Of a stretch of 64,000 nt of DNA, positions 1 to 64,000 are shown one piece after another (the stretch's first letter is position 1; every line of letters starts with the position of its first letter). The notes under the pieces were generated by a model. It was given only the letters and a program-made list of their open reading frames with translations, searched no databases and was not told where the DNA came from. This DNA is from Nannochloris sp. 'desiccata' (Eukaryota; Chlorophyta; Trebouxiophyceae; Chlorellales; Chlorellaceae), in assembly GCA_019044685.2 (NCBI GenBank), contig JAGTXX020000002.1:372001-436000 (forward strand). The letters are read 5' to 3'. Position numbers and translations under genes: made by a program.

Positions 1-1020
1 GGTAAGTTTTTGGTGTCCATTGGGTGATCTGTCTGGTTGCATGAATGGAACAGTTATTTTTTCTTCTTTGCTCCATCTACTACATCTATTATGTCAAGCA
101 GCATGCAATAGCACTGAATGCTTATAAAATATGCTCGACACACTCTGATTCCTATTATTATTTCACAGGTTCGTGACCGACTTAGCAGTGAACTGCTGTT
201 CTACCATGCTGACGACCCCGTACCTTCAGCTCCAGAGATGACCCGTATTACCGGCCGTTCTCTCACCGAAGAACTCCACACCAACTCCACCTACCGTCTT
301 GCCATAGTTAGACGCTTAAAAACCCCGCTTTCCCCACAAAAGGCAGCCTTAATTCAAGATTTTGTTGCGCTAAACAATGGGGCTATCATTCCCGAACAGC
401 AACGCCCTAGCTGTGTTTTAATGGCGTCTTCCTCTCCTACGACGCAAGCTTTTGAACACCTGGACTGTTCAGACTTTGTAATGATGATGTTACATTTAGT
501 AGGATTGGTAGAGCCAACGCAGAATCCGTTTGAATATGTTGCTTCAGACTCTAGAGGACGATTGCTCGCTGCTCCAATTACTATAAAATTGAAATCCAAT
601 AGTACTACAACTACGACCAGTACAATCAACAGTACTACTGGAAATAGTACAACCATCTCAACGACAATTTTTACTAGTGCTCAAACTGAGCAGCAGCAGC
701 AGGCGTATGGTCACCAGCCTGCTGTTTCAGCTTGTTCTGATTGTACTTCTCGGTTTTCTATTTTAAATGCGAGTATGATTGACGGAAATTTTTCGTTGTC
801 GCCTGCTACAAATGGAAATACAAGGAAAATCACCGGAGGGGATTATAGCAACGATGACTCATCAACCAGTCCAACATCCGTAGTAGCCCATTCACACCGC
901 CTGAAATCGAGTTTAGATGAAACGAGCAATATTAAGAGTCAAGATACCCATAGAAGTGCACCAACGACGCCAACTAAAACACAGTATACCCACCACAGGG
1001 CAGCAACTGTCCCTGGTTGA
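1..1020 (+). CDS. 3' part of an unrecognised protein with Ser/Thr-rich tail
   Basis: Base 1 looks like the last base of an exon, followed by an intron at 2-168 (GTAAGT donor, TTTCACAG acceptor). The terminal exon runs 169-1020 and enters in phase 0 at Val-Arg-Asp-Arg. The 283 visible residues begin with a mixed, apparently folded part (about 140 residues, with the motifs FYHADDPVPSAPEM and HLDCSDFVMMMLHLVGL). They continue into a long low-complexity tail rich in Ser, Thr and Asn, with a short Gln run. The start of the gene lies outside the window. I recognise no domain. The Met codon at 118 lies inside the intron and is not a credible start. Confidence 0.6.
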
Positions 1021-1456
1021 TATTTCCATTTGTCTTACCCTTAGAGTACCAATCATGCGTGTTGTAGGTAACCTATAATGTCGTTGCCTAGCTATGAATG
1101 ACTAATAAGCAATAAAAGGTGATGATTACTATTCTGAAATAACTATTTTTTTCTAAGAAGATACTTTTTTTCTTTTTTGGGGATGTGTACTACTTTTTTT
1201 TACCAGCTACCCTGTAATTTCTTTTCCCGATACTTTCTTTTTATACAAACACCTTGTTACAGCTGTTGTTGTTGTTGATGATGATATATTCTATGCTTGA
1301 TATAGTACGCTATGATGACGCTATTTTGGATATTTTTGTTACAATTTTTTAGTACTCTTCTTTATTCGCCTCGTATTTCCATATTACCTATCGATACCGC
1401 GCTATTAACTTTTTTGTAACCAGAATATTAAAGCCACTGACAGGTTCCTTTTTCTT
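1021..1456. other. Convergent intergenic spacer
   Basis: AT-rich spacer between two convergent genes, with several poly-T runs and a short GTTGTTGTTGATGATGAT tract near 1266. It probably holds both 3' UTRs and polyadenylation regions. No coding or RNA feature is visible. Confidence 0.6.
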
Positions 1457-2149
1457 CTATAATTCATGTTTATCATCTTCTTCACCTGCGCCACTCCTAG
1501 TTTTTAATATCGGTCGTGCATCAGGGTTGCCTGGAGGGCAGTGGGTATCCCAGGGCAACGGTGCCATGGATTTCCCTTGAACATCTAATTCTTTCCAACT
1601 CTGGTAGACTACCGCTCTCATTGGCAAATTATCAAATGCTACTACAAAACTAACATCATCCTCTCCCTCGTTAAAAAATTGATGACGGGCGTTAGGGAGC
1701 ACTGTAACTGTACTATTGGGTTTTAAAGTTTGGAAAATAACCCTGCCGTCAGAAGCAAGCTGCCGCATTGTGCCGCCGCTGCCAGAGAGTACGAGGAAAA
1801 TCTCTTCACAATCGTGTTTGTGGATGGGAGTACCATGCCCTGGAGCGACAGTTTCAGACCACATTTCAAGGCCGCGGTTACCGGTGTGTGTACGGCCTGA
1901 GATAGTGAGGTGCGATAAGCCGGGAATTGGGTGCAGAGATGGCGTCATGTCGGCGAGATTTCTTGCAGCTGAAATTGGCCAATTGTCGTATGAATCGAAA
2001 CATACGGCCGGGAAGCCACGCGAAGATATCATATCGCGTACTCTGTTCAGCACCGGGACCGCGATGAGCTGTCTGTGAACTGGGGCTAGAATTGATGCAA
2101 CCAGCAATCCTGCAATGAATCCAACTAGGGTGCCGCCGAAAGAGGCCAT
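1457..2149 (-). CDS. Auxin-binding protein 1 (ABP1)-like ER cupin
   Basis: Single-exon, 230 residues. A hydrophobic N-terminal segment (about residues 5-22) is followed by a cupin domain whose core reads TPIHKHDCEEIF. This matches ABP1 box A, including the metal-ligand pattern H110-x-H112...E116; the distal ligand is probably H156 in NARHQF. Cys50, Cys114 and Cys204 occupy places comparable to the three cysteines of plant ABP1, the last in a WDTHC motif like the plant WDEDC. The protein ends in KHEL, a KDEL-type ER-retrieval signal. Family knowledge: ABP1 is a lumenal ER/apoplast cupin that binds auxin in plants, and algal homologues are known. Auxin binding here is not shown. The N-terminal region is longer than in plant ABP1, so it may be a signal anchor rather than a cleaved peptide. 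Confidence 0.82.
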   Translation of the reverse strand: MASFGGTLVGFIAGLLVASILAPVHRQLIAVPVLNRVRDMISSRGFPAVCFDSYDNWPISAARNLADMTPSLHPIPGLSHLTISGRTHTGNRGLEMWSETVAPGHGTPIHKHDCEEIFLVLSGSGGTMRQLASDGRVIFQTLKPNSTVTVLPNARHQFFNEGEDDVSFVVAFDNLPMRAVVYQSWKELDVQGKSMAPLPWDTHCPPGNPDARPILKTRSGAGEEDDKHEL

Positions 2150-2505
2150 TCTGGGAGCGTTAATGGTATCGCTAGGATAGCATAAATAAGACTGAAATGA
2201 TAAATCGAACTAAATTGCGAATTTTAGAAGCTTTCATGTTGGTTGGGTTGCTGTACATGTTCAAAATCAGCTTTTGAGGTTCAAAATGATGAGGTTGATA
2301 GTCGGTCGCTATTAAACATAAATTCCATACCGAAACTACTTAATATAACCCAAAGGTTCTAAATCGCGTTGCAATTCTGGCGCATTCTCGGTTTCAAACC
2401 CTGCAATTATCATCAAATCAGAGGATATAATCGCTGGAAAATACGCACATTGCCTTTTAAAAGCACGTGAATTATCTCCATTAGGTACCACATTGATATT
2501 GGAAT

Positions 2506-3849
2506 ATGCAATCCCGTCTTTCTGTCCGTTCAATTGGCACTCTTACTTCATGTGCTTCTCCAGTGGCAGCTCCTCTCCGTCGCCCCTTGGCTGCTGCCTC
2601 CTCTCACAAAGCAAGAAAGAACGCGGCAACCCCACCATTCCTGGGCCGCAACACCTTGCTTTCACCATCACCATCATCATATAAAACGACCTTTTCGCCT
2701 CCTTTCTCAAGCCGGCTCAATGTCAGCTCAGGCAACCAGCAACCCAGGGACAACAGCACCCCCCCCCGGAAGCATCCTGGGGACACCACCTTTGGCGAAG
2801 ATTCAGCCGCATTTGACTTGAGTAAACAGACTGTCAAAGACTGGACATTATTCTTCACCCTTCTCACAGTCGTTTTAGGCGCTCTCTACGCTGTATGGAT
2901 CGCTCCAAATGGTTTTGGCATTGGGGCGGAATTTGTGTCTTCGTTGGAGTCCTTATTCAGCTCTTCAGAAGCCACTATTATAGGAATTCTGTTCGTTTTT
3001 GCTATTTTCCATAGCGGATTAGCGTATTTACGGCCTTATGGCGAAGATTTAATCGGAGCAAGGGCGTATAGAGTGATCTTCGCTCTTGTGAGCTTACCCT
3101 TGGCGATGGCGGCTGTGGTGTATTTCATTAATCATAGATATGATGGAGTTCCTCTGTGGAATTTGAGGTAAGTGCATAGGATAGGAATAGATGTGGTATT
3201 AATACTATTACTATTGTGACTACTGATATCAGAGATGGTTAAGGATCAGAAATTAATGAAACCCTTAAGGGGCTTCAGGAATGTGGAAAAATGATGAGAG
3301 CGCGCATTTTTTCTTCTTCTGAAATTTTTTTTTCTTTTTTTTTTTCTTTGCAGAGGCATCCCTGGGGTTCATGAAGCTGTCTGGATCACATCCTTCATTT
3401 CTTTCTATTTCCTCTACCCGTCTACCTTCAACATCCTGGAAGTCGCTGCTGTAGATGAACCAAAGCTTCACTTGTGGGAAACTGGGATCATCAGAATCAC
3501 TCGACACCCTCAAGCTGTCGGCCAATTGCTGTGGTGCGCTGCACATTCTGCTTGGATAGGCTCCTCGTTTATGATTGTTACCTCTCTTGGGTTGATGGTA
3601 CATCATGCCTTTGGGTGTTATCATGGAGATTTTAGGTTAAAAAGAAAGTATGGTGATGCCTTTGACGAATTGAAGGCGAGAACGAGCACCGTGCCGTTCT
3701 TGGCGATTTTGGAAGGCCGGCAAGAGTTGCCAAAGGATTACTATAAAGAATTCTTGAGAGCTCCGTATTTGTTTTTAGTTCCATTTTGTATTGGAGCGTA
3801 CTTGAGTCATCCTTTGATGCAATATGGGGCTCTGAAACTAGGCTGGTGA
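2506..3849 (+). CDS. Z-ISO: 15-cis-zeta-carotene isomerase (Z-ISO), NnrU family
   Basis: Two exons, 2506-3167 and 3354-3849, spliced at GTAAGT / TTTCTTTGCAG, giving 385 residues. The first ~90 residues are rich in Ser, Arg, Pro and Ala, like a plastid transit peptide. The rest is a multi-span NnrU-type membrane protein with the motifs FHSGLAYLRP and RITRHPQAVGQLLW, which carry the conserved histidines used as heme ligands in plant Z-ISO. Family role: heme-dependent isomerisation of the 15-cis bond of 9,15,9'-tri-cis-zeta-carotene in the plastid, between phytoene desaturase and zeta-carotene desaturase. The gene is head-to-head with the ABP1-like gene (356 bp apart). The intron has an unusually pure T/C tract before the acceptor. 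Confidence 0.9.
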
Positions 3850-4144
3850 AGAAAATAACCAATCTATCTAAAATATCAATAACATGTTAATACGTTAAAT
3901 TAGAAAGAAAAGAAAATGTAGCAGAAAAGTGTAATAGGATTTCAGTAGTGCTTATTAATCAAATTCGAGAAAGAAAAGGTGAAAATTATCTACGCACGGC
4001 AAAATTTATTTATCCGTGTATTTTCCAAACGTTGCAAACCAAAAATTAGTTGGTTTTTCTATATATCTTGAAGTGACCCACAACAATGGTCTCCTTGTGT
4101 TTTAAAAAAGGTAAAGAATAAAATAAAAGTATGCAATTTTGAGC

Positions 4145-7100
4145 TTAAAGTTTCTTCCTGTTGCGCATAGTGGCAACCAACACCACCACTTGGGGCAGGG
4201 ACAGCAGCACCCCTCCGGCAATCCCAGTGACCAACCAGACAAAAGGCCACTTGGAAGAACCCGCAATGAGACTCGCAATTGAGACCACCGCCAGGACAAG
4301 TTGCATGGGGGTACCAAACTTTAAGAAATCACGGGCAGAGTGACCACCTGCAGCCTGGGCAAGCAAATTGGTTTGGTATCCAAAAGACGACATAAACACG
4401 GACGATGCACCAAGCATGACAGCATACGACAAAATATAGATATCAATGCCGTCATTTTTAGATATGGTAGCAGAAATAGGGAATACCAATGCAGCAGCAG
4501 AGTTGTTACTAATAACCTGAGACAGCAGAGCTGTAGCAATATAAATGGCCCCGATAATAAAGCCGCTCCCACCGGCATTTTTGCCAATGTCGATGATGAG
4601 GTTTGCAATAGCAGCAGCGCCACCAGACTGTTCAAGACCAGCACTGACACCGAATGAACCAGCAATCATGAGATACACGTCCCAACGAATGGCGTTACGA
4701 GCTTGATCGGGAGATAGGCAGCCAGTAAGAAGCATTGCCACGACGGCAATACCAGCACCCACCAAAATATCCAAAACTTCAGTGGCATAGAGAATGAAGG
4801 CAGTAGCAGTTAAAATAACGCAGATAGCAGTGTGGATATACCGAGGAGGGTTGGTATTATCCAATTCTAATACTAAAGAAAAGTATTTAGAATCTTGTTT
4901 GTGCTGGTTGGCAAAACCGCCACCGGCATCAAGTAACAAAATGTCAGAGCCCTTGAGCTCGATATCACCAGGCTTTGCACGGACACGTTCACCTTGACGA
5001 GCGACAGCAACCACAGCAGCGTTAAATTGTTCACGAAAACGGACTTCACGGATAGTACGGCCAACCAATGGGGAGCTGCTACCAACGACCGCTTGTACTA
5101 ATCGGCGCTCAACATGTGGAGTATCACGCAATTGACTGGCTTGTTCTTCGGCCAAGGGAATCAAACCAGGGGTATTACGGATGAAACGTACAGAACCAGC
5201 ATTGGTAGCAAACCAGAGAATGTCTCCTTCTTGTAAAACCTCGTCGGGCGCCACCGCATGCAAGGTAATGCCACCCCGCTCAATTGCCACTAAAAATGCA
5301 GAAGGAAGTTGTCTAAGGCCGCTTCTTTGCACAGTTTTACCGGACAAAATACGTCCGATTTGCATGGGAAGCATAAACTCGTGGTGAGTCTTCGTCTGCC
5401 CGCTACGGCCGATGTCTTCAAAATTCAGGTTGACTTCTGGAGTGGTCCAGAACTGTGGGTCGATATCAAGCAATAAATTATCACCTGGTTTGAGAACTTC
5501 ATCACCCATTTGACCCTTCCATTCTAAGGGCACGCCGTCACGTTTAATAGCCACAACAGAAGCGTTGAAACGGCTACGGAAGGCGGAGGCACGGATGCTT
5601 TGCTCGGCAATGGTGGCGCTTTTTTTAATAGTGACTTCGACAAGTTCCAAAGCAGGAAGGCCAGCAGCAGAGCCAGAAAAAGTTTTGTCAGGATGTTGAG
5701 AGACTGCGCTACTGGGGGTGGTAGGGCGGGGCACAGCAAGCTGATCAAGACCGAAAGCAGCTTGTAAATTGGGCACTTCAGCCGAGTCAATAGTTTCTAG
5801 AGCATCACTAAAGGGAACAAGACCATGCCTGGTAGCCAACGCTTCAATTCCATCAGGCACACCAGAGAAATAGAGTACATCTCCAGCAGCGATGACGAAA
5901 TCGTGGCTTACAGCGTGGATTATCTTGCCATTACGACGGACTGACGTCAAGTAGACGCCTTCGAGGTGACGGAGCTCGGCATCTTCAATGGATTGACCTA
6001 CAGCAGTCGATGCTGGAGTGACGAGTAAACCAATCCAGAAGTCGCTCCCTTGTTCGAAGGCAGATTCCATAAGCGCGCCATTGGTAATATCTGAACCATT
6101 TCCAGTACTAGATCCACGTTTCGCAAACATACGAGCGTATTTGCCAAACACTTTCTTCCCTGCACCTCCAGTCAGCAAGAAAGGAGCAGCGTAGACAATG
6201 TAGATAATACCCCAAATGACGTTGGGAATACCATAGGGGGTAATGCCAAAGAGAGTTATAGGGGAAAGACCTTCTTGGTAGTACTCTGAAGTCGGCTCCA
6301 GTACTCTTGTATTAAACTGACCTGTCACTACCAGATTTGTACTAGTACCAATCGTCGTATTCAACCCACCAAGCAAGCAGCAGTACGACAAAGGAATGAG
6401 TAATTGGCGAATAGGCAGTCGAGATTTGGCGGCCCAGGTAAGCACAATAGGCAGCATAATGCAAAACACCGGGGTATCGTTAACAAAACTGCTAAACAGG
6501 GCAGCTACCAAGCACATACGGACCTGCGCAAGCATCGTGTCGGTAGGGGTGCCGAGGAGCTTGGCGACGAGATAGTCTGCGCCACCGGTGGCTGTGATGG
6601 CTTGAGCGACGATGAAGAGCATGACGACGGTCATCAGGCCACTATTTGCAAAACCGACGAGAGCGTTTCTGAGGCTGAGGATTTTGAAGGTGACCATCAG
6701 AACGAGTACCAAGTTCATTGCAAGATCGGCCCTGTAGATAGGAGGAGGAGAGAAGGAAGAATAGTAAAGTTAGAATTTAGATATTGGCTCGAATCAGCGT
6801 GTGCTGTTGGTTGCAGTTAGACTTTATATAAGGGAAGGAGGGAAAAGAGAGCGGGCTTACCCGACCAGATCAAACACCATGAGAAGGAAGCCAATGAGAA
6901 TGAAGGCCAGAGAAAGCCATCCCTTTCCAGACTGTAGTATAAAAAGGAGAAAGAAAGGGCGTGAAGATTAGCAAACCATGTGAAGACATTTAGAGATGGA
7001 AATGAATGAATAAATAAAAAATAAGATGTGAAAAAAGAAAAAACCCCGTTCAGAAGACTCACCAGAGTAGAGAATGTAGTACTTAGATCTAGAACACTCT

Positions 7101-7263
7101 CCTTGGGAGGATCACTCAGCGTGAGGGCCGGTACGGTCATGAGCACGATAGCTCCAGCAGTGAGAGCAAAGATGAAGGCAATGTACAATGGCTTGTTTGA
7201 GACAAGCCTCTTGTACATGGCCAACATTGAACGGCCAGAGGATGATGGGGAGGGGGTTGCCAT
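4145..7263 (-). CDS. SLC13/SAC1-like (SLT) sodium:sulfate-type transporter with four RCK_C domains
   Basis: Three exons: 7263-7063, 6931-6861 and 6731-4145, 952 residues. The two upstream exons restore the first membrane segments (TAGAIVLMTVPALTL and WLSLAFILIGFLLMVFDL). The frame passes through both junctions (67 codons in phase 0; the second splits a Gly codon). The membrane halves, with the motif SSFVNDTPVFCIMLP and its C-terminal counterpart LLSQVISNNSAAALVFPI, resemble the SLC13/ArsB/NhaD superfamily. Between them lie four TrkA_C/RCK_C-like domains, each ending in a pattern like GDxLxF or GDxLLLD. This architecture is that of Chlamydomonas SLT/SAC1-type transporters, which import or sense sulfate. 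The substrate is inferred from family only. Confidence 0.85.
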
Positions 7264-8011
7264 CTTAAGAGGAGCGTCAATGGCGGTCAGACGTTGACAA
7301 TTGTCGGATTATTCCCAAGTTGGGTGCGGGGTTCTCCTTGAGGTCGCGTCAAGGTTTGCAGATTGGCAGTTGTAGGAGAGAATTTAATCCTGCAAATTAT
7401 GTTTCTGCAGTTGAGCAACCTGCAGCCAAACTGAAGGTTCCGCTATTGTGGTCTAGATAACGTATTCTACTTATAATATAGAATATAATTAAGGTGTGCG
7501 AGAAGCTTCGAGCGGATGAAGCTTTTATGAATTTTGCTGTACACTCGGCGTTTTGCTAGCGTTTTGCGAGCGCAGCATGCTGAGCATCATGCAACCCTTC
7601 AGGAGGCAAAGCGCCAAATTCTTACTTGTTCAATACCTACGAAGCCAAAAATTGCTTGAGTAAATTATTTGACTGAAGGAGTTTGTGTCAACAATTCCTT
7701 CAATCAAAGTTATTTTTTCGTGATGACTTTTTTTTTCGCCGGCCGTGTACAGCGGCAGTGGCGGGTTATTATATCATCCAAAAAAATTGCCGCAAGTTCA
7801 TCTATCGCAATCGACTGTCTCTAATACATTTCATAACGATATCATAACAGTTGAGACATTTACTACGTGGATATTGTTATCTTTTGTTATTATGCTCCAG
7901 TGGTCGAGCGGCCGAACAGCAACTTGAAAGCAGGGCGAGACGAACTACAATTGGTCTCCTCAAGCTCTCAGAATAGCGAGACACGATGCATCAATTACAA
8001 AGAAAATAATA
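7264..8011. promoter_or_regulatory. Divergent intergenic region
   Basis: 748 bp between the starts of the transporter (minus) and the F-box gene (plus). It must hold both promoters and 5' UTRs. It contains a poly-T run near 7727 and short stem-like repeats of GCGTTTTGC near 7550. No ORF or RNA is convincing here. Confidence 0.4.
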
Positions 8012-9515
8012 ATGCAAATGTATTTGCAGCGAGCGGAAGGGCGCAAGAGAGCGCGGGATCAGATGGAGCAAAAAACGTCATCGAAACTTGAAAATATACG
8101 ACCTACAAAATCAAGACTAAAGAGCATTCTGGATCTTGACGATGCATGTCTCATCCATGTATTTGGCCTCCTCAACCCACTACCTGATTTATTCAGTGCA
8201 GCAAGATCTTGCAAGGTAACTAAATTGCATCTCTCCATATATTTTCAAAAGCAAATGCGCAATTAAAGACCTGCAAGGCACTAAACTGACTATTACTCTT
8301 CATTCCATGCAGAGATTTCGAGATTTGGTCCATACGCGACGCAGCTGGCTCGTTGTCACTACTCCAACATCAGACGACATCACAGCCCCGTCACTCGCTT
8401 CGGGCATTGCTCAAGAATACCGACAGCAGTTCACTTCCCTTCACGATGCAATCGCATTCAGCCGTCCAGGAGATACAATCCTATTAGAACCGGGCGTTCA
8501 TGAAGCTTCAAACTTAGTTATCTCACATCCGTTGCAATTGATAGGAGACGGCAGCTTTCCGGACTCTAGCACTCTCCACTGCTGTTCTGCCATTGACAGC
8601 GGGACTTCAAGGTCTTCTCTAGCAGCTCCAGTCCTCAGTTTTGCTGCCACAGCTGGGAGAGTATCACACCTAGCTATAGAAGGTGGTATTGGAGGCTGTA
8701 TTGCCCATTATAAAGGCAGGTTAGCAATAGAAGAGTGTTCTCTCAGGTGTGACGCTCGAGGGCTGGAACACTTGGCGGCACCCTTGGTCAGTTTTGCTTG
8801 CAATAGTAGAAATATTTCAGTTAATAATTCTGTAGTTTCTACTCTTCCCACTGATGGAGTGGGGGTGGAGGTAGAGGTAGAGGTGAACGCAGAGGTGGGG
8901 AGAGCAGAGAAATCAGATATTTTTAATAACGAAGAGGACAGAAAAGGAGGAGGAGGAGAACACGAAGCGGTGGTAGACATTTTCAACGCGAAGCCAGTAC
9001 CATCACTACCAGGAACTAAAGAAGAACACATCAACGAAGAAGAAGAAGAAGAAGAAAATCACCCCAATCGTCTCCCCCTTTCTTTACGAAATGCAGAAGC
9101 TTCTTTCTCCTCTAGATCTTGTGGGAGCGCACCTCCTCCAATTGGCCCTGGAGTTGTGTCGGTCATTGGCTGTACTATGCAAGGGGGCAGTACGGCTGTA
9201 CAAGTGAAAGGTACAGGTGCAGTAGAATCTGTACGAGTGATATATGAAGCGCATAAAGCGTTGTTTTGGTTTGATGTTGATTCAAATGCAGGGCAAGGGA
9301 AAGGGCAAAAAAGAGGAAACGTGGATTTTGGGGAAAGTGACCCCTCGTCTCCTTTCTTTTCAATATCTGTCCACGAGCAGGAAGAAAGTAGAGATGCGTG
9401 CGCTGCTGTGAGTACACGACAGTTCATATTGCCTTCATGGATGGAGAATAAACTAGCAGCTGAGTTTGATCCGAGGGCACTCCAAGCTCAAGTTGCTGCT
9501 GTAGCAAACACATGA
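8012..9515 (+). CDS. F-box protein with parallel beta-helix domain (FBXO11-like)
   Basis: Two exons, 8012-8215 and 8313-9515, joined in phase 0, 468 residues. The F-box lies at about residues 38-75 (DLDDACLIHVFGLLNPLPDL...RSCKRFRDLV) and is split by the intron, which supports the splice. It is followed by a pectin-lyase-like right-handed beta-helix start (FTSLHDAIAFSRPGDTILLEPGVH...PLQLIGDG), the arrangement of FBXO11/CASH-domain proteins. An acidic, Glu-rich insert (about residues 255-320) interrupts the repeats, which resume with VVSVIGCTMQGGSTAVQV. Family role: substrate receptor of an SCF ubiquitin ligase. No substrate can be read from the sequence. Confidence 0.8.
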
Positions 9516-9777
9516 AAATAAAAAAATTAAGCACCGTCAATTTCTTTCTTTTTCTAATTTTTTTTGTACGTTTATTATGTTTACCATTCTCCTTATTTAC
9601 ATGTGTATATATTCACAAAAATTGTACAGCTATCAATTCTCTAATTTTTTCCTCTTCTGTAAATGTCCAGTAATATCAATCAAATCTTCACGTCTCTCTC
9701 TTCACGGCTGAAAGGCAATCAACATTTTTTTTCTCTTCCCGCAGCAACTTGCTTTTCTATAAAAGTGCAGGATTGTG

Positions 9778-12700
9778 TTACTCTCTCGGCCGCTTTTGAC
9801 CCCCACCACCACCAGCACCACCTCCATGACCGGCATCTACTGCTGCTTCGTTCTCTATTCCACCGACCCGGGCAGGAACTAACTTCCGACTTCCATCAAC
9901 AGATTCACTACTAGCATCAATCTGCTGAGGCTGCTGTTGGAGCGGTGGAGCTGCTGCCGGGGCTGCGGGTGCAGCAGTCACCTTGGTTAAAAATGTATCC
10001 AAGGCCTTTTGACCTCGTTCTGGCATCGTCCTCGCTGCAGTCACTTCCATGCCTCTATCCTGACCATCTAATGCTTGCCCTACATTTTCTAGCTTGTTTT
10101 GAATAGCAGCCCAGATGATCTCATCCACAGAATTACGTACGTGAAGAAAGTAGACGTTGACTGCTGACGCTTGACCAATTCTGTGAGCACGATCTGCGCG
10201 GGAGAGAGAGAGGCGAAAGGGGGGTGGAGAATAGAGGGAAGAAAGTTGAGTTGTAAAAAAAAACAGGAATCAAGATACTATGACAAGAAACTAGTAAACC
10301 CTAATTAGGTTTTCTTATAAGAAAATCCAAAATTGAGATAGACTAGAAAACAATATATACTATTTCTTACCTTCAGCTTGAATAATTTCTCCTGGAGTCC
10401 ATGTCATTTCCGCAAACACCACTGTGGAAGCAGCAGTCAAGGTCAACCCTACACCAGCAGCTTTAATAGACAAGACAGCTACACGGACACTATCATCCTC
10501 TTGAAAAGATTTCACAAGTCTACTTCTATCGGTGGCTGGCGTAGATCCATCTATTCTAATAAATTTACAGCCCTTTCTACGATTGCACGTGTGCTCAATC
10601 GCATCCATGAGCTCTTTGTGGTGAGCGAAAATTAAGAATTTTTGACCAGCGTCAAGCAGCATTTCTACGTATTCTTGGACTGCTTTGGCTTTAAGCTCGG
10701 CAGTACGGCGATACATCTCCATAATAACACGATTCTCATCCATTCGACCACCTCCGAGAGACACAGCACCTCCACTGGCGATGTTGGCAGCAGCAAGTTG
10801 CGCGACGGCTTGCTTGACAGTTTCAAGTTGCTTGGTCAGACCTGACAATTCACGGCGAGACTCAGCATCTAAAGCTAAAAATACTTGTTGACGACGTTTT
10901 TTAGGGAGTTGGGAAAGGACTTCGGATTTTAAACGACGAACCATGACGGAGCCGCGAAGCATGGAATGAAGCTCGTCTAAATTTTGAGCACCTCCATGCT
11001 TGTCAAATCTATTTCCAGCGCAATAGCGTTCTCCAAAATCTTTCATCTTGATTTTCGCTGTAGGAACGAGCGCAGAAAGTTGAGTGTAAACTTCTTTGGG
11101 GCGGTTGAGCGCAGGGGTTCCAGTTAAAAGGAAACAGCGTTTTGCAGTTTTTAAGATGGGAAGAGCAGCTTTTGTGCGTTTTGCAGACCCATCTTTGATG
11201 TAATGAGACTCATCTACAATCACAACATCGTATTTACCATGCAAATCCTGCAGAAGAGAATAAAAGAACAAAATTGGAGAAAATTATATTTAGTTGGTAA
11301 CTATTTTTGAACGGCCCTCGGCAGAAAATAACAAAGGAAAACATGGTTGAACAACGAAGACGCTTTCCCTCACCATCTTATCTAAAAAATTATACGATAC
11401 AATTAAGAAATCAATCCCATTCTCGGGCACATTTGCCGCATCTTTCCCTGTATTCACTATGTGCACTCTATCTTCAGTAACCCCCAACCACTTGTGCAGC
11501 GCGTCAGCCCACTGTTCTCGTAGCGACGAGGGCGCGATAATTAAACCAGGCCATTCATCGCGATACGCAGCAGCAAGTGCAATCGCTTGCACTGTTTTCC
11601 CCAATCCCATCTCATCCCCTATTAACGCGCGACCTCCATGGAGTAGACCAAACTTTACCCCTTCTCTTTGGAACTCCATCAGCTGTTCTTCAAGGGTGGT
11701 AGGGATGTGACAATACCGAGAAGAGTCGTCAGGAATACTAGACGCGGATTTAAGGACCGCAGCAGGGAGGTGGTGCAAGGGTTCAACTTTTACTTTGACT
11801 CCAGAGGCGTTTTTAAGGGCTTCTAAAATTTTGTCGTGGAACGAAAGGGGGAATATCCAGACTCTACGACGAGGATCCCAGGTGCCACCGCCGATACGAC
11901 GGAGGGCAGTATCTGCACATTCGTGGTAGCCCATTTGAACTTCGAGCATGGGGGCAACAGGCTTCCCATTGGCAGCTGCAGAGGTAGAGGTTCCAGCTGT
12001 TGTAGCAGATAGTCTCCCTCCGGAACGAGGAAGACATAATGTGGCGTACATGGTGCACATTGGTGGGGCTAGAGGGGCTGCTGGTTGTGGAGGAGCAGCG
12101 GCGACAGGAGGAACTTGTTGTTGTTGCTGCATTGGCGGCGGTTGTAATGCCGCAGGTTGTTGCTGTTGCTGCTCAGGGTACTGGTACTGCCCTTGACATT
12201 GCTGAGGAGGTGGTAGTCGATGCTGTTGGTAGTACACTCCAGGAGGTCCATTTAATTGTTGTTGGGGAGGGAAGCTATCAAAAGGCACCTGCTGCTGCTG
12301 CTGCTGTTGTAGAGGATAGCCGCTGCCGCCGCTGCCGTTGCCATTGTACCACTGCTGCTGCTGTTGAGGTTGCTGCTGATACCATGGTGCAGGCGTCTGA
12401 CCACCCGCGTGTGCGTGATCCTGCACATTTCCTCCACCTCCAAAGAAGATAGAGCTGGTGGTTACAACTTGAGGGTCAGTGCGCTGCTGCTGTTGATGGA
12501 ATGTTTGTTGCAGCGCCGATGGCGGGTGCTCCGGTCGGTTTGCAAATTGAGGTTGAACAATAGCAACAGGTGGTGCCGGCCCAGGTTGCGTAACAGCAGG
12601 AGGTCGTTGGTATGTATTAACTGGAACAGACTGAGCGTAGGATTGCTGCTGAGGTTGATTATTCCAGTTAGTTGCAGCAGAGTTACCAGGCAATTGCTGT

Positions 12701-12907
12701 GGGACAAGATTACTAGTTTGTCGCCGCTTTGCTATCAGCAGAGCCTCTTGCTCCTCCCTGATAAATAGTAGAGACGAATACGATATTATTAAAGGGACGA
12801 TTAAAGAACTAAAAGTAATAATATTTAAAAACACTAGCCTGTTAATCTTACCATTCGTTATCACAGAGGTAGGAATCATCCTCGTCGTCCCAACCAGGGA
12901 TGACCAT
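9778..12907 (-). CDS. SMARCAL1: SMARCAL1-like annealing helicase (HARP + SNF2)
   Basis: Four exons: 12907-12852, 12757-11374, 11247-10371 and 10193-9778; 910 residues with phase agreement at every junction. Residues ~30-250 are Gln/Pro-rich and disordered. A HARP-type domain follows (~252-345, including GGGTWDPRRRVWIFPLSFHDKILEAL). The SNF2 ATPase has Walker A in DEMGLGKT (~400) and the Walker B box DESH (~491), and helicase motif VI is rebuilt across the last intron as QAEDRAHRIGQ. The C-terminus is low complexity, ending KRPRE. Family role: ATP-driven reannealing of RPA-coated DNA and replication-fork remodelling. I see no clear N-terminal RPA-binding motif. The first exon encodes only 18 residues plus part of a codon and is acidic (DDEDDS). 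Confidence 0.88.
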
Positions 12908-13242
12908 AATATTCAGGTATTATACTTAGGACTTAACACGTTTAATAGAAGTTTGTAGTGTCTTGATGTCTCTGTTTTGATCATTGTTTGAGCTGGCCGC
13001 GACGTGTATGCTGAGACTTCTTCAGAGAGATGGCAATCAACACGTCTTATTGCAGGAGAACTGAACTAATTCGTATACTCTTGACTTGTTTGAAATATTC
13101 AAAGTGCAATACTGAGCGGGCTGAGGCCATAGAACCCTGCGCTGCTCCAAACTGCTTGATTGCATTGCCAAAAAAAATCTCTACTTTTTTTATCCCACAA
13201 CGACATAAGCCTACGGCACTGCTTCTGCGTTGGTAATACGCA

Positions 13243-14596
13243 ATGTCCAAAGGGTATCCAGCTACCGTCGTTGCGGTGTTGTGCCTCGTTTCCTTTTTCG
13301 CTGGCAGGTTCTTTCAGCTTCCTGGCCTCCCAGATGCAACCGGGCGTGGGCCCTCAACTGTTTATAAGAACAATAACGGAAACCGTAAATCTCTAACAGA
13401 AATACGTGACAAATCACTCGCTTCAGATACACGTACCAAGCGCCGTGGTGGCTTACCATTACAGGATGACCGCTTTGAAATCTCTCCTCGCCTCCTTGCC
13501 AACGGTAATTTCTCTTCTTTTGAGGAGCTTCTGGAAGCCTCAGGTATGCTTGCTGGACACCCTCCTCTAACCCCCGGCGCCACAGGCCATTCTTTCTATA
13601 CCATGCAACCTATGCAGCTGCTATCTTGGTACCCTAGAGCCTACATATTCCCAAAATTCATGGACAAGGCTAAATGTGATTACGTTAAAAAGATTGCCGA
13701 AGCCCGTCTCTCGCCCAGTGGCCTGGCTCTTAAACAAGGAGAGACTCTGGCTAGCACACAGGAGATCCGAACCAGTCAAGGCACATTCATGGGCAGAAAT
13801 GATGATCCTGAGGGTGTATTGGCATGGATCGAAGATAAAATTGCTGTGCTGACTGGGATCCCTGCGGGCCATGGCGAGGCGTTTAACATTTTGAGATATG
13901 AGAATGGACAGCATTATGATAGTCATTATGATGCATTTACTGAGGAAGATTATGGGAAACAGAGTAGCCATAGAGTAAGGGATTTTATCTTTTAGTAGGG
14001 AGAAGAGAGGGTAAATTTTGCTTTATGTATTGGGGGCGTCTTTCTGGCCATTTTTTTTTTTCTTTTTTTTTTGTGGGGTGCGGAGGGATGATTTTTGGTT
14101 TCTAACATTTCTCCTATTTTTGTGACACTCATTCGTGCATTGTCTTCTTGTATGTTCTATTCTGCAGATAGCAACGGTGCTGCTGTATCTTACAGATGTC
14201 GAGGAAGGTGGCGAGACGGTCTTTTTATTTGAAGGCAAAGAAGGTTTGAAAAGATTAGCAGGAGTGGATTATAAAGCATGCAATACTGGGATAAAAGTTA
14301 AGCCACGAGCTGGAGATGCGTTATTATTTTGGTCTCAGAATCCAGATACGTCGGTAGATAAACATTCCTTGCATGGTGGATGTCCAGTGGTAAGAGGTTT
14401 TTAAAAGAGAGAGAGAAACGTTGCGAAATTTTTTTTGTAATATCTCGACAGCTCAGTTTTTTCGATTTTTTCTTTCTTTCTTTTGTCTTGTTTTGTGCAG
14501 ATTGCTGGGAATAAGTTTGTCGCTACAAAATGGATTCGTGATAAATGTATCGCTGGTGGGACCTGCCTTGGCGGTGGTACAGCATCAGTTGGCTAG
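13243..14596 (+). CDS. P4H: Prolyl 4-hydroxylase (2-oxoglutarate/Fe(II) oxygenase), ER membrane type
   Basis: Three exons, 13243-13974, 14168-14389 and 14501-14596, all phase 0; 349 residues. The N-terminal hydrophobic segment (~residues 7-28) looks like a type II signal anchor. The catalytic domain contains the Fe(II) ligand pair in HYDSHYD, the distal His in HSLHGGCPV and the 2-oxoglutarate-binding Lys in GNKFVATKWI. The last motif is rebuilt exactly across intron 2, so the splice is well supported. Family role: hydroxylation of proline in secreted proteins such as extensin-type cell-wall glycoproteins of plants and algae. It is divergent from the SMARCAL1-like gene (335 bp apart). Confidence 0.9.
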
Positions 14597-15037
14597 TTGG
14601 CTGGTTGTGTGTTTTAAAAATATGACGATGGACTGGCAGAAATATAGTTCAACAGTGAAGAGTATAATTGGAGCTTGGATTAATGTACCTGTACACCTAT
14701 GATTTATAATTTATAGTTACGCATCTTTTATTTCATACTGTTAATTTGATGTTTAGCTGTCAAACAGCGTAAAGTTGCTACTAGTAGGAGAGGCATAGCG
14801 GGAAGCGTGGTCCACTCTCTCATTGCATTAGGCAGGGAGCGGTTTCTCGAACAGAAAACAGGCACACACAAAAAAAAAAGACAAGCATTTCTATAGATTA
14901 TGCCAATATTATCCTCAATTTCAAGTTGCCGAAATGCGATATGCACGCTAAACACAACATACTCGCGATTGATGTTCATGGTGATCTGATTTCACAATTT
15001 TAAACTCTTAAATTAAACTTAACTAATTTCAACCGGC
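14597..15037. other. Intergenic spacer
   Basis: 441 bp between two tandem plus-strand genes, holding the 3' end of the hydroxylase transcript and the PIG-U promoter region. One A9 run lies near 14870. Nothing coding is convincing. Confidence 0.5.
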
Positions 15038-16611
15038 ATGACATTGAAATCATTCGATATTCTACAACCAGTGCTACTACGAGTATGCTTGTCTCTTGTA
15101 GGCCTCTCTTCATTGTTACGATCAAGGATGGAGGTCTCATCCCCGCCGACAAGCTTTGATCATATCCAAGATATTTCATTTTTACTTGAATCAGGCACAG
15201 ATCCATCAAGTTTACCTTATTTTCCAGCTATTCTGCTACCATTTTATGAAGGTACGGGGGCAAAAGTACTCCCAGCTGTGCTTCTTGGTGCATTCGCTGA
15301 TGGGATTAGCGGTTGTGCTTTATATTATCTAGCTCTTAATTTAAACTTTCCTACAACACAAGCGGTGGATGTGATGACCATGTTTTTATGGAATCCATTA
15401 TCTATAGCGTCATGCGTATCTGGTTCTACGGATCCTCTTCGTCTTTGCGCAATATTTGCTGCCGCGGCCGCTGCCGCTGCCGGCACGAGCTTGGCAAGAG
15501 CTGGGGCGTGTCTTGCCCTGGCACTCCATTTTGGTTCCACGTGGCACCTACTGCTCATGTCAATTCCACTCATCATGCTCTCTTTGAGGAAGAATACCAA
15601 AACCACTAGGAGCAGCAGACCCAGTGATGCTACGCATGCAACAACAACAACACGCGCCGCTTTCACTTTCCTCGCTGGGCTTATAGTTACGTCCGCCATG
15701 CTCACCATAGCTTCGCTCTATCTTATTCATAACAAGTCTCCCACTGTGAGTACTACTATGAATATGAGGCACAGTTGTAGAAGAGAAGAAGCTCAACCAT
15801 GGTCAAATATTGAGCCCAATGTAGGCCTTCAATGGTACTTATTTGCAGAAGTACTGCCTCCATTTAGGTACGAAGGACAATTTTATTATTAATACTGAGA
15901 TCGTACCCTGTGAAATAAAGAATATTAACTCTGAATTTGTTTCGGTTTCTATATCTATGTTCCTACTCTTATTTCTCCCCTTTTAAATTTGTAATTTTCT
16001 CCGCTGTAGGTATTTATACGAATATATTTTTTGGGCGCTACCTGCTGCGCTTTGTTTATCCATAGCTCTCCGCTTTGGGCAACAAAGCCCTCTGGGAGTG
16101 CTGGTTGCTCAAGGTATCGTGCTGTGCATGCTGAGCCGTCATCCTACATATTCTGATATCATGCTGTGGTTAGGTGCGCTGCCGTTGGTCTTACTGTCGG
16201 TGCAAAAGGAAGGCCAGAATGAGAAAAAGAAGAAACAGCCAAGCAAAGACGAGGGTGCTGGAAAATATGGGAAAATGTGGCTTGCAGTGGGATTTTGTAC
16301 CTGTTTAGGCTTGAATACCGCAGCATATGAGGTACGACTAGGTGAAATGTATATAACACAAAATGAAATAAATTAAGTTGAATAGATGCATTTTTGAAGT
16401 CGCCAAAATTGCTCTTTTCATTCCTGTCGATTTTTTTAAATTTAACTTGTTTAAATCTTTAATTCTTTTTCTTTTGTTGCAGTTGTGGCTTACTCTAGGG
16501 ACAGGAAATGCTAACTTCTTCTACGGAATGAACTTAGCCTGGGCTGCATGGCAAGCTCTTGCTCTCGTACACCTTTTGAAATCTACGAGTGCACTGGAAG
16601 AAGACGCCTAA
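15038..16611 (+). CDS. PIGU: PIG-U, GPI transamidase subunit
   Basis: Three exons, 15038-15867, 16010-16331 and 16483-16611, with frame continuity; 426 residues and about eight to ten hydrophobic segments. The N-terminal motifs (REV-type luminal loop SRMEVSSPPTSFDHIQD...LLESGTDPSSLPYFP) and the C-terminal LTLGTGNANFFYGMNLAW are diagnostic of PIG-U/CDC91. Family role: subunit of the ER GPI-transamidase complex that attaches GPI anchors to proteins with a C-terminal signal. At least two genes in this window (28316-30587 and 61221-61985) encode proteins with GPI-type C-termini, so this pathway is relevant to its neighbours. Confidence 0.88.
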
Positions 16612-17237
16612 CTCGCCGAAAAAGGTTATTTTTATTTTTTATTTAATTTACATAAAGAGGACTATTGTTGTAAGAGTTTTATTAGAAAGAAGAAGAAGAA
16701 GGGAAAAAAAGAAAGAGCACAAGTACGTATCAAAAGGTGACTCTACAATAAAAAAAAGGGGGGAATAATAATTATCAATCAATTTTTTGGGCGGCTCTCT
16801 ACCTTGGTTCTTCTTCTTCTTTGCCCGCTGCTGCTGTCGAGGTTCTCCACAATTAGGACCTTCTAAAGCAACAGAGGGAAAAAAAAATTAAGGGAGGACA
16901 GAGTTCGTCAATGAAACCGACGATACAAGAGCGATACAAAAGGGAAGACAGTAAGACTGTGCAGAGTAGAGGCAGGCAAAGAGCGGGGGGTGTCTCCAAT
17001 GTTCCCCCTCTCCCTGCTCCCTCTATACCTCCTGCAACGTGTACTAATTTAAGCAGTTTGTGTATTTTTATTCTGTGATTTTATATTTATCCGCTGATGC
17101 ACCAAAATGTAGTCTAATAATAAAAAAAGAAATTATAAAGAACGAGGGGTTTCAATTGAGTTTGAGAACTAGGGTCGTCTTTAACTTGAGCTTCTAAAGC
17201 GACATGCGACCACTTCTCTCCAAAAATCAACAACAGC
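16612..17237. other. Convergent intergenic spacer
   Basis: 626 bp between the stops of PIG-U and the phosphate transporter. It has purine-rich (GAAGAAGAAGAAGGG near 16690) and pyrimidine-rich patches but no credible ORF, tRNA or repeat family. Confidence 0.5.
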
Positions 17238-19416
17238 TTAGCTGAAGCTAATAGGGTTGTTGTCAGGCATGTTGGGCATGAAAGTCGGAGGCACAAGGAC
17301 ACCAGCAACAGAGGCATTACCCAAAGCCCAGGTACCACCCTCGAAGATCTGCATGTAGTAGTTAGTATCGAGAATAGTAGCGTTATTGGCAGTCCAACTG
17401 AGCTTGGTGGCATTGAGGATGGACTCGCCAGCATCGAAAGCGACTTGCTGATCGGGGGTGGGGGTGTCGGTGCTGTTCGCGGGAGCCATCAAAGTGGCAG
17501 CCATGCCAACGTTGGTGGTGTTAAAGGCCTTGTTAAGAGCAGCACGGTAGTCAGTTTGCTGTCTAGACGGAGCAAAGAGACCCTGAGCGGTAAAGGCAGC
17601 TGAAGTACAACCAGCAACGAGCAAAGTAGCAACCCATCCGAGGAAGAACTTACCCAGCAATTTGAAGTTATAACGGGCAGCAGCGTTCTTGTCACCTTTC
17701 AATCTAGCGGTAATAACCTCCTCAAGGCCAACACCCGTGATAGCACCAGTAATAACCTGGGTGGTGGAGACGGGGAACCCGTAGCGAGAAGCCACGATGA
17801 CGATGATAGCAGCAGTCAATTCAGCACAGTATCCACGAGAATTTGTCAATTTAGTCATCTTGACACCTAAAGCACCAATGATTTTGTAACCATACGTCGC
17901 CAGACCAATAACAAGACCAACACCGCCGAGAACAAACATCCAAATAGGGACCGATGCTTTAGAGTTGGCGCAAGCGCACTGCCAGATAGCATATACACCA
18001 GCCATTGAACCAATAGCATTAGCAACATCATTAGCACCGTGAGCAAAAGAGTTCGCACAAGCAGTCAACACTTGGAGGTATTTGAAAGAGTATTCGGTCT
18101 TCTTATCGAACATCTCCGCATCATTATGCATTGCCATGATCTTTGCGTCATCTTTCACTGAATCGTGGATGTCATAATTGGAGCCATATGCCAATCCAAT
18201 CCAAACTTTAGATTTACGCATATTTTGAAGCATAGCAGGGGTGCGATTAGGCATGGCAGCGGCAGCGGTAGCGTCCTCATCACTTGCTTCTGGTGTAAGA
18301 GTACCAGCAGCGTCTTTAGCACCAACACCACCAGCTTCAGCACCAGCAGCAGCAATAGCAGCCTTGTGAGCCTCTTTAGCAGTTTCAGCAGCTTCATCCT
18401 TGGCCATATCACGCTCAACAAGCTTGACGATCAACTTCAAGCATGCAACGCAGATGACCGTGACGACAGCTGCGGTAACGGTAGAGATCCAAGCATTCTC
18501 TCCGTCTGCAATTGCGCAGCCAGTAAGGGAGAAAGTAATTTCGTCACCAGAGGTCTTGTTTGATGTTTTTCCACCGCTGCTACCAGGGGGGCAAGAGGGT
18601 TTGGAAGGGTCAGTTACGGGAGATGTGCTTGTGTAGGTCTTGTTTTTCATCCAACCGTTGACTCCCTTTTGGATAACGAAATACGTAATAACCCAAATAG
18701 TGATGAAGGTATACAAGGGAAAGAGCCAGAGAGAACGTCTAAACGGATTTTTCGCCCTTAAAACGACGAGTTTCGTGAACAAGAAGAGTAAGCCAGCAAC
18801 AATGGCAGCCATAGCAGGGGTGATGAACCAGGCAAGAACAATAGAAACCACACCTCCGGGGAAGGGAGAACCAGATTTAGGGGCAGAGTACCAGACGACA
18901 GAATCAACACCAGAAGCAGCTAAAGACATACCGATGAGAGCACCGACGATAGAGTGAGTAGTAGAGACAGGTAATTCAAGGAAGGTGGCCAAGGCGAGCC
19001 ATATTCCAGTGGCGAGCAAAGCGCAGACCATACCATACATGAGCAATTCAGGCTCATACGTATAAGCACTGACTTTAGCAATACCGGACTTGATAGTATC
19101 TGTGACACCAGATCCAAGCAAAACAGCCCCTCCAAATTCGCAGACGGAAGCAACGAGGATGCATTGTTTCATGGTGAGAGCCTTGGCGCCGACAGAGGTA
19201 GCGAAAGCATTGGCGACATCATTGGCACCTGAAAGAATAGAGAAAACAATGAGGAAGAAAGAAGGGTTAAAAAATATTAGAATTTGGTGGCTCTGAGAGG
19301 CCCTCGGCTGACACAACATGGTTGCAAGATGTAATTTAGAACTTACCAATACCCCAAGCCACGAAAAGGGCAAGGAAGATAGAGCAAACGAATAACCAGG
19401 TATATGTATCCCACAT
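17238..19416 (-). CDS. PiT-type (SLC20) sodium-phosphate symporter
   Basis: Two exons, 19416-19347 and 19228-17238, 686 residues. The intron splits the Gly codon of the first signature, which reads WGIGANDVANAFATSVGAKAL only after splicing. That confirms the short first exon (starting MWDTYTWLF). The second signature, GANDVANAIGSMAGVYAIW, lies in the C-terminal half. Membrane halves of about six segments each flank a hydrophilic loop rich in Ala, Glu and Lys. Family role: phosphate uptake coupled to sodium or protons. The C-terminus is an atypically long, Asn/Thr-rich tail with several N-x-T/S sites (STDTPTPDQQ..., NATKLSWTANNATI), likely exposed. Confidence 0.92.
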
Positions 19417-20758
19417 TGCGACTAAATTTCTCTAATCTGCAGAGTTAAAGGAGAGAAAAGAGGGAAATATTAAATGTCAAGTGACAAGACAAAGAATAAT
19501 TGTGATTAGGTGACGTTGAGCTGAAAACCCTATATACATCCAACTTTGCAATAGGATAATATTTTACTATTGTACAACCCCAAGTAAAGAGAAGTAAGAG
19601 CGAGAAGGGTCGTTCTGAAGGAGAAAACAACCTCATGCCTCCTGGGGGGAGTAACACATCCAGAGGTAGAGGTGAGACTTGCCAGGGCCTTGACGCTGCG
19701 TAAACTGTGCATTAATTTGAATCTAAGATACTTACCAAGGGGTTAGAGGGTCTCTGGATCAAAATTGAACCACTGCAAAAATTCAATGAAACAGCTTTCA
19801 TAATGAGCAATGATTGACTGAATGGTAAACATTGAGGCACAGAAACACGTTGGAATAGACAGGAGCTGGTTTTAACTTACGATTTATGGTTAGTATTGTA
19901 TTAAAATGCAGAGAATTGCGGTGACGGCTACTCATAAGCAAAAAAGCATCATTTTCAGCATCTCGCAAATGAAAATGCTTTATTAAGATGCCCAGCATGC
20001 ACCGCAGCATATCCTCTGCCTCGTGATCATACTGGGCGGTAGCTTGGTAAGGAGGGCACCATTATGTTTCAAACTCTTTATTCATCAACTACTGACTACA
20101 CTCAATTATATCATTACCGAAGTAGAAAATAACTACTGAGAAGGGAGATAAAACTGCAATAACGCAACAGCTTTATTTACTTGGGAAAAAAACGGAATGT
20201 CATTAAAAACGACTTTGAAAAAAATTAAGGGTTAAAAACTCATATGAAATAAAATCAACTTATGGACTGAAGGTAAGGTACACAAACACTAATTCAATGA
20301 GGATAAAAAATGTTTTTTCCTAGTTCATTGCAATGTGTCGTTCGTTATTGCTTTTGATCAGTCCTTCCACCTAAAGTCAAATTCACATTTCTATAGAGAG
20401 CAAAACATCACCACTGTAGATCTTTGACATTAACGACTCTAATTCTGTCAATTAATATTCTCTTTTAACTATTCTAGGTCAAGCCTGCGCCTTTGCCGCC
20501 TTCTTGCCCTTTTTCTTCTTTAAAGAAGTCGACAAAAGAGCCTTAATTTATCTGCAAATGTATCGCTCTGTAACGTCTGAAGTGGCGCGGAAGTGATACG
20601 ATCGCTTCCATTAGGCATCAATAAGAAAGTTCATTTAACCTGAGCAACAAGATCATCGGCCTTCTCGTAGGTCACTGGGTATGTAAAAGTCCATGAGCTA
20701 GGCAATCGGGTGCAGGCAGGGTGGTATGCTCAAAATTAAAAGTTCTGAAGAGGACAGA
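19417..20758. other. Long non-coding stretch upstream of PiT and downstream of the kinase
   Basis: 1.34 kb without a convincing gene. A donor-like CTTAC on the plus strand near 19735 and pyrimidine tracts allow a 5' UTR intron of the PiT gene. Around 20470-20720 the minus strand holds two short coding-looking tails: one lysine-rich (SLKKKKGKKAAKAQA then stop) and one ending DDLVAQVK then stop. Neither has a start or a family match. Confidence 0.4.
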
Positions 20759-23453
20759 TTATTGTTGGCAAGATTGGGCAGCCAATAGCCCTTCTAATTG
20801 TTTCAAAATTGCATCAAATGTAGGTCGATTCAATCTCTCCGGGTCCATACATATTGAGGCCAGCGCAGCATACCCAGCAGGCGCATCACTAGGCATCTTC
20901 AATCTCTCCTGCCTACAAGTAATAGCAAAAATGACTTGCGCTTGAGAGCAACCACTCCAAGCACGTTTTCCAGTGTATAACTCCCATAACATCGCCCCAA
21001 AAGAGTATACATCGCCTCCTTTGGCCATTACACCAGAGATTAACAATTCAGGGGGCATGTGTGACACCGTGCCGACCGTCTTTGTAGCGCAATCCTGCCC
21101 TCCTAACGCTCTGGATAGCCCAAAATCGGTCACTTTTGCTTGATACCCACGTTTATTATTCTCCGCAGAAATAAATAGCACGTTATTAGAGGACAAGTCG
21201 CCATGGATCACGTCGTGGGAGTGGAGGTACGCCATCCCCCGTGCTACGTCTGCTGCGGTTTCGAGCACAGCATGCATATCAGGGGCACTTTCTACATTTC
21301 CTTGAATAATGCGTAAGGATCCTTCTTTGATTGCAATAGCTAAGGAGCCTTTGTTGCATAACTCTTGGATGATCCACACAGTACCCCCTTGCGCGTTGCC
21401 TTGAATGTGACAGCACCAATCAATTGTTCGAACCAGATTTTCATGACTCAGATCTGAAGCCACCATAGCTTCATACTGTGCAGCCCAAAGTTGTTGTCCA
21501 GCTTCAGGACCCGCTGCATGCTGCATGACTTTAATCGCGACGCCGGCGTCCCCCAACGTCCCCCAATAGACGCTGCCATAGCTCCCAATGCCCAAGGCAG
21601 GGCCTCTTTTAAGGGTCGCCAGACGTGGTGGGATGTGCATAGTACCAGCTTCAATCGCAGAAGTAGCGGAAATGAGTAATAGATGAGAACTTTCAAATGA
21701 ATTTCTACCTCTATCGGAAGCGTGAGGGGTGGTACTCGTGGGAGGTTTAGCAATCATAATAGGATTACCCCCGCTGCCACTACCCCCACTGGAACTCTTG
21801 CTACCTACCGGGGTGGAGTTGAAGGGAGAGTTAATGTAGGAATGCATGTTGTACTGATAGTGTCTGCCATATGATTGCGAAGTGGCGGGAGAGGACGTGC
21901 TACTTGGTTTACTAATAAAATAATTTTCTTGGACGGTGAGAAGTGAACCAAATGAGGGGTCTTCTGAAGGGAGCAATATTCGGTGCGTTACGGCTGAAGG
22001 GTCGATTTTCAAGGTGCCATTGAGATCTGCAGCTGCTTGGACACGGCCATGCACTTCAGCTATCCAAATGTTATTTCCATTCCTCTCGTTAGTTTCCACA
22101 GCGCCATGGGGAACACTCCAAGGCGCTTTCTGATTCTTTGTAGCTGGTGTAAAGGCGAATATATACTGTTGTGACACGCCACTGGGTGCAGCTGGGGATA
22201 AAACCGCAGGGACTGGGGCAAGACTGGGGTCCTTTCGTGCATTTTCTACTGCTTGCACCAGCCCACCTTCATTTGAGGCTATGGCCATGCTCATTACCTT
22301 TAAAAAACCCTGGCACGCTTTTAAATCGTTGTATGTGACACCAGTAAGCGTTTCCCAGGCGTGGTTGACACCTAAGATACGCCATTGCGGGGTAGCGACG
22401 TCAATCCAGACGGCAGGTAGGTCTATACTGCTGGCTTTCTTTTTATTATTTTTAGTTTTTTTCTTGGACTCGGTACTATCCTTGTTGCCACTAAGAAGAC
22501 AAGTGAACATGTCTTCTTGCAAAACATCAACAGCCTGTGCAGCAAGATCGACTAATTGCGACATTTGTTGTTCAGAAGGATGCGAACGCGGTCGGGAATC
22601 TGCCATATAATAAAGACCTAGTAGATGTCCACGAGATATTAGTGGGACGCTAAGATAAAATCGTATATTTGGTCTCCCTATAACTCCAGGATGGTTTGCA
22701 CAGCGTGGATCTAAACGTGCATCTTCCATCATAAACGGATCTGTGTTTTTTTCCAAATAGAAATGATCAAAACTGCCTTGCCAGGGGGCGCCTTCTACTT
22801 GAAGCGCTGGGGAAAAGGCGCCAGTGGAGGTGGTAATCCAGACATGGGTGCATGAAATGAGGGTTACACGGCATTTGGGGACTTGTAGAACGGCGAGACC
22901 GATACTGTTGGTTAGAGAAGTAGAAGGAAAGAGAGAGAGTGAGGAGATTAGTTATTTATATATTGATATACATTTTAAAAGAATTGCAAGAACAGGCAGT
23001 GAGCGGCCGATTGTAAATAAAGGAGGAATTCCATTGTGGGAAAAAAGAATGTACCTTTTGATTTCATCTAGACGATTCAGTGTGCGTCGATGCTCTATTT
23101 CTTCAAGACTGAGCTTCCAGCGGAGCTGGGTTTCAGGAGGAGGGAGAGGAGGCTCCTCGATTCCAGGCACTGCTGCATGGCTAACATAGTTTATCGTATC
23201 AACATTGTCCTCCAAGGACCTTCCAAAGGTTTTGATGGTATCTCGATCATGTGTTTGAACAGCACTAGGCGTTTTGAGCTTGTTCTTTGCTTTTCCCTGC
23301 AATGTTGAGCAAATCGACATAATACAAATTTGAGCAAAAATGATTCCTGTTTTCAAAGACTCTTAGTAACTGGCAGCCGTATCTCAGACCTACATTATCT
23401 GCAGTGCCTTTGGCGGAGAGTATAACCGCTGGGGAGGAATGGGCGCAACCCAT
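20759..23453 (-). CDS. Lipid-anchored GAF-PAS protein kinase (TKL/Raf-like)
   Basis: Three exons: 23453-23394, 23296-23055 and 22904-20759; 815 residues with agreeing phases. It begins MGCAHSS, an N-myristoylation plus palmitoylation consensus, so plasma-membrane attachment is likely. A GAF-type sensor follows (about residues 60-220: TLNRLDEIKSIGLAVLQVP ... FDHFYLEKNTDPFM). A PAS-like segment comes next (AVWIDVATPQWRILGVNHAWETLTG). The kinase domain (~530-805) has Gly-rich loop GIGSYGSVYWG, Lys in VAIKVM, catalytic loop HGDLSSNNVL, DFGLSR and the activation-segment end GTVSHMPPELL. The substitution of Arg by Gly before the catalytic Asp (HGD rather than HRD) makes it a non-RD kinase. Likely a signal receptor kinase; the ligand is unknown. 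Confidence 0.85.
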
Positions 23454-24074
23454 TATCCCAAAATCAGATTAAGGAGTCGAGCTTGAAAACCCATTTTCCA
23501 GCACCGCATTGCTATACTTTCTATGTATACATGCAGCCAACATGAATTCCGTTCCCTAAACGTAAAATATGTATATGCCTTGCCGTTGTTTATGTGCAGG
23601 AAGTGGGTTCCCTTTCGTGCCGTAGGCAGGTTCACTACCAAGAGGAGCCGAACCACCATAGAATACTGGGAACGGTTACTGCCAAGCCAGGTGTACGGTC
23701 ATAGTTCAGAATGGGAGTAACAGGTAACGCAAGTGGGTAATTTTGTTAAATATAGATATTGATGTGAAAGGAAGCAAGGAAGAAATGAACAGCAAGCTCA
23801 CAGCACCTTTGCTGTATTTTCCTTTAAACCGTCCCTTGCTGCTTCTATATTATAGCACTAAAAGTCGATTAATTTACATATTTCTATCAGAGAGTGAGAG
23901 AGAAAAGAAAGATTAACTTATTATCAATATTGCTTGATATATTATAATCGAAACTCAGAATACAAGTTAAAATAAAGAGAGAGGGAGCGGGCAGAAAATA
24001 CAGCCTCCGCCGCTGCCGCCAAAATAAAGTTTAAAATAAACTACACAAACCCAGCTAGCGAGCTTATCATTCGT
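23454..24074. other. Intergenic spacer
   Basis: 621 bp between the kinase start and the ferritin stop (both minus strand). The kinase promoter must lie here. The sequence is AT-rich with a GAGAGTGAGAGAGAAAAGAAAG purine tract near 23890. No gene is visible. Confidence 0.5.
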
Positions 24075-24948
24075 TTAAGCTTGAAGCTGACGATCAAACT
24101 CAAAGACTCCGAGTCCCTTACCCACTCTACGCAGCTGTGCTACTTTCTCTGCGCTTTCTTTCACAGAATTCGCTTGATCAGCAAGCAAGTCCCCTTCAAT
24201 AAAGTCAGCCATCTGAGCATCACCATGCTTGTCAGCAATAGTATGTAAATGCCTTAATTTTTGGAAATTTAATTTCTCGAGGCTTAAAGCAAGCTCAAAA
24301 GCGTATAAAGCATCGCCCTTTTCAGGATGAGAAAATTCAGTTTCGGGTGAAATGATAGATTTCAGAGCAACATGGCCACCACGGAGAGTTTGGAAATCCA
24401 TTAAAAGTTCAGCGTGTTGACGTTCTTCTGCGGATTCTTTTTTAAAGAAGGCAGCGATGCCTGGAAGAGCGACATTATCACGGGAAAAGTAGGCGTAAAG
24501 AGAGTGATAAACATAGCTTACGTTGTATTCAATGTTGATCTGTTCATTGATAGCGGCTTCGCATTCGGGGTGAAAATCAACTCGTGCATAAGAAGCACTG
24601 ACAGGAGCTTTGTCTACTACTGCAAGTTCGCTTTGTACAGCATCGAAAGGTTGAAAGACGACGCCAGTCAGTTCGGTGCTGGTGGCACGGGGAACAATAG
24701 AAGTGAGCTGGCAACGACGATGAGAGGGATGAGCTAATTGGGCGTTCCCTTGCTTTCTGCAAAATTCATAATATTATTTTGGAAAAGCGGCCATAAGAAG
24801 TTGTTAATATATTACAAAGGTTGAAATCAGCAGTTGCGCAGGTCGTATAAGAAGCTTTATGAGAAAACATAAAAGAAATCGATTTAAATTCAACTTACTG
24901 TTGAAGACCGAGCGTCGGTGACGCAAACCTTGCCACTGCAGCTGCCAT
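24075..24948 (-). CDS. Ferritin, probably plastid-targeted
   Basis: Two exons, 24948-24899 and 24756-24075, 243 residues. The short first exon gives MAAAVARFASPTLGLQ, the start of a transit-peptide-like N-terminus. The mature part is a four-helix ferritin with ferroxidase-site residues visible in order: Glu in INIEYNVSYVYHSLYAYF, Glu and His in ESAEERQHAELL, Glu in ELALSLEKL, and Gln in EGDLLADQ. Family role: oxidation of Fe(II) and storage of Fe(III) in a 24-subunit shell; plant and algal ferritins act in plastids. It is divergent from the arsenite methyltransferase gene (273 bp) and 3.4 kb from the EfeO-like gene. Confidence 0.93.
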
Positions 24949-25221
24949 CGTGAGTTTCCGAATTATTTGGAGAGAATAAAGTTCGGTGCTGTTGACGCTC
25001 GAATGATTGCTATTTGAAAGGCGTGCGTGTCGCCTCATTGATTGGCCTGCTGCAAAACTTTTCTCAGCAGGACGAGAAATATGCTCACATTCTAAGTTCC
25101 AAAGCTGCAGTTTATCATTACATTCTGCTAAGCATCTTGAACCACCAATTGTGTTTGCGAAGCAAATCTATTTCCTGAACGAGGCAAGGAATACTTGCCA
25201 TCAGAAGCACTAGGCTTTTAA

Positions 25222-26640
25222 ATGTTTGCTGGCCTAAAACTCTCTGGCCAAAGCTCTATCTCCCGCACTCTTTCAAAAAGCACCTCAATTAAATCACGAT
25301 TCATGAGCTCCGACGTTTGCTGCAAGCCCAAATCGGGCGCGGCCTGCAAGTAAGTCCTCATTTTAATCTGAATCTGCCACGTCTTTCATTTGCTGTGTGG
25401 TTCCAGGCCGGTGCCCTCATTTTACACTTTGAATAAGAACTACAACCCACGTAAACAGATACAGACCCTAACTTGCTTTTTAACACATGCTTTTCCCTTT
25501 CTCAGCGCTGCTGCCGCTCAAACAACCACAAGCGACGTCGGTGACCTTGCTGCTGCCGTCAACATGGGCAACGACGCGTCCAAGGTAATCAACTCAGTTC
25601 AAGACTATTACGGCCAAGTTCTTACCGCAACAGAAGACCTCAAAACATCTGCTTGCTGTACTGCAGTCTCACCACCGGCAGAAATTCGCGCTATTCTCTC
25701 TAAAGTCCCTGATGAAGTCGTTGCAAAATACTACGGCTGCGGGTCTCCATTCCCCCAAGGGATTGATGGTTTACGAGTCTTAGATCTCGGTAGTGGAAGT
25801 GGACGTGATTGCTACGTCTGTGCTTCGCTTGTAGGCCCTACAGGCACAGTCACAGGCCTTGACATGACAGCTTCCCAGCTGGAGGTAGCTCGGAAATATT
25901 CTGAAACCTATTGCACAGAGACGCTCGGGTATTCTAAACCTAATTTACGTTTTGTTGAGGGCCGTATTGAAGATTTAAAAAGTGCAGGTCTTGAAGATGA
26001 ATCTATTGATCTTATCATTTCAAATTGTGTGGTTAATTTGTCACCTGACAAGGCAGCAGTATTACAAGAAGCCTATAGAGTTTTAGCGCCCGGTGGTGAA
26101 ATGTACTTTTCTGATGTGTACTGTGACCGTCGTTTGCCTGCAAGCGTCCGCACACATCCAGTTTTGTTGGGGGAATGTCTAGGAGGAGCTTTGTATGAAG
26201 AAGATTTCTTAAGATTAGCCAGGAAGGCTGGGTTTGAAGATCCTCGAAGACTGGCGACACCGGCAATTATCGAAGTTCATGACCCTGAACTTAAAAATCT
26301 GCTCGGTGACGCTACTTTTTACTCAATTACCTTCCGTCTCTTCAAAATTCCCGGCCGTTTGGAGTCTCTCTGTGAAGATTACGGTCAAGCATGCAAGTAC
26401 AAAGGTACTATTGCTGGGTCAAAGTTTTCTTTTACACTTGATGACCATCACGTGTTTCAAACTGGAAAGTGGTACGAGGTATGTGGTAATACCAGCGCGA
26501 TGGTAGGAGAGTCGTGGTTGGGGAAACATTTTGAGATTATCGGGGATAGGAGTACACATTATGGAGTGTTTGCTTGTGGAACTGCGCCAAAGAATAATGG
26601 TGGCGTGGTGGCGTCGGCGCCCGGTGGAGCGTGTTGTTAG
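25222..26640 (+). CDS. arsM: Arsenite S-adenosylmethionine methyltransferase (ArsM/AS3MT)
   Basis: Two exons, 25222-25349 and 25506-26640, 420 residues. The SAM-binding motif is VLDLGSGSGRDCYV. Cysteines characteristic of the family are present: KYYGCGSP, IISNCVVNL and GECLGGALY, plus an upstream CC pair in KTSACCTAV. These correspond to the As(III)-binding cysteines of algal ArsM. The protein ends in GGACC. Family role: stepwise methylation of arsenite to methylated, partly volatile species. A second in-frame Met at 25303 (MSSDVCCKPK) could be the start of a cytosolic form, while the upstream start adds a basic, Ser-rich leader that may target an organelle. I chose the upstream Met because it is open and directly precedes the exon. 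Confidence 0.9.
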
Positions 26641-27004
26641 TTTAAGAATCGAAGGATGGAAATTTTATTTTTGATTTTGCATCTCGTTGTTTGTACATAA
26701 TGTAATGTAGTTGTTATTAGCTTTCGTAAATACATAGTCCTATCTCCTAAATTGAATCTTGTGTTGCTGTAAAGTAAAGTAATTTAGATTGAAAAGCAGT
26801 ACTAGGCTGGCTTCCAAACAGCTGCTTCTCTCCCAACGCGGTGTTGGATTATAAAATGTTCGCCTTGGACACCTATAAACCCATAACTAATTAATTAAAA
26901 CACACCTCGTAACTCGGATAGCTCGAGTTTACTGAGCGAAACCTTTTAACAAGGCTTGAGAGTTCCAAATAACCCTTGGTTTTCAAAACCGTTTTGTTGC
27001 CAGA
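26641..27004. other. Intergenic spacer
   Basis: 364 bp between arsM and the small PMP3 gene; AT-rich, presumably the arsM 3' UTR and the PMP3 promoter. No other feature is seen. Confidence 0.5.
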
Positions 27005-27396
27005 ATGCCGCGACTGACTTTTGCTGATCTTGGCCTTTTTATTGTGGCATTTTTCTTGCCTCCTCTTGCAGTGTGTAAGTCTCCTGTGTTTATTTGAGAA
27101 ATGAAGAAGAGAGTGTTCACTATTTTTAAACTTTTTTTTATTGGCCCGCACGATGACGTCTATGTTGACCTTTTGTTGCAGTCATTCAGAAGAGCGCTTG
27201 CGACTTTGATGTTTTGTTAAACATCCTACTTACACTCTTAGGATGGATCCCAGGTCAGTTTCTATCAAGATATCAAGAAAAGAAAGGCAAATAATAAATA
27301 GTTGCCGTTCAGATTTCACTCGACATTAATATGTATGTATTTTATGTTGCAGGTATTATTCACGCATTCTGGGTCATTCTCAAGACTCCTACTTAA
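27005..27396 (+). CDS. PMP3/UPF0057 small stress-induced membrane protein
   Basis: Three tiny exons, 27005-27074, 27182-27253 and 27353-27396, give 61 residues. The frame is carried across both introns (phase 1 each), with TTTTGTTGCAG and TTATGTTGCAG acceptors. The spliced protein has two membrane segments (GLFIVAFFLPPLAVF and the family signature LLNILLTLLGWIPGIIHAFWVI). Family role: PMP3/RCI2/LTI6 proteolipids of the plasma membrane that influence membrane potential and salt or cold tolerance. Each exon is too short to stand out alone, so this gene is easily missed. Confidence 0.9.
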
Positions 27397-28315
27397 ACCA
27401 AAGTCAGATTCTTCGTTTATATTGAGGCATTTGCATTATGTAGTGTCAAACGGCAGATCTAAAGAGAAAACTTTCCCTCTGTGTTTTGCATCCCTAAGAG
27501 AGTTTATCTTTGTAAAAATTATACGATAGTAATATATGAGCAAATGTGTCAAGATTCACCAATAAAAAAGAAAAGTAGATACAGTTCTCTTAGGCTTTAC
27601 GTTTTCGTCGAGTTTTTGGCTCTGTCACCACTCCTGGCTCACTCGCTTGTGCTGTAGTTGCTGTTCTTCTGCTGCGGCGGCCTCGCGGGTTGCACGATCT
27701 TATTGGGGTTGTTTAGGATTTTTTAGAGTCTTATTCTTTTATTTACCTCTGTCCCTTCGTCATTATAATCTACAAATTGGTGAAAAAGAAAAGCTTTGAA
27801 GGTCAACTTAGCCTGCCGCCAGACCCCCCGAGGAAAATTTGCCACAGCCATTCCAAGACCTTAGACAGGTTGGCCGTAGGCTAAAGCAATTTCTACCACT
27901 ACATAAGCAGAATTTACGGGCAACGGCGCAGGATTCGCAGTCATTCTAGGGTTTAATAACTGCAGAAACAATGCAAGGTGGGTCAAATCCAAATCCAAAT
28001 CAAGGAAGAGTAAGCTTGGGCTTGTTTTTCGGCCAATATTTGTATCTCGCGCAAAAGCACAGATCGCTATCTGCCTCAATTAAAGCAGATCAAGCTTGTA
28101 CAGCTCCGCCGCAAGCCAAATAACTACTCTGCCCAAATGCATTGCTAGCCAGCTTCCTGCTGGCTTCTTTTTTGAGCTTAGGACCGCTAGGGACAGGCAC
28201 GCACTAAACGCACGTTGACCCTGACGGCGCGTGACAGCATGGCTTCGGCGGTAAATTTTGGCATAAAGACTGCTGCTGGCAATCCGTAGCATTAATTGTC
28301 TAAGTTTTGCCTACT
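27397..28315. other. Non-coding stretch containing an NCAPD3-derived fragment
   Basis: Apart from the pseudogene fragment at 27552-27785 (separate entry) this 919 bp region shows no gene. A short inverted repeat (AGCCAGC...GCTGGCT) lies near 28145-28165. The EfeO-like promoter must be at its right end. Confidence 0.5.
27552..27785 (-). pseudogene. Partial copy of the 3' end of NCAPD3
   Basis: About 235 bp match, in the same orientation, the 3' UTR start and last coding segment of the condensin gene at 31624-31825. The C-terminal codons (residues TEPKTRRKRKA then stop) are the same, and an ~85 bp block is nearly identical. Further in, the copy carries extra sequence relative to the parent and meets an in-frame stop. 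The match resumes over the ATTATAATCTACA segment and then ends. There is no upstream condensin sequence, so this is a truncated, non-functional duplicate. Confidence 0.85.
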
Positions 28316-30587
28316 ATGGCTTCCTCCAGTGGCCTTCTTAGGGTCAGCATGTCTTATAAAGGCTTCCTCCTTGTCCTCCTTAGCGCTGCAGTGATGTCAT
28401 CTGCGGAAGCTGGATTTTACTCTCAGGTAATATATGATACTTCTTCACGCAGACTATACCAAAACTATCGAGTGTCATAATCTAAATTATCCAATGTTGA
28501 CTGCAGATGCGCCGTTTATTGCAAACTGCTGGTAGGTAGCATCACCACACATGCGATGTTTGTCGCTCGCTCAGACCCTCCGACAACCATGCATCACACT
28601 TGTCACCATTCCATTTATGCAGATCCTGTTGAACAAGTTCTAGAATTTGCTCGCAATGCGGCCCAAGTTTCTATCGAGAACGCTGAAAGCCTGCTTGAGA
28701 CTTTGCGCTCAGGTGATATGGCTGCTTCTCGGCAAGCTTATCTGAAGCTCCGTCCTGAGTATGAGCAAATCGAGCATCTTTACGAAGTCTTTGGAGATAC
28801 TGATGCGTAAGAAGCTAGCTGGCTACTATAGACTGGCGAATGATGATTTTCATTGAAACTTTTTTTGTTTCTTTTTTTCAAATTAATCTTGTACTAACTT
28901 CCAAAATTTTTGCACTCAACGCAGAGATATTGATGCACGTCCTGATGCTTTTACGTACGGCGAGGCCATTGATCCCAATCAGCTTACTACCCCTGGTGCT
29001 ATATTCAAAGGCAGTCACCGTATTGAGGTCCTTTTGTACCGTGATGAAAACGTCACTGCTGCTATCCCTTTTGCTGAACTCCTGATCGAAGACTATAAGA
29101 CCCTTCTTACAAAGCTCGAGAACGCTGAAGACTACACTGAAGAAATTATCTTCGCTGGTTTGATTGAAGTTGCCTATGAAGTAGCAAAAAAGAAGTTCTC
29201 AAGCGAGGAAGAGACTTGGAGCGACCAATCTGTGCTCATTTTCGACAACAACCTTAAAGGCATCATTGAAATGGTAAAGCCTTTCCAAAGTGATCTGGAG
29301 ACTACTGACACCGCCGTTGCACAAGAGCTACAAGCCAATCTGGACGCAGCAACTGCCGCCTTGGCTCCCTTTATTGAGTCGTCAGCTGACGGAAATACCT
29401 ACACACCCTACAGCACAGTCCCCATGGAAGCTCGCAAGGCCATCCAGGAAGAATTTTACAACGTAGCTTTGAGCCTTGAAGCGGCAGCTGAAGCCCTTAA
29501 CTATGCTCGTGCTGCTGAAGCGGAAGCCGAGGCTGAAAGCGAGGCTGGAGCTGATGAAGATACTTGTACTCCCACTATCACACTTGCAGAGTACAACTCA
29601 TCCACACCCTACGTCCAAAACGGTATTGATTACTTCCGTGCGTTGCTTCCCTACCAGCAGAACTTCTCTGCTGAGTTTACTAAACTCGTCGAGGCAGGAG
29701 ATCTCGATGCCGTCAAGGCGGCATACGGGGCCACCCGGCCTTTGTGGGAGCAAATCGAAGTGCTGGCAGTAAGCTACCCATTTATTGATGAAGATCTGGA
29801 TGCAAGGGAGTATGTATATCCAAAAGGGGAGCTATCTGAGATGTGGAAAGGATTCCATCGCCTCGAGCGCCTCATCTTCCGTGATGGTACGCTTGATAAC
29901 GAAACTCTGCAGTACGCCAAGGGCGTCGAAGAGTCTCTGGTTGAATTGGACACACTTTACAGTGACGAGTTATATTCTGCCAATTTCGCTGGGGTCTTGT
30001 CTTTTGAGGGTATGATGAATCTGGCTAATGAAGTCGCCTCAAAGAAAGTTTCAAGTGAGGAGGAAACTTCCAGTGACCTCAGTATGATGATTTTCTACAA
30101 CAACTGGAAAGGAATTCTCAGTCAAGCATTACCTTTCTGCCCCTTGGCCGAAGCAGAATGCGCTGAACTCGTCGCTGCTGTGAAGGAGGCTGGCGAGTGC
30201 ATCGGTATTACCACCGACTCTATTGAAAAAGCTACCGCTGCTGATGTCACTGCCGCCTCTGTTGAAGGTGTTACGGAGGCTGAATACCCTCTTTACAGTG
30301 AGGCATCTATGGCAGACCGTAAATGCGTCGTTGAAAAGGGCTATGCCGTGAGAGATGCCGTGGTGAAAATGGCAAATGCGCTTAATTTGGTAAGTGATTG
30401 CTCCCCCTTTTACTCCGACAACTTTGTTACCTACCCCATGGGAGAGGCCAAGGTTGTGGCCTCCAGCACCGAAGAGGCGGCCGCCAGCACCGAAGAGGCG
30501 GCCGCCACCACCTCCGCAGGTTTAAAGAGTATGGGGAATGCCGTGGTGGTAGCTGCATCTCTGGCAGGCTTTGCTTTACTCGTCTGA
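28316..30587 (+). CDS. Tandem EfeO/imelysin-like (M75 family) secreted protein, probable GPI anchor
   Basis: Four exons: 28316-28426, 28507-28531 (25-nt microexon), 28623-28806 and 28925-30587; 660 residues. The N-terminus is a signal peptide (SYKGFLLVLLSAAVMSSAEA). Two homologous all-helical domains follow (~46-300 and ~325-600). Each has the family motif HxxE (H138/E141 in GSHRIEVLLYRD; H418/E421 in GFHRLERLIFRD) and the EfeO-type segment SSEEETxSD. They are separated by an Ala/Glu-rich linker. The tail has a repeated STEEAAA unit and a terminal hydrophobic stretch (VVVAASLAGFALLV) typical of GPI signals. Bacterial EfeO/EfeM act in ferrous-iron uptake; imelysins are iron-regulated surface proteins. 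A role in surface iron capture is inferred, supported by the nearby ferritin. Confidence 0.83.
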
Positions 30588-31200
30588 TAAGCGTTGTATT
30601 ACATTTAGGGTTAAACCATGTAGTCTGAATCCCGGAACAGCACTGGATTGCTTCGGATTTGGCTTACATGTTCAAACCCACAGTGCGCACTTTTTTTCTT
30701 ATTCAACTATATTATAAAGAGTGTCTCTGTGCAGCTTGGTGCCTGCGTTTGGTTTTAATTAAATTTCTTTCCATGATTGTGTAACCAAACAGCTCTCCAA
30801 CTATCTCGAATTTAGCATTGGATTTTTGCCCCGATAATTTATAACATTGATTCTACTTCTACACACAAAACCTGTATGCACAGCCAAATACTACATTAAT
30901 AAGAGAAACTATAAAATACAGAGCCCCAGTTCTTTCATTTGCTCTCTGCGGCGGTGTATTGATAGCGGCTGTTGCGGAGGCCTCATAATCCATATTTGTT
31001 TTCGAATTGGCCACGAGCTTGGTTAGATCAACATCCACAAGATCCGCTGGTAGCAACGGCTACAAACCCCATTACGAACGTCGCCGGTGCCTTTATCTCT
31101 TTCCTTTGAAAAAATGTTTGTTGTCGTAGGGCTCATCAGTGCAGTCATCGTTGTTGCGTCTCTTGCGGTCAAAAGAAGACTGATTGTTGCAATGTCCTTC
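30588..31200. other. Intergenic spacer
   Basis: 613 bp between the EfeO-like gene and gene debris. A minus-strand 65-codon frame at 30859-31056 ends in a hydrophobic segment, but it has no homologue I recognise and I do not call it. Confidence 0.4.
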
Positions 31201-31579
31201 TCATTTTCTTACAATTTCTTTACTTAATCCTCTTTCAGCCTCTGTATTCATGTATTTTATCTCCAGGTAGGCGTTATTTGCCACGAGTAAAATATATAGA
31301 TTTTTAAGTTCTGCAATCGCTTTCCACTGTTCCTCAACGCGTTGCAAAGCCTCTCTCCAGTTTCTCAATTTTGTTTATCTCAGCAGCTTGAGCTTTCAGA
31401 TCCCCCGTTTTTGCTGGTCATTTGTATCTCTTGAGCCTGCGATTTTCATTCTCCAACTCAGCATTGCGAGTCTTAAATTGTTTTGCACGTTCTTCAGCCA
31501 GCTTTCTTCTGGCTTTCAATGTTTTCAGTTCTTCATTTTTGGCCGCCAATTCCCTTTTTTACCATGATTCTGCAGCCAT
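31201..31579 (-). pseudogene. Broken coiled-coil protein gene
   Basis: Reading minus from Met at 31579, one frame encodes a strongly heptad-like sequence: MAAESW, stop, KRELAAKNEELKTLKARRKL..., then ENENRRLKRYK, stop, then DLKAQAAEINKIEKLERGF. After a frameshift it continues as QRVEEQWKAIAELKNLYILL... to a stop at 31201. Two in-frame stops and one shift break about 125 codons of otherwise coherent Glu/Lys/Leu-rich coiled coil. It lies 91 bp beyond the NCAPD3 stop. The parent family is not recognisable. Confidence 0.6.
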
Positions 31580-31670
31580 TTTAAAAGCTTTCAGTGCTTT
31601 GAATATTAAATGTCGAATATAGTAAAGATTCACAAAAAGGAAAGAGATATTAAACGGAAATACAGGTTTC

Positions 31671-34600
31671 TCAAGCTTTACGTTTTCGTCGAGTTTTTGG
31701 CTCTGTCACCACTCCTGGCTCACTCGCTTGTGTTGTAGTTGCTGTTCTTCTGCTGCTCTGGCCACGGGTTGCATGACCTATTGTTTCTTCTACCTCTGTC
31801 TCTTCATCATTATAATCTACAATTGGTGCTGTTGCCGCCGTAGTTTCTTCATTTATTTGCACAACGCCATCGCCATCACGGGAAGATGTAGGCAGCACAG
31901 CAGGAGAGACATTCCACATCTTTGGTGATACAGCTTCTTCTCCCGCTGCTCCATTTACACCAGGAACAACAAACTGCAATTCTACATGATCTTCTTCTTC
32001 TTCTTCATTACTAGAAACTTCTCTCTTCTGGCCACTCAACAAATTGGCCTCGATTTTTTCATGCTCTGGACGAAGGCGAGGCTGAGCAGGCGAAGGATTT
32101 ATTTCTCCATTTCCTGCCTTTTCTCTTGATGGACTGGTAAGACTGATAGAAGCAGTAAGTTTTTTAGGAGTAGTTCCAGGAAGTCCAGAGGACATTCTGG
32201 CCAAACGGGAGAGTGGCCTTTGCCTTGTTGTTCTAGCAGCAGCAGCAGTGGTGGCGCCAGTGGCAACTCCACTACCAGGGGTAGGTCTTCCACCAGTTGC
32301 AGGTCTCATATTTGACCCAGGAGTTTTTGCGTAATGACGAGATCCAGATCCAGGGCCAGTAGAGGCTGTTTGACGGAGTACCTGAGCAGCAATAGGGGTG
32401 TGGCCAGAGGTGCCAGGGGGTCGTGGTGATCGAGGCGTCTTGTGAGCAGCAGCAAATTTAGTATTAGTAGTAGTTTTAATGCCAGCAGGAGTATTTTTAG
32501 CAGTATGTGGAGTTATAGCAGCAACTTCTTTACCAGTACCAGGTGTCTTTGCAGGTACAGCAACCGCAGGCTTGGCTGCCGTCGCTGCTTCACCCCCCGC
32601 ACCAGCACTAGCAGCGATTTCCTTCTCTTCAGCAGCTCGAACAGCTTCTGCAGCTTCCGCTTGCTTTATATCATACAAAATCTCTTTCGCAAGCTGTCTA
32701 TCAGCAGCGAGAATATCTTCAATCTCAGTTTTATGATCTTTCAACATCGCAGCTGCAGCAGCCATTAATTCTGCTAATAGAGGGTGTCTTGAAGCTTCCA
32801 TCATACGTTTTAACTCGATAATAACGGGGACAACAGCTTCAACTAAATGTTTCTTCATCATTTGAGAGACTAAACGACCTTTTGCAGCTCCAGCGATGGC
32901 CTGGGCATCCGCCTGTGGGTCTATAGGGTCAAAGTCATTATCTTTTGTAGAGCGAGTCGCAGCAACTTTAATCCCTTTGCAACTAAGAACACGCAGCGCG
33001 TCACCGATTACTTCAGAGCACTCGGACAGAGGGAGAGCACCGTCTGCCGCTGCGCCTAGGACTTCTTGACAAAGGCGAGCAGAGGTGGCAAACTTGTGTT
33101 CAGGAGCCATCCGACGCAGCAGCGCTCTGAAGGAGAAAAGAAAAGAAAAACGAATTTTTTGTTAGTAAACAAGCATCTATCTAGCAAATAAAGATAGAAA
33201 CACAATAAACATACTAGTATTATTAAGCTTACTGGTAGATCGCATCTCGTTTAGAACGCATAATAGGGTCTGCGCCCTTTAGACAAAACGGTTCCCTCTC
33301 TGCAGCAGCAGCGCCAGGCAAATCGGCCATAGCTGCGGCAGCAGCAGCTCCACCAGCCAAGCCCACTTGACAATCATTCAACACAAACAGAGCTTCCACA
33401 AAATGATTATAAGCAAGATTTGGTAGTTTTGAGTCGAGAGCGTCGCTTAAAAGGAACTCAGCCATGGCAGCAACTCGAGGTGACTCATCTATTAAAGCCA
33501 GCATAAATCGCAAAAAGAGAGGTCCTCTCCATTTAACATAGTCCTTTTGCAGAAGATTTGCAAGAAGGCCAAGTGCTTGAGTACGTACAAGCTCATTTGG
33601 GTCACGTAAACATGCAGCAAGACGAGGAATGTGAGAATCAACCAGCGCTGTATAGTTGATAACGAGGTCTGCTAGGGCAACCATGATGTTGTTGCGGACA
33701 GCAGGAGAAGCAGCGCGACCAAGTTCTTGTACAAACAGAGGGACGCATTTCTTAGCAAGAGATTCGTTTACTAGGCATAATTTGCCTAAAGTGACCCAGG
33801 CAAGAGCCTGCACTGTAGCAGGAACGGATGCAGCACTGTCTGTAGAAGCAGGAGGCGCGCTCGCTGCAGCAGTTTCCTCTTCTACCAAAGCACCTTTCTC
33901 TTCATCTCTACGAGCGACAAGAGGCATAGGCATAGGTGTTTGCCGTTCCGAAACACTTACAGCAGTCAAACCAGCTGCTAGAGTGGCAGAGGTAAGGGCT
34001 TGCACTAAAGTCACCAGCCGAGACGACGGTGTGGAAGCACGGAGCAATGCCACCTCTCCTGTAATAAACAACGCAGAGGGAGCTCCAGCAAGAGCTGATG
34101 CTGCTGTTGTTGTTGCAGACGATCCACCGTCGTCGTTTTGTTGGCTGCAACGGAGAGCTTCGACTGAAGCAGCAAGGCCAGATTCACATAATGAGAACAG
34201 AGAAGCTGTCCAGGTCGCCATAGAAGTAGAAGTCGTATTTTTGCCACTACCATGAGCAGTACGAGTCAGTTGAGCTAAGGCAGCCACGTGCGCTGCAGCA
34301 GCACTAGGTGGGAGAGCTAATGTTTCAAGATTTGCACGGAGTTGAGCGCAGAGAGCGAGTGCTTGGTCAGAAGGGAATTCTGCTGCAGCAGTAGCGACGA
34401 CGCGTAACAGCTGAGCAGCATGCTGGGACTGCTGCGCAGCACCGGCGGTATTAGTAGTAGTCGTTGAAGTCGAGGTAAGAGCAGCCCATTGAGATTGTAA
34501 AAATTCCCAGGAGGGAGCAGAAGGAGCTTGTGCCGCTATTTCAGCGTATAGAATCCACGTTCCACTAATAATATCTTCTTCGCTGGAGTTAATAACTTTT

Positions 34601-37233
34601 ATAGCTTCTTCTTCCCTTTCTGCTCCATGTTTTTGTGCTCCTCTGCGTTGCTGCTGGAACTCCACCAATATTTTCTCGAGTCCAGTCGTTACTTTCTTCG
34701 CTTGTAAACGATTTTTCGCTCTCAATTGAGCACAGATACGCGCCAAGCACGCTCTTCCTGCAGCACCTCCACGCGAAAGTGCAGCTAAAATAGGACGAAG
34801 CTCTTTGCTAGCTTTCTCTTTACCTGCTCCGGCAGCTCGAGCAAGGATGAGCTCCTCAACTTGATCTACAACAGCGTCTTGAATAACAGACTCAGGATCG
34901 CGGATAAGCGGCAAGCCTGCACAGACCCACAGCTCAGCTGTAGCACCATCCCAGGGCAGTGCTGCAGCAAGCTGAGCTGCTGCAAGAAGCGCGGCTTTTC
35001 TCACAGTAAGTAGAGAATCACCAGCCGCAGCTTCAAGAGCAGCGACATCTCGAGGCTCCAAAACAGGGGCGAGAGGGTGTCTACCAGCTTCAATAAAAAC
35101 CAAAGCTTGTAAAAGCTGCACAGCAGATTTTCTAACTGCGCCTTTCGCATCTCTGCTCCTCAGCCTTGCCATTACCAGCAAAGGCTTCAGATCTGCTGCA
35201 GCAACAGCATTTTCTTCTTCACCAAGGAAAAGAAGAGCGGCAGGGACAGGGAAAGCAAGGGTATGGAATAGAACAACATTCTCTCCGGACATGGCAGTGC
35301 GTATTGAAGCATTTCCAGCACCAGAGGCTGGTCTTGTCTCTTTTTCTTCAACGTTGCCGCCACTGCTGCTGCCATCTTTATCTCCTTCGTTGTGAGGAGT
35401 GTTTTCAGTTTCCTTGCTAGATCCTGGTGGCCCGTTGACATCATCAAGATGATTCTTGGTAGTCTTATTACCCGTTTTACACGTGTTAGAATCTTCAGTA
35501 GTGATCGTTCCAGGTGTACGCCCAGAGTTTCCAGCTACCGACAAATCCACAGCCTCTGCTGCAGCCAATGCAATAATAAATGCAGCTTCCTTTGCACGAG
35601 TAGTATCTGAAGCCAAGGCAGCTATATGGTGTAATGCTCGTGCACGGACAGCAGGAATCTTATCTGAAGAGCGTTGATGCAGGACAGCGAGAAGGACAGC
35701 TCCCCAAGGCGCCGGGACGAGAGCCTGGCCTTCAGAAGATATCCATCCTCGACGTAATAAGCCACCTTCGTGTACGACAAAATCTTCTTTTTCTTGGTCG
35801 ACGTCATTATTACCAACATCCTCATTACCACCACCAGCTGATGTAAGGCCTGTGTTTGTTGCCCTTATTAAATTAGCAGGAGGAAGTATGGGTAAAGGGG
35901 AGGCAGCATGGTGGGTAGGTGATGCTGTGTCAGGGTCAAAAGGACTCTCAAAGGCCTCGATAAACGCAGCAGAAAGCTCAACTGCCATAAAACGTTGATT
36001 TAACTTTGCAGTACGTGATAATTTAACTATAAACCCTACGAAACAGTGGAGATATTGAGGGCCGAGCGCTTTGCAGAGAGTCACCGCAGCCTCAACGGCA
36101 GCAGCTCGGCCATCAGCCTTTTCAGGTGTTTTCAAAACTGCATGCCTCATGAACGCAGCTGCAGCTTCTTGACACCCCGGAATATTCTTCAATGCAGTCT
36201 TTATAAAATTCAAAGCTGCAATACGGACGATAGTGGCATCTTTTGCGGCAATTTTGCCTCCAGGCAGCGTGCCCAGCGTGTGCGGTGTCAGCAATTTAAA
36301 CACCATAGCAGACACCTCACGAATACCACCATGTCCTGGAGATAATAGAGCAGAAAGGACATTTAAAGCAGCAGTTCTGGCTTGAAAAGGAAGTGTAAAG
36401 ACGCTTGACACGTCAGCAAAGGTTTCTGCGATGTTGCGAGCTGTTTCAGGTTGGTCCCGTAAAGCCAAGCTTTTAAGCACCAAAGCAAAGTTCTCAGAAC
36501 AGAGCGTCATTAGATCAATAGAATCTTCTAATGAAAGCGTTTCTATAGCAACGTTATCTTCTGCAGGAAGCATTGATTCGTCTTCGCTGTCGCCGTCGAC
36601 CTCCATCGCAGAGGCTGTTGGAGCTGAAGGTTTGTTGTTGCTTCCTTTTTTGTTTCCTTTAGCTGGGCGGGTAAACGCGACATCGCGGATGAGTTTTAAA
36701 AAGGATGAACAGATGATGCGATCGAATAAGCTTAGAACCTGGAGAGAAAAAGAGAGAAGGAGATAGATAAGTAGAGGGTGAGGAGAAAGAAAAAAAGTTA
36801 TTCAGCAGTTGCCGCTTTTGGCATCGCCGCTCTTAAAAACAAGAATATTGAATCCGTAGAATATTTCCACCCTTTTGCACACAAAATAGAATCTACAAAA
36901 CGTATATGATAAATGTCGGTTACTTACGGGGCATCCTTGAGAATTTAAAAGGGTAGTATAGACAGCTGCAGCCCTCAAAGCTTGAGCCTGCGGAGCGAGT
37001 GCCATGATCGATCCAAAAGCACGAGCAACATCTGCCATGACCACTTTCTGGCCCTGAAGCTGGGTCCACAATTCCGGAGATGCAACTCTTACAAGCTTTG
37101 TAGCCTCTGTGATGTGATCATCATCCAGTTCTAAACGCTGCACTATGGCAAGTTTTTCTGAAGTGTCATCGCTGACTCCAACAGCGTGAAGCTCTTGTCC
37201 AGCTACACTCAAACGATGTAGAAGATCCAACAT
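31671..37233 (-). CDS. NCAPD3: Condensin-2 complex subunit D3 (NCAPD3)
   Basis: Three exons, 37233-36928, 36738-33233 and 33126-31671, giving 1755 residues with matching phases. The body is a long HEAT-repeat solenoid. The diagnostic Cnd1 segment lies near residues 1120-1230 (VRNNIMVALADLVINYTALVD, then LLANLLQKDYVKWRGPLFLRF). The KW(K/R)G sequence within that motif resembles CAP-D3 more than CAP-D2, which is why I assign condensin II. Ala-rich loops and a disordered Ser/Thr/Pro C-terminal tail (~1400-1755) ending RRKRKA follow, comparable to the phosphorylated tail of CAP-D3. Family role: loading and regulation of condensin II in mitotic chromosome assembly. A partial copy of its 3' end lies at 27552-27785. 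Confidence 0.85.
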
Positions 37234-37551
37234 GATTTACTTATGGTGACCTTAATTGATCATTGAGTTTCGTTAAGAGTTCAATATAGCAGTTGAGAAT
37301 TAAAACTAACGAACGCAAGCTTGGTGAAATCGCAGCGTATTAGCGCTCTTCCGACATTTTTGAGTTATGTATCTTTATTGTAGAATGGTTCAAATTGTTC
37401 AGGAATGCAACTGTTGAAAACCAATTTAAAACATTTTCTTTTTCCGATTTTGACCGAGTAAATTTCCACTGGCCAAAAGAGCGTGCTTTGGCCAAGATTC
37501 CTGTGATTTCCAACTATAAAACCTTTTGAATATTATTTTACAATCGCGGAG
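37234..37551. promoter_or_regulatory. Divergent promoter region, NCAPD3 / thioesterase-like gene
   Basis: 318 bp between two divergent start codons. It is AT-rich and must serve both genes. No specific element is identified. Confidence 0.45.
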
Positions 37552-38870
37552 ATGGTTGGGACAATGTCTGAGGCAGAGATACGTGCTGTCAATCTTATCG
37601 AGGTAAACTAATTTGGAAATTTTTTGTTTTAAAAGCCGTTGATAGAAATTTCCAAGCGATGTTTACAAGTTCTCAGTCATCTTCAAGATCAAAACGCACT
37701 TGATCTGTTAGCTAGCTCGTCCTTCTTTTTAAGCTTCTTAGAAAACTTACTGTGCAGATTCTCATGGAGGAGGCAGAAGAAGAGGGAAAGGACATCTTAA
37801 GGCCTCCAGAAGACGCCCGAAAATGGTTAGTACTTATACTTACGTCCGCATTGCTCTGCACATATGTAGTATACAACCTGTCATTTACCCAAACATATTT
37901 CATTGATCTTGTTTGCAGGCCCGAGGATGCCATTCGAGCTTACTTTGCCTCTCATGGCAAAATCTTTCCTTCCTCATTAAAACCAGAACCAGTTTCTACT
38001 ACAGAATCAGCCACTCCTCCTACACCTGCAGATGAAGAAACGTTCAAGAAATGGTTTCCTGGCCTCCCGCTCAGCCGCACCGCCATCCCCGCCCCCAAAC
38101 TCCGTCTCTTATGTTTCGCCAACGCAGGCAACGCTGAAGATATGTACACCAGCGAAGGCACAGGTATCCGTAAATCTGTCAGTCCGTTGTTAGAATGGTG
38201 CCGTGAAAACCAGGTAGAATGTTTGGCCCCTCAGTATCCAGGAAGAGCTCTCCGTTTGCATGAACCTCGTATCACGACAGCAGCTGACATGGCAGCTGCA
38301 CTCCTCCCTGTCGTCGCTTCTAAGCTGTATGATACTCCCTGGGTGCTTATTGCACATAGTGTGGGCACCTGGATTGGCTTTGAATTTCTCCACGCGTGCA
38401 AGATAGCTGGAATTCCACCTCCAAAAGTTGTTTTTCTTTCCGCGATGCCTTCCCCGGCAACCCCACTTTCTGATCGACCCTGGCGACAGCAACGCTCTTT
38501 AAATGAAGAACAATTTAAAGAGGAGTGTAGAGGGTGGGATATAGCCGAAATTGTGTTTTCTAATGCCATGTGGCCTATGTATCATCCTCTTTTAAGAGCG
38601 GATTTCACGATGTTTGATGAATACGAGTATAAACATGAAGAAGAAAACGCTTCTGAACGTATTATAAACTGCCCTTTGTATACTTATTGGGGCACCTCTG
38701 ATCGTAGAGTTAAACAACATCACGTGAAAGCATGGGGAGAGATGTGTTCTGGGTCTTTTCAATGTGAAGAAGTTGACGGGAATCATTTGTGGCCGGCAGA
38801 TAAAGTGGCAAAAGCACATTGGTTAGGACGGATTGTTGATGAAATGAATAAAATAGATGGCTTAGTATAG
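37552..38870 (+). CDS. Type II thioesterase-like alpha/beta hydrolase
   Basis: Three exons, 37552-37602, 37758-37825 and 37919-38870, 356 residues. The domain matches the stand-alone thioesterase family (Pfam Thioesterase, GrsT/RifR type): QYPGRALRLHEP, nucleophile Ser in IAHSVGTW, Asp in YWGTSDRRV and His in VDGNHLW form a plausible catalytic triad. An N-terminal acidic extension of ~90 residues precedes it and has no clear targeting signal. Family role: release of acyl chains or repair of mis-primed carrier proteins in polyketide, nonribosomal peptide or fatty-acid synthesis. No synthase gene is in this window, so the partner is unknown. Confidence 0.8.
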
Positions 38871-39582
38871 ATTATACGGATTTAAAGTAGCATTGTAGCA
38901 ATCTTGTAAGCTCAAGGTATAAAAGAAAGTCATGTTCACAAAGTGCCCAGGCGGGTGACTAAAAATGGTGTTCCGTATTTTGGAAGAGCAGGCAACGCCT
39001 TTGCTTTTTCGCGTTTTTCTTCTGTGGATTTCCGATCCCATCCTCACGCGTATTGCTCTGCTAGCTCGGTCTCTCTGCCAGCAGCAAAGACCAAACCATG
39101 ACTGGCGCCGACAATGTCGGAAGTCTGGTGGAAAGAAAAAAACATAAAGGAGCTCTAATGTAATAGACAGATAAAGTTTGCTTTTATTGTCTCTTTTAGC
39201 CTGTCATAGGAGCTTCCGATTTAGATGTTCTATCTAATGGGCCCTCGAAAATATTCCCGAAAACCTTGGCTGTCGGACGCTGGTCAAAGCCCTTCTAGCT
39301 CATTATTTGAGAACACCTCTCAACCTCTCTCTCATTATGTTTTTTAAAGGTTTTTTCGTTCAGTTTATACTGTATGCAATTTTCAAAGAGTAAAAGTATA
39401 TATATTTCTAGAACCGAGGTGCTGATTTGTGATAGAGGCATTGGCTGAATACTTTTATTTTGAAAGGGCATTCTTTGATTCCAAAACGCAATCTGTCTTT
39501 CTCCTAAAGAGAAATAGAACAGCATTGTCGCCTAACCATACCCAAAATAGCAGAGAAATTTACAGACACATAAAGGAAAACA
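38871..39582. other. Intergenic spacer
   Basis: 712 bp between two plus-strand genes; AT-rich with no convincing ORF. The 60-codon frame at 38965-39147 lacks any family signature. Confidence 0.5.
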
Positions 39583-40527
39583 ATGGTTGTTCATACTTTC
39601 GCTTTTGGTTCTTTTGGATCCTCCTCTGAGCTCAACTCGCTCCATGCTCGCAGCAAGAGCTCCTTGGCTGCGCAGAGAACACGCCAGTGCATCCATCCTT
39701 CTCCTAGCTCAATATCACCATTCTTAAGGCAACAACGCAGCAGGATACACAAGAACCGGCTCTTCCTCACCTCTGCTGCTTCTGAAAACGGGGGCACCAC
39801 CACCGCCGACGCTGACGCCTCCTCCGCTTCTCCTCTTGCAGCTGACGACGAATTCTGCGCTCTTGCCTACGTTCAAGTCGACAATAAGAAAAACCCTAAC
39901 TTTACTGTAATGGAAATCGAAGTTCAAGACTACCCAGGTCTTCTCAGAGTCGTTTCTTGGGTGCTCAATGGCCTTGAGCTCATCGCTCAAAACGCTATTC
40001 TATCAACTTCTGCTGATGGCGTTGCGTATAATACATTTTGGATCTCTTCCCGCTCTGGTAAAAAGCTGTCCGACACTGCTGCAGATTTGTTAGCTGAACG
40101 TGTCAGAGAGTTTCTCTCCTATTGCTCCCCTAGACCTGCAGAAGCGGTGCAGACTGAGTTCTCCCTCGGTCCAATTTCTGTGTCCAACACAGAGCATTCT
40201 CAATATACGCTCGTCAAAGTGCGAGAGCAGGAACGCACTCCTGGTTTTTTATTGGAAGTAGCTTCTGTATTAAGCGGACTTAATGTCCAAGTCCTGCAAG
40301 GTGTTATTCAGGGGTGCGTTGACTGTGGCGATGACGTGCCAAATCAATTGTCAGCTCAACTTGAAAGCAAAGATGGGGCTCGTTTATTTGAGTTTTGGGT
40401 CCGTAATCAAGATGGGCAAAAGTTGCAAGTAGGCCATGTAAGGGCGTTGTTGTATGCGTTGGGCATTGGGCTAGGAATTGCTGGCCAGAGATTCCCTTTA
40501 ACACCTCCAAATAGAGAAATAATTTAG
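39583..40527 (+). CDS. Plastid-type protein with two ACT domains (ACR11/12-like)
   Basis: Single exon, 314 residues. The first ~85 residues are rich in Ser, Arg and Ala, as in a plastid transit peptide. Two ACT-type modules follow: MEIEVQDYPGLLRVVSWVLNGLEL... (~107-185) and LVKVREQERTPGFLLEVASVL... (~210-300), both with the DxPGLL/TPGFLL regulatory turn. There is no catalytic domain. Family role: small-molecule (amino acid) sensing; ACR11 in plants regulates plastid glutamine synthetase. The ligand and partner here are inferred from family only. Confidence 0.78.
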   Translation: MVVHTFAFGSFGSSSELNSLHARSKSSLAAQRTRQCIHPSPSSISPFLRQQRSRIHKNRLFLTSAASENGGTTTADADASSASPLAADDEFCALAYVQVDNKKNPNFTVMEIEVQDYPGLLRVVSWVLNGLELIAQNAILSTSADGVAYNTFWISSRSGKKLSDTAADLLAERVREFLSYCSPRPAEAVQTEFSLGPISVSNTEHSQYTLVKVREQERTPGFLLEVASVLSGLNVQVLQGVIQGCVDCGDDVPNQLSAQLESKDGARLFEFWVRNQDGQKLQVGHVRALLYALGIGLGIAGQRFPLTPPNREII

Positions 40528-41121
40528 TTTAATCTTCGTAGGAAGGTAGAGTAGAGTTATTTTTGAAAGGGGTTATAAGAAAAATGCTCAGCGAATTCAG
40601 GCATTGTTAGCTCGAGGAGATCAGAAAATTGCTGTGCTGTTTCTTTTGTATTATTTTGGGGAAGAGGGAATGTTTTGGTTTAGACATGTTTAGCTTGTTT
40701 TTCTGACTTTATTTTAACAACCTTCTTTTACAGTTTATTATACCAAATTTCAACTGATGTAGCTTTTAGTGTGACGATTTAGTACGTAGAATTAAGCGTA
40801 TTTGAGCAAATGGGGCGGGAGCGGCAAGACCATCGCCAGCGGTGCTGACACGCCTTTTCCAAAGATCTGCCACTGCGTGCGCCCTTACCTGTCCTCGTTC
40901 CCAATCATTCTAGCTCTGTTAATTTACCTTGCAAACGAACAATGGCTGGGTAATGGGGTGTAGGATAGGTAGGATAGGTAGCTTCGCCGCAATGAGGAGA
41001 GCGTGAATGCCAAAAAAGTGTCAAGTCGACTCAGAAATCGACCTTTGGCGGCGCCTTTCGACGTCTCTTGGTGTATAAGATGCGGAGTAGAGCCAAAACT
41101 ATTAAAAGTATTATTATTATC
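40528..41121. other. Intergenic spacer left of the tRNA
   Basis: 594 bp. It holds a short imperfect tandem repeat (GTAGGATAG units near 40960-40982) and a TTTT run on the minus strand near 41107-41104 that fits a Pol III terminator for the tRNA. No ORF is credible. Confidence 0.5.
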
Positions 41122-41205
41122 CTTGAGTGCAACGCCTTAACCGCTCGGCCAAAGAGGCAACAGTGCCTCCTGCAGGATTCGAACCTGCGCTCTTACGAAT
41201 TGCAA
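41122..41205 (-). tRNA. Circularly permuted tRNA-Leu(CAA)
   Basis: On the minus strand the 3' half comes first. 41205-41164 gives loop base U38, anticodon 3' stem TGCAA, an 11-nt class II variable arm, T-arm GCAGG-TTCGAAT-CCTGC, acceptor AGGAGGC and discriminator A. A 5-nt spacer (41163-41159) follows. The 5' half at 41158-41122 then gives acceptor GCCTCTT, TG, D-stem GCC/GGC with loop GAGCGGTTAA, anticodon 5' stem TTGCA and loop CTCAAG. Rejoined, all four stems pair (one G-U in the acceptor), the anticodon is CAA, A73 is typical of tRNA-Leu, and the total is 79 nt. B box (GGTTCGAATCC) therefore precedes A box (TGGCCGAGCGG). Confidence 0.92.
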
Positions 41206-41913
41206 TACGCGATTTAAGCATCCTGACGAATGCTGTGCCGTTTTTCAGGCCCCGCTTTCTGCGGGGAAGGAAAGTAAAGAGGTACAACTAAACTTTTCTC
41301 ATTTGACTGTTTCGTATAACTGTACTTTTTACTAAAATTCCCGAAATTCGGTCTTAGTCAGCCTATTATGCAGGCAAGCAACTTGATATGAGCCCTACAA
41401 TACTTTGGCCACCTCCAGGCGAGGTGACAGGGTGCATACATCATATTTTCAGAAGCAAACAAGGCTCTTGACACCATGCGATCTAAGCCGACCGATCTTG
41501 TTCTTAAAAGAGTGCAATATTAAATAAGGCTGAATTAAAATGCTGGATTCGAAGGTAAAATATTTTCCTTGTCCATGCATGCTCGGGTACAAAGCTTCTT
41601 GGTTGATTTTACAATTTCAATCTCACACACAAGCATGCCGCCGGAGAGAATTTTATAAGCTTTCCAAATTTAGTGTTAAAGGTGTGCTCATCTCATTTAC
41701 GTCATTGTACAATGATGAAGCCCCAAAATTACAGATAGAAGTATGTCAGACGTACGCAATGAAACCCCTTTTCCAGCTGGCTTCAAATTTCCAGACTGGA
41801 CTGACTCGAATTTCGACTGCACGAGGGTTCCACCAAATAGTTTCGACGCATAAACGGCCATTTTATTGATACTAAACATATAAATAATTTTCAATAAATG
41901 CATTCATTCTAAA
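41206..41913. other. Intergenic spacer right of the tRNA
   Basis: 708 bp. It contains a perfect 6-bp GC hairpin (CCCCGC-TTTCT-GCGGGG, 41250-41266), which lies upstream of the tRNA 3' half in its transcription sense. The 109-codon frame at 41540-41869 has no recognisable family and biased composition, and I do not call it. Confidence 0.5.
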
Positions 41914-44562
41914 ATGACGAAAATGCGGCTTCTTTTGTGCTCACATCTCTTGATCGTGGCAGCATCGCTAGCAGCTGCTCAGGGACCTAATGTCCCAGCT
42001 ACTGAACTTGATGCACAACAGGTAAGCTGGCTATTCTGTTGATTGCAATATAATAGGCCGCTAATCACTCTCCCTCGATTTTTTCACCCTTTACAGAACG
42101 CAGTTTATATCTTCAATGGCGGTGACACCAACGGGATCATCACTGGCCTAGCCGACGGGTGGATGGCTCCCAGCCTTGGTGCTGATGTGAACACCAGTGA
42201 TGCTGAAAACGCACGGCCTGGCTCTAGTATCAGCCTTTCAGCCATTGTCGAACCATTTTCTCCTCTTGTACTGGCTACAATGACCCCCTTCAATGCTTCT
42301 TCCGAGGGGGGCACGGTTCTCGATATTTGGCTCCATGGCTCTGTTCTCATCCGTGGCGCTTTAAAAATCCAAGATTTGGCCTCTGGACGTGAATCGTCAC
42401 CTTTAGTATTAGCTAATTTGGCGACAGCAAATCCTGTTACAAACACTTCAAGGCTGCTTGGGCCTGCCAGTGATGACTGGTTCTGGCTTCAAATAAACCT
42501 CGCAAGCCTACTTGAAAACGCTCCAAAGCCTTCATTAGATTCTACCACTGGTGTCTCTCCCAATTCATGGGATTCTATTGTATTCGAAGATATCTCTGGC
42601 CGAGGTTTTGACATCTTCATCGATCAAATGCGTTTGGTGCCTTCTGACCCCGATGCTCTTGGTGCTCCTGCCTCTGAAACAGGAGAGGAAATAGAATCCC
42701 CTGTAGATGAATGTGTAGGCGATGCCTGCAACCCTATTCTCACCGCTGCAAGTGCTACTTCTGTTCTCGTTCCTTTATATGGTGGAGATATTACCGCTCA
42801 GGATGCAAATAGCCCTTCCCCAGTTATTGCTCGCTTGCGCCCTGGAGTCTCTGCAGGCCAAGTTCTGGCTCTGTGCGAAGAGTTGACTGGTTCTAGTGGC
42901 CGTTTTGATGGTTCTTGCACCTTGCAACCTACTTTTAATAACAGTGGAGAACCCAATGGAGAAGTAGAGGCTCAACAAGATCTTGAGGCACCAGTAGAGT
43001 GGCCATTTTTAGCTATTACTGCGACCACAGAAGGCGATTTGCGAGCCATGCGAAGTGCTTTACAAGAGATTGTGGAATACTTTGACCGTGATAAAGAAGC
43101 GACTATTTTGATTAGTAACCGTAAATTGGCGGGATCGTTGACTGAGGTGTTGAGGAAAAGGGGGGTTAGGGGGGTGAAAGCCATGCTTGCTCAGGAGGAA
43201 AAGAATGAAACACTTGAAAGTAATGCAGCCGCTGCTGAAGATGAACCAGTAGAAGGAACAGCTGCCGCTAGTGTTGCTGCTTCTCCTTCTTCTGAAACGG
43301 AAGAAATAAACAGAAAAATTGATCAAAAAATAGCTCCTGCTCCTTCTCAGAAGAAGAACTCGACTTCTGTTTCTGCGTCTTCTCCTCCTGCAATTGAGAT
43401 TTTGGAGGAGCTTTCGGAGCTGGCGTCACCTGCTGTTGAAGTTGAATCCAGCGACCTTGCTGCGCAAGCCTACTGCTCAGGCATTCCATGGAAGTAAGAA
43501 TTATTATAAAAAACTCTATATTTAAAGAAACCCATCCATCTCAACCCCTCTTCTTTAAATTTCTAATATATATATTTCTACCTTGCAGTCTCGATCGTAT
43601 TGATCAATCAGCTTTACCTCTGGACAACAGATACTCACCTAGCAACAACGGTGAAGGCGTTCACGTCTACGTTCTCGACACAGGTGCCCGTACTTCCCAC
43701 GAAGCCTTCTCCGGCCGTGTCGGCACAGGTGCTGACTGCACCAGGGGGGGCTGCCGCAGCGGTGCCACCCCGGATGGCAATGGCCACGGCACCCACACTG
43801 CAGGCACTGCTGTAGGTAGCTGCTATGGAGTCGCTCAAGGTGCAATTCTCCATGTTGTTAAAGTCCTTGGAGATGGTGGTGGAGGCTCCTTTTCCGGTAT
43901 CATTGACGGTTTGCGCTGGGTAGCTCAAGACGTCGCCTCCAACGGCGGCTGGCCAGCTGTTGCTAGTCTCTCTCTTGGCGGAGACCGCTCAAAATCTCTC
44001 GATGATGCAGTAGAAGCTGTTGTTTCTGCAGGTATTCCAGTGGTTGTTGCAGCTGGAAATGATTTTGGAGCTGATAGTTGCACTAGATCTCCTGCTGGTG
44101 CTCCTTCGGCAATTACCGTTGCAGCTACAGATATTAATGATGCTGCTGCTGCGTTTAGTAATATCGGCTCATGTGTGGATATATGGGCACCAGGTAAGGA
44201 GTTTCGTTTTAAATTTGCTGTTATGTTTTTGGGGGGATGGGGAAAGTAATCGGATACATAGATCTTAATTTACAACAATTTGCAAAACCATTTTTTTTTT
44301 TGAAATTCAACTCATTTTTCGCTTCTCTCTCTCCCTTTGCGCAGGTGCCAAAATCACGAGTGCCAGTTCTTCTGGGGACAGCGACACCCGTGAGCTTTCA
44401 GGTACTTCCATGGCCACCCCTGCTGTCGCCGGTGCCATTGCTTTATTGCTGCAATCAAACCCTAATGCGACTCCATCTCAGTTGAAAAAGAGCATCGCTG
44501 CTGCTGCGGTGAATGCAGATTTTGTCTCTGGGACAACTTCAAACTTCCTTCAAGTATCATAA
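41914..44562 (+). CDS. Secreted subtilisin-like serine protease (S8A, proteinase K type)
   Basis: Four exons, 41914-42021, 42097-43493, 43589-44193 and 44345-44562; 775 residues. A signal peptide (LLLCSHLLIVAASLAAAQG) leads into a ~200-residue all-beta-looking region (FNGGDTNGIITGLADGW...), then a pro-domain-like part (VIARLRPGVSAGQV). A disordered Glu/Ser/Ala linker precedes the protease. Catalytic residues: Asp532 (VLDTG), His568 (GNGHGTHTAGTA), Asn in VVAAGNDF, and Ser725 (LSGTSMATP). The junction PWN-LDRIDQ across intron 2 matches the conserved start of the S8A domain. It is probably active outside the cell or in a vacuole. The N-terminal beta region is not one I can assign. Confidence 0.88.
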
Positions 44563-44888
44563 CGGTTGAAATAAATGCCTTTCCCTATATATTTAGGGTT
44601 CAAACACAAGAGCTGAGTTTTAGTTTTATTATTCTTTATTTATTTATTTATTTATAGAATGAAATAAATATTCTACCATTGCGGAAGACTCCGAGTCGGT
44701 GTGTCTTGCTTTGAGTTTTCCATCTCTTTCTCCTTTCATGCCTTCCTTTATTCGCGAGTTCATTTATCTGCCCTGTATTCCCTGTTGTATTCGTTGTTCC
44801 TTGTCATTGTAATTAAAAAGGAAAGAAGCTTATAATAGCCGCTGCGGGCACTGGGCTGGCAAAAAAGGCCTGGGTGAAAAAGCTCAAG
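44563..44888. other. Convergent intergenic spacer
   Basis: 326 bp between the protease and MED22 stops, including a (TTTA)n tract near 44636-44656. It holds both 3' UTRs. Confidence 0.5.
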
Positions 44889-45242
44889 CTACATGATACT
44901 GACGTCGCTCTCTTCTTCTCCAGGGTTTGTGGCACCTTCAGTCTCCATGGGTTGTTGCCCCTGGTGTACCCCCTGCTGGTTTCGTGCTAGCCGTACTTCT
45001 GCGTTTCTAGATTCTATATCGTTCAATAAAGTGGTGCGTTTTAACTCAGAGGTGATGGCGATCAAGGCCCGACAAGAGGCAAGCATTTTCTCTGAAAATA
45101 CTTCAAGCATTTCTCCAGGCATGGATGCCTGGTCTTTCGCAGGGTCTTGGAGCTTTGATGCTTTGACCAGGTTGGTAAAATTATCGAGTAAAGTTGAGAA
45201 TTCTGCTTTGATTCGATCAGAATTTGGAGTGATCCCTGACAT
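44889..45242 (-). CDS. MED22: Mediator subunit 22-like protein
   Basis: Single exon, 117 residues. It is alpha-helical with the pattern of Med22/Srb6: RIKAEFSTLLDNFTNLVKASKL near the N-terminus, SEKMLASCRALIAITSELKRTTLLNDIESRNAEV in the second helix pair, and an acidic tail. The order and spacing of the DNF and LKxxxLLND motifs agree with human MED22. Family role: head-module subunit of the Mediator coactivator of RNA polymerase II. The protein is small and divergent, so the call rests on few motifs. It is divergent from the methyltransferase gene (250 bp). Confidence 0.65.
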   Translation of the reverse strand: MSGITPNSDRIKAEFSTLLDNFTNLVKASKLQDPAKDQASMPGEMLEVFSEKMLASCRALIAITSELKRTTLLNDIESRNAEVRLARNQQGVHQGQQPMETEGATNPGEEESDVSIM

Positions 45243-45492
45243 TATAAGCTTGAATACTTTTGTTTGCTGGTTAGAAGAATAGTGTGAATATGGTAATTTA
45301 GTTTTCAGAGGATGGTCAATTCGCTGCAGCGTAAATAATTGAAATTTGCAGTTTCATTCAAGCAACAAAAGGCCAGATCTACTTCATTTTTGAGGACTTT
45401 CCATATTGTAGTACATATGCATTCGACACATAAACGCTATAGATGTATAGCATTAGAGCAGAAGGCGCTTTCGCTCCTATTTACACTTGATC

Positions 45493-46703
45493 ATGTCGCA
45501 ACTTGAGCGATGGAATACGCATTTTAGTAATATAGTCACCCAAACTGTCTTCAAGTACGTTGAGTATACTTGCATCTATACTAGATTGCACGCGAATCGT
45601 ATCAAAGTTGCTTCAAAAAGTTGACATAAATAAATACTATAGCTTTGTTTTCTCTCCTCCCGCCGCCGTTCTCACGTACTCCTTCCTTCTTCATTTCCAA
45701 GTACAGTATCGAATTTCAGCTTGCACAGGATCCATCATCCCACAACTTGGGCACCACTGTCTGGGACGCATCCATCGTCCTAGCGAAGTATCTAGAAAAA
45801 AACGCTCGTAAAGGCGAACTCTCCCGCATCAAAGTTAAAAACAAGCGATGCATTGAACTCGGCGCAGGAATGGGCCTTGCCGGCATGGCATTCGCTTTAT
45901 TAGGTGCTGACGTGGCGTTGACCGACACCACTGACGCTGTAATGGCTCTACTCCGCCGGAACGTCGACACAAACATGACAGCCGCTGCTTTGAAGCTAAA
46001 AGATGCTGAGTGGGCGGTGAGTGTTGCCGGTAAAGTTTCAGTTTCAGAACTCGATTGGTCCAATAAATCACATTATGAAGCGTTAAATCCTCCATTCGAT
46101 TACGTAATCGCTGCTGATTGTGTCTATAGTGAAGTTGCGGTCCCCCATTTCTTGAATGCAGTGTTGGCAATGGCGGGGCCAAAAGGCACAATAGTAGTCT
46201 GCAACGAGTTCAGAAGTCAAACGGTCAACGATATCTTTATGGCGGAGTTTTCGAGGCATTTCTCAATAAAGAAAGTACCGATGAATAAAATGGAAAGTGA
46301 ATATCAGCATCCATTGATACATATCTACATTATGAAGAGATTAAAGAAGAAAGGAGGGACAGGGGGAGGGGCAGGGGCAGAGGAGGGAGAAGGCGGGGAA
46401 GAACACGCAGAAGAAAAATATCTGGAAGTACAAGAGGAAGATAGGATTGAAAAAATTAAAAGCAATAAAGGGTATGAAATAGATCCTGATAGACAATTTG
46501 AAGCCTTATTGGCGCCTGCACAGGAGGGAACAACCAGCACAGCAGAGGCGATTGCAGCAGCAACGGCGCTAGAAAAACCAGAAAAGAAAGAAAAGAAAGA
46601 TGAGTTTGAGAGGTTTGATACTCGTCGACAAGGCGCTGCATTAGCCCAGAAGCTCGGTGGAATCAAGCTGAATGATGCATTGAATGGAACTTCGACCATA
46701 TAG
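45493..46703 (+). CDS. METTL21-family protein methyltransferase
   Basis: Two exons, 45493-45554 and 45707-46703, 352 residues. The acceptor used is TACAG at 45702-45706, because only that keeps the frame (an Asn codon across the junction). Motifs: NLGTTVWDASIVLAKYL, SAM motif I IELGAGMGLAGMAFALLGADV and the post-I acidic TDT, then DYVIAADCVYSEV. These fit the seven-beta-strand lysine methyltransferases (METTL21/VCP-KMT/EEF1AKMT3). The C-terminal ~120 residues are a charged extension (Gly/Glu-rich, then KPEKKEKKDEFERFDTRRQ) not found in the short family members. The substrate is unknown. Confidence 0.82.
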
Positions 46704-47126
46704 CACTTACTAAATGTATAAAATTGATTTTGCCATTTGAGTGTAAGCATCCCCCCAGTGTGTGTGTGTGTTGTGTTGTGTGTACAATTGTAGAAAGCGA
46801 TTGAAAGAATACTATATCCTATCAATATACTAAGAATACTGTCGATATATCTTTTGTCCCTGGGCAAATCGTATCTACTTCAGGCACTCGAAATCACAAT
46901 GTCACACGGCATAGACATGCATCGTAATCAATCAAACCAGTTTACCCGGACACGTTGAGCGTGCTTTTCACTTCGGCCGCCTCAGCTGCAGCTTCGCTTA
47001 CTGCCTGGCATTGTCAGAATTCGATCTAGTATTTGGTCGGTGTGAAGAGTATATTATTCGCTGTAAGTGCAGGATAGTGTATAGAAAAAAAGAGTTACAG
47101 ATCGAGGGGGAAAAAAAAAACGAAAG
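46704..47126. other. Intergenic spacer with TG tract
   Basis: 423 bp; a short (TG)n-rich stretch near 46758-46784, then mixed sequence. No gene is seen. Confidence 0.5.
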
Positions 47127-47700
47127 TCAACGGCAATGACAGCGATGAAAGAGCGTCCAGAACCTCGGCGAATTGGGCGGCGAGCCTTGGAGGACGTTGT
47201 AAAGAGGCCGGACGCTCAAGCGGCGCTGTAGAATTTCGGTTTCTTCAAGGCGATCAGATTCGGCCTGGTGCACGGCTTCGCGGTGTGCAAAATTGTGAAA
47301 GAAAAAACAGAGTCAAAAGGAACGTGAGGGCCGTGCACGAGGCAGCATACGTCGTCCATCATGCATGCTGGAGGATGGTGTCGGTGATTAGAATGTCGTG
47401 TGGCAATGTTGACGGTCTGCCCGATGTATTCTTTGCCTTCTGGGGAAGTGAGGCTATACACATAATGCAGTTTAGGGCCGCCGTAGTGTGCACGGCTTAT
47501 TCGTCGTTTCCCGCCGTGAGTTGTTGCTGAGCAGCTCCAATCGCAAACTCACCCTCCTGGCTTCTTGCTTGGAGACTTTTCAGGCAGCAGGTCGACCAAG
47601 CTGCGCCTTCTCTTCCAGCCTCTCCCTTGTCACTTCGCAGCAACAATTACCTCGCATCAACGGCATGCCTCGAAGGATTGAAGCGCGTTAGGAAACGACA
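47127..47700 (-). pseudogene. Frameshifted GIY-YIG endonuclease-like gene
   Basis: The minus-strand segment 47480-47290 encodes a GIY-YIG start, HYVYSLTSPEGKEYIGQTVN, with the expected Arg and His in IATRHSNHRHH, and a second strand FDSVFSFTIL. The continuation with the usual glutamates and closing Asn motif (HREAVHQAESDRLEETEIL, then PLYNVLQG) is in a different frame, ending at a stop at 47127. A frameshift therefore lies near 47280-47320, next to a T6 run. Upstream (47690-47550) a Lys/Glu-rich helical stretch (RERLEEKAQLGRPAA then stop) is in yet another frame. No ATG opens the domain. It is probably a decayed mobile or viral-type endonuclease; an assembly indel is possible. Confidence 0.6.
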
Positions 47701-48180
47701 TGTTGAGGTTTAAAAATTGGGTAATGAATGCTGCCTGAGCGTCCAAGGAATGACAAAAATAAGGTGTATGGCCTGTGCTATGCTGTGCCCTTGTGCTGCA
47801 CGTTGCCGCGGTGAAATTTGCAAAAACATTTGGGACAACCGACCTTTGCCGGTCCCCTACCTCTTCCACCCCTCGACACCGCCCGAGCCTTGACCCTTCT
47901 GCAGCCCTACCTCGCCCTCCCACAGCCCTGCCTAACGAGGCTCTCGCTCTTACATTCACTTGCTTCCACGCGACAAAAAACGAGGCCAAACCCCGCCTCC
48001 TGGGTCAAACGGCCCTTATTCAATAGTAAATAACGTGTCCGAATAACTTAACTCTCAAGAAAGAAAAGAAAAAAAGAAAAAAATGCTTTCAATCAACTTG
48101 AAAAGCTAAAACCTCCCCAACTACCCTCTTAGCTCCCTTCACATTTTCTTCTATTTATCGATATTTATTTATTTATTTTC
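47701..48180. other. Spacer between GIY-YIG remnant and RNA-binding protein gene
   Basis: 480 bp. The left part (47760-48000) is more C-rich than its surroundings and has an open minus-strand frame (47989-47657) of Arg/Ala-rich composition with no family match. It may be part of the same decayed element. The right part is AT-rich 3' UTR. Confidence 0.4.
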
Positions 48181-49518
48181 TCATCTTCCCTCTTCTCCAG
48201 GGGGCAAAAACCTCGCCCTTTCATCTTCACTAGACACAAACAATTCAATATACCTCGTTCCCATCATTTGCCGATCCTTCCTTAACGCAATCTCAACTTG
48301 CTCTGGTGATTCGAACTCAACAAACGCCTGACCTGTTACCCGACCATCCCCTGCAGTCGCTATAAGCACCTTATCCATAGATAACACAGGTAAACCTAAA
48401 CTAGGATCATCAAAAAAGTTGATTATTTCATCCCTCCCTGCGCTGAAAGGCAATCCTCTTAGTTTGACTATCCTACTTGTAATCGGGCCATGGTCCTTTG
48501 CACTGCCACCCCCTTCACCACCCCTGTAAGCATGGGCTTCTCCTCCTCCTCCTCCTCCTCTGTCCCCTCTATCTCTACCACCACGGGAGAGTGGAGACCG
48601 TGATCTATCACGAGGAGATCTTCCTCTACCACCACCACCACCACGCCCACCACTATATCTCCCATAGCTCCCGCTTTCTACCTCAATTACAACATCAGCT
48701 ACAGCCCGATAATAATCAGATTTTCTCGCTTCAAATACTTCAATGTATCGAGATCCCATATACGCTTTGTTTTTGCGCATTGCGATGTCGAGTTCAGCAG
48801 GGTGGGAGAGGACGACGTAGGCTTCGCCTGTGGCACGACCGTGACGGGAAGTTAAAAGAATATCAATAGGATCTACACCCTGTAGAAGAGTTTAAAAAAA
48901 AATAGAAGAAATGTTAGTGATTATTTAGTGGGTAGCAATTAAAACATTGATTATGGAGTTATGTGCAGTCTTTTCCTTCCCCCTTGCCCTTGATCTTGAT
49001 GGCTAGGTTTCTCTCTCCCCCTTTCTTCTCCCGAGATTCCTTGCCCCGCTCAGCCCCTCTAGGGGAAAAAAACACCTCTGCTAATTGACTGAAAATGAAA
49101 AGAACTAATTCCCTACCAGAAACATTGCAACTTCATACTCCCGAACCCCAAACGGCAATCCTCTCAGCCGCACTGCGGCAAATCTGGGCCCGCCACCTCC
49201 TCCACCATCCCCACGACCGCCATCAACATGCCCAGCAGCCCCATAAGGACGACCCCCATACCCTCCAGCAGCCTCAGCCCCACCCATCCCGGGATTATTA
49301 GTACCATATGCAGGATCGTACCCGCCATACGCGCTCGGTGCGCCACCATAGCCTACTGCTGCTGGAGCAGGGGCAGCCGCAGCAGCCGGAGCATAACCAT
49401 AATTAGCTTGTTGTTGCTGGGGAGCAGCGTAGCCATATCCTCCGCTAGCAGGTTGATGCGATGCATGGCCTCCAGAAGGAGGCTGATGTTGCCCGTAAGG
49501 CGCTTCACCGCCGTACAT
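48181..49518 (-). CDS. hnRNP H/F-like protein with two quasi-RRMs
   Basis: Two exons, 49518-49117 and 48879-48181 (phase 0), 366 residues. The N-terminus is Gly/Ala/Tyr/Gln-rich and low complexity (~1-105). The first RRM has RNP2-like VRLRGLPFGVREYEVAMFL, split exactly at the intron, and RNP1-like GRATGEAYVVL. The second has IVKLRGLPFSAGRDEIINFF and GRVTGQAFVEF. Between them is an RGG/Asp-Arg-rich linker. Both RRMs are of the qRRM type (xGLPF...ATGEA) found in hnRNP F/H, ESRP and GRSF1, which bind G-tracts. Likely a splicing or RNA-processing factor. It is head-to-head with the deformylase gene (352 bp). Confidence 0.88.
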
Positions 49519-49870
49519 GAAGCCGACTTAAAAATTTGATTGGGATTTGGAAATCAGATGCAAGAAAAATTGCGGTCAGGGCCCTTCTCTTCAGCCCGAT
49601 TTCTTTGAACGGATTGTTCAATTGCGATTAGTAGTAAAGTAATACAAGAAATGTCGAATCAGAGGAGAAATCAGGCTAATATATACTTTTTCGCCATTTC
49701 CTCGAAAAAATGCTCAGGCCCTAGCATTTGCTCTATAAACTTACAATTGTACTGTTTAGAAACATATTTGAAAATTCTATATATGCAGCTTTATTGACAC
49801 GTCGACCCAGCAGCTCTCTTCTCTATATACCACCACTCCATTTGAAATCTTTGCATCTCCTTCTTTTATT

Positions 49871-50722
49871 ATGCCTGCTGTGTTTTGTAGAGCTCGTCTC
49901 TACCTCGGTAAAATGGCAGCATTATCTAAACATACACCTACCATTCAATCCACACCATCTGCCCTCGCAATACTCCCTTTAGCACGCCCTTTCTGTGGCA
50001 CCCAATCCCTCCCCGCTTCCGCCACTGGCCGCTCAACCCTGGTAGCAAACCCCCCTCCGCTTAGAGCCCGTGGCCGTGCTCTCCAGGAACTTTTAGATGG
50101 TAAAGATGAAGAAAAAGAAGAAGCTGAAGATCCTGGTCTCCCTGCTGTAACTACCCTTTCATGGGAATCTCCACTAACAATCTTGAAATATCCAGACCCT
50201 CGCCTCCGAGCACCCAATGCCCCTGTCGGTTGCTTCGATGATTCCTTACGTCAGCTGGCCGAAGAGATGTTTGTAGTCATGTATGACGACGACGGTGTCG
50301 GTCTTGCTGCCCCCCAAGTCGGTGCAAATGTCCGGCTAATGGTCTTCAACGAAACTGGCGATAAAGAAAAAAGAGAAGCGGAAGTTGTGCTTGTTAATCC
50401 GAGAATTATTAGTACTAGTAAAGACGGAAAAGTATTTGAAGAAGGGTGTTTATCGTTTCCTAATTTATATGGAGATGTTATTCGACCGAGTAAGGTCAGG
50501 GTCCGTGCACAGGACCTTTCGGGTAAAAGCTTTGTGATTAACATTTCCGGATTCCCTGCAAGAATTTTTCAGCACGAGTATGACCACTTACAAGGCACGT
50601 TATTTTGTGATCGTATGGTGCCTGAAGCGTTGGCTGAGACCAGAAAGGAGTTGGTGAAGATGGAAGAAGAGTTTATTGCTGCGAATCCTGGAGTAGAGGT
50701 GCAGAGAATTCCGAATGTTTAG
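49871..50722 (+). CDS. PDF: Peptide deformylase, organellar
   Basis: Single exon, 283 residues. The first ~85 residues are basic, Ser/Ala-rich and lack acidic residues, consistent with a plastid or mitochondrial transit peptide. All three deformylase motifs are present: GVGLAAPQVG (motif 1), EGCLSFP (motif 2, metal-binding Cys) and HEYDHLQG (motif 3, two metal-binding His and the catalytic Glu position). The spacing is that of type 1B enzymes (plant PDF1B and bacterial type). Function: removal of the formyl group from the initiator Met of organelle-made proteins. A second Met at codon 15 is an alternative start. Confidence 0.93.
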   Translation: MPAVFCRARLYLGKMAALSKHTPTIQSTPSALAILPLARPFCGTQSLPASATGRSTLVANPPPLRARGRALQELLDGKDEEKEEAEDPGLPAVTTLSWESPLTILKYPDPRLRAPNAPVGCFDDSLRQLAEEMFVVMYDDDGVGLAAPQVGANVRLMVFNETGDKEKREAEVVLVNPRIISTSKDGKVFEEGCLSFPNLYGDVIRPSKVRVRAQDLSGKSFVINISGFPARIFQHEYDHLQGTLFCDRMVPEALAETRKELVKMEEEFIAANPGVEVQRIPNV

Positions 50723-51301
<579 letters not shown>

Positions 51302-52519
51302 TCAGGCAATGGAGCTGGTGGTGAGGCTCGCAGGCGGTGGAGGAACAGCCACTGGCCCTGCACCCCCACCAGCACCTGGCGCGATCATTGTTGATGGGGT
51401 AGATACATTTGAATGTAGTTGTTGCCATACATTTAGCGCTGCACGGATCCTTCTTAATGCTATATTTTCTCGAGCGGCTTCCTTGGGTACTACCACCTCG
51501 GTTGATTTATCCGAATTTCTTTCAGCTTCGCTGCTCTTCTTCACCTCACTACCTGTAGTACCCGTACCATCACCATCATCATCAGCAGCAGCAGTTTCTT
51601 GTTGTTGAGCTGCTGCTTCGATTTCAGCAGCTTCCGCCACCGCCATAGCTGCAGCCACCGCTTCAAGTACCTTGGCTTTCTCCTCTTCTGGAGAGGTCAG
51701 CAGCGTCTCTGACCCACCATTCGTATTGAGAGTATCAGCACCGCTATTTAAATTCCTGCCATCGACACCATCAGGAGCTGCCGCAAGAGTACTACCGCCA
51801 CAATGGGCCTTTCCTCCGACAAGAAGACCATCTGGTAGAGGGACAGCTGGTGGTGGTGGGACATGTAAATCTGTTGCAAGCTTCGAAACCCATTCTTCCG
51901 CCTTTCTGACCATATCACACGTCACTTCCACTGAACAAAACGGCTGTGAGAGTAAATTTTCCAAATGTGGGGCGTGTAATGGAGCGCCAGTCCTTTTACG
52001 ATGTTTCTTCAGGATTTTAACCAGGCCCGTGTAGGCCAGCACCGACCAGTGAAACAGCATCAATAGTTCACCATGCAGATCCACAAAGGCTCTATATAGG
52101 GTAGCACGTGATTCTGGGGTTGATGCTACTTCAGCCGCGTCTTCTAATTGACTGAACTTGATTACGTGATCTTCTTCTTTCTCAATGTAGCGATCATTGA
52201 GCTCCATCACATCTGCGGTGATAACTCTTATAAATTCTGCTTCCAGTTCTGGATCTAAAAAGAATATAGCAGCAGTATCCTTTTCAATTTCTGCCTCTTC
52301 TTCTTTCTCGTTGTGTTTTGCACGCTTCGTGCTAGGCTCAGCGGCGGTGTCGGTGTCCAGGTCTCGATTGTCTTCACCTTTGGCAGGCAGGTTTCGTGCT
52401 GGTTGTTGGGTAGATTGCATGCGTTTGAGGGATTTTTTGAGCTGTTTGTATTTGAGGAAGAGGTCCTCGGTGTCTGGGAGATCAGCTGCGCTGTCTCTGA
52501 GAACAGCACCAAACTTCAT
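51302..52519 (-). CDS. SPX-domain protein
   Basis: Single exon, 405 residues. It begins MKFGAVLRDS, the usual SPX start, followed by the first helix FLKYKQLKKSLKRM carrying the conserved Tyr and Lys of the inositol-pyrophosphate pocket. The second cluster, YTGLVKILKKHRKRTG (~residue 165), is the hallmark basic helix. After ~220 residues the protein turns into an Ala/Glu-rich disordered region and then a short conserved-looking segment (ENIALRRIRAALNVWQQLHSNV). There is no RING, MFS, EXS or VTC catalytic domain, so it is a stand-alone SPX protein. Family role: sensing of PP-InsPs in phosphate signalling. Confidence 0.88.
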   Translation of the reverse strand: MKFGAVLRDSAADLPDTEDLFLKYKQLKKSLKRMQSTQQPARNLPAKGEDNRDLDTDTAAEPSTKRAKHNEKEEEAEIEKDTAAIFFLDPELEAEFIRVITADVMELNDRYIEKEEDHVIKFSQLEDAAEVASTPESRATLYRAFVDLHGELLMLFHWSVLAYTGLVKILKKHRKRTGAPLHAPHLENLLSQPFCSVEVTCDMVRKAEEWVSKLATDLHVPPPPAVPLPDGLLVGGKAHCGGSTLAAAPDGVDGRNLNSGADTLNTNGGSETLLTSPEEEKAKVLEAVAAAMAVAEAAEIEAAAQQQETAAADDDGDGTGTTGSEVKKSSEAERNSDKSTEVVVPKEAARENIALRRIRAALNVWQQLHSNVSTPSTMIAPGAGGGAGPVAVPPPPASLTTSSIA

Positions 52520-53007
52520 TTTGCGGGATTTTGTTTATGCAATTTCTTGAGATTGGTGGGACACAAGATTAATAGACGTATATTGTATAGCCAGGAGAGT
52601 TATAAATTCAGGGAAGATGACGATATCGCCTGCTGAATATGATTAGATTTAACACGCTTATTCTTTGTTTTAAGTTTTTGATGGGTTCATCTAAGAGTCC
52701 ATTGACAAACAATTGGAGCAGTGTTTGCCTCTTTTGCTTAACTTATATATTCCTTGACTATATCAAACTTTGGTTTATAAATTTTAGTTGGTTCACGATA
52801 CAGAATTTGGCCTTTAGGTGAAAGATTCCTCTCCACTGGCCTCGGCAGATTCACAGATTTTCGCCATTTCCACCTCCTTTTTGCCTCATTTCCAGTATTC
52901 TTTAGGCTGCATTGTGATTGCTACCCATTATTGAAAAGTCTGAGTTTATTACTGAAGTCTTAAACCCAGCTTTTAACTTTTTAAATTTAAAATCATAGCA
53001 ATTCATC
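52520..53007. promoter_or_regulatory. Divergent region, SPX / SmG
   Basis: 488 bp of AT-rich sequence between divergent start codons; it must contain both promoters. No specific element is recognised. Confidence 0.4.
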
Positions 53008-53463
53008 ATGGTATGAATTCAAAACAAGCTCTTAATGCCTTTCCTTATCAATACCCGGGTTTAATATCTAACCATAGTAAATTCCAATTCTACAGGTGAA
53101 GGTCCAACCTCCTGAGCTCAAGGGCTTTATGGATAAGAAACTAAGCAGTGAGTTTCGATTACTATTAACATGATCACTCGATTGTCTGCTATTACAACTG
53201 CTCACTTCTACAGATATTCTACTATTTATCTTGACATACATATTCCTTACGATCTAACTACTCAACCTTTTCCCCAACTCCCTGCAGTCAAATTAAACGC
53301 TAATCGTCAGGTCAGCGGCGTGCTCCGAGGCTTTGATCAGTTTATGAATATTGTTTTGGATAATACTGTAGATGAGAAGGGCAATGTAGATTTAGGCATG
53401 GTCGTCGTCAGAGGAAATAGCATCATTACTATAGAAGCATTGGAACGGATTGATCAAGACTAG
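53008..53463 (+). CDS. SNRPG: Small nuclear ribonucleoprotein G (SmG)
   Basis: Three coding exons, 53008-53010 (only the ATG), 53096-53147 and 53288-53463, 76 residues. The spliced product begins [22 protein letters not shown] and contains the Sm1 motif ([20 protein letters not shown]) and Sm2 motif ([17 protein letters not shown]), closely matching eukaryotic SmG. The intron directly after the ATG (GTATGA donor) is required: no Met is available at the right distance in exon 2, and the residues after the junction match the family N-terminus. Role: one of seven Sm proteins forming the ring on U1, U2, U4 and U5 snRNAs. Confidence 0.93.
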
Positions 53464-53726
53464 ATAAAATTAAATTTAGAAAGTTATATAATTTATCTCC
53501 GAGAGTCTTAAGACGCCAGGAAGAAAAAAAGCAATCTCTCAAAAATATATATCTGACTCTCAACTTGTTGACCCTTGCTTAACTGTATTCGACCTTCTAC
53601 CTGTTCTCCCTAATTCATACTCTTTTTCTTGCTATTGCAACAATCTAGAAATTTATTCACATACTCGATTACATTCTTGAAGGTGAAAGACCCAGGAAAT
53701 GGGGAACCACAACCTTACTCTTACTC

Positions 53727-56700
53727 TTATTCGTCTTCTTCAGAGCTTTCTTCTTCATCCTCGCTACTCTCTTCCTCCGCTTCTTGCAGCCATTCCAAAA
53801 AGGGCTCTGCCAGCCTTAAGAATCTCTTCTCCTCTTCATCAGCATGGGTCTTCTCCTCTGCCCACGCCAGCAGGGCCTCTTCCCCAATAACGTCCCTTTC
53901 ATACATTAACTTTAAAAGCTGAGGGAAAATAGCAGCAAAGGCGACTCCTTTTTCACCCGTCCCTTCAAAATCCCCTTCTTCTCCGCAGAATTCCTCCAAA
54001 GTAAGCAGCAATTCCACCTGATCTTCTTCATTTTTCAAAAATTTAGTTAGGAGATCCCTCCAGCGGTGGAGTTGGGCCGCTGTTCGTTTCAACAACTCAA
54101 GTTTGCCTTCTTTACTCTCTGCATCGACATCTCCGGCACTGTACAGACCCCTATACTCACGAGAAATAGCTAGAGGAGCAGGCAAGCATAGTCCCAAAGC
54201 AGTGGTCAACATAAACCGAGCACAATCAGCAAACGTCTTATCTTCTGCAATTTTCAATCCATTCAACTCAATAACGACGTTTTCATGTGAAATATTCTCT
54301 TTCACACACCGTAAAAACGTCTCCGCGACTTCTCGTTTGAAATGAGGCTCATTTGCGGCGGCGATGGCGGCGGCCGTCTCGGCTTCAGACATTGTGCCGC
54401 TCATGAGATTCCCTAGATCCCCTGATGCTGCTCCTCTCATGGAGCGGATATTACCCACAATACCACTGATACCACGTAACGATGCATTTGATGCGTTACC
54501 GCCAAGATCACCTGCACCACCCTCCGCACCGGCCTCTCCGAGTTCACTGTCTCTAGCACCCTCGATATCTTCTTCACCTTCTTCTTGGTCCATTGTCACC
54601 GCCGCCATGGCTCTTTCTAACGCATCTACAGGTACAGCAAGCCCCATCAACGCAGCTGCACCAGGGATAGTTTCAGAATGGTGCACCGGCCATAAAAATC
54701 CCGCCCCCATCGAACCGACGATATTAATAGAAAAATCGATTGTCATATCAGGGATGCCATCTGTAGCCAGTGCATGTGCTGCATGAAGTACAGCCTGTTC
54801 TGGGCCATCAAACGACTCTCCATTATTCCCACCGCCACCAATAACTAGATCATCATCCTCGCTATCATCAGAAGAAAAAGATGTTGTGAATTTTCCAGTA
54901 CCACCACCACCTCCTGCTGTGCCTGCAGCGTTGCTAGGAGACTGACAATGCGGTACTTCCAACTCATCATCTGAATCATCAAACCCTCCAGCACCACATG
55001 GCGGTGGCCTGATTAAAGAAATACGAGACCCGCTAGGTACCACGGCTCTGCGGTCAATCACAACGCCATTTGACAAAACTACGTTTGACTGGATCTTAGC
55101 TGCTTCTTTGACAACTACCCCATCACAAAGCATCGAAGATACGGCCACTACATCAGGCCCAATAACGACACCATCACCCAGATAACACCCACGTAAAATA
55201 ACATTCTCTGCTATCTCACAATTACGCCCAATAACGCATTGTTGGATCGAGGCGCCGGCGCCAACATAGGTGCCTCTGCCGACAGTGACAGCGTTGGTAA
55301 CAGTCGCAGATCGCTCGATTTTAACGTCAGAGTCGAGGTAGACCATGCCTGGGTTATAGCGGTAGTCGCTACGACGACCACGAGGTCCCAATTCGGGAGA
55401 ATACTGAACAGAAGCACCTCCACCGCCACCTCTGCTGAAACCACCTTGAGAATGCGAGCTATCTTCCCTCTTAATTTCAAAGCGAGGACTACTGGTGAAT
55501 CCATCATCACTGCTACCATCATCTGTATCGTCATCATCTTCAGAAACAGTATTCAACGCGAAACTGACTCCTCTCTGGCTTTGCATAACTTTCTTTCCTC
55601 CTCCAGGCGCTACTCCACCGACCACCACATGTTTTCCATCACCAATGCTGCGACGACTTTTGCTTCCAAAAAGATTCGTATCTGGCACCAATGGATACGT
55701 CCACCTCGCCATGATGTCCCTACTTACAGCATCGTATGATCGTAAGGAATTCACCCGTGCTAGATATTCCTTGCTTACCTCATGGACGTACAACTTATTC
55801 CCAAGTTCTTCCTCGGACAACACACCGCTCACGAAATCCCTCTTGACATTTTGATAATCGAAGTTATCAGAGAAGAGCATTAATACTTCAGGCGCGCAGA
55901 GATACACCCCAGTTTCAATGAGATCTGAGCGGATGGCGATATCGTCACGTTCACTGAAGAAGGCAGCATCTAATCGAAGACCTTTTTTGGTAGAAAACCG
56001 ACCTCCACTACCTCCACCTCCACCACGTATAGTACTACTTATTAACGGGGCATGTTCTTCGTATTTAAGCAATCTAGCCGTTCCAGGATCGATAACAGTC
56101 GTTACCCCAGACGCACCGAGTCGTACTCTATGTGCCTGGGTCATCCCTGCTCTCATCACCAAGGTCATGATAGCAGATTTATCAGCTTGCCGTCTTCGGC
56201 GGTGGGTGTCCATGGCAACATTAAGTTTCATGTTAGTAACCACATCCCCTGAAATGAGTATAAAGTCAGTTTTAATGACATCTTTATGATCCATTAAACG
56301 AATAGCGTCACCTAGAGACAAGCAATTCGTAGAGACAATAGGGTGAATGGCCATCCTACGAGACTGAGTCCAACCGGAGTTCTCGAGGTGGGATTGAATA
56401 GCCTCAGCGTGAGCGCAGCAGAAGACGTAGACTTCTTCGACGCTATTCATAGCGAGCCATTCGAGGGTGTAGTCGAGCATGGGGACGTTGACGAGAGGGA
56501 GAAGGACTTTGGGGGACTCGGCTGAAACGGGGCGGAAACGCTGCAAAGAGAGAGGCAAGACGGGGATTTTTTGTGATATATGGAATATGAGCGAGTTGGT
56601 GAGGATTTATGAGAAGGATAACTCTGGAAGTGGTAGTAGTGCTGTTCGCATAATATAGCTTCTGTCGGTCTTTTCAATGCTTTATTTTAAAAAGTTTTAT

Positions 56701-56857
56701 AGGCTGTTGAGCATGTCCCAATTAAGATTTGAAAGATAAGATAAATGTGAGCAAGATGGTGGCTACTTACCTGTGTGAAACTATCTGCCATGACAACTGC
56801 TGTGAGGCGTTCTTTGGCCTGCTCTGCCGCTGCACCGCCCTTGCGGGGAGGCGCCAT
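53727..56857 (-). CDS. EIF2B5: Translation initiation factor eIF2B subunit epsilon
   Basis: Two exons, 56857-56771 and 56540-53727, 966 residues. The first exon supplies the start of the nucleotidyltransferase-like domain (ERLTAVVMADSFTQ | RFRPVSAESPKVLLPLVNVPMLDYTLEWL), a motif completed only by splicing. Left-handed beta-helix hexapeptide repeats follow (~430-530, e.g. VIGRNCEIAENVILRGCYLGDGVVIGP). After long acidic/Gly loops comes a C-terminal W2/MIF4G-like domain (~790-960) ending in an EEESSEDEEESSEEDE tail, as in other eIF2B-epsilon proteins. Role: catalytic subunit of the GDP-GTP exchange factor for eIF2. Confidence 0.92.
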
Positions 56858-57264
56858 GGCTGCTTGTTTTAAAAATTGATGATCACTTGTACAAGACCTT
56901 GTTTAGGAGCTTGAGATATTAAGGATCTTTATTGGTCTTTTCGGATACTAACGCTTATCGCCGATTTTATTATAAGCGATTAACGAGGGAATGTGAGCTT
57001 GAAACTGCCATTTCCACGTTTCAGTTCAGCCGGAGCTGTAAAGGACCATCGAATCAAATCTCTCTCAAAATTGCTTAACGATCCTACCTCAAGCTGCAGT
57101 TCCTAATTGGGTAATCATTATAATCTTCAGATCATCAGGCAACCCCGCTATAAATCATTCCTTGTGCATTTTCCAAAGTTCTTGATCGCATCTCTCCTCA
57201 GATCACTCGAGTGCTGCCAACCCCAGAGCATATCACCCTTTAGAGCTCGACACCACTGCTAAAG
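56858..57264. promoter_or_regulatory. Divergent region, eIF2B-epsilon / SDR-like gene
   Basis: 407 bp between two divergent starts. No distinct element is visible. Confidence 0.4.
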
Positions 57265-58133
57265 ATGCAGACACATTCAACAGGTACGCATAGGCGTAAG
57301 AATTCTACCATTTCTCTTTCAATTTACCCTCTTCTAACCTCTTGCCGCCACCCCACCCAACGGCTTCTCGAAACATTTTATTTTCCTCTGCAACTACAGA
57401 ACCCCATCCTACTAACACTACCACCAAGTCAACTATCAGCAAGGTATGCATCGTAGGGGCATCAGGCAAACTCGGCCAGTATATGATCAAACACTGCCTA
57501 GACCGAGGCTACGCCATCAACGGTGTTTGCCGAGAACAAAGTGTCCCCAAATTAGACAATTACAAAGACCAGATTACTATGTTTCCTGGCCCTACCAACG
57601 ACCGTGACGTTATCAAATGTGCTGTTGAAGGCTGCGATGGCGTTCTCGTCGTCCTTGCACCATGGGGCTTTATAAACTACTCCTCAGGCACTGCTCAAGC
57701 GGTGTTGGACTTTGCTGAACCTGGCGCCAGGTTGATCTTTTCTTGTGGCTGGCATATCAGTAAAGATGGCCTTGACAAATATACCTGGGGATTCCGTGCC
57801 ATGGTACGGACATTCAGTTTTATAGGCTGGGCCACGAGGTTAGCTGACCTTGACGATCAAGTCGAGGCCTGCCGAAGAATTTTCAATAGTGACTCTAAAT
57901 GGACAGTTGTCCGCGGCAGTGATTTACAGGAGGGGGAGAGCGAGGGACTGCCTGTATGGAGTAAACATATTGGCGATCCGGTCCTGAAAAGTAATTTAAC
58001 GAGAAGAATTGATTTTGCGTTGTTCATGGTGGCTGCAATGGAGGATGAGAAGTTGGTGAAGGAAGCGCCGGCGATTGTGGGGTGTAAGACACCTTCAGCG
58101 GTGAAGTATGGTAGTGGCATTAGTTTAGCTTGA
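57265..58133 (+). CDS. NmrA/atypical SDR-like NAD(P)-binding protein
   Basis: Two exons, 57265-57283 (six codons plus one base) and 57400-58133; 250 residues. The Rossmann start VCIVGASGKLGQYMIKHCLDRGY has the GxSGxxG signature of atypical short-chain dehydrogenases (NmrA/SDR_a5 type). It is followed by GVCREQ, a cofactor-discriminating stretch, and VEGCDGVLVVLAPWG. There is no YxxxK catalytic pair in the usual place, though a SCGWHISKDGL stretch occupies that region. Likely binds NAD(P); whether it is an enzyme or a redox sensor cannot be told. Confidence 0.75.
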
Positions 58134-58435
58134 TGTTTTGGATAACTTAGATTGCTCATTTTGTAAGCAAATTGGTCTTGAGCTTTTGTGTGTGCCGCTC
58201 CCTCCGCTGTGGCGCTTTGACATTGATGAAGGAGGCAATTTTTAAAACAAGAATTGCCAGTCTGCCCTTTACATCATATATAATAATTTCGGGTTTATCT
58301 AATTAAAAAAACATCAAATTATCGCCAAAACCTACGTTTCTTTGTCAAGTATAAATTTAAAAAACAGTTTGAATTTTTGATCTATTTATGTCTTCAAACC
58401 AACCATCCCTCTTTAAGACTTAACAAATCTACAAA
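58134..58435. other. Intergenic spacer
   Basis: 302 bp of AT-rich sequence between two tandem plus-strand genes; no feature is seen. Confidence 0.5.
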
Positions 58436-58966
58436 ATGTCTGGATCTGAACCTCAGGACGCAGACTTACCCAAAGCCTTACTCAAACGCTTGATCAAAGC
58501 CAAACTTCAAGAAGTAGACAAAGCCAAAGGAGGAGACGGAACACGCGATTTCCAAGTAAATAAAGACGCTTTACTAGCATTTGGAGAAGCAGCAAAGCTG
58601 TTCATTCACTATCTTACAGCTGCAGCAAACGATAATTGCAAAGATGCTAAAAGACAAACGATTAGTGCCGACGACATCATGACAGCGTTAACTGATCTAG
58701 AATTTGGAGAGCTTGTCGAACCGTTGAAAGAATCTTTAGAAGCGTTTAAGGCAGAAAATAGAGAGAAGAATAAGAAGAAACAGGAAGCCAGTAAGAAAAG
58801 GAAATCTGCTGCTGGAGTGGCAGAGGTTGGCGGCGAGGCTCCCGCAGAAGTTGATGGCACAGCAGCAGCAGCAGAGGGTGAAGAGGCAGAGAAGGGACAA
58901 AACAGAGATAAAGGAGACGCTGAGGAGCCTGAACCAATGGATGCAGAGGAACCAGAAGCTCCGTAA
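58436..58966 (+). CDS. POLE3: POLE3/Dpb4-like histone-fold protein
   Basis: Single exon, 176 residues. The histone fold at ~10-110 starts DLPKALLKRLIKAKL and contains VNKDALLAFGEAAKLFIHYLTAAANDN, KRQTISADDIMTALTDLEFGELVEPLKESLEAFK. The last block matches human POLE3/CHRAC17 (TLNASDVLSAMEEMEF). A Lys-rich stretch (REKNKKKQEASKKRKS) and an acidic tail follow, as in POLE3. Role: with a POLE4-like partner it forms a histone-fold dimer in DNA polymerase epsilon and in CHRAC chromatin remodellers. NF-YB is less likely because its diagnostic DNA-contact segment is absent. Confidence 0.82.
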   Translation: MSGSEPQDADLPKALLKRLIKAKLQEVDKAKGGDGTRDFQVNKDALLAFGEAAKLFIHYLTAAANDNCKDAKRQTISADDIMTALTDLEFGELVEPLKESLEAFKAENREKNKKKQEASKKRKSAAGVAEVGGEAPAEVDGTAAAAEGEEAEKGQNRDKGDAEEPEPMDAEEPEAP

Positions 58967-59078
58967 ACAAGAGAAAAAAGATCTGTAAATGTAATTTATT
59001 AGTAGTCGTCTAATCTGTTTTGACACGCTTATTTGTAAAGAACGATATATCTAGTTCCTCTCATTTTCTCTCCCCTAT

Positions 59079-59801
59079 CTACTTCATTCCAGCAAGTAAC
59101 ATACCCAAATGTTCAGGCTGTTTCTTCTGTGCTGCTGACCTATTTTTAAACCAAGAGAATGAACCCCCACCTCCTCCAGTAGCAGAGGCAGGACTGTTTT
59201 TCTTATTTTTTCGAGAATCAAGGATTCTCTTCACCTCTGCTGAATATTCATCAACAGAAGATGCTGCCGCATCTACTTTATTAAAGTAAAGCAAAGGCTT
59301 TCCTAATCTCCCTCCCCGGGGAAGGTCTTCGTGTCCATTGCCGCCAGCCCAAGCACTTTGTAACCGACACGCTGCTGCCAGTGCAGCACAGGCGCTACCA
59401 ATTAGAGAGGTAACCAACCGATCTTTATCATTATCGCTCGCTATGGCACTTACCAACAGGGGGAAACTGTAGTAAAACCATACGGGAACAGCAGCGTCGA
59501 GAGCTTCTCTCCTCGCCTGAGAATAAGGAATAACTAGGAGCCTGCCATCAGGATGAGTTTTTACTGTTGCTTTTTTCAACACACACTTTTCTAAATTCCT
59601 AGAAACTTCACTGTAATGGCGTGAAAAAGGGATGGAAGCAAGGCCTACAGTAGCACCAATTTTGAGTTGATCCGCTGATGTGGGTGTGTAATCGTTATCG
59701 CCATTAATAACAGTGCTCATGGTCATGGTAGTCAGGCCGGCAATCGCTGCGGGCCCAACAGCTGCGCTTGCGAGATAAGTGATCCATAATAAAGGATCCA
59801 T
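59079..59801 (-). CDS. Unrecognised membrane-associated protein
   Basis: Single exon, 240 residues. Hydrophobic stretches are at the N-terminus (LLWITYLASAAVGPAAIAGLT) and at ~108-125 and ~135-150 (VPVWFYYSFPLLVSAIA; LIGSACAALAAA). The C-terminal ~60 residues are basic and Gly/Ser-rich (SRKNKKN, GGGGGSFSWFKNRSAAQKK). The codon pattern and the clean long frame support a real gene. I recognise no family. A tandem 12-bp repeat lies ~90 bp upstream of its start. Confidence 0.6.
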   Translation of the reverse strand: MDPLLWITYLASAAVGPAAIAGLTTMTMSTVINGDNDYTPTSADQLKIGATVGLASIPFSRHYSEVSRNLEKCVLKKATVKTHPDGRLLVIPYSQARREALDAAVPVWFYYSFPLLVSAIASDNDKDRLVTSLIGSACAALAAACRLQSAWAGGNGHEDLPRGGRLGKPLLYFNKVDAAASSVDEYSAEVKRILDSRKNKKNSPASATGGGGGSFSWFKNRSAAQKKQPEHLGMLLAGMK

Positions 59802-60533
59802 TTTTTATTACAAAGCTAAAAGTAGTTTAATATTAGCAATACGAATCACAATGAAAGGATATACCTGTTTGACTCTATGTTTCTAAGTCAAAGTGTTGGT
59901 CAACGGTGTTGGTCAACCGTGACTTTTTATGACTTTTTCAAAACATTCTCTTCGATGAGCCCGGATACCCGGATCGCTGACTCACGGCAAAAACAATTCC
60001 TCTTAGAGTAAGCGGTTAATGCAGTTGGCTAAATCGTCCTCCTAGTCGTATATCACAAGAAAAGAAAGGGCCTTCATATTTTTTCAACGGGTGCTGCTCC
60101 ACTGTCATCGCCCTGTGTGACACCCTACTAGCCTTGCTCCTAAATTTACGATCGATTTTCAAAGTCCCTCGAATCATTATTATTAGACACGTGATAATCA
60201 TTATATTCCACAGCAAATCCACATTCAATAGTGTATATATAGAGCACCTCTGATATTTTGATGATATCGATATAGGAAAGCCGGCCGCAGGCAGGCTCCC
60301 TTGATATTGCCAGATGTCATGCCACCCAGCACCGGCCCTTCTCGCCTTCTAGAATGCTGCTTGGGTAGAACATAGCAGCAATTCCTCTTCTCGTCTATCT
60401 ATTTAGCAACTTGGTCCTCAAATGAGGAACTGCCTCTTCAAGCTCTTCTAGCCTCTACTACCTAGTGAATCACTGCTAAGACTCCGAGAGGAACCATGCT
60501 CAGAAGCTACTACCGATTTATTGGTTGATGGGA
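59802..60533. other. Intergenic spacer with 12-bp direct repeat
   Basis: 732 bp; two copies of GTGTTGGTCAAC at 59893-59904 and 59906-59917, directly followed by two TGACTTTTT-like units. Otherwise no feature is seen. Confidence 0.5.
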
Positions 60534-61070
60534 TTAATGCCGGATGCAATGGCGAAATGAGCTCCCAACAGTGCAGTTGTCGGGACGAGTGTACCAATGG
60601 AATTCTTCAGTAACGAGGGCAGGTGATGCTACTCTGCTGACAGTAGCAGTGGTTGTATCACAAGCACTCTTCCAATCTTGGTGAAATGCTTCAAAAAATT
60701 CCTTCCGATTGTGTTTTTCTCCTTTAGGAACGAACCGCAATGGACGGTTGCCGTTAAGATGGCTTATTTCAAAGACAAGACCTTCTGCCTTTGTCTTTGC
60801 AAACAAGGAGTGCACTAAGGCAATAAAGTGCATATACTCTGAATCTGCAAGGCGTTTGTATAGGGAAACGGGTTTAGGGTGAGGGAACAGAGGAGAAGGC
60901 AATAATATTCGAATGTGGTGGTCCACCATGCACCCGTATGAGGTCTTAGGGTACGACGGCCTCCTCCACTGATTACAAAATAGCATCAACTTAAATTTCA
61001 CAGATTCATTAGGTCTTGTTTCTATAGAAACAAATCTATCTTCCAAAATTTTGACTGGAGTAAGCAACAT
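60534..61070 (-). CDS. Unrecognised 178-residue protein
   Basis: A single open frame starting MLLTPVKILEDRFVSIETRPN. It is mixed alpha/beta in composition, without signal peptide or membrane segment, and includes EGLVFEISHLNGNRPLRFVPKGEKHNRKEFF. I recognise no family. It is divergent from the secreted protein gene at 61221 with only 150 bp between starts. It may be one exon of a longer gene or a lineage-specific gene. Confidence 0.4.
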   Translation of the reverse strand: MLLTPVKILEDRFVSIETRPNESVKFKLMLFCNQWRRPSYPKTSYGCMVDHHIRILLPSPLFPHPKPVSLYKRLADSEYMHFIALVHSLFAKTKAEGLVFEISHLNGNRPLRFVPKGEKHNRKEFFEAFHQDWKSACDTTTATVSRVASPALVTEEFHWYTRPDNCTVGSSFRHCIRH

Positions 61071-61220
61071 TTATTTTATTCAATCAATTGATTTGCAATA
61101 TTTTTCGATTTAAACAGACACAACCCAACTCAATTACAAGCAATAGCTGCATACCAAGCGAACATAGATCCACAGGTCTGAAATTAATCGGTTCCCAGTC
61201 TCTTTCAAACTTCCAGAAAA

Positions 61221-61985
61221 ATGGTCCACATATGCCTCCTTGCCGTCATTGTGATGCTGAGCTGCTTCTCAACAAAATTCGCCTCTGCCCAGCAAATGCC
61301 AATTGAGTTTTTGGATCTGCTGGCTTCTGATGGCGAACTCAAACTCTCTCCAGAACAGGCTACACAGGTCGCTGGCTTCTACAATAAAACTGACATCGTA
61401 CGCCTCGAAGGAAGCACTGTCGACCAGGCTCTCAAGGCCGCTATTGAAGCAGCGTCTGAAGACGGACCTGCTATTGATTTTGCAAACGTGACAGCCCAAG
61501 CTCTCAAAGACAGTGATGTCATCGCAGAGTACTCTATCTGGCTCCCTCATATCGACCCCGAGAGCGGGTTCTTTTATGCCTATCGTGTTTATAAAAGTCC
61601 CACAGCATCTTTCCCTGACGTAAAGAGGCTTGTCGGTGCTGCACTCGCACGACCTGACGGATCTGTCTTGCTTGTTGCCAATAATGACGAAGATCATGCA
61701 ATCTGGCAGGGACTTTACAAAAATAATACTATTTATTTGAGTTATATGGAGGGTTCCGAGGCTTGGGATAGCACTGGAACCACCTTGCTCGAAGATCAAA
61801 CAGTTTTTTCAGCTGTGCTCGAAAAAGTACCAGTTGCTGAAGGATTTTTGAATAATTTGAAAGAATCTCTTCCCCTTCAAGTCAACAAAGATGGTGGCGC
61901 GCCTCGTTCTTCGGCAAGTACTGCCACCTCTGCTGCGAGTGGTATCTTTGCCGCTGTGCTGGCTGTCTCCTATATAGTTTATTAA
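61221..61985 (+). CDS. Secreted protein with GPI-type C-terminus, unknown function
   Basis: Single exon, 254 residues. A clear signal peptide (ICLLAVIVMLSCFSTKFASAQQ) is followed by a soluble domain rich in Asp and Ser with N-glycosylation sites (FYNKTD, ANVTAQ, NNTIYLS). The terminus is Ser/Ala-rich and then hydrophobic (SGIFAAVLAVSYIVY), as in GPI-anchored proteins. No catalytic motif or known domain is seen. Likely a cell-surface protein. Confidence 0.75.
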   Translation: MVHICLLAVIVMLSCFSTKFASAQQMPIEFLDLLASDGELKLSPEQATQVAGFYNKTDIVRLEGSTVDQALKAAIEAASEDGPAIDFANVTAQALKDSDVIAEYSIWLPHIDPESGFFYAYRVYKSPTASFPDVKRLVGAALARPDGSVLLVANNDEDHAIWQGLYKNNTIYLSYMEGSEAWDSTGTTLLEDQTVFSAVLEKVPVAEGFLNNLKESLPLQVNKDGGAPRSSASTATSAASGIFAAVLAVSYIVY

Positions 61986-62221
61986 TTTACAAGCTCTTCT
62001 ATTACGATTTCCAATACTAAAATTTAAATCAGGTACTCAAATATCTAACGCTCATGTTTTTCTCCATTTTTGTTTCGAGAAATGATATACCAACTTGAAG
62101 TTTGCGTTTGTCTGTTTATGCCACGCGTGGCCACGGCTCATTAATCCTTCTTGTACCGACGCATAGTTTGCGCTCGACCCTGTAAGGAATTTGCCAAGCA
62201 ACAAATAGAGTAGAGATACAT

Positions 62222-62686
62222 TTAATAGCATTCCTCCATGTCTCTAACCTTGACTCCTTGCAAATGAGAGAATGCGCCCTCAAACAAACCGCTCCCACTA
62301 GCTTCCCTTTCCAAAGGCAACTGAGCAATATGGGAACGGTCTACAAGTCTTGGACTTGAGTCCATATGTGTTAAATAGTCACTGTATTCTACCTCCAAGG
62401 TTGCCCAGGGCAATGGCCATTCAACCCGGGTAGTAATATTACTATTGGACAGGGCACTGACAGCGGGGTGGTGTGGTACAAGCGTAGGAAAACTCGGCTT
62501 CTGTGGTCGAGCAAGGCCTGCACCACCTTCGCAATGGTTGAGCATGTCTTCGATAGACTCAAGCAATATTAAAAACCCGGTAAAGGTTATTGGAATGGCC
62601 AGAGCAAGCTGCCAATTCATTTTTACCGATGCGTGCCTGGCTTGCCAAAAACACGAAATAAGGTTCTGTTTGCTATTGAACAGCAA
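62222..62686 (-). CDS. Small single-span membrane protein, unknown
   Basis: An open frame of 154 codons. The Met at 62620 (MNWQLALAIPITFTGFLILLESIEDML) is the more likely start because it directly precedes a membrane segment or signal anchor, giving 132 residues. The rest is hydrophilic with WPLPWATLEVEYSDYL. No family is recognised. It sits 235 bp beyond the stop of the convergent secreted protein. Confidence 0.45.
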   Translation of the reverse strand: MLFNSKQNLISCFWQARHASVKMNWQLALAIPITFTGFLILLESIEDMLNHCEGGAGLARPQKPSFPTLVPHHPAVSALSNSNITTRVEWPLPWATLEVEYSDYLTHMDSSPRLVDRSHIAQLPLEREASGSGLFEGAFSHLQGVKVRDMEECY

Positions 62687-62919
62687 CCTTTCCTTGCTTG
62701 TAACGCGGTGCTCTAGAGTTAAAAAGTATATTTAATAATAAGATAGCATTGAATTAGCGCTAGAGGTAGTTTACGTATGTGTTTCTAAAGCGTCTATTGC
62801 TCTCCCCATAGCATAGCATGCACAGCACGACGCCCAAAATTTTCTTTTCAAAACAAGAAACCTTTTATTTTTCAAAACAGGTACTCCTAGAGATATTACA
62901 TTCTTCCAATGGTTTCCAT

Positions 62920-64000
62920 TCAAAGCTCAGAGATGGAGTGATCCATGACTTCCAACAGAAAATCCGCGTCTTCCTTTGTAAAACACATAGGAGGCTTAAT
63001 TCTAAAAACGTTCCCATTCAATCCGCCTTTGCCCAGCAACAATCCCAAGTCTTTGGCTTTCTCAAATATTTCTACCGTCTCTTTCTTTGCAGGTTCTTTT
63101 GTCTGTCTATCTTTAACCATTTCAACTCCAATCATAAGCCCTTTTCCACGCACATCTCCAATTATATCATGTTTTTTTTGAAGATTTTTCAACCCCGTCA
63201 TTAAATATTCACCCACTACCGCACTATTGCTTTGCAACTTTTCATCATCAATGGCCTTTAAAACAGCCCTCCCACCAGCAGAACATACAGGATTGCCACC
63301 AAAGGTATTAAAATGTAATCTTTGCGCTAATGTTGCTGCGATCTCGGGGGTTGTTACTACCGCGCCCATTGGCAGCCCGTTTCCAATCCCCTTTGCCAAA
63401 GTGACGATGTCCGGGACTACCCCTTGAGTCTCAAAACCCCAATAATGGGAGCCTGTTCTCCCAAAACCCGTCTGTACTTCATCAGCAATACACACCCCAC
63501 CTGCTTCTCTCGTGATCTCGTACACTTTTGGTAAATATCCGTCAGCTAGCGGTACCGCCCCGCCAACACCTTGAATGGTTTCCGAAATGAAAGCCGCGAC
63601 TTTGCCAGGTGTACATGATAGTATTACATCTTGTACATCTTCTGCATATGCAGATCCATCATTCCCGAATCGACCCCGGTACGGATCTGGATTAAGCACG
63701 TGCCGTACACCAAAACCTTGTGGCACGGGATATTTCCACGTGTGCAACCCTAGAGTACCCATAGTGGCGTCACTGAGACCGTGATAGGCATTCCTCAGAG
63801 CGAGAATGTCGTAATTTCCGGTGTAGAGTCTCGCCAACAGAAGAGCCATATCGTTTGCTTCGGAACCAGAATTGACAAAATAAGCAACTTTTAAGTTGCC
63901 CGGCATACGATCAGTGAGCTCTTTTGCATACAGAGCGATTTGGTCGTTGAGGTAGATAGTAGTGGTGTGTTGAAGGCGGGCGGATTGGGCGGTGATAGCA
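62920..64000 (-). CDS. AGXT2: Alanine-glyoxylate aminotransferase 2-like (class III), 5' part outside window
   Basis: The frame is open from the window edge to the stop at 62920, giving ~359 C-terminal residues. Class III PLP-aminotransferase motifs are seen: [22 protein letters not shown] (phosphate-binding), [19 protein letters not shown] (cofactor Asp), [14 protein letters not shown] (Schiff-base Lys) and [12 protein letters not shown] near the C-terminus. The YHG(L)SDATMGTLG and DPYRGRFG segments are typical of AGXT2 and of the plant AGT2/pyrimidine-catabolism branch. Role: transfer of the amino group from alanine (or beta-aminoisobutyrate) to glyoxylate, usually in mitochondria. The N-terminus and targeting signal are not visible. 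Confidence 0.92.

Follow-up and report, generated by a model that had tools for sequence, protein, structure and literature searches.

A circularly permuted tRNA-Leu(CAA) gene in Nannochloris sp. 'desiccata', one of at least 22 nuclear tRNA genes found in this layout

Introduction

Circularly permuted tRNA genes, in which the 3′ half lies upstream of the 5′ half, were brought together in a 2014 review whose table holds 34 of them from six algae and one archaeon, with at most 11 in any one genome and none for Leu(CAA) (PMC3978253). Cleavage of the precursor, its passage through a circle and the trimming of its ends by RNase P and tRNase Z are known from Cyanidioschyzon merolae and green algae, the circular intermediate having been demonstrated in the former (PMC3978253). 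For Nannochloris desiccata UTEX 2526 a genome of 21.6 Mb with 45.0% GC is given (PMC12633428). A Picochlorum genome paper, in which tRNAscan-SE was used, does not contain the word 'permuted' (PMC11092101). Among the papers listed by full-text searches, to which the 2022 genome paper on this alga did not belong, none was seen to report permuted tRNAs in Nannochloris.

Here, the window under study (the whole stretch of 64,000 nucleotides analysed, 45.0% GC) is part of contig C2 (804,739 bp) in a genome of 21.55 Mb and 18 contigs. A phosphate transporter encoded in it (17238-19421, minus strand) matches KSW81_003954 of Nannochloris sp. 'desiccata' with 98% identity across 61% of the query. It contains tRNA-Leu(CAA) as a circularly permuted gene, an observation which the present analysis confirms and sets beside a genome-wide survey of tRNA genes.

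Results

Layout of the tRNA-Leu(CAA) gene

The gene occupies the minus strand, a point left unstated in the original prediction, and re-reading of the sequence gives the order in the transcript as 3′ half, 5-nt linker and 5′ half (Table 1), so that the claimed inversion of the two halves about a 5-nt gap is borne out. From its upstream end the 3′ half reads T38, TGCAA as the 3′ strand of the anticodon stem, TTCGTAAGAGC as the variable region, the T arm GCAGG-TTCGAAT-CCTGC and the acceptor 3′ strand AGGAGGC, followed by A73. The 5′ half opens with the acceptor 5′ strand GCCTCTT, continues through TGGCCGAGCGGTTAAGGC (nt 8 to the end of the D arm), G26 and TTGCA, and closes with the loop CTCAAG. 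Rejoined at 37/38, the halves give a tRNA of 79 nt in which the acceptor, anticodon and T stems form as had been proposed, with 7 of 7 acceptor pairs (one G-U), 5 of 5 anticodon pairs and 5 of 5 T-stem pairs, and in which U8, U33, the discriminator A, the A box and the B box are all present. The anticipated placing of the B box ahead of the A box in the transcript is found as well, and the TTTT run said to follow the 5′ half starts 14 nt beyond nt 37. The linker agrees with the short linker that marks type II permuted genes, for which the review range is 1 to 74 bp.

Table 1. Features of the permuted tRNA-Leu(CAA) gene, in window coordinates.
Feature	Position	Strand	Basis
G at leader −3, expected to pair with C32 (anticodon-intron pair)	41208	minus	
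3′ half, nt 38 (41205) to discriminator A73 (41164); upstream in transcript	41164-41205	minus	
T arm B box, GGTTCGAATCC	41175-41185	minus	
Linker CTGTT between A73 and G1; CCA not encoded	41159-41163	minus	
5′ half, G1 (41158) to nt 37 (41122)	41122-41158	minus	
D arm A box, TGGCCGAGCGG	41141-41151	minus	
Anticodon CAA	41123-41125	minus	ARAGORN on rejoined halves and sequence
First TTTT 3′ of the 5′ half, candidate Pol III terminator	41104-41107	minus	

ARAGORN calls tRNA-Leu(caa) on the rejoined halves, in agreement with the predicted CAA anticodon, and makes no call on the same DNA in genomic order. The expectation that an ordinary tRNA search would miss the gene or return a fragment also held: on the 64-kb window ARAGORN gave no tRNA (as run, it also missed ordinary intron-containing tRNAs of the same genome) and Rfam at gathering score gave no match, while Rfam at a relaxed E-value matched the T arm alone, at 15.7 bits against a cut-off of 29. 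Four further families in the relaxed search of the window (Plastid-ycf2, CRISPR-DR20, YrlA and Plastid-psbl-rps4) lay far under their cut-offs and were set aside as chance or tRNA-arm resemblance. A covariance model, R1, built from five natural permuted genes of the genome and six ordinary tRNAs permuted in silico, with the window's gene excluded, scores that gene at 43.1 bits (E about 1e-14), the top non-permuted locus reaching 18.8 bits. A structural scanner for permuted tRNAs, which required at least six acceptor and at least four anticodon pairs, U33, and T or C at position 8, gives it 20.5; when the window was dinucleotide-shuffled 100 times, matches scoring 20 or more came up at a rate of 0.01 per 64 kb. 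The scanner makes a single further match in the unshuffled window, at 17.4, and matches of 17 or higher come up 0.88 times per shuffle. The minimum free energy (MFE) fold of the linear precursor has a z-score of −1.18, draws no cloverleaf and contains no strict bulge-helix-bulge at the junction; for the rejoined tRNA the z-score is −1.15.

A second, contiguous tRNA-Leu(CAA) gene, which the original prediction had named among the signs of a relic, was not found at the sensitivity of BLAST and D-arm pattern searches. BLAST of a 131-nt query against the genome returned the self match alone, with no second copy of either half. Two leucine D-arm patterns, allowed up to three mismatches genome-wide, gave 11 and 5 places, and the 15 of these 16 that were read (C10:971214 was left unread) were the permuted Leu CAA, TAA and AAG genes, Ser genes and chance matches, with no second Leu(CAA).

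On the plus strand of the window, a trinucleotide repeat at positions 51075-51233 gives an open frame with 53 successive cysteine codons, each TGC or TGT.

Permuted and ordinary tRNA genes in the genome

A genome search with RF00005, in which 63 of 825 candidates were scored, gave 16 matches, ten above the cut-off and six below it (L012-L017) that are pieces of permuted tRNAs. Genome-wide D-arm patterns, which are blind to the 3′ half, were then applied and the contexts of their matches read. Every place was cut out and read in sets of 9, 26 and 11; 60 of the 108 matches in the largest set were cut out and 2 were known from other searches; 7 of 65 places were read and 2 already known (Pro-TGG and His), as were 4 and 3 respectively of 22. 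The smaller sets comprised one of 5 places (2 read, 2 known, 1 left), one of 10 (1 read, 1 known, 8 left) and a second set of 11 (1 read, 2 known, 8 left). The census is incomplete, so that 22 permuted and 9 ordinary genes are both partial counts, and the sole permuted layout sought was type II, with its junction at 37/38.

At least 22 permuted genes stand against nine ordinary nuclear tRNA genes in this incomplete survey (22 of 31 permuted). The permuted genes are those for Leu (CAA, TAA, AAG), Arg (TCG, ACG, TCT), Thr (CGT, AGT, TGT), Val (AAC, CAC), Ile (TAT, AAT), Lys CTT, Ala TGC, Tyr GTA, Cys GCA, Asn GTT, Phe GAA, Gly GCC, Ser GCT and elongator Met. The ordinary genes comprise Val TAC, Gln CTG and Met CAT (read as initiator) without an intron, and His, Pro TGG, Pro AGG, Ser TGA, Ser CGA and Asp with an intron placed by eye at 37/38; in this incomplete census 28 of the 31 nuclear genes found (22 permuted and six with introns) therefore need a cut at 37/38. 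No gene was found in it for Glu, Trp, Lys(TTT), Gln(TTG), Ala(AGC/CGC), Gly(TCC/CCC), Ser(AGA), Arg(CCG/CCT), Leu(CAG/TAG) or Pro(CGG), which may be permuted, ordinary or missed. The Ser(GCT) of loci L005 and L006, on two contigs, resembles a mitochondrial gene and was excluded from the nuclear count. Identical inverted stretches occur between the end of contig C6 and C13, and in inner segments of C15 (L005/L006, L100/L105, L098/L099, L106/L107, L133/L134), which suggests duplicated or redundant assembly segments.

Once the halves are rejoined, ARAGORN recognises each of the 22 permuted genes and gives it the expected anticodon; it recognises none of them unjoined. Of the 12 possible acceptor and anticodon pairs, cognate halves form 11.77 on average and never fewer than 11, an average that is high partly by construction given the pairing thresholds of the scanner; the mean over the 462 non-cognate combinations is 5.92, and a single combination attains 11. 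The best partner of each 3′ half is its own 5′ half in 22 of 22 cases, with one tie. U8 is present in all 22 and U33 in 21 (Val CAC has C33), U33 and T or C at position 8 being scanner requirements. Single mismatches occur in the anticodon stem of Leu TAA, the acceptor stems of Thr CGT and Thr TGT and the T stem of Ile TAT, while Ala TGC and Cys GCA have in common a T29-T41 mismatch in the anticodon stem. The lowest R1 score among the permuted genes is that of Thr CGT (34.0 bits), five of the 22 being in the model and matching by construction. Two registers were set by hand, those of Cys (a variable region of 5, as R1 aligns it, where the scanner chose another) and of Val CAC (51.5 bits with R1), whose C33 the scanner bars. 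Linkers range from 5 to 55 nt, CCA follows the discriminator directly in none of the 22, and all 22 junctions were read at 37/38, as placed from stem pairing and the −3 pair. The discriminators of the set, among them G in Ser, Asn and Lys, T in Cys and A in Leu, fit the eukaryotic rules. The permuted Val CAC (C12:299083) and Val AAC (C12:300922) genes lie 1.8 kb apart with linkers of 29 nt in both, and look as if one permuted gene had been duplicated as a unit.

A splice-site pair in the leader

In nuclear tRNA introns the base three positions upstream of the 3′ splice site pairs with nt 32, and in a permuted transcript the leader stands where the end of the intron would be. In 17 of the 22 permuted genes the leader base at −3 pairs with nt 32, against a mean of 11.7 when the −3 letters are shuffled among the genes; 17 or more was reached by 1 of 20,000 shuffles in one run and by 0 of 20,000 in another. 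At the remaining leader positions from −1 to −12, between 1 and 10 of the 22 pair with nt 32. Leaving out Cys, with its hand-set register, 16 of 21 pair, a value reached by 2 of 20,000 shuffles. The window's gene has C32 and the G at −3 as its anticodon-intron pair, C32:G(−3); the pair fails in Leu TAA, Lys, Ile AAT, Thr AGT and Val CAC. The genome also has two genes with a PF01974 (tRNA_int_endo) domain, at C6:1157389-1157655 (69.6 bits) and C1:82990-83214 (57.6 bits). The tRNA splicing endonuclease is indicated because the nt 32:−3 pair is that of ordinary tRNA introns, and the covariation, as evidence independent of the scanner, points to recognition of permuted precursors by this enzyme.

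In permuted Lys CTT the leader includes TAAGAG, the complement of the gene's own anticodon loop CTCTTA, as in anticodon-intron pairing.

Flanking sequences

A TTTT run starts no more than 17 nt past nt 37 in all 22 permuted genes, the chance being 14% per 24 nt of window. Motif search of the downstream flanks yielded chiefly the T-run motif TTTTGC, which stands within 45 nt of 11 of the 22 permuted genes (the window's gene not among them) and of 6 of the 8 ordinary genes tested, with a chance of 2.1%; since it follows permuted and ordinary genes, both seem to be ended alike. No common TATA element was seen by k-mer counts in the listed upstream flanks of permuted genes. An element like TCCGACACCATTTGACC lies +66 to +70 past nt 37 of permuted Val AAC, Ile TAT, Phe and Leu TAA, with a weaker match at +76 after the ordinary Asp gene; the pattern was chosen by eye from those genes and has 17 matches, with up to four mismatches, in 360,770 bases. 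A second element like CACCCCATTTGCGATCGA lies +32 to +43 past nt 37 of permuted Ala, Ile AAT, Gly and Thr AGT, a pattern likewise chosen by eye, with nine matches in total at up to four mismatches.

Discussion

The inverted layout, the pairing of the rejoined halves, the covarying anticodon-intron pair, the T run, the endonuclease-domain genes and the finding of no other Leu(CAA) gene are together very probably explained by a functional type II (37/38) permuted nuclear gene, the sole Leu(CAA) gene found, in a genome where most of the nuclear tRNA genes found share its form. We infer its transcription, cleavage, circle formation, end trimming and charging along the following lines. Pol III would make a single RNA of leader, 3′ half, CTGTT, 5′ half and trailer, ending in the T run. 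The anticodon stem would join the ends of this transcript and offer 37 and 38, with C32:G(−3), to the tRNA splicing endonuclease; ligation of the cut ends would give a circle, from which RNase P and tRNase Z would remove the 5-nt linker, and CCA would then be added. Counting against this reading are the modest MFE z-scores and the precursor fold that draws no cloverleaf, the failure to see a strict bulge-helix-bulge or a common TATA element, the five permuted genes in which the anticodon-intron pair fails, and the lack of TTTTGC after the window's gene.

Among the alternatives the best survivor is a relic, in which the outer halves of a tandem Leu(CAA) pair were lost, the remainder goes unprocessed and an ordinary gene elsewhere gives the tRNA. 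It draws on the partial nature of the genome survey, in which RF00005 scored a small part of the candidates, but neither BLAST nor the leucine D-arm patterns found a second Leu(CAA), and the locus has lost none of its 12 acceptor and anticodon pairs and still has U8, U33 and both boxes. Such a relic is made unlikely by the 21 further tRNA genes arranged in this way and by the covariation at the predicted splice-site pair. Less probable still is that the halves work in trans like split tRNAs, joining partners at other loci and forming no circle; archaea do have split tRNAs (PMC3978253), but here every half has its cognate within the linker distance, own halves are the best partners throughout and neither Leu(CAA) half has a second copy by BLAST. 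A chance resemblance or tRNA-like element that is not a tRNA gene, with which the modest MFE z-scores would agree, is hardly credible given the rarity of scanner matches in shuffled sequence, the score from a model built without the gene and the ARAGORN call on the rejoined tRNA.

The layout originally predicted stands, and it is common in this organism. We consider it likely that nuclear tRNA genes of this alga are as a rule permuted, given the proportion permuted at 37/38 and the still larger proportion needing an endonuclease cut there. To our knowledge this would be the largest such set, the number in Auxenochlorella lying outside the comparison. Since the layout occurs in at least 22 genes, many tRNAs of the alga are probably cut and rejoined before use; if so, circular RNA intermediates would be the main route to the tRNAs for Leu, Ile, Thr, Arg, Phe, Tyr, Cys, Asn, Lys, Ala, Gly and elongator Met, whose genes would carry the Pol III boxes in reversed order. 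Because ordinary tRNA searches miss permuted genes, annotation may give a false picture of the tRNAs of this alga, and perhaps of those of its relatives. A single genome with 22 examples allows the rule for the splice site to be deduced from covariation. The alga would also be a good subject for asking why permuted tRNA genes appear and multiply, whether the A box has to precede the B box for Pol III, and what follows when nearly all tRNAs rely on a single endonuclease.

Among the described systems, the prasinophytes Ostreococcus and Micromonas likewise have nuclear genes permuted at 37/38 with short linkers, class II tRNAs (Ser, Leu) included, but only 3 to 6 per genome and, as tabulated, none for Leu(CAA), in contrast to at least 22 in the present trebouxiophyte (PMC3978253). 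The nucleomorph of Bigelowiella natans has the type II layout and even a 5-nt linker, although this is the relict nucleus of an endosymbiont and tRNA-Ser alone is listed for it (PMC3978253). The principle is the same in C. merolae, whose Leu(CAG) gene is type II with a 9-nt linker; this red alga, however, has 11 genes with junctions at four positions, and most of them have an upstream TATA-like element within 50 bp, of which no common counterpart was seen here (PMC3978253). Closer by lineage is the trebouxiophyte Auxenochlorella, whose permuted genes came to light after tRNAscan-SE had left its tRNA set incomplete; it is another genus (PMC12633428, 2025). The Leu(CAA) gene adds to the known permuted tRNA genes, and what is unusual is the scale within one genome, the 22 found here being twice the largest set (11) in the table of the 2014 review (PMC3978253).
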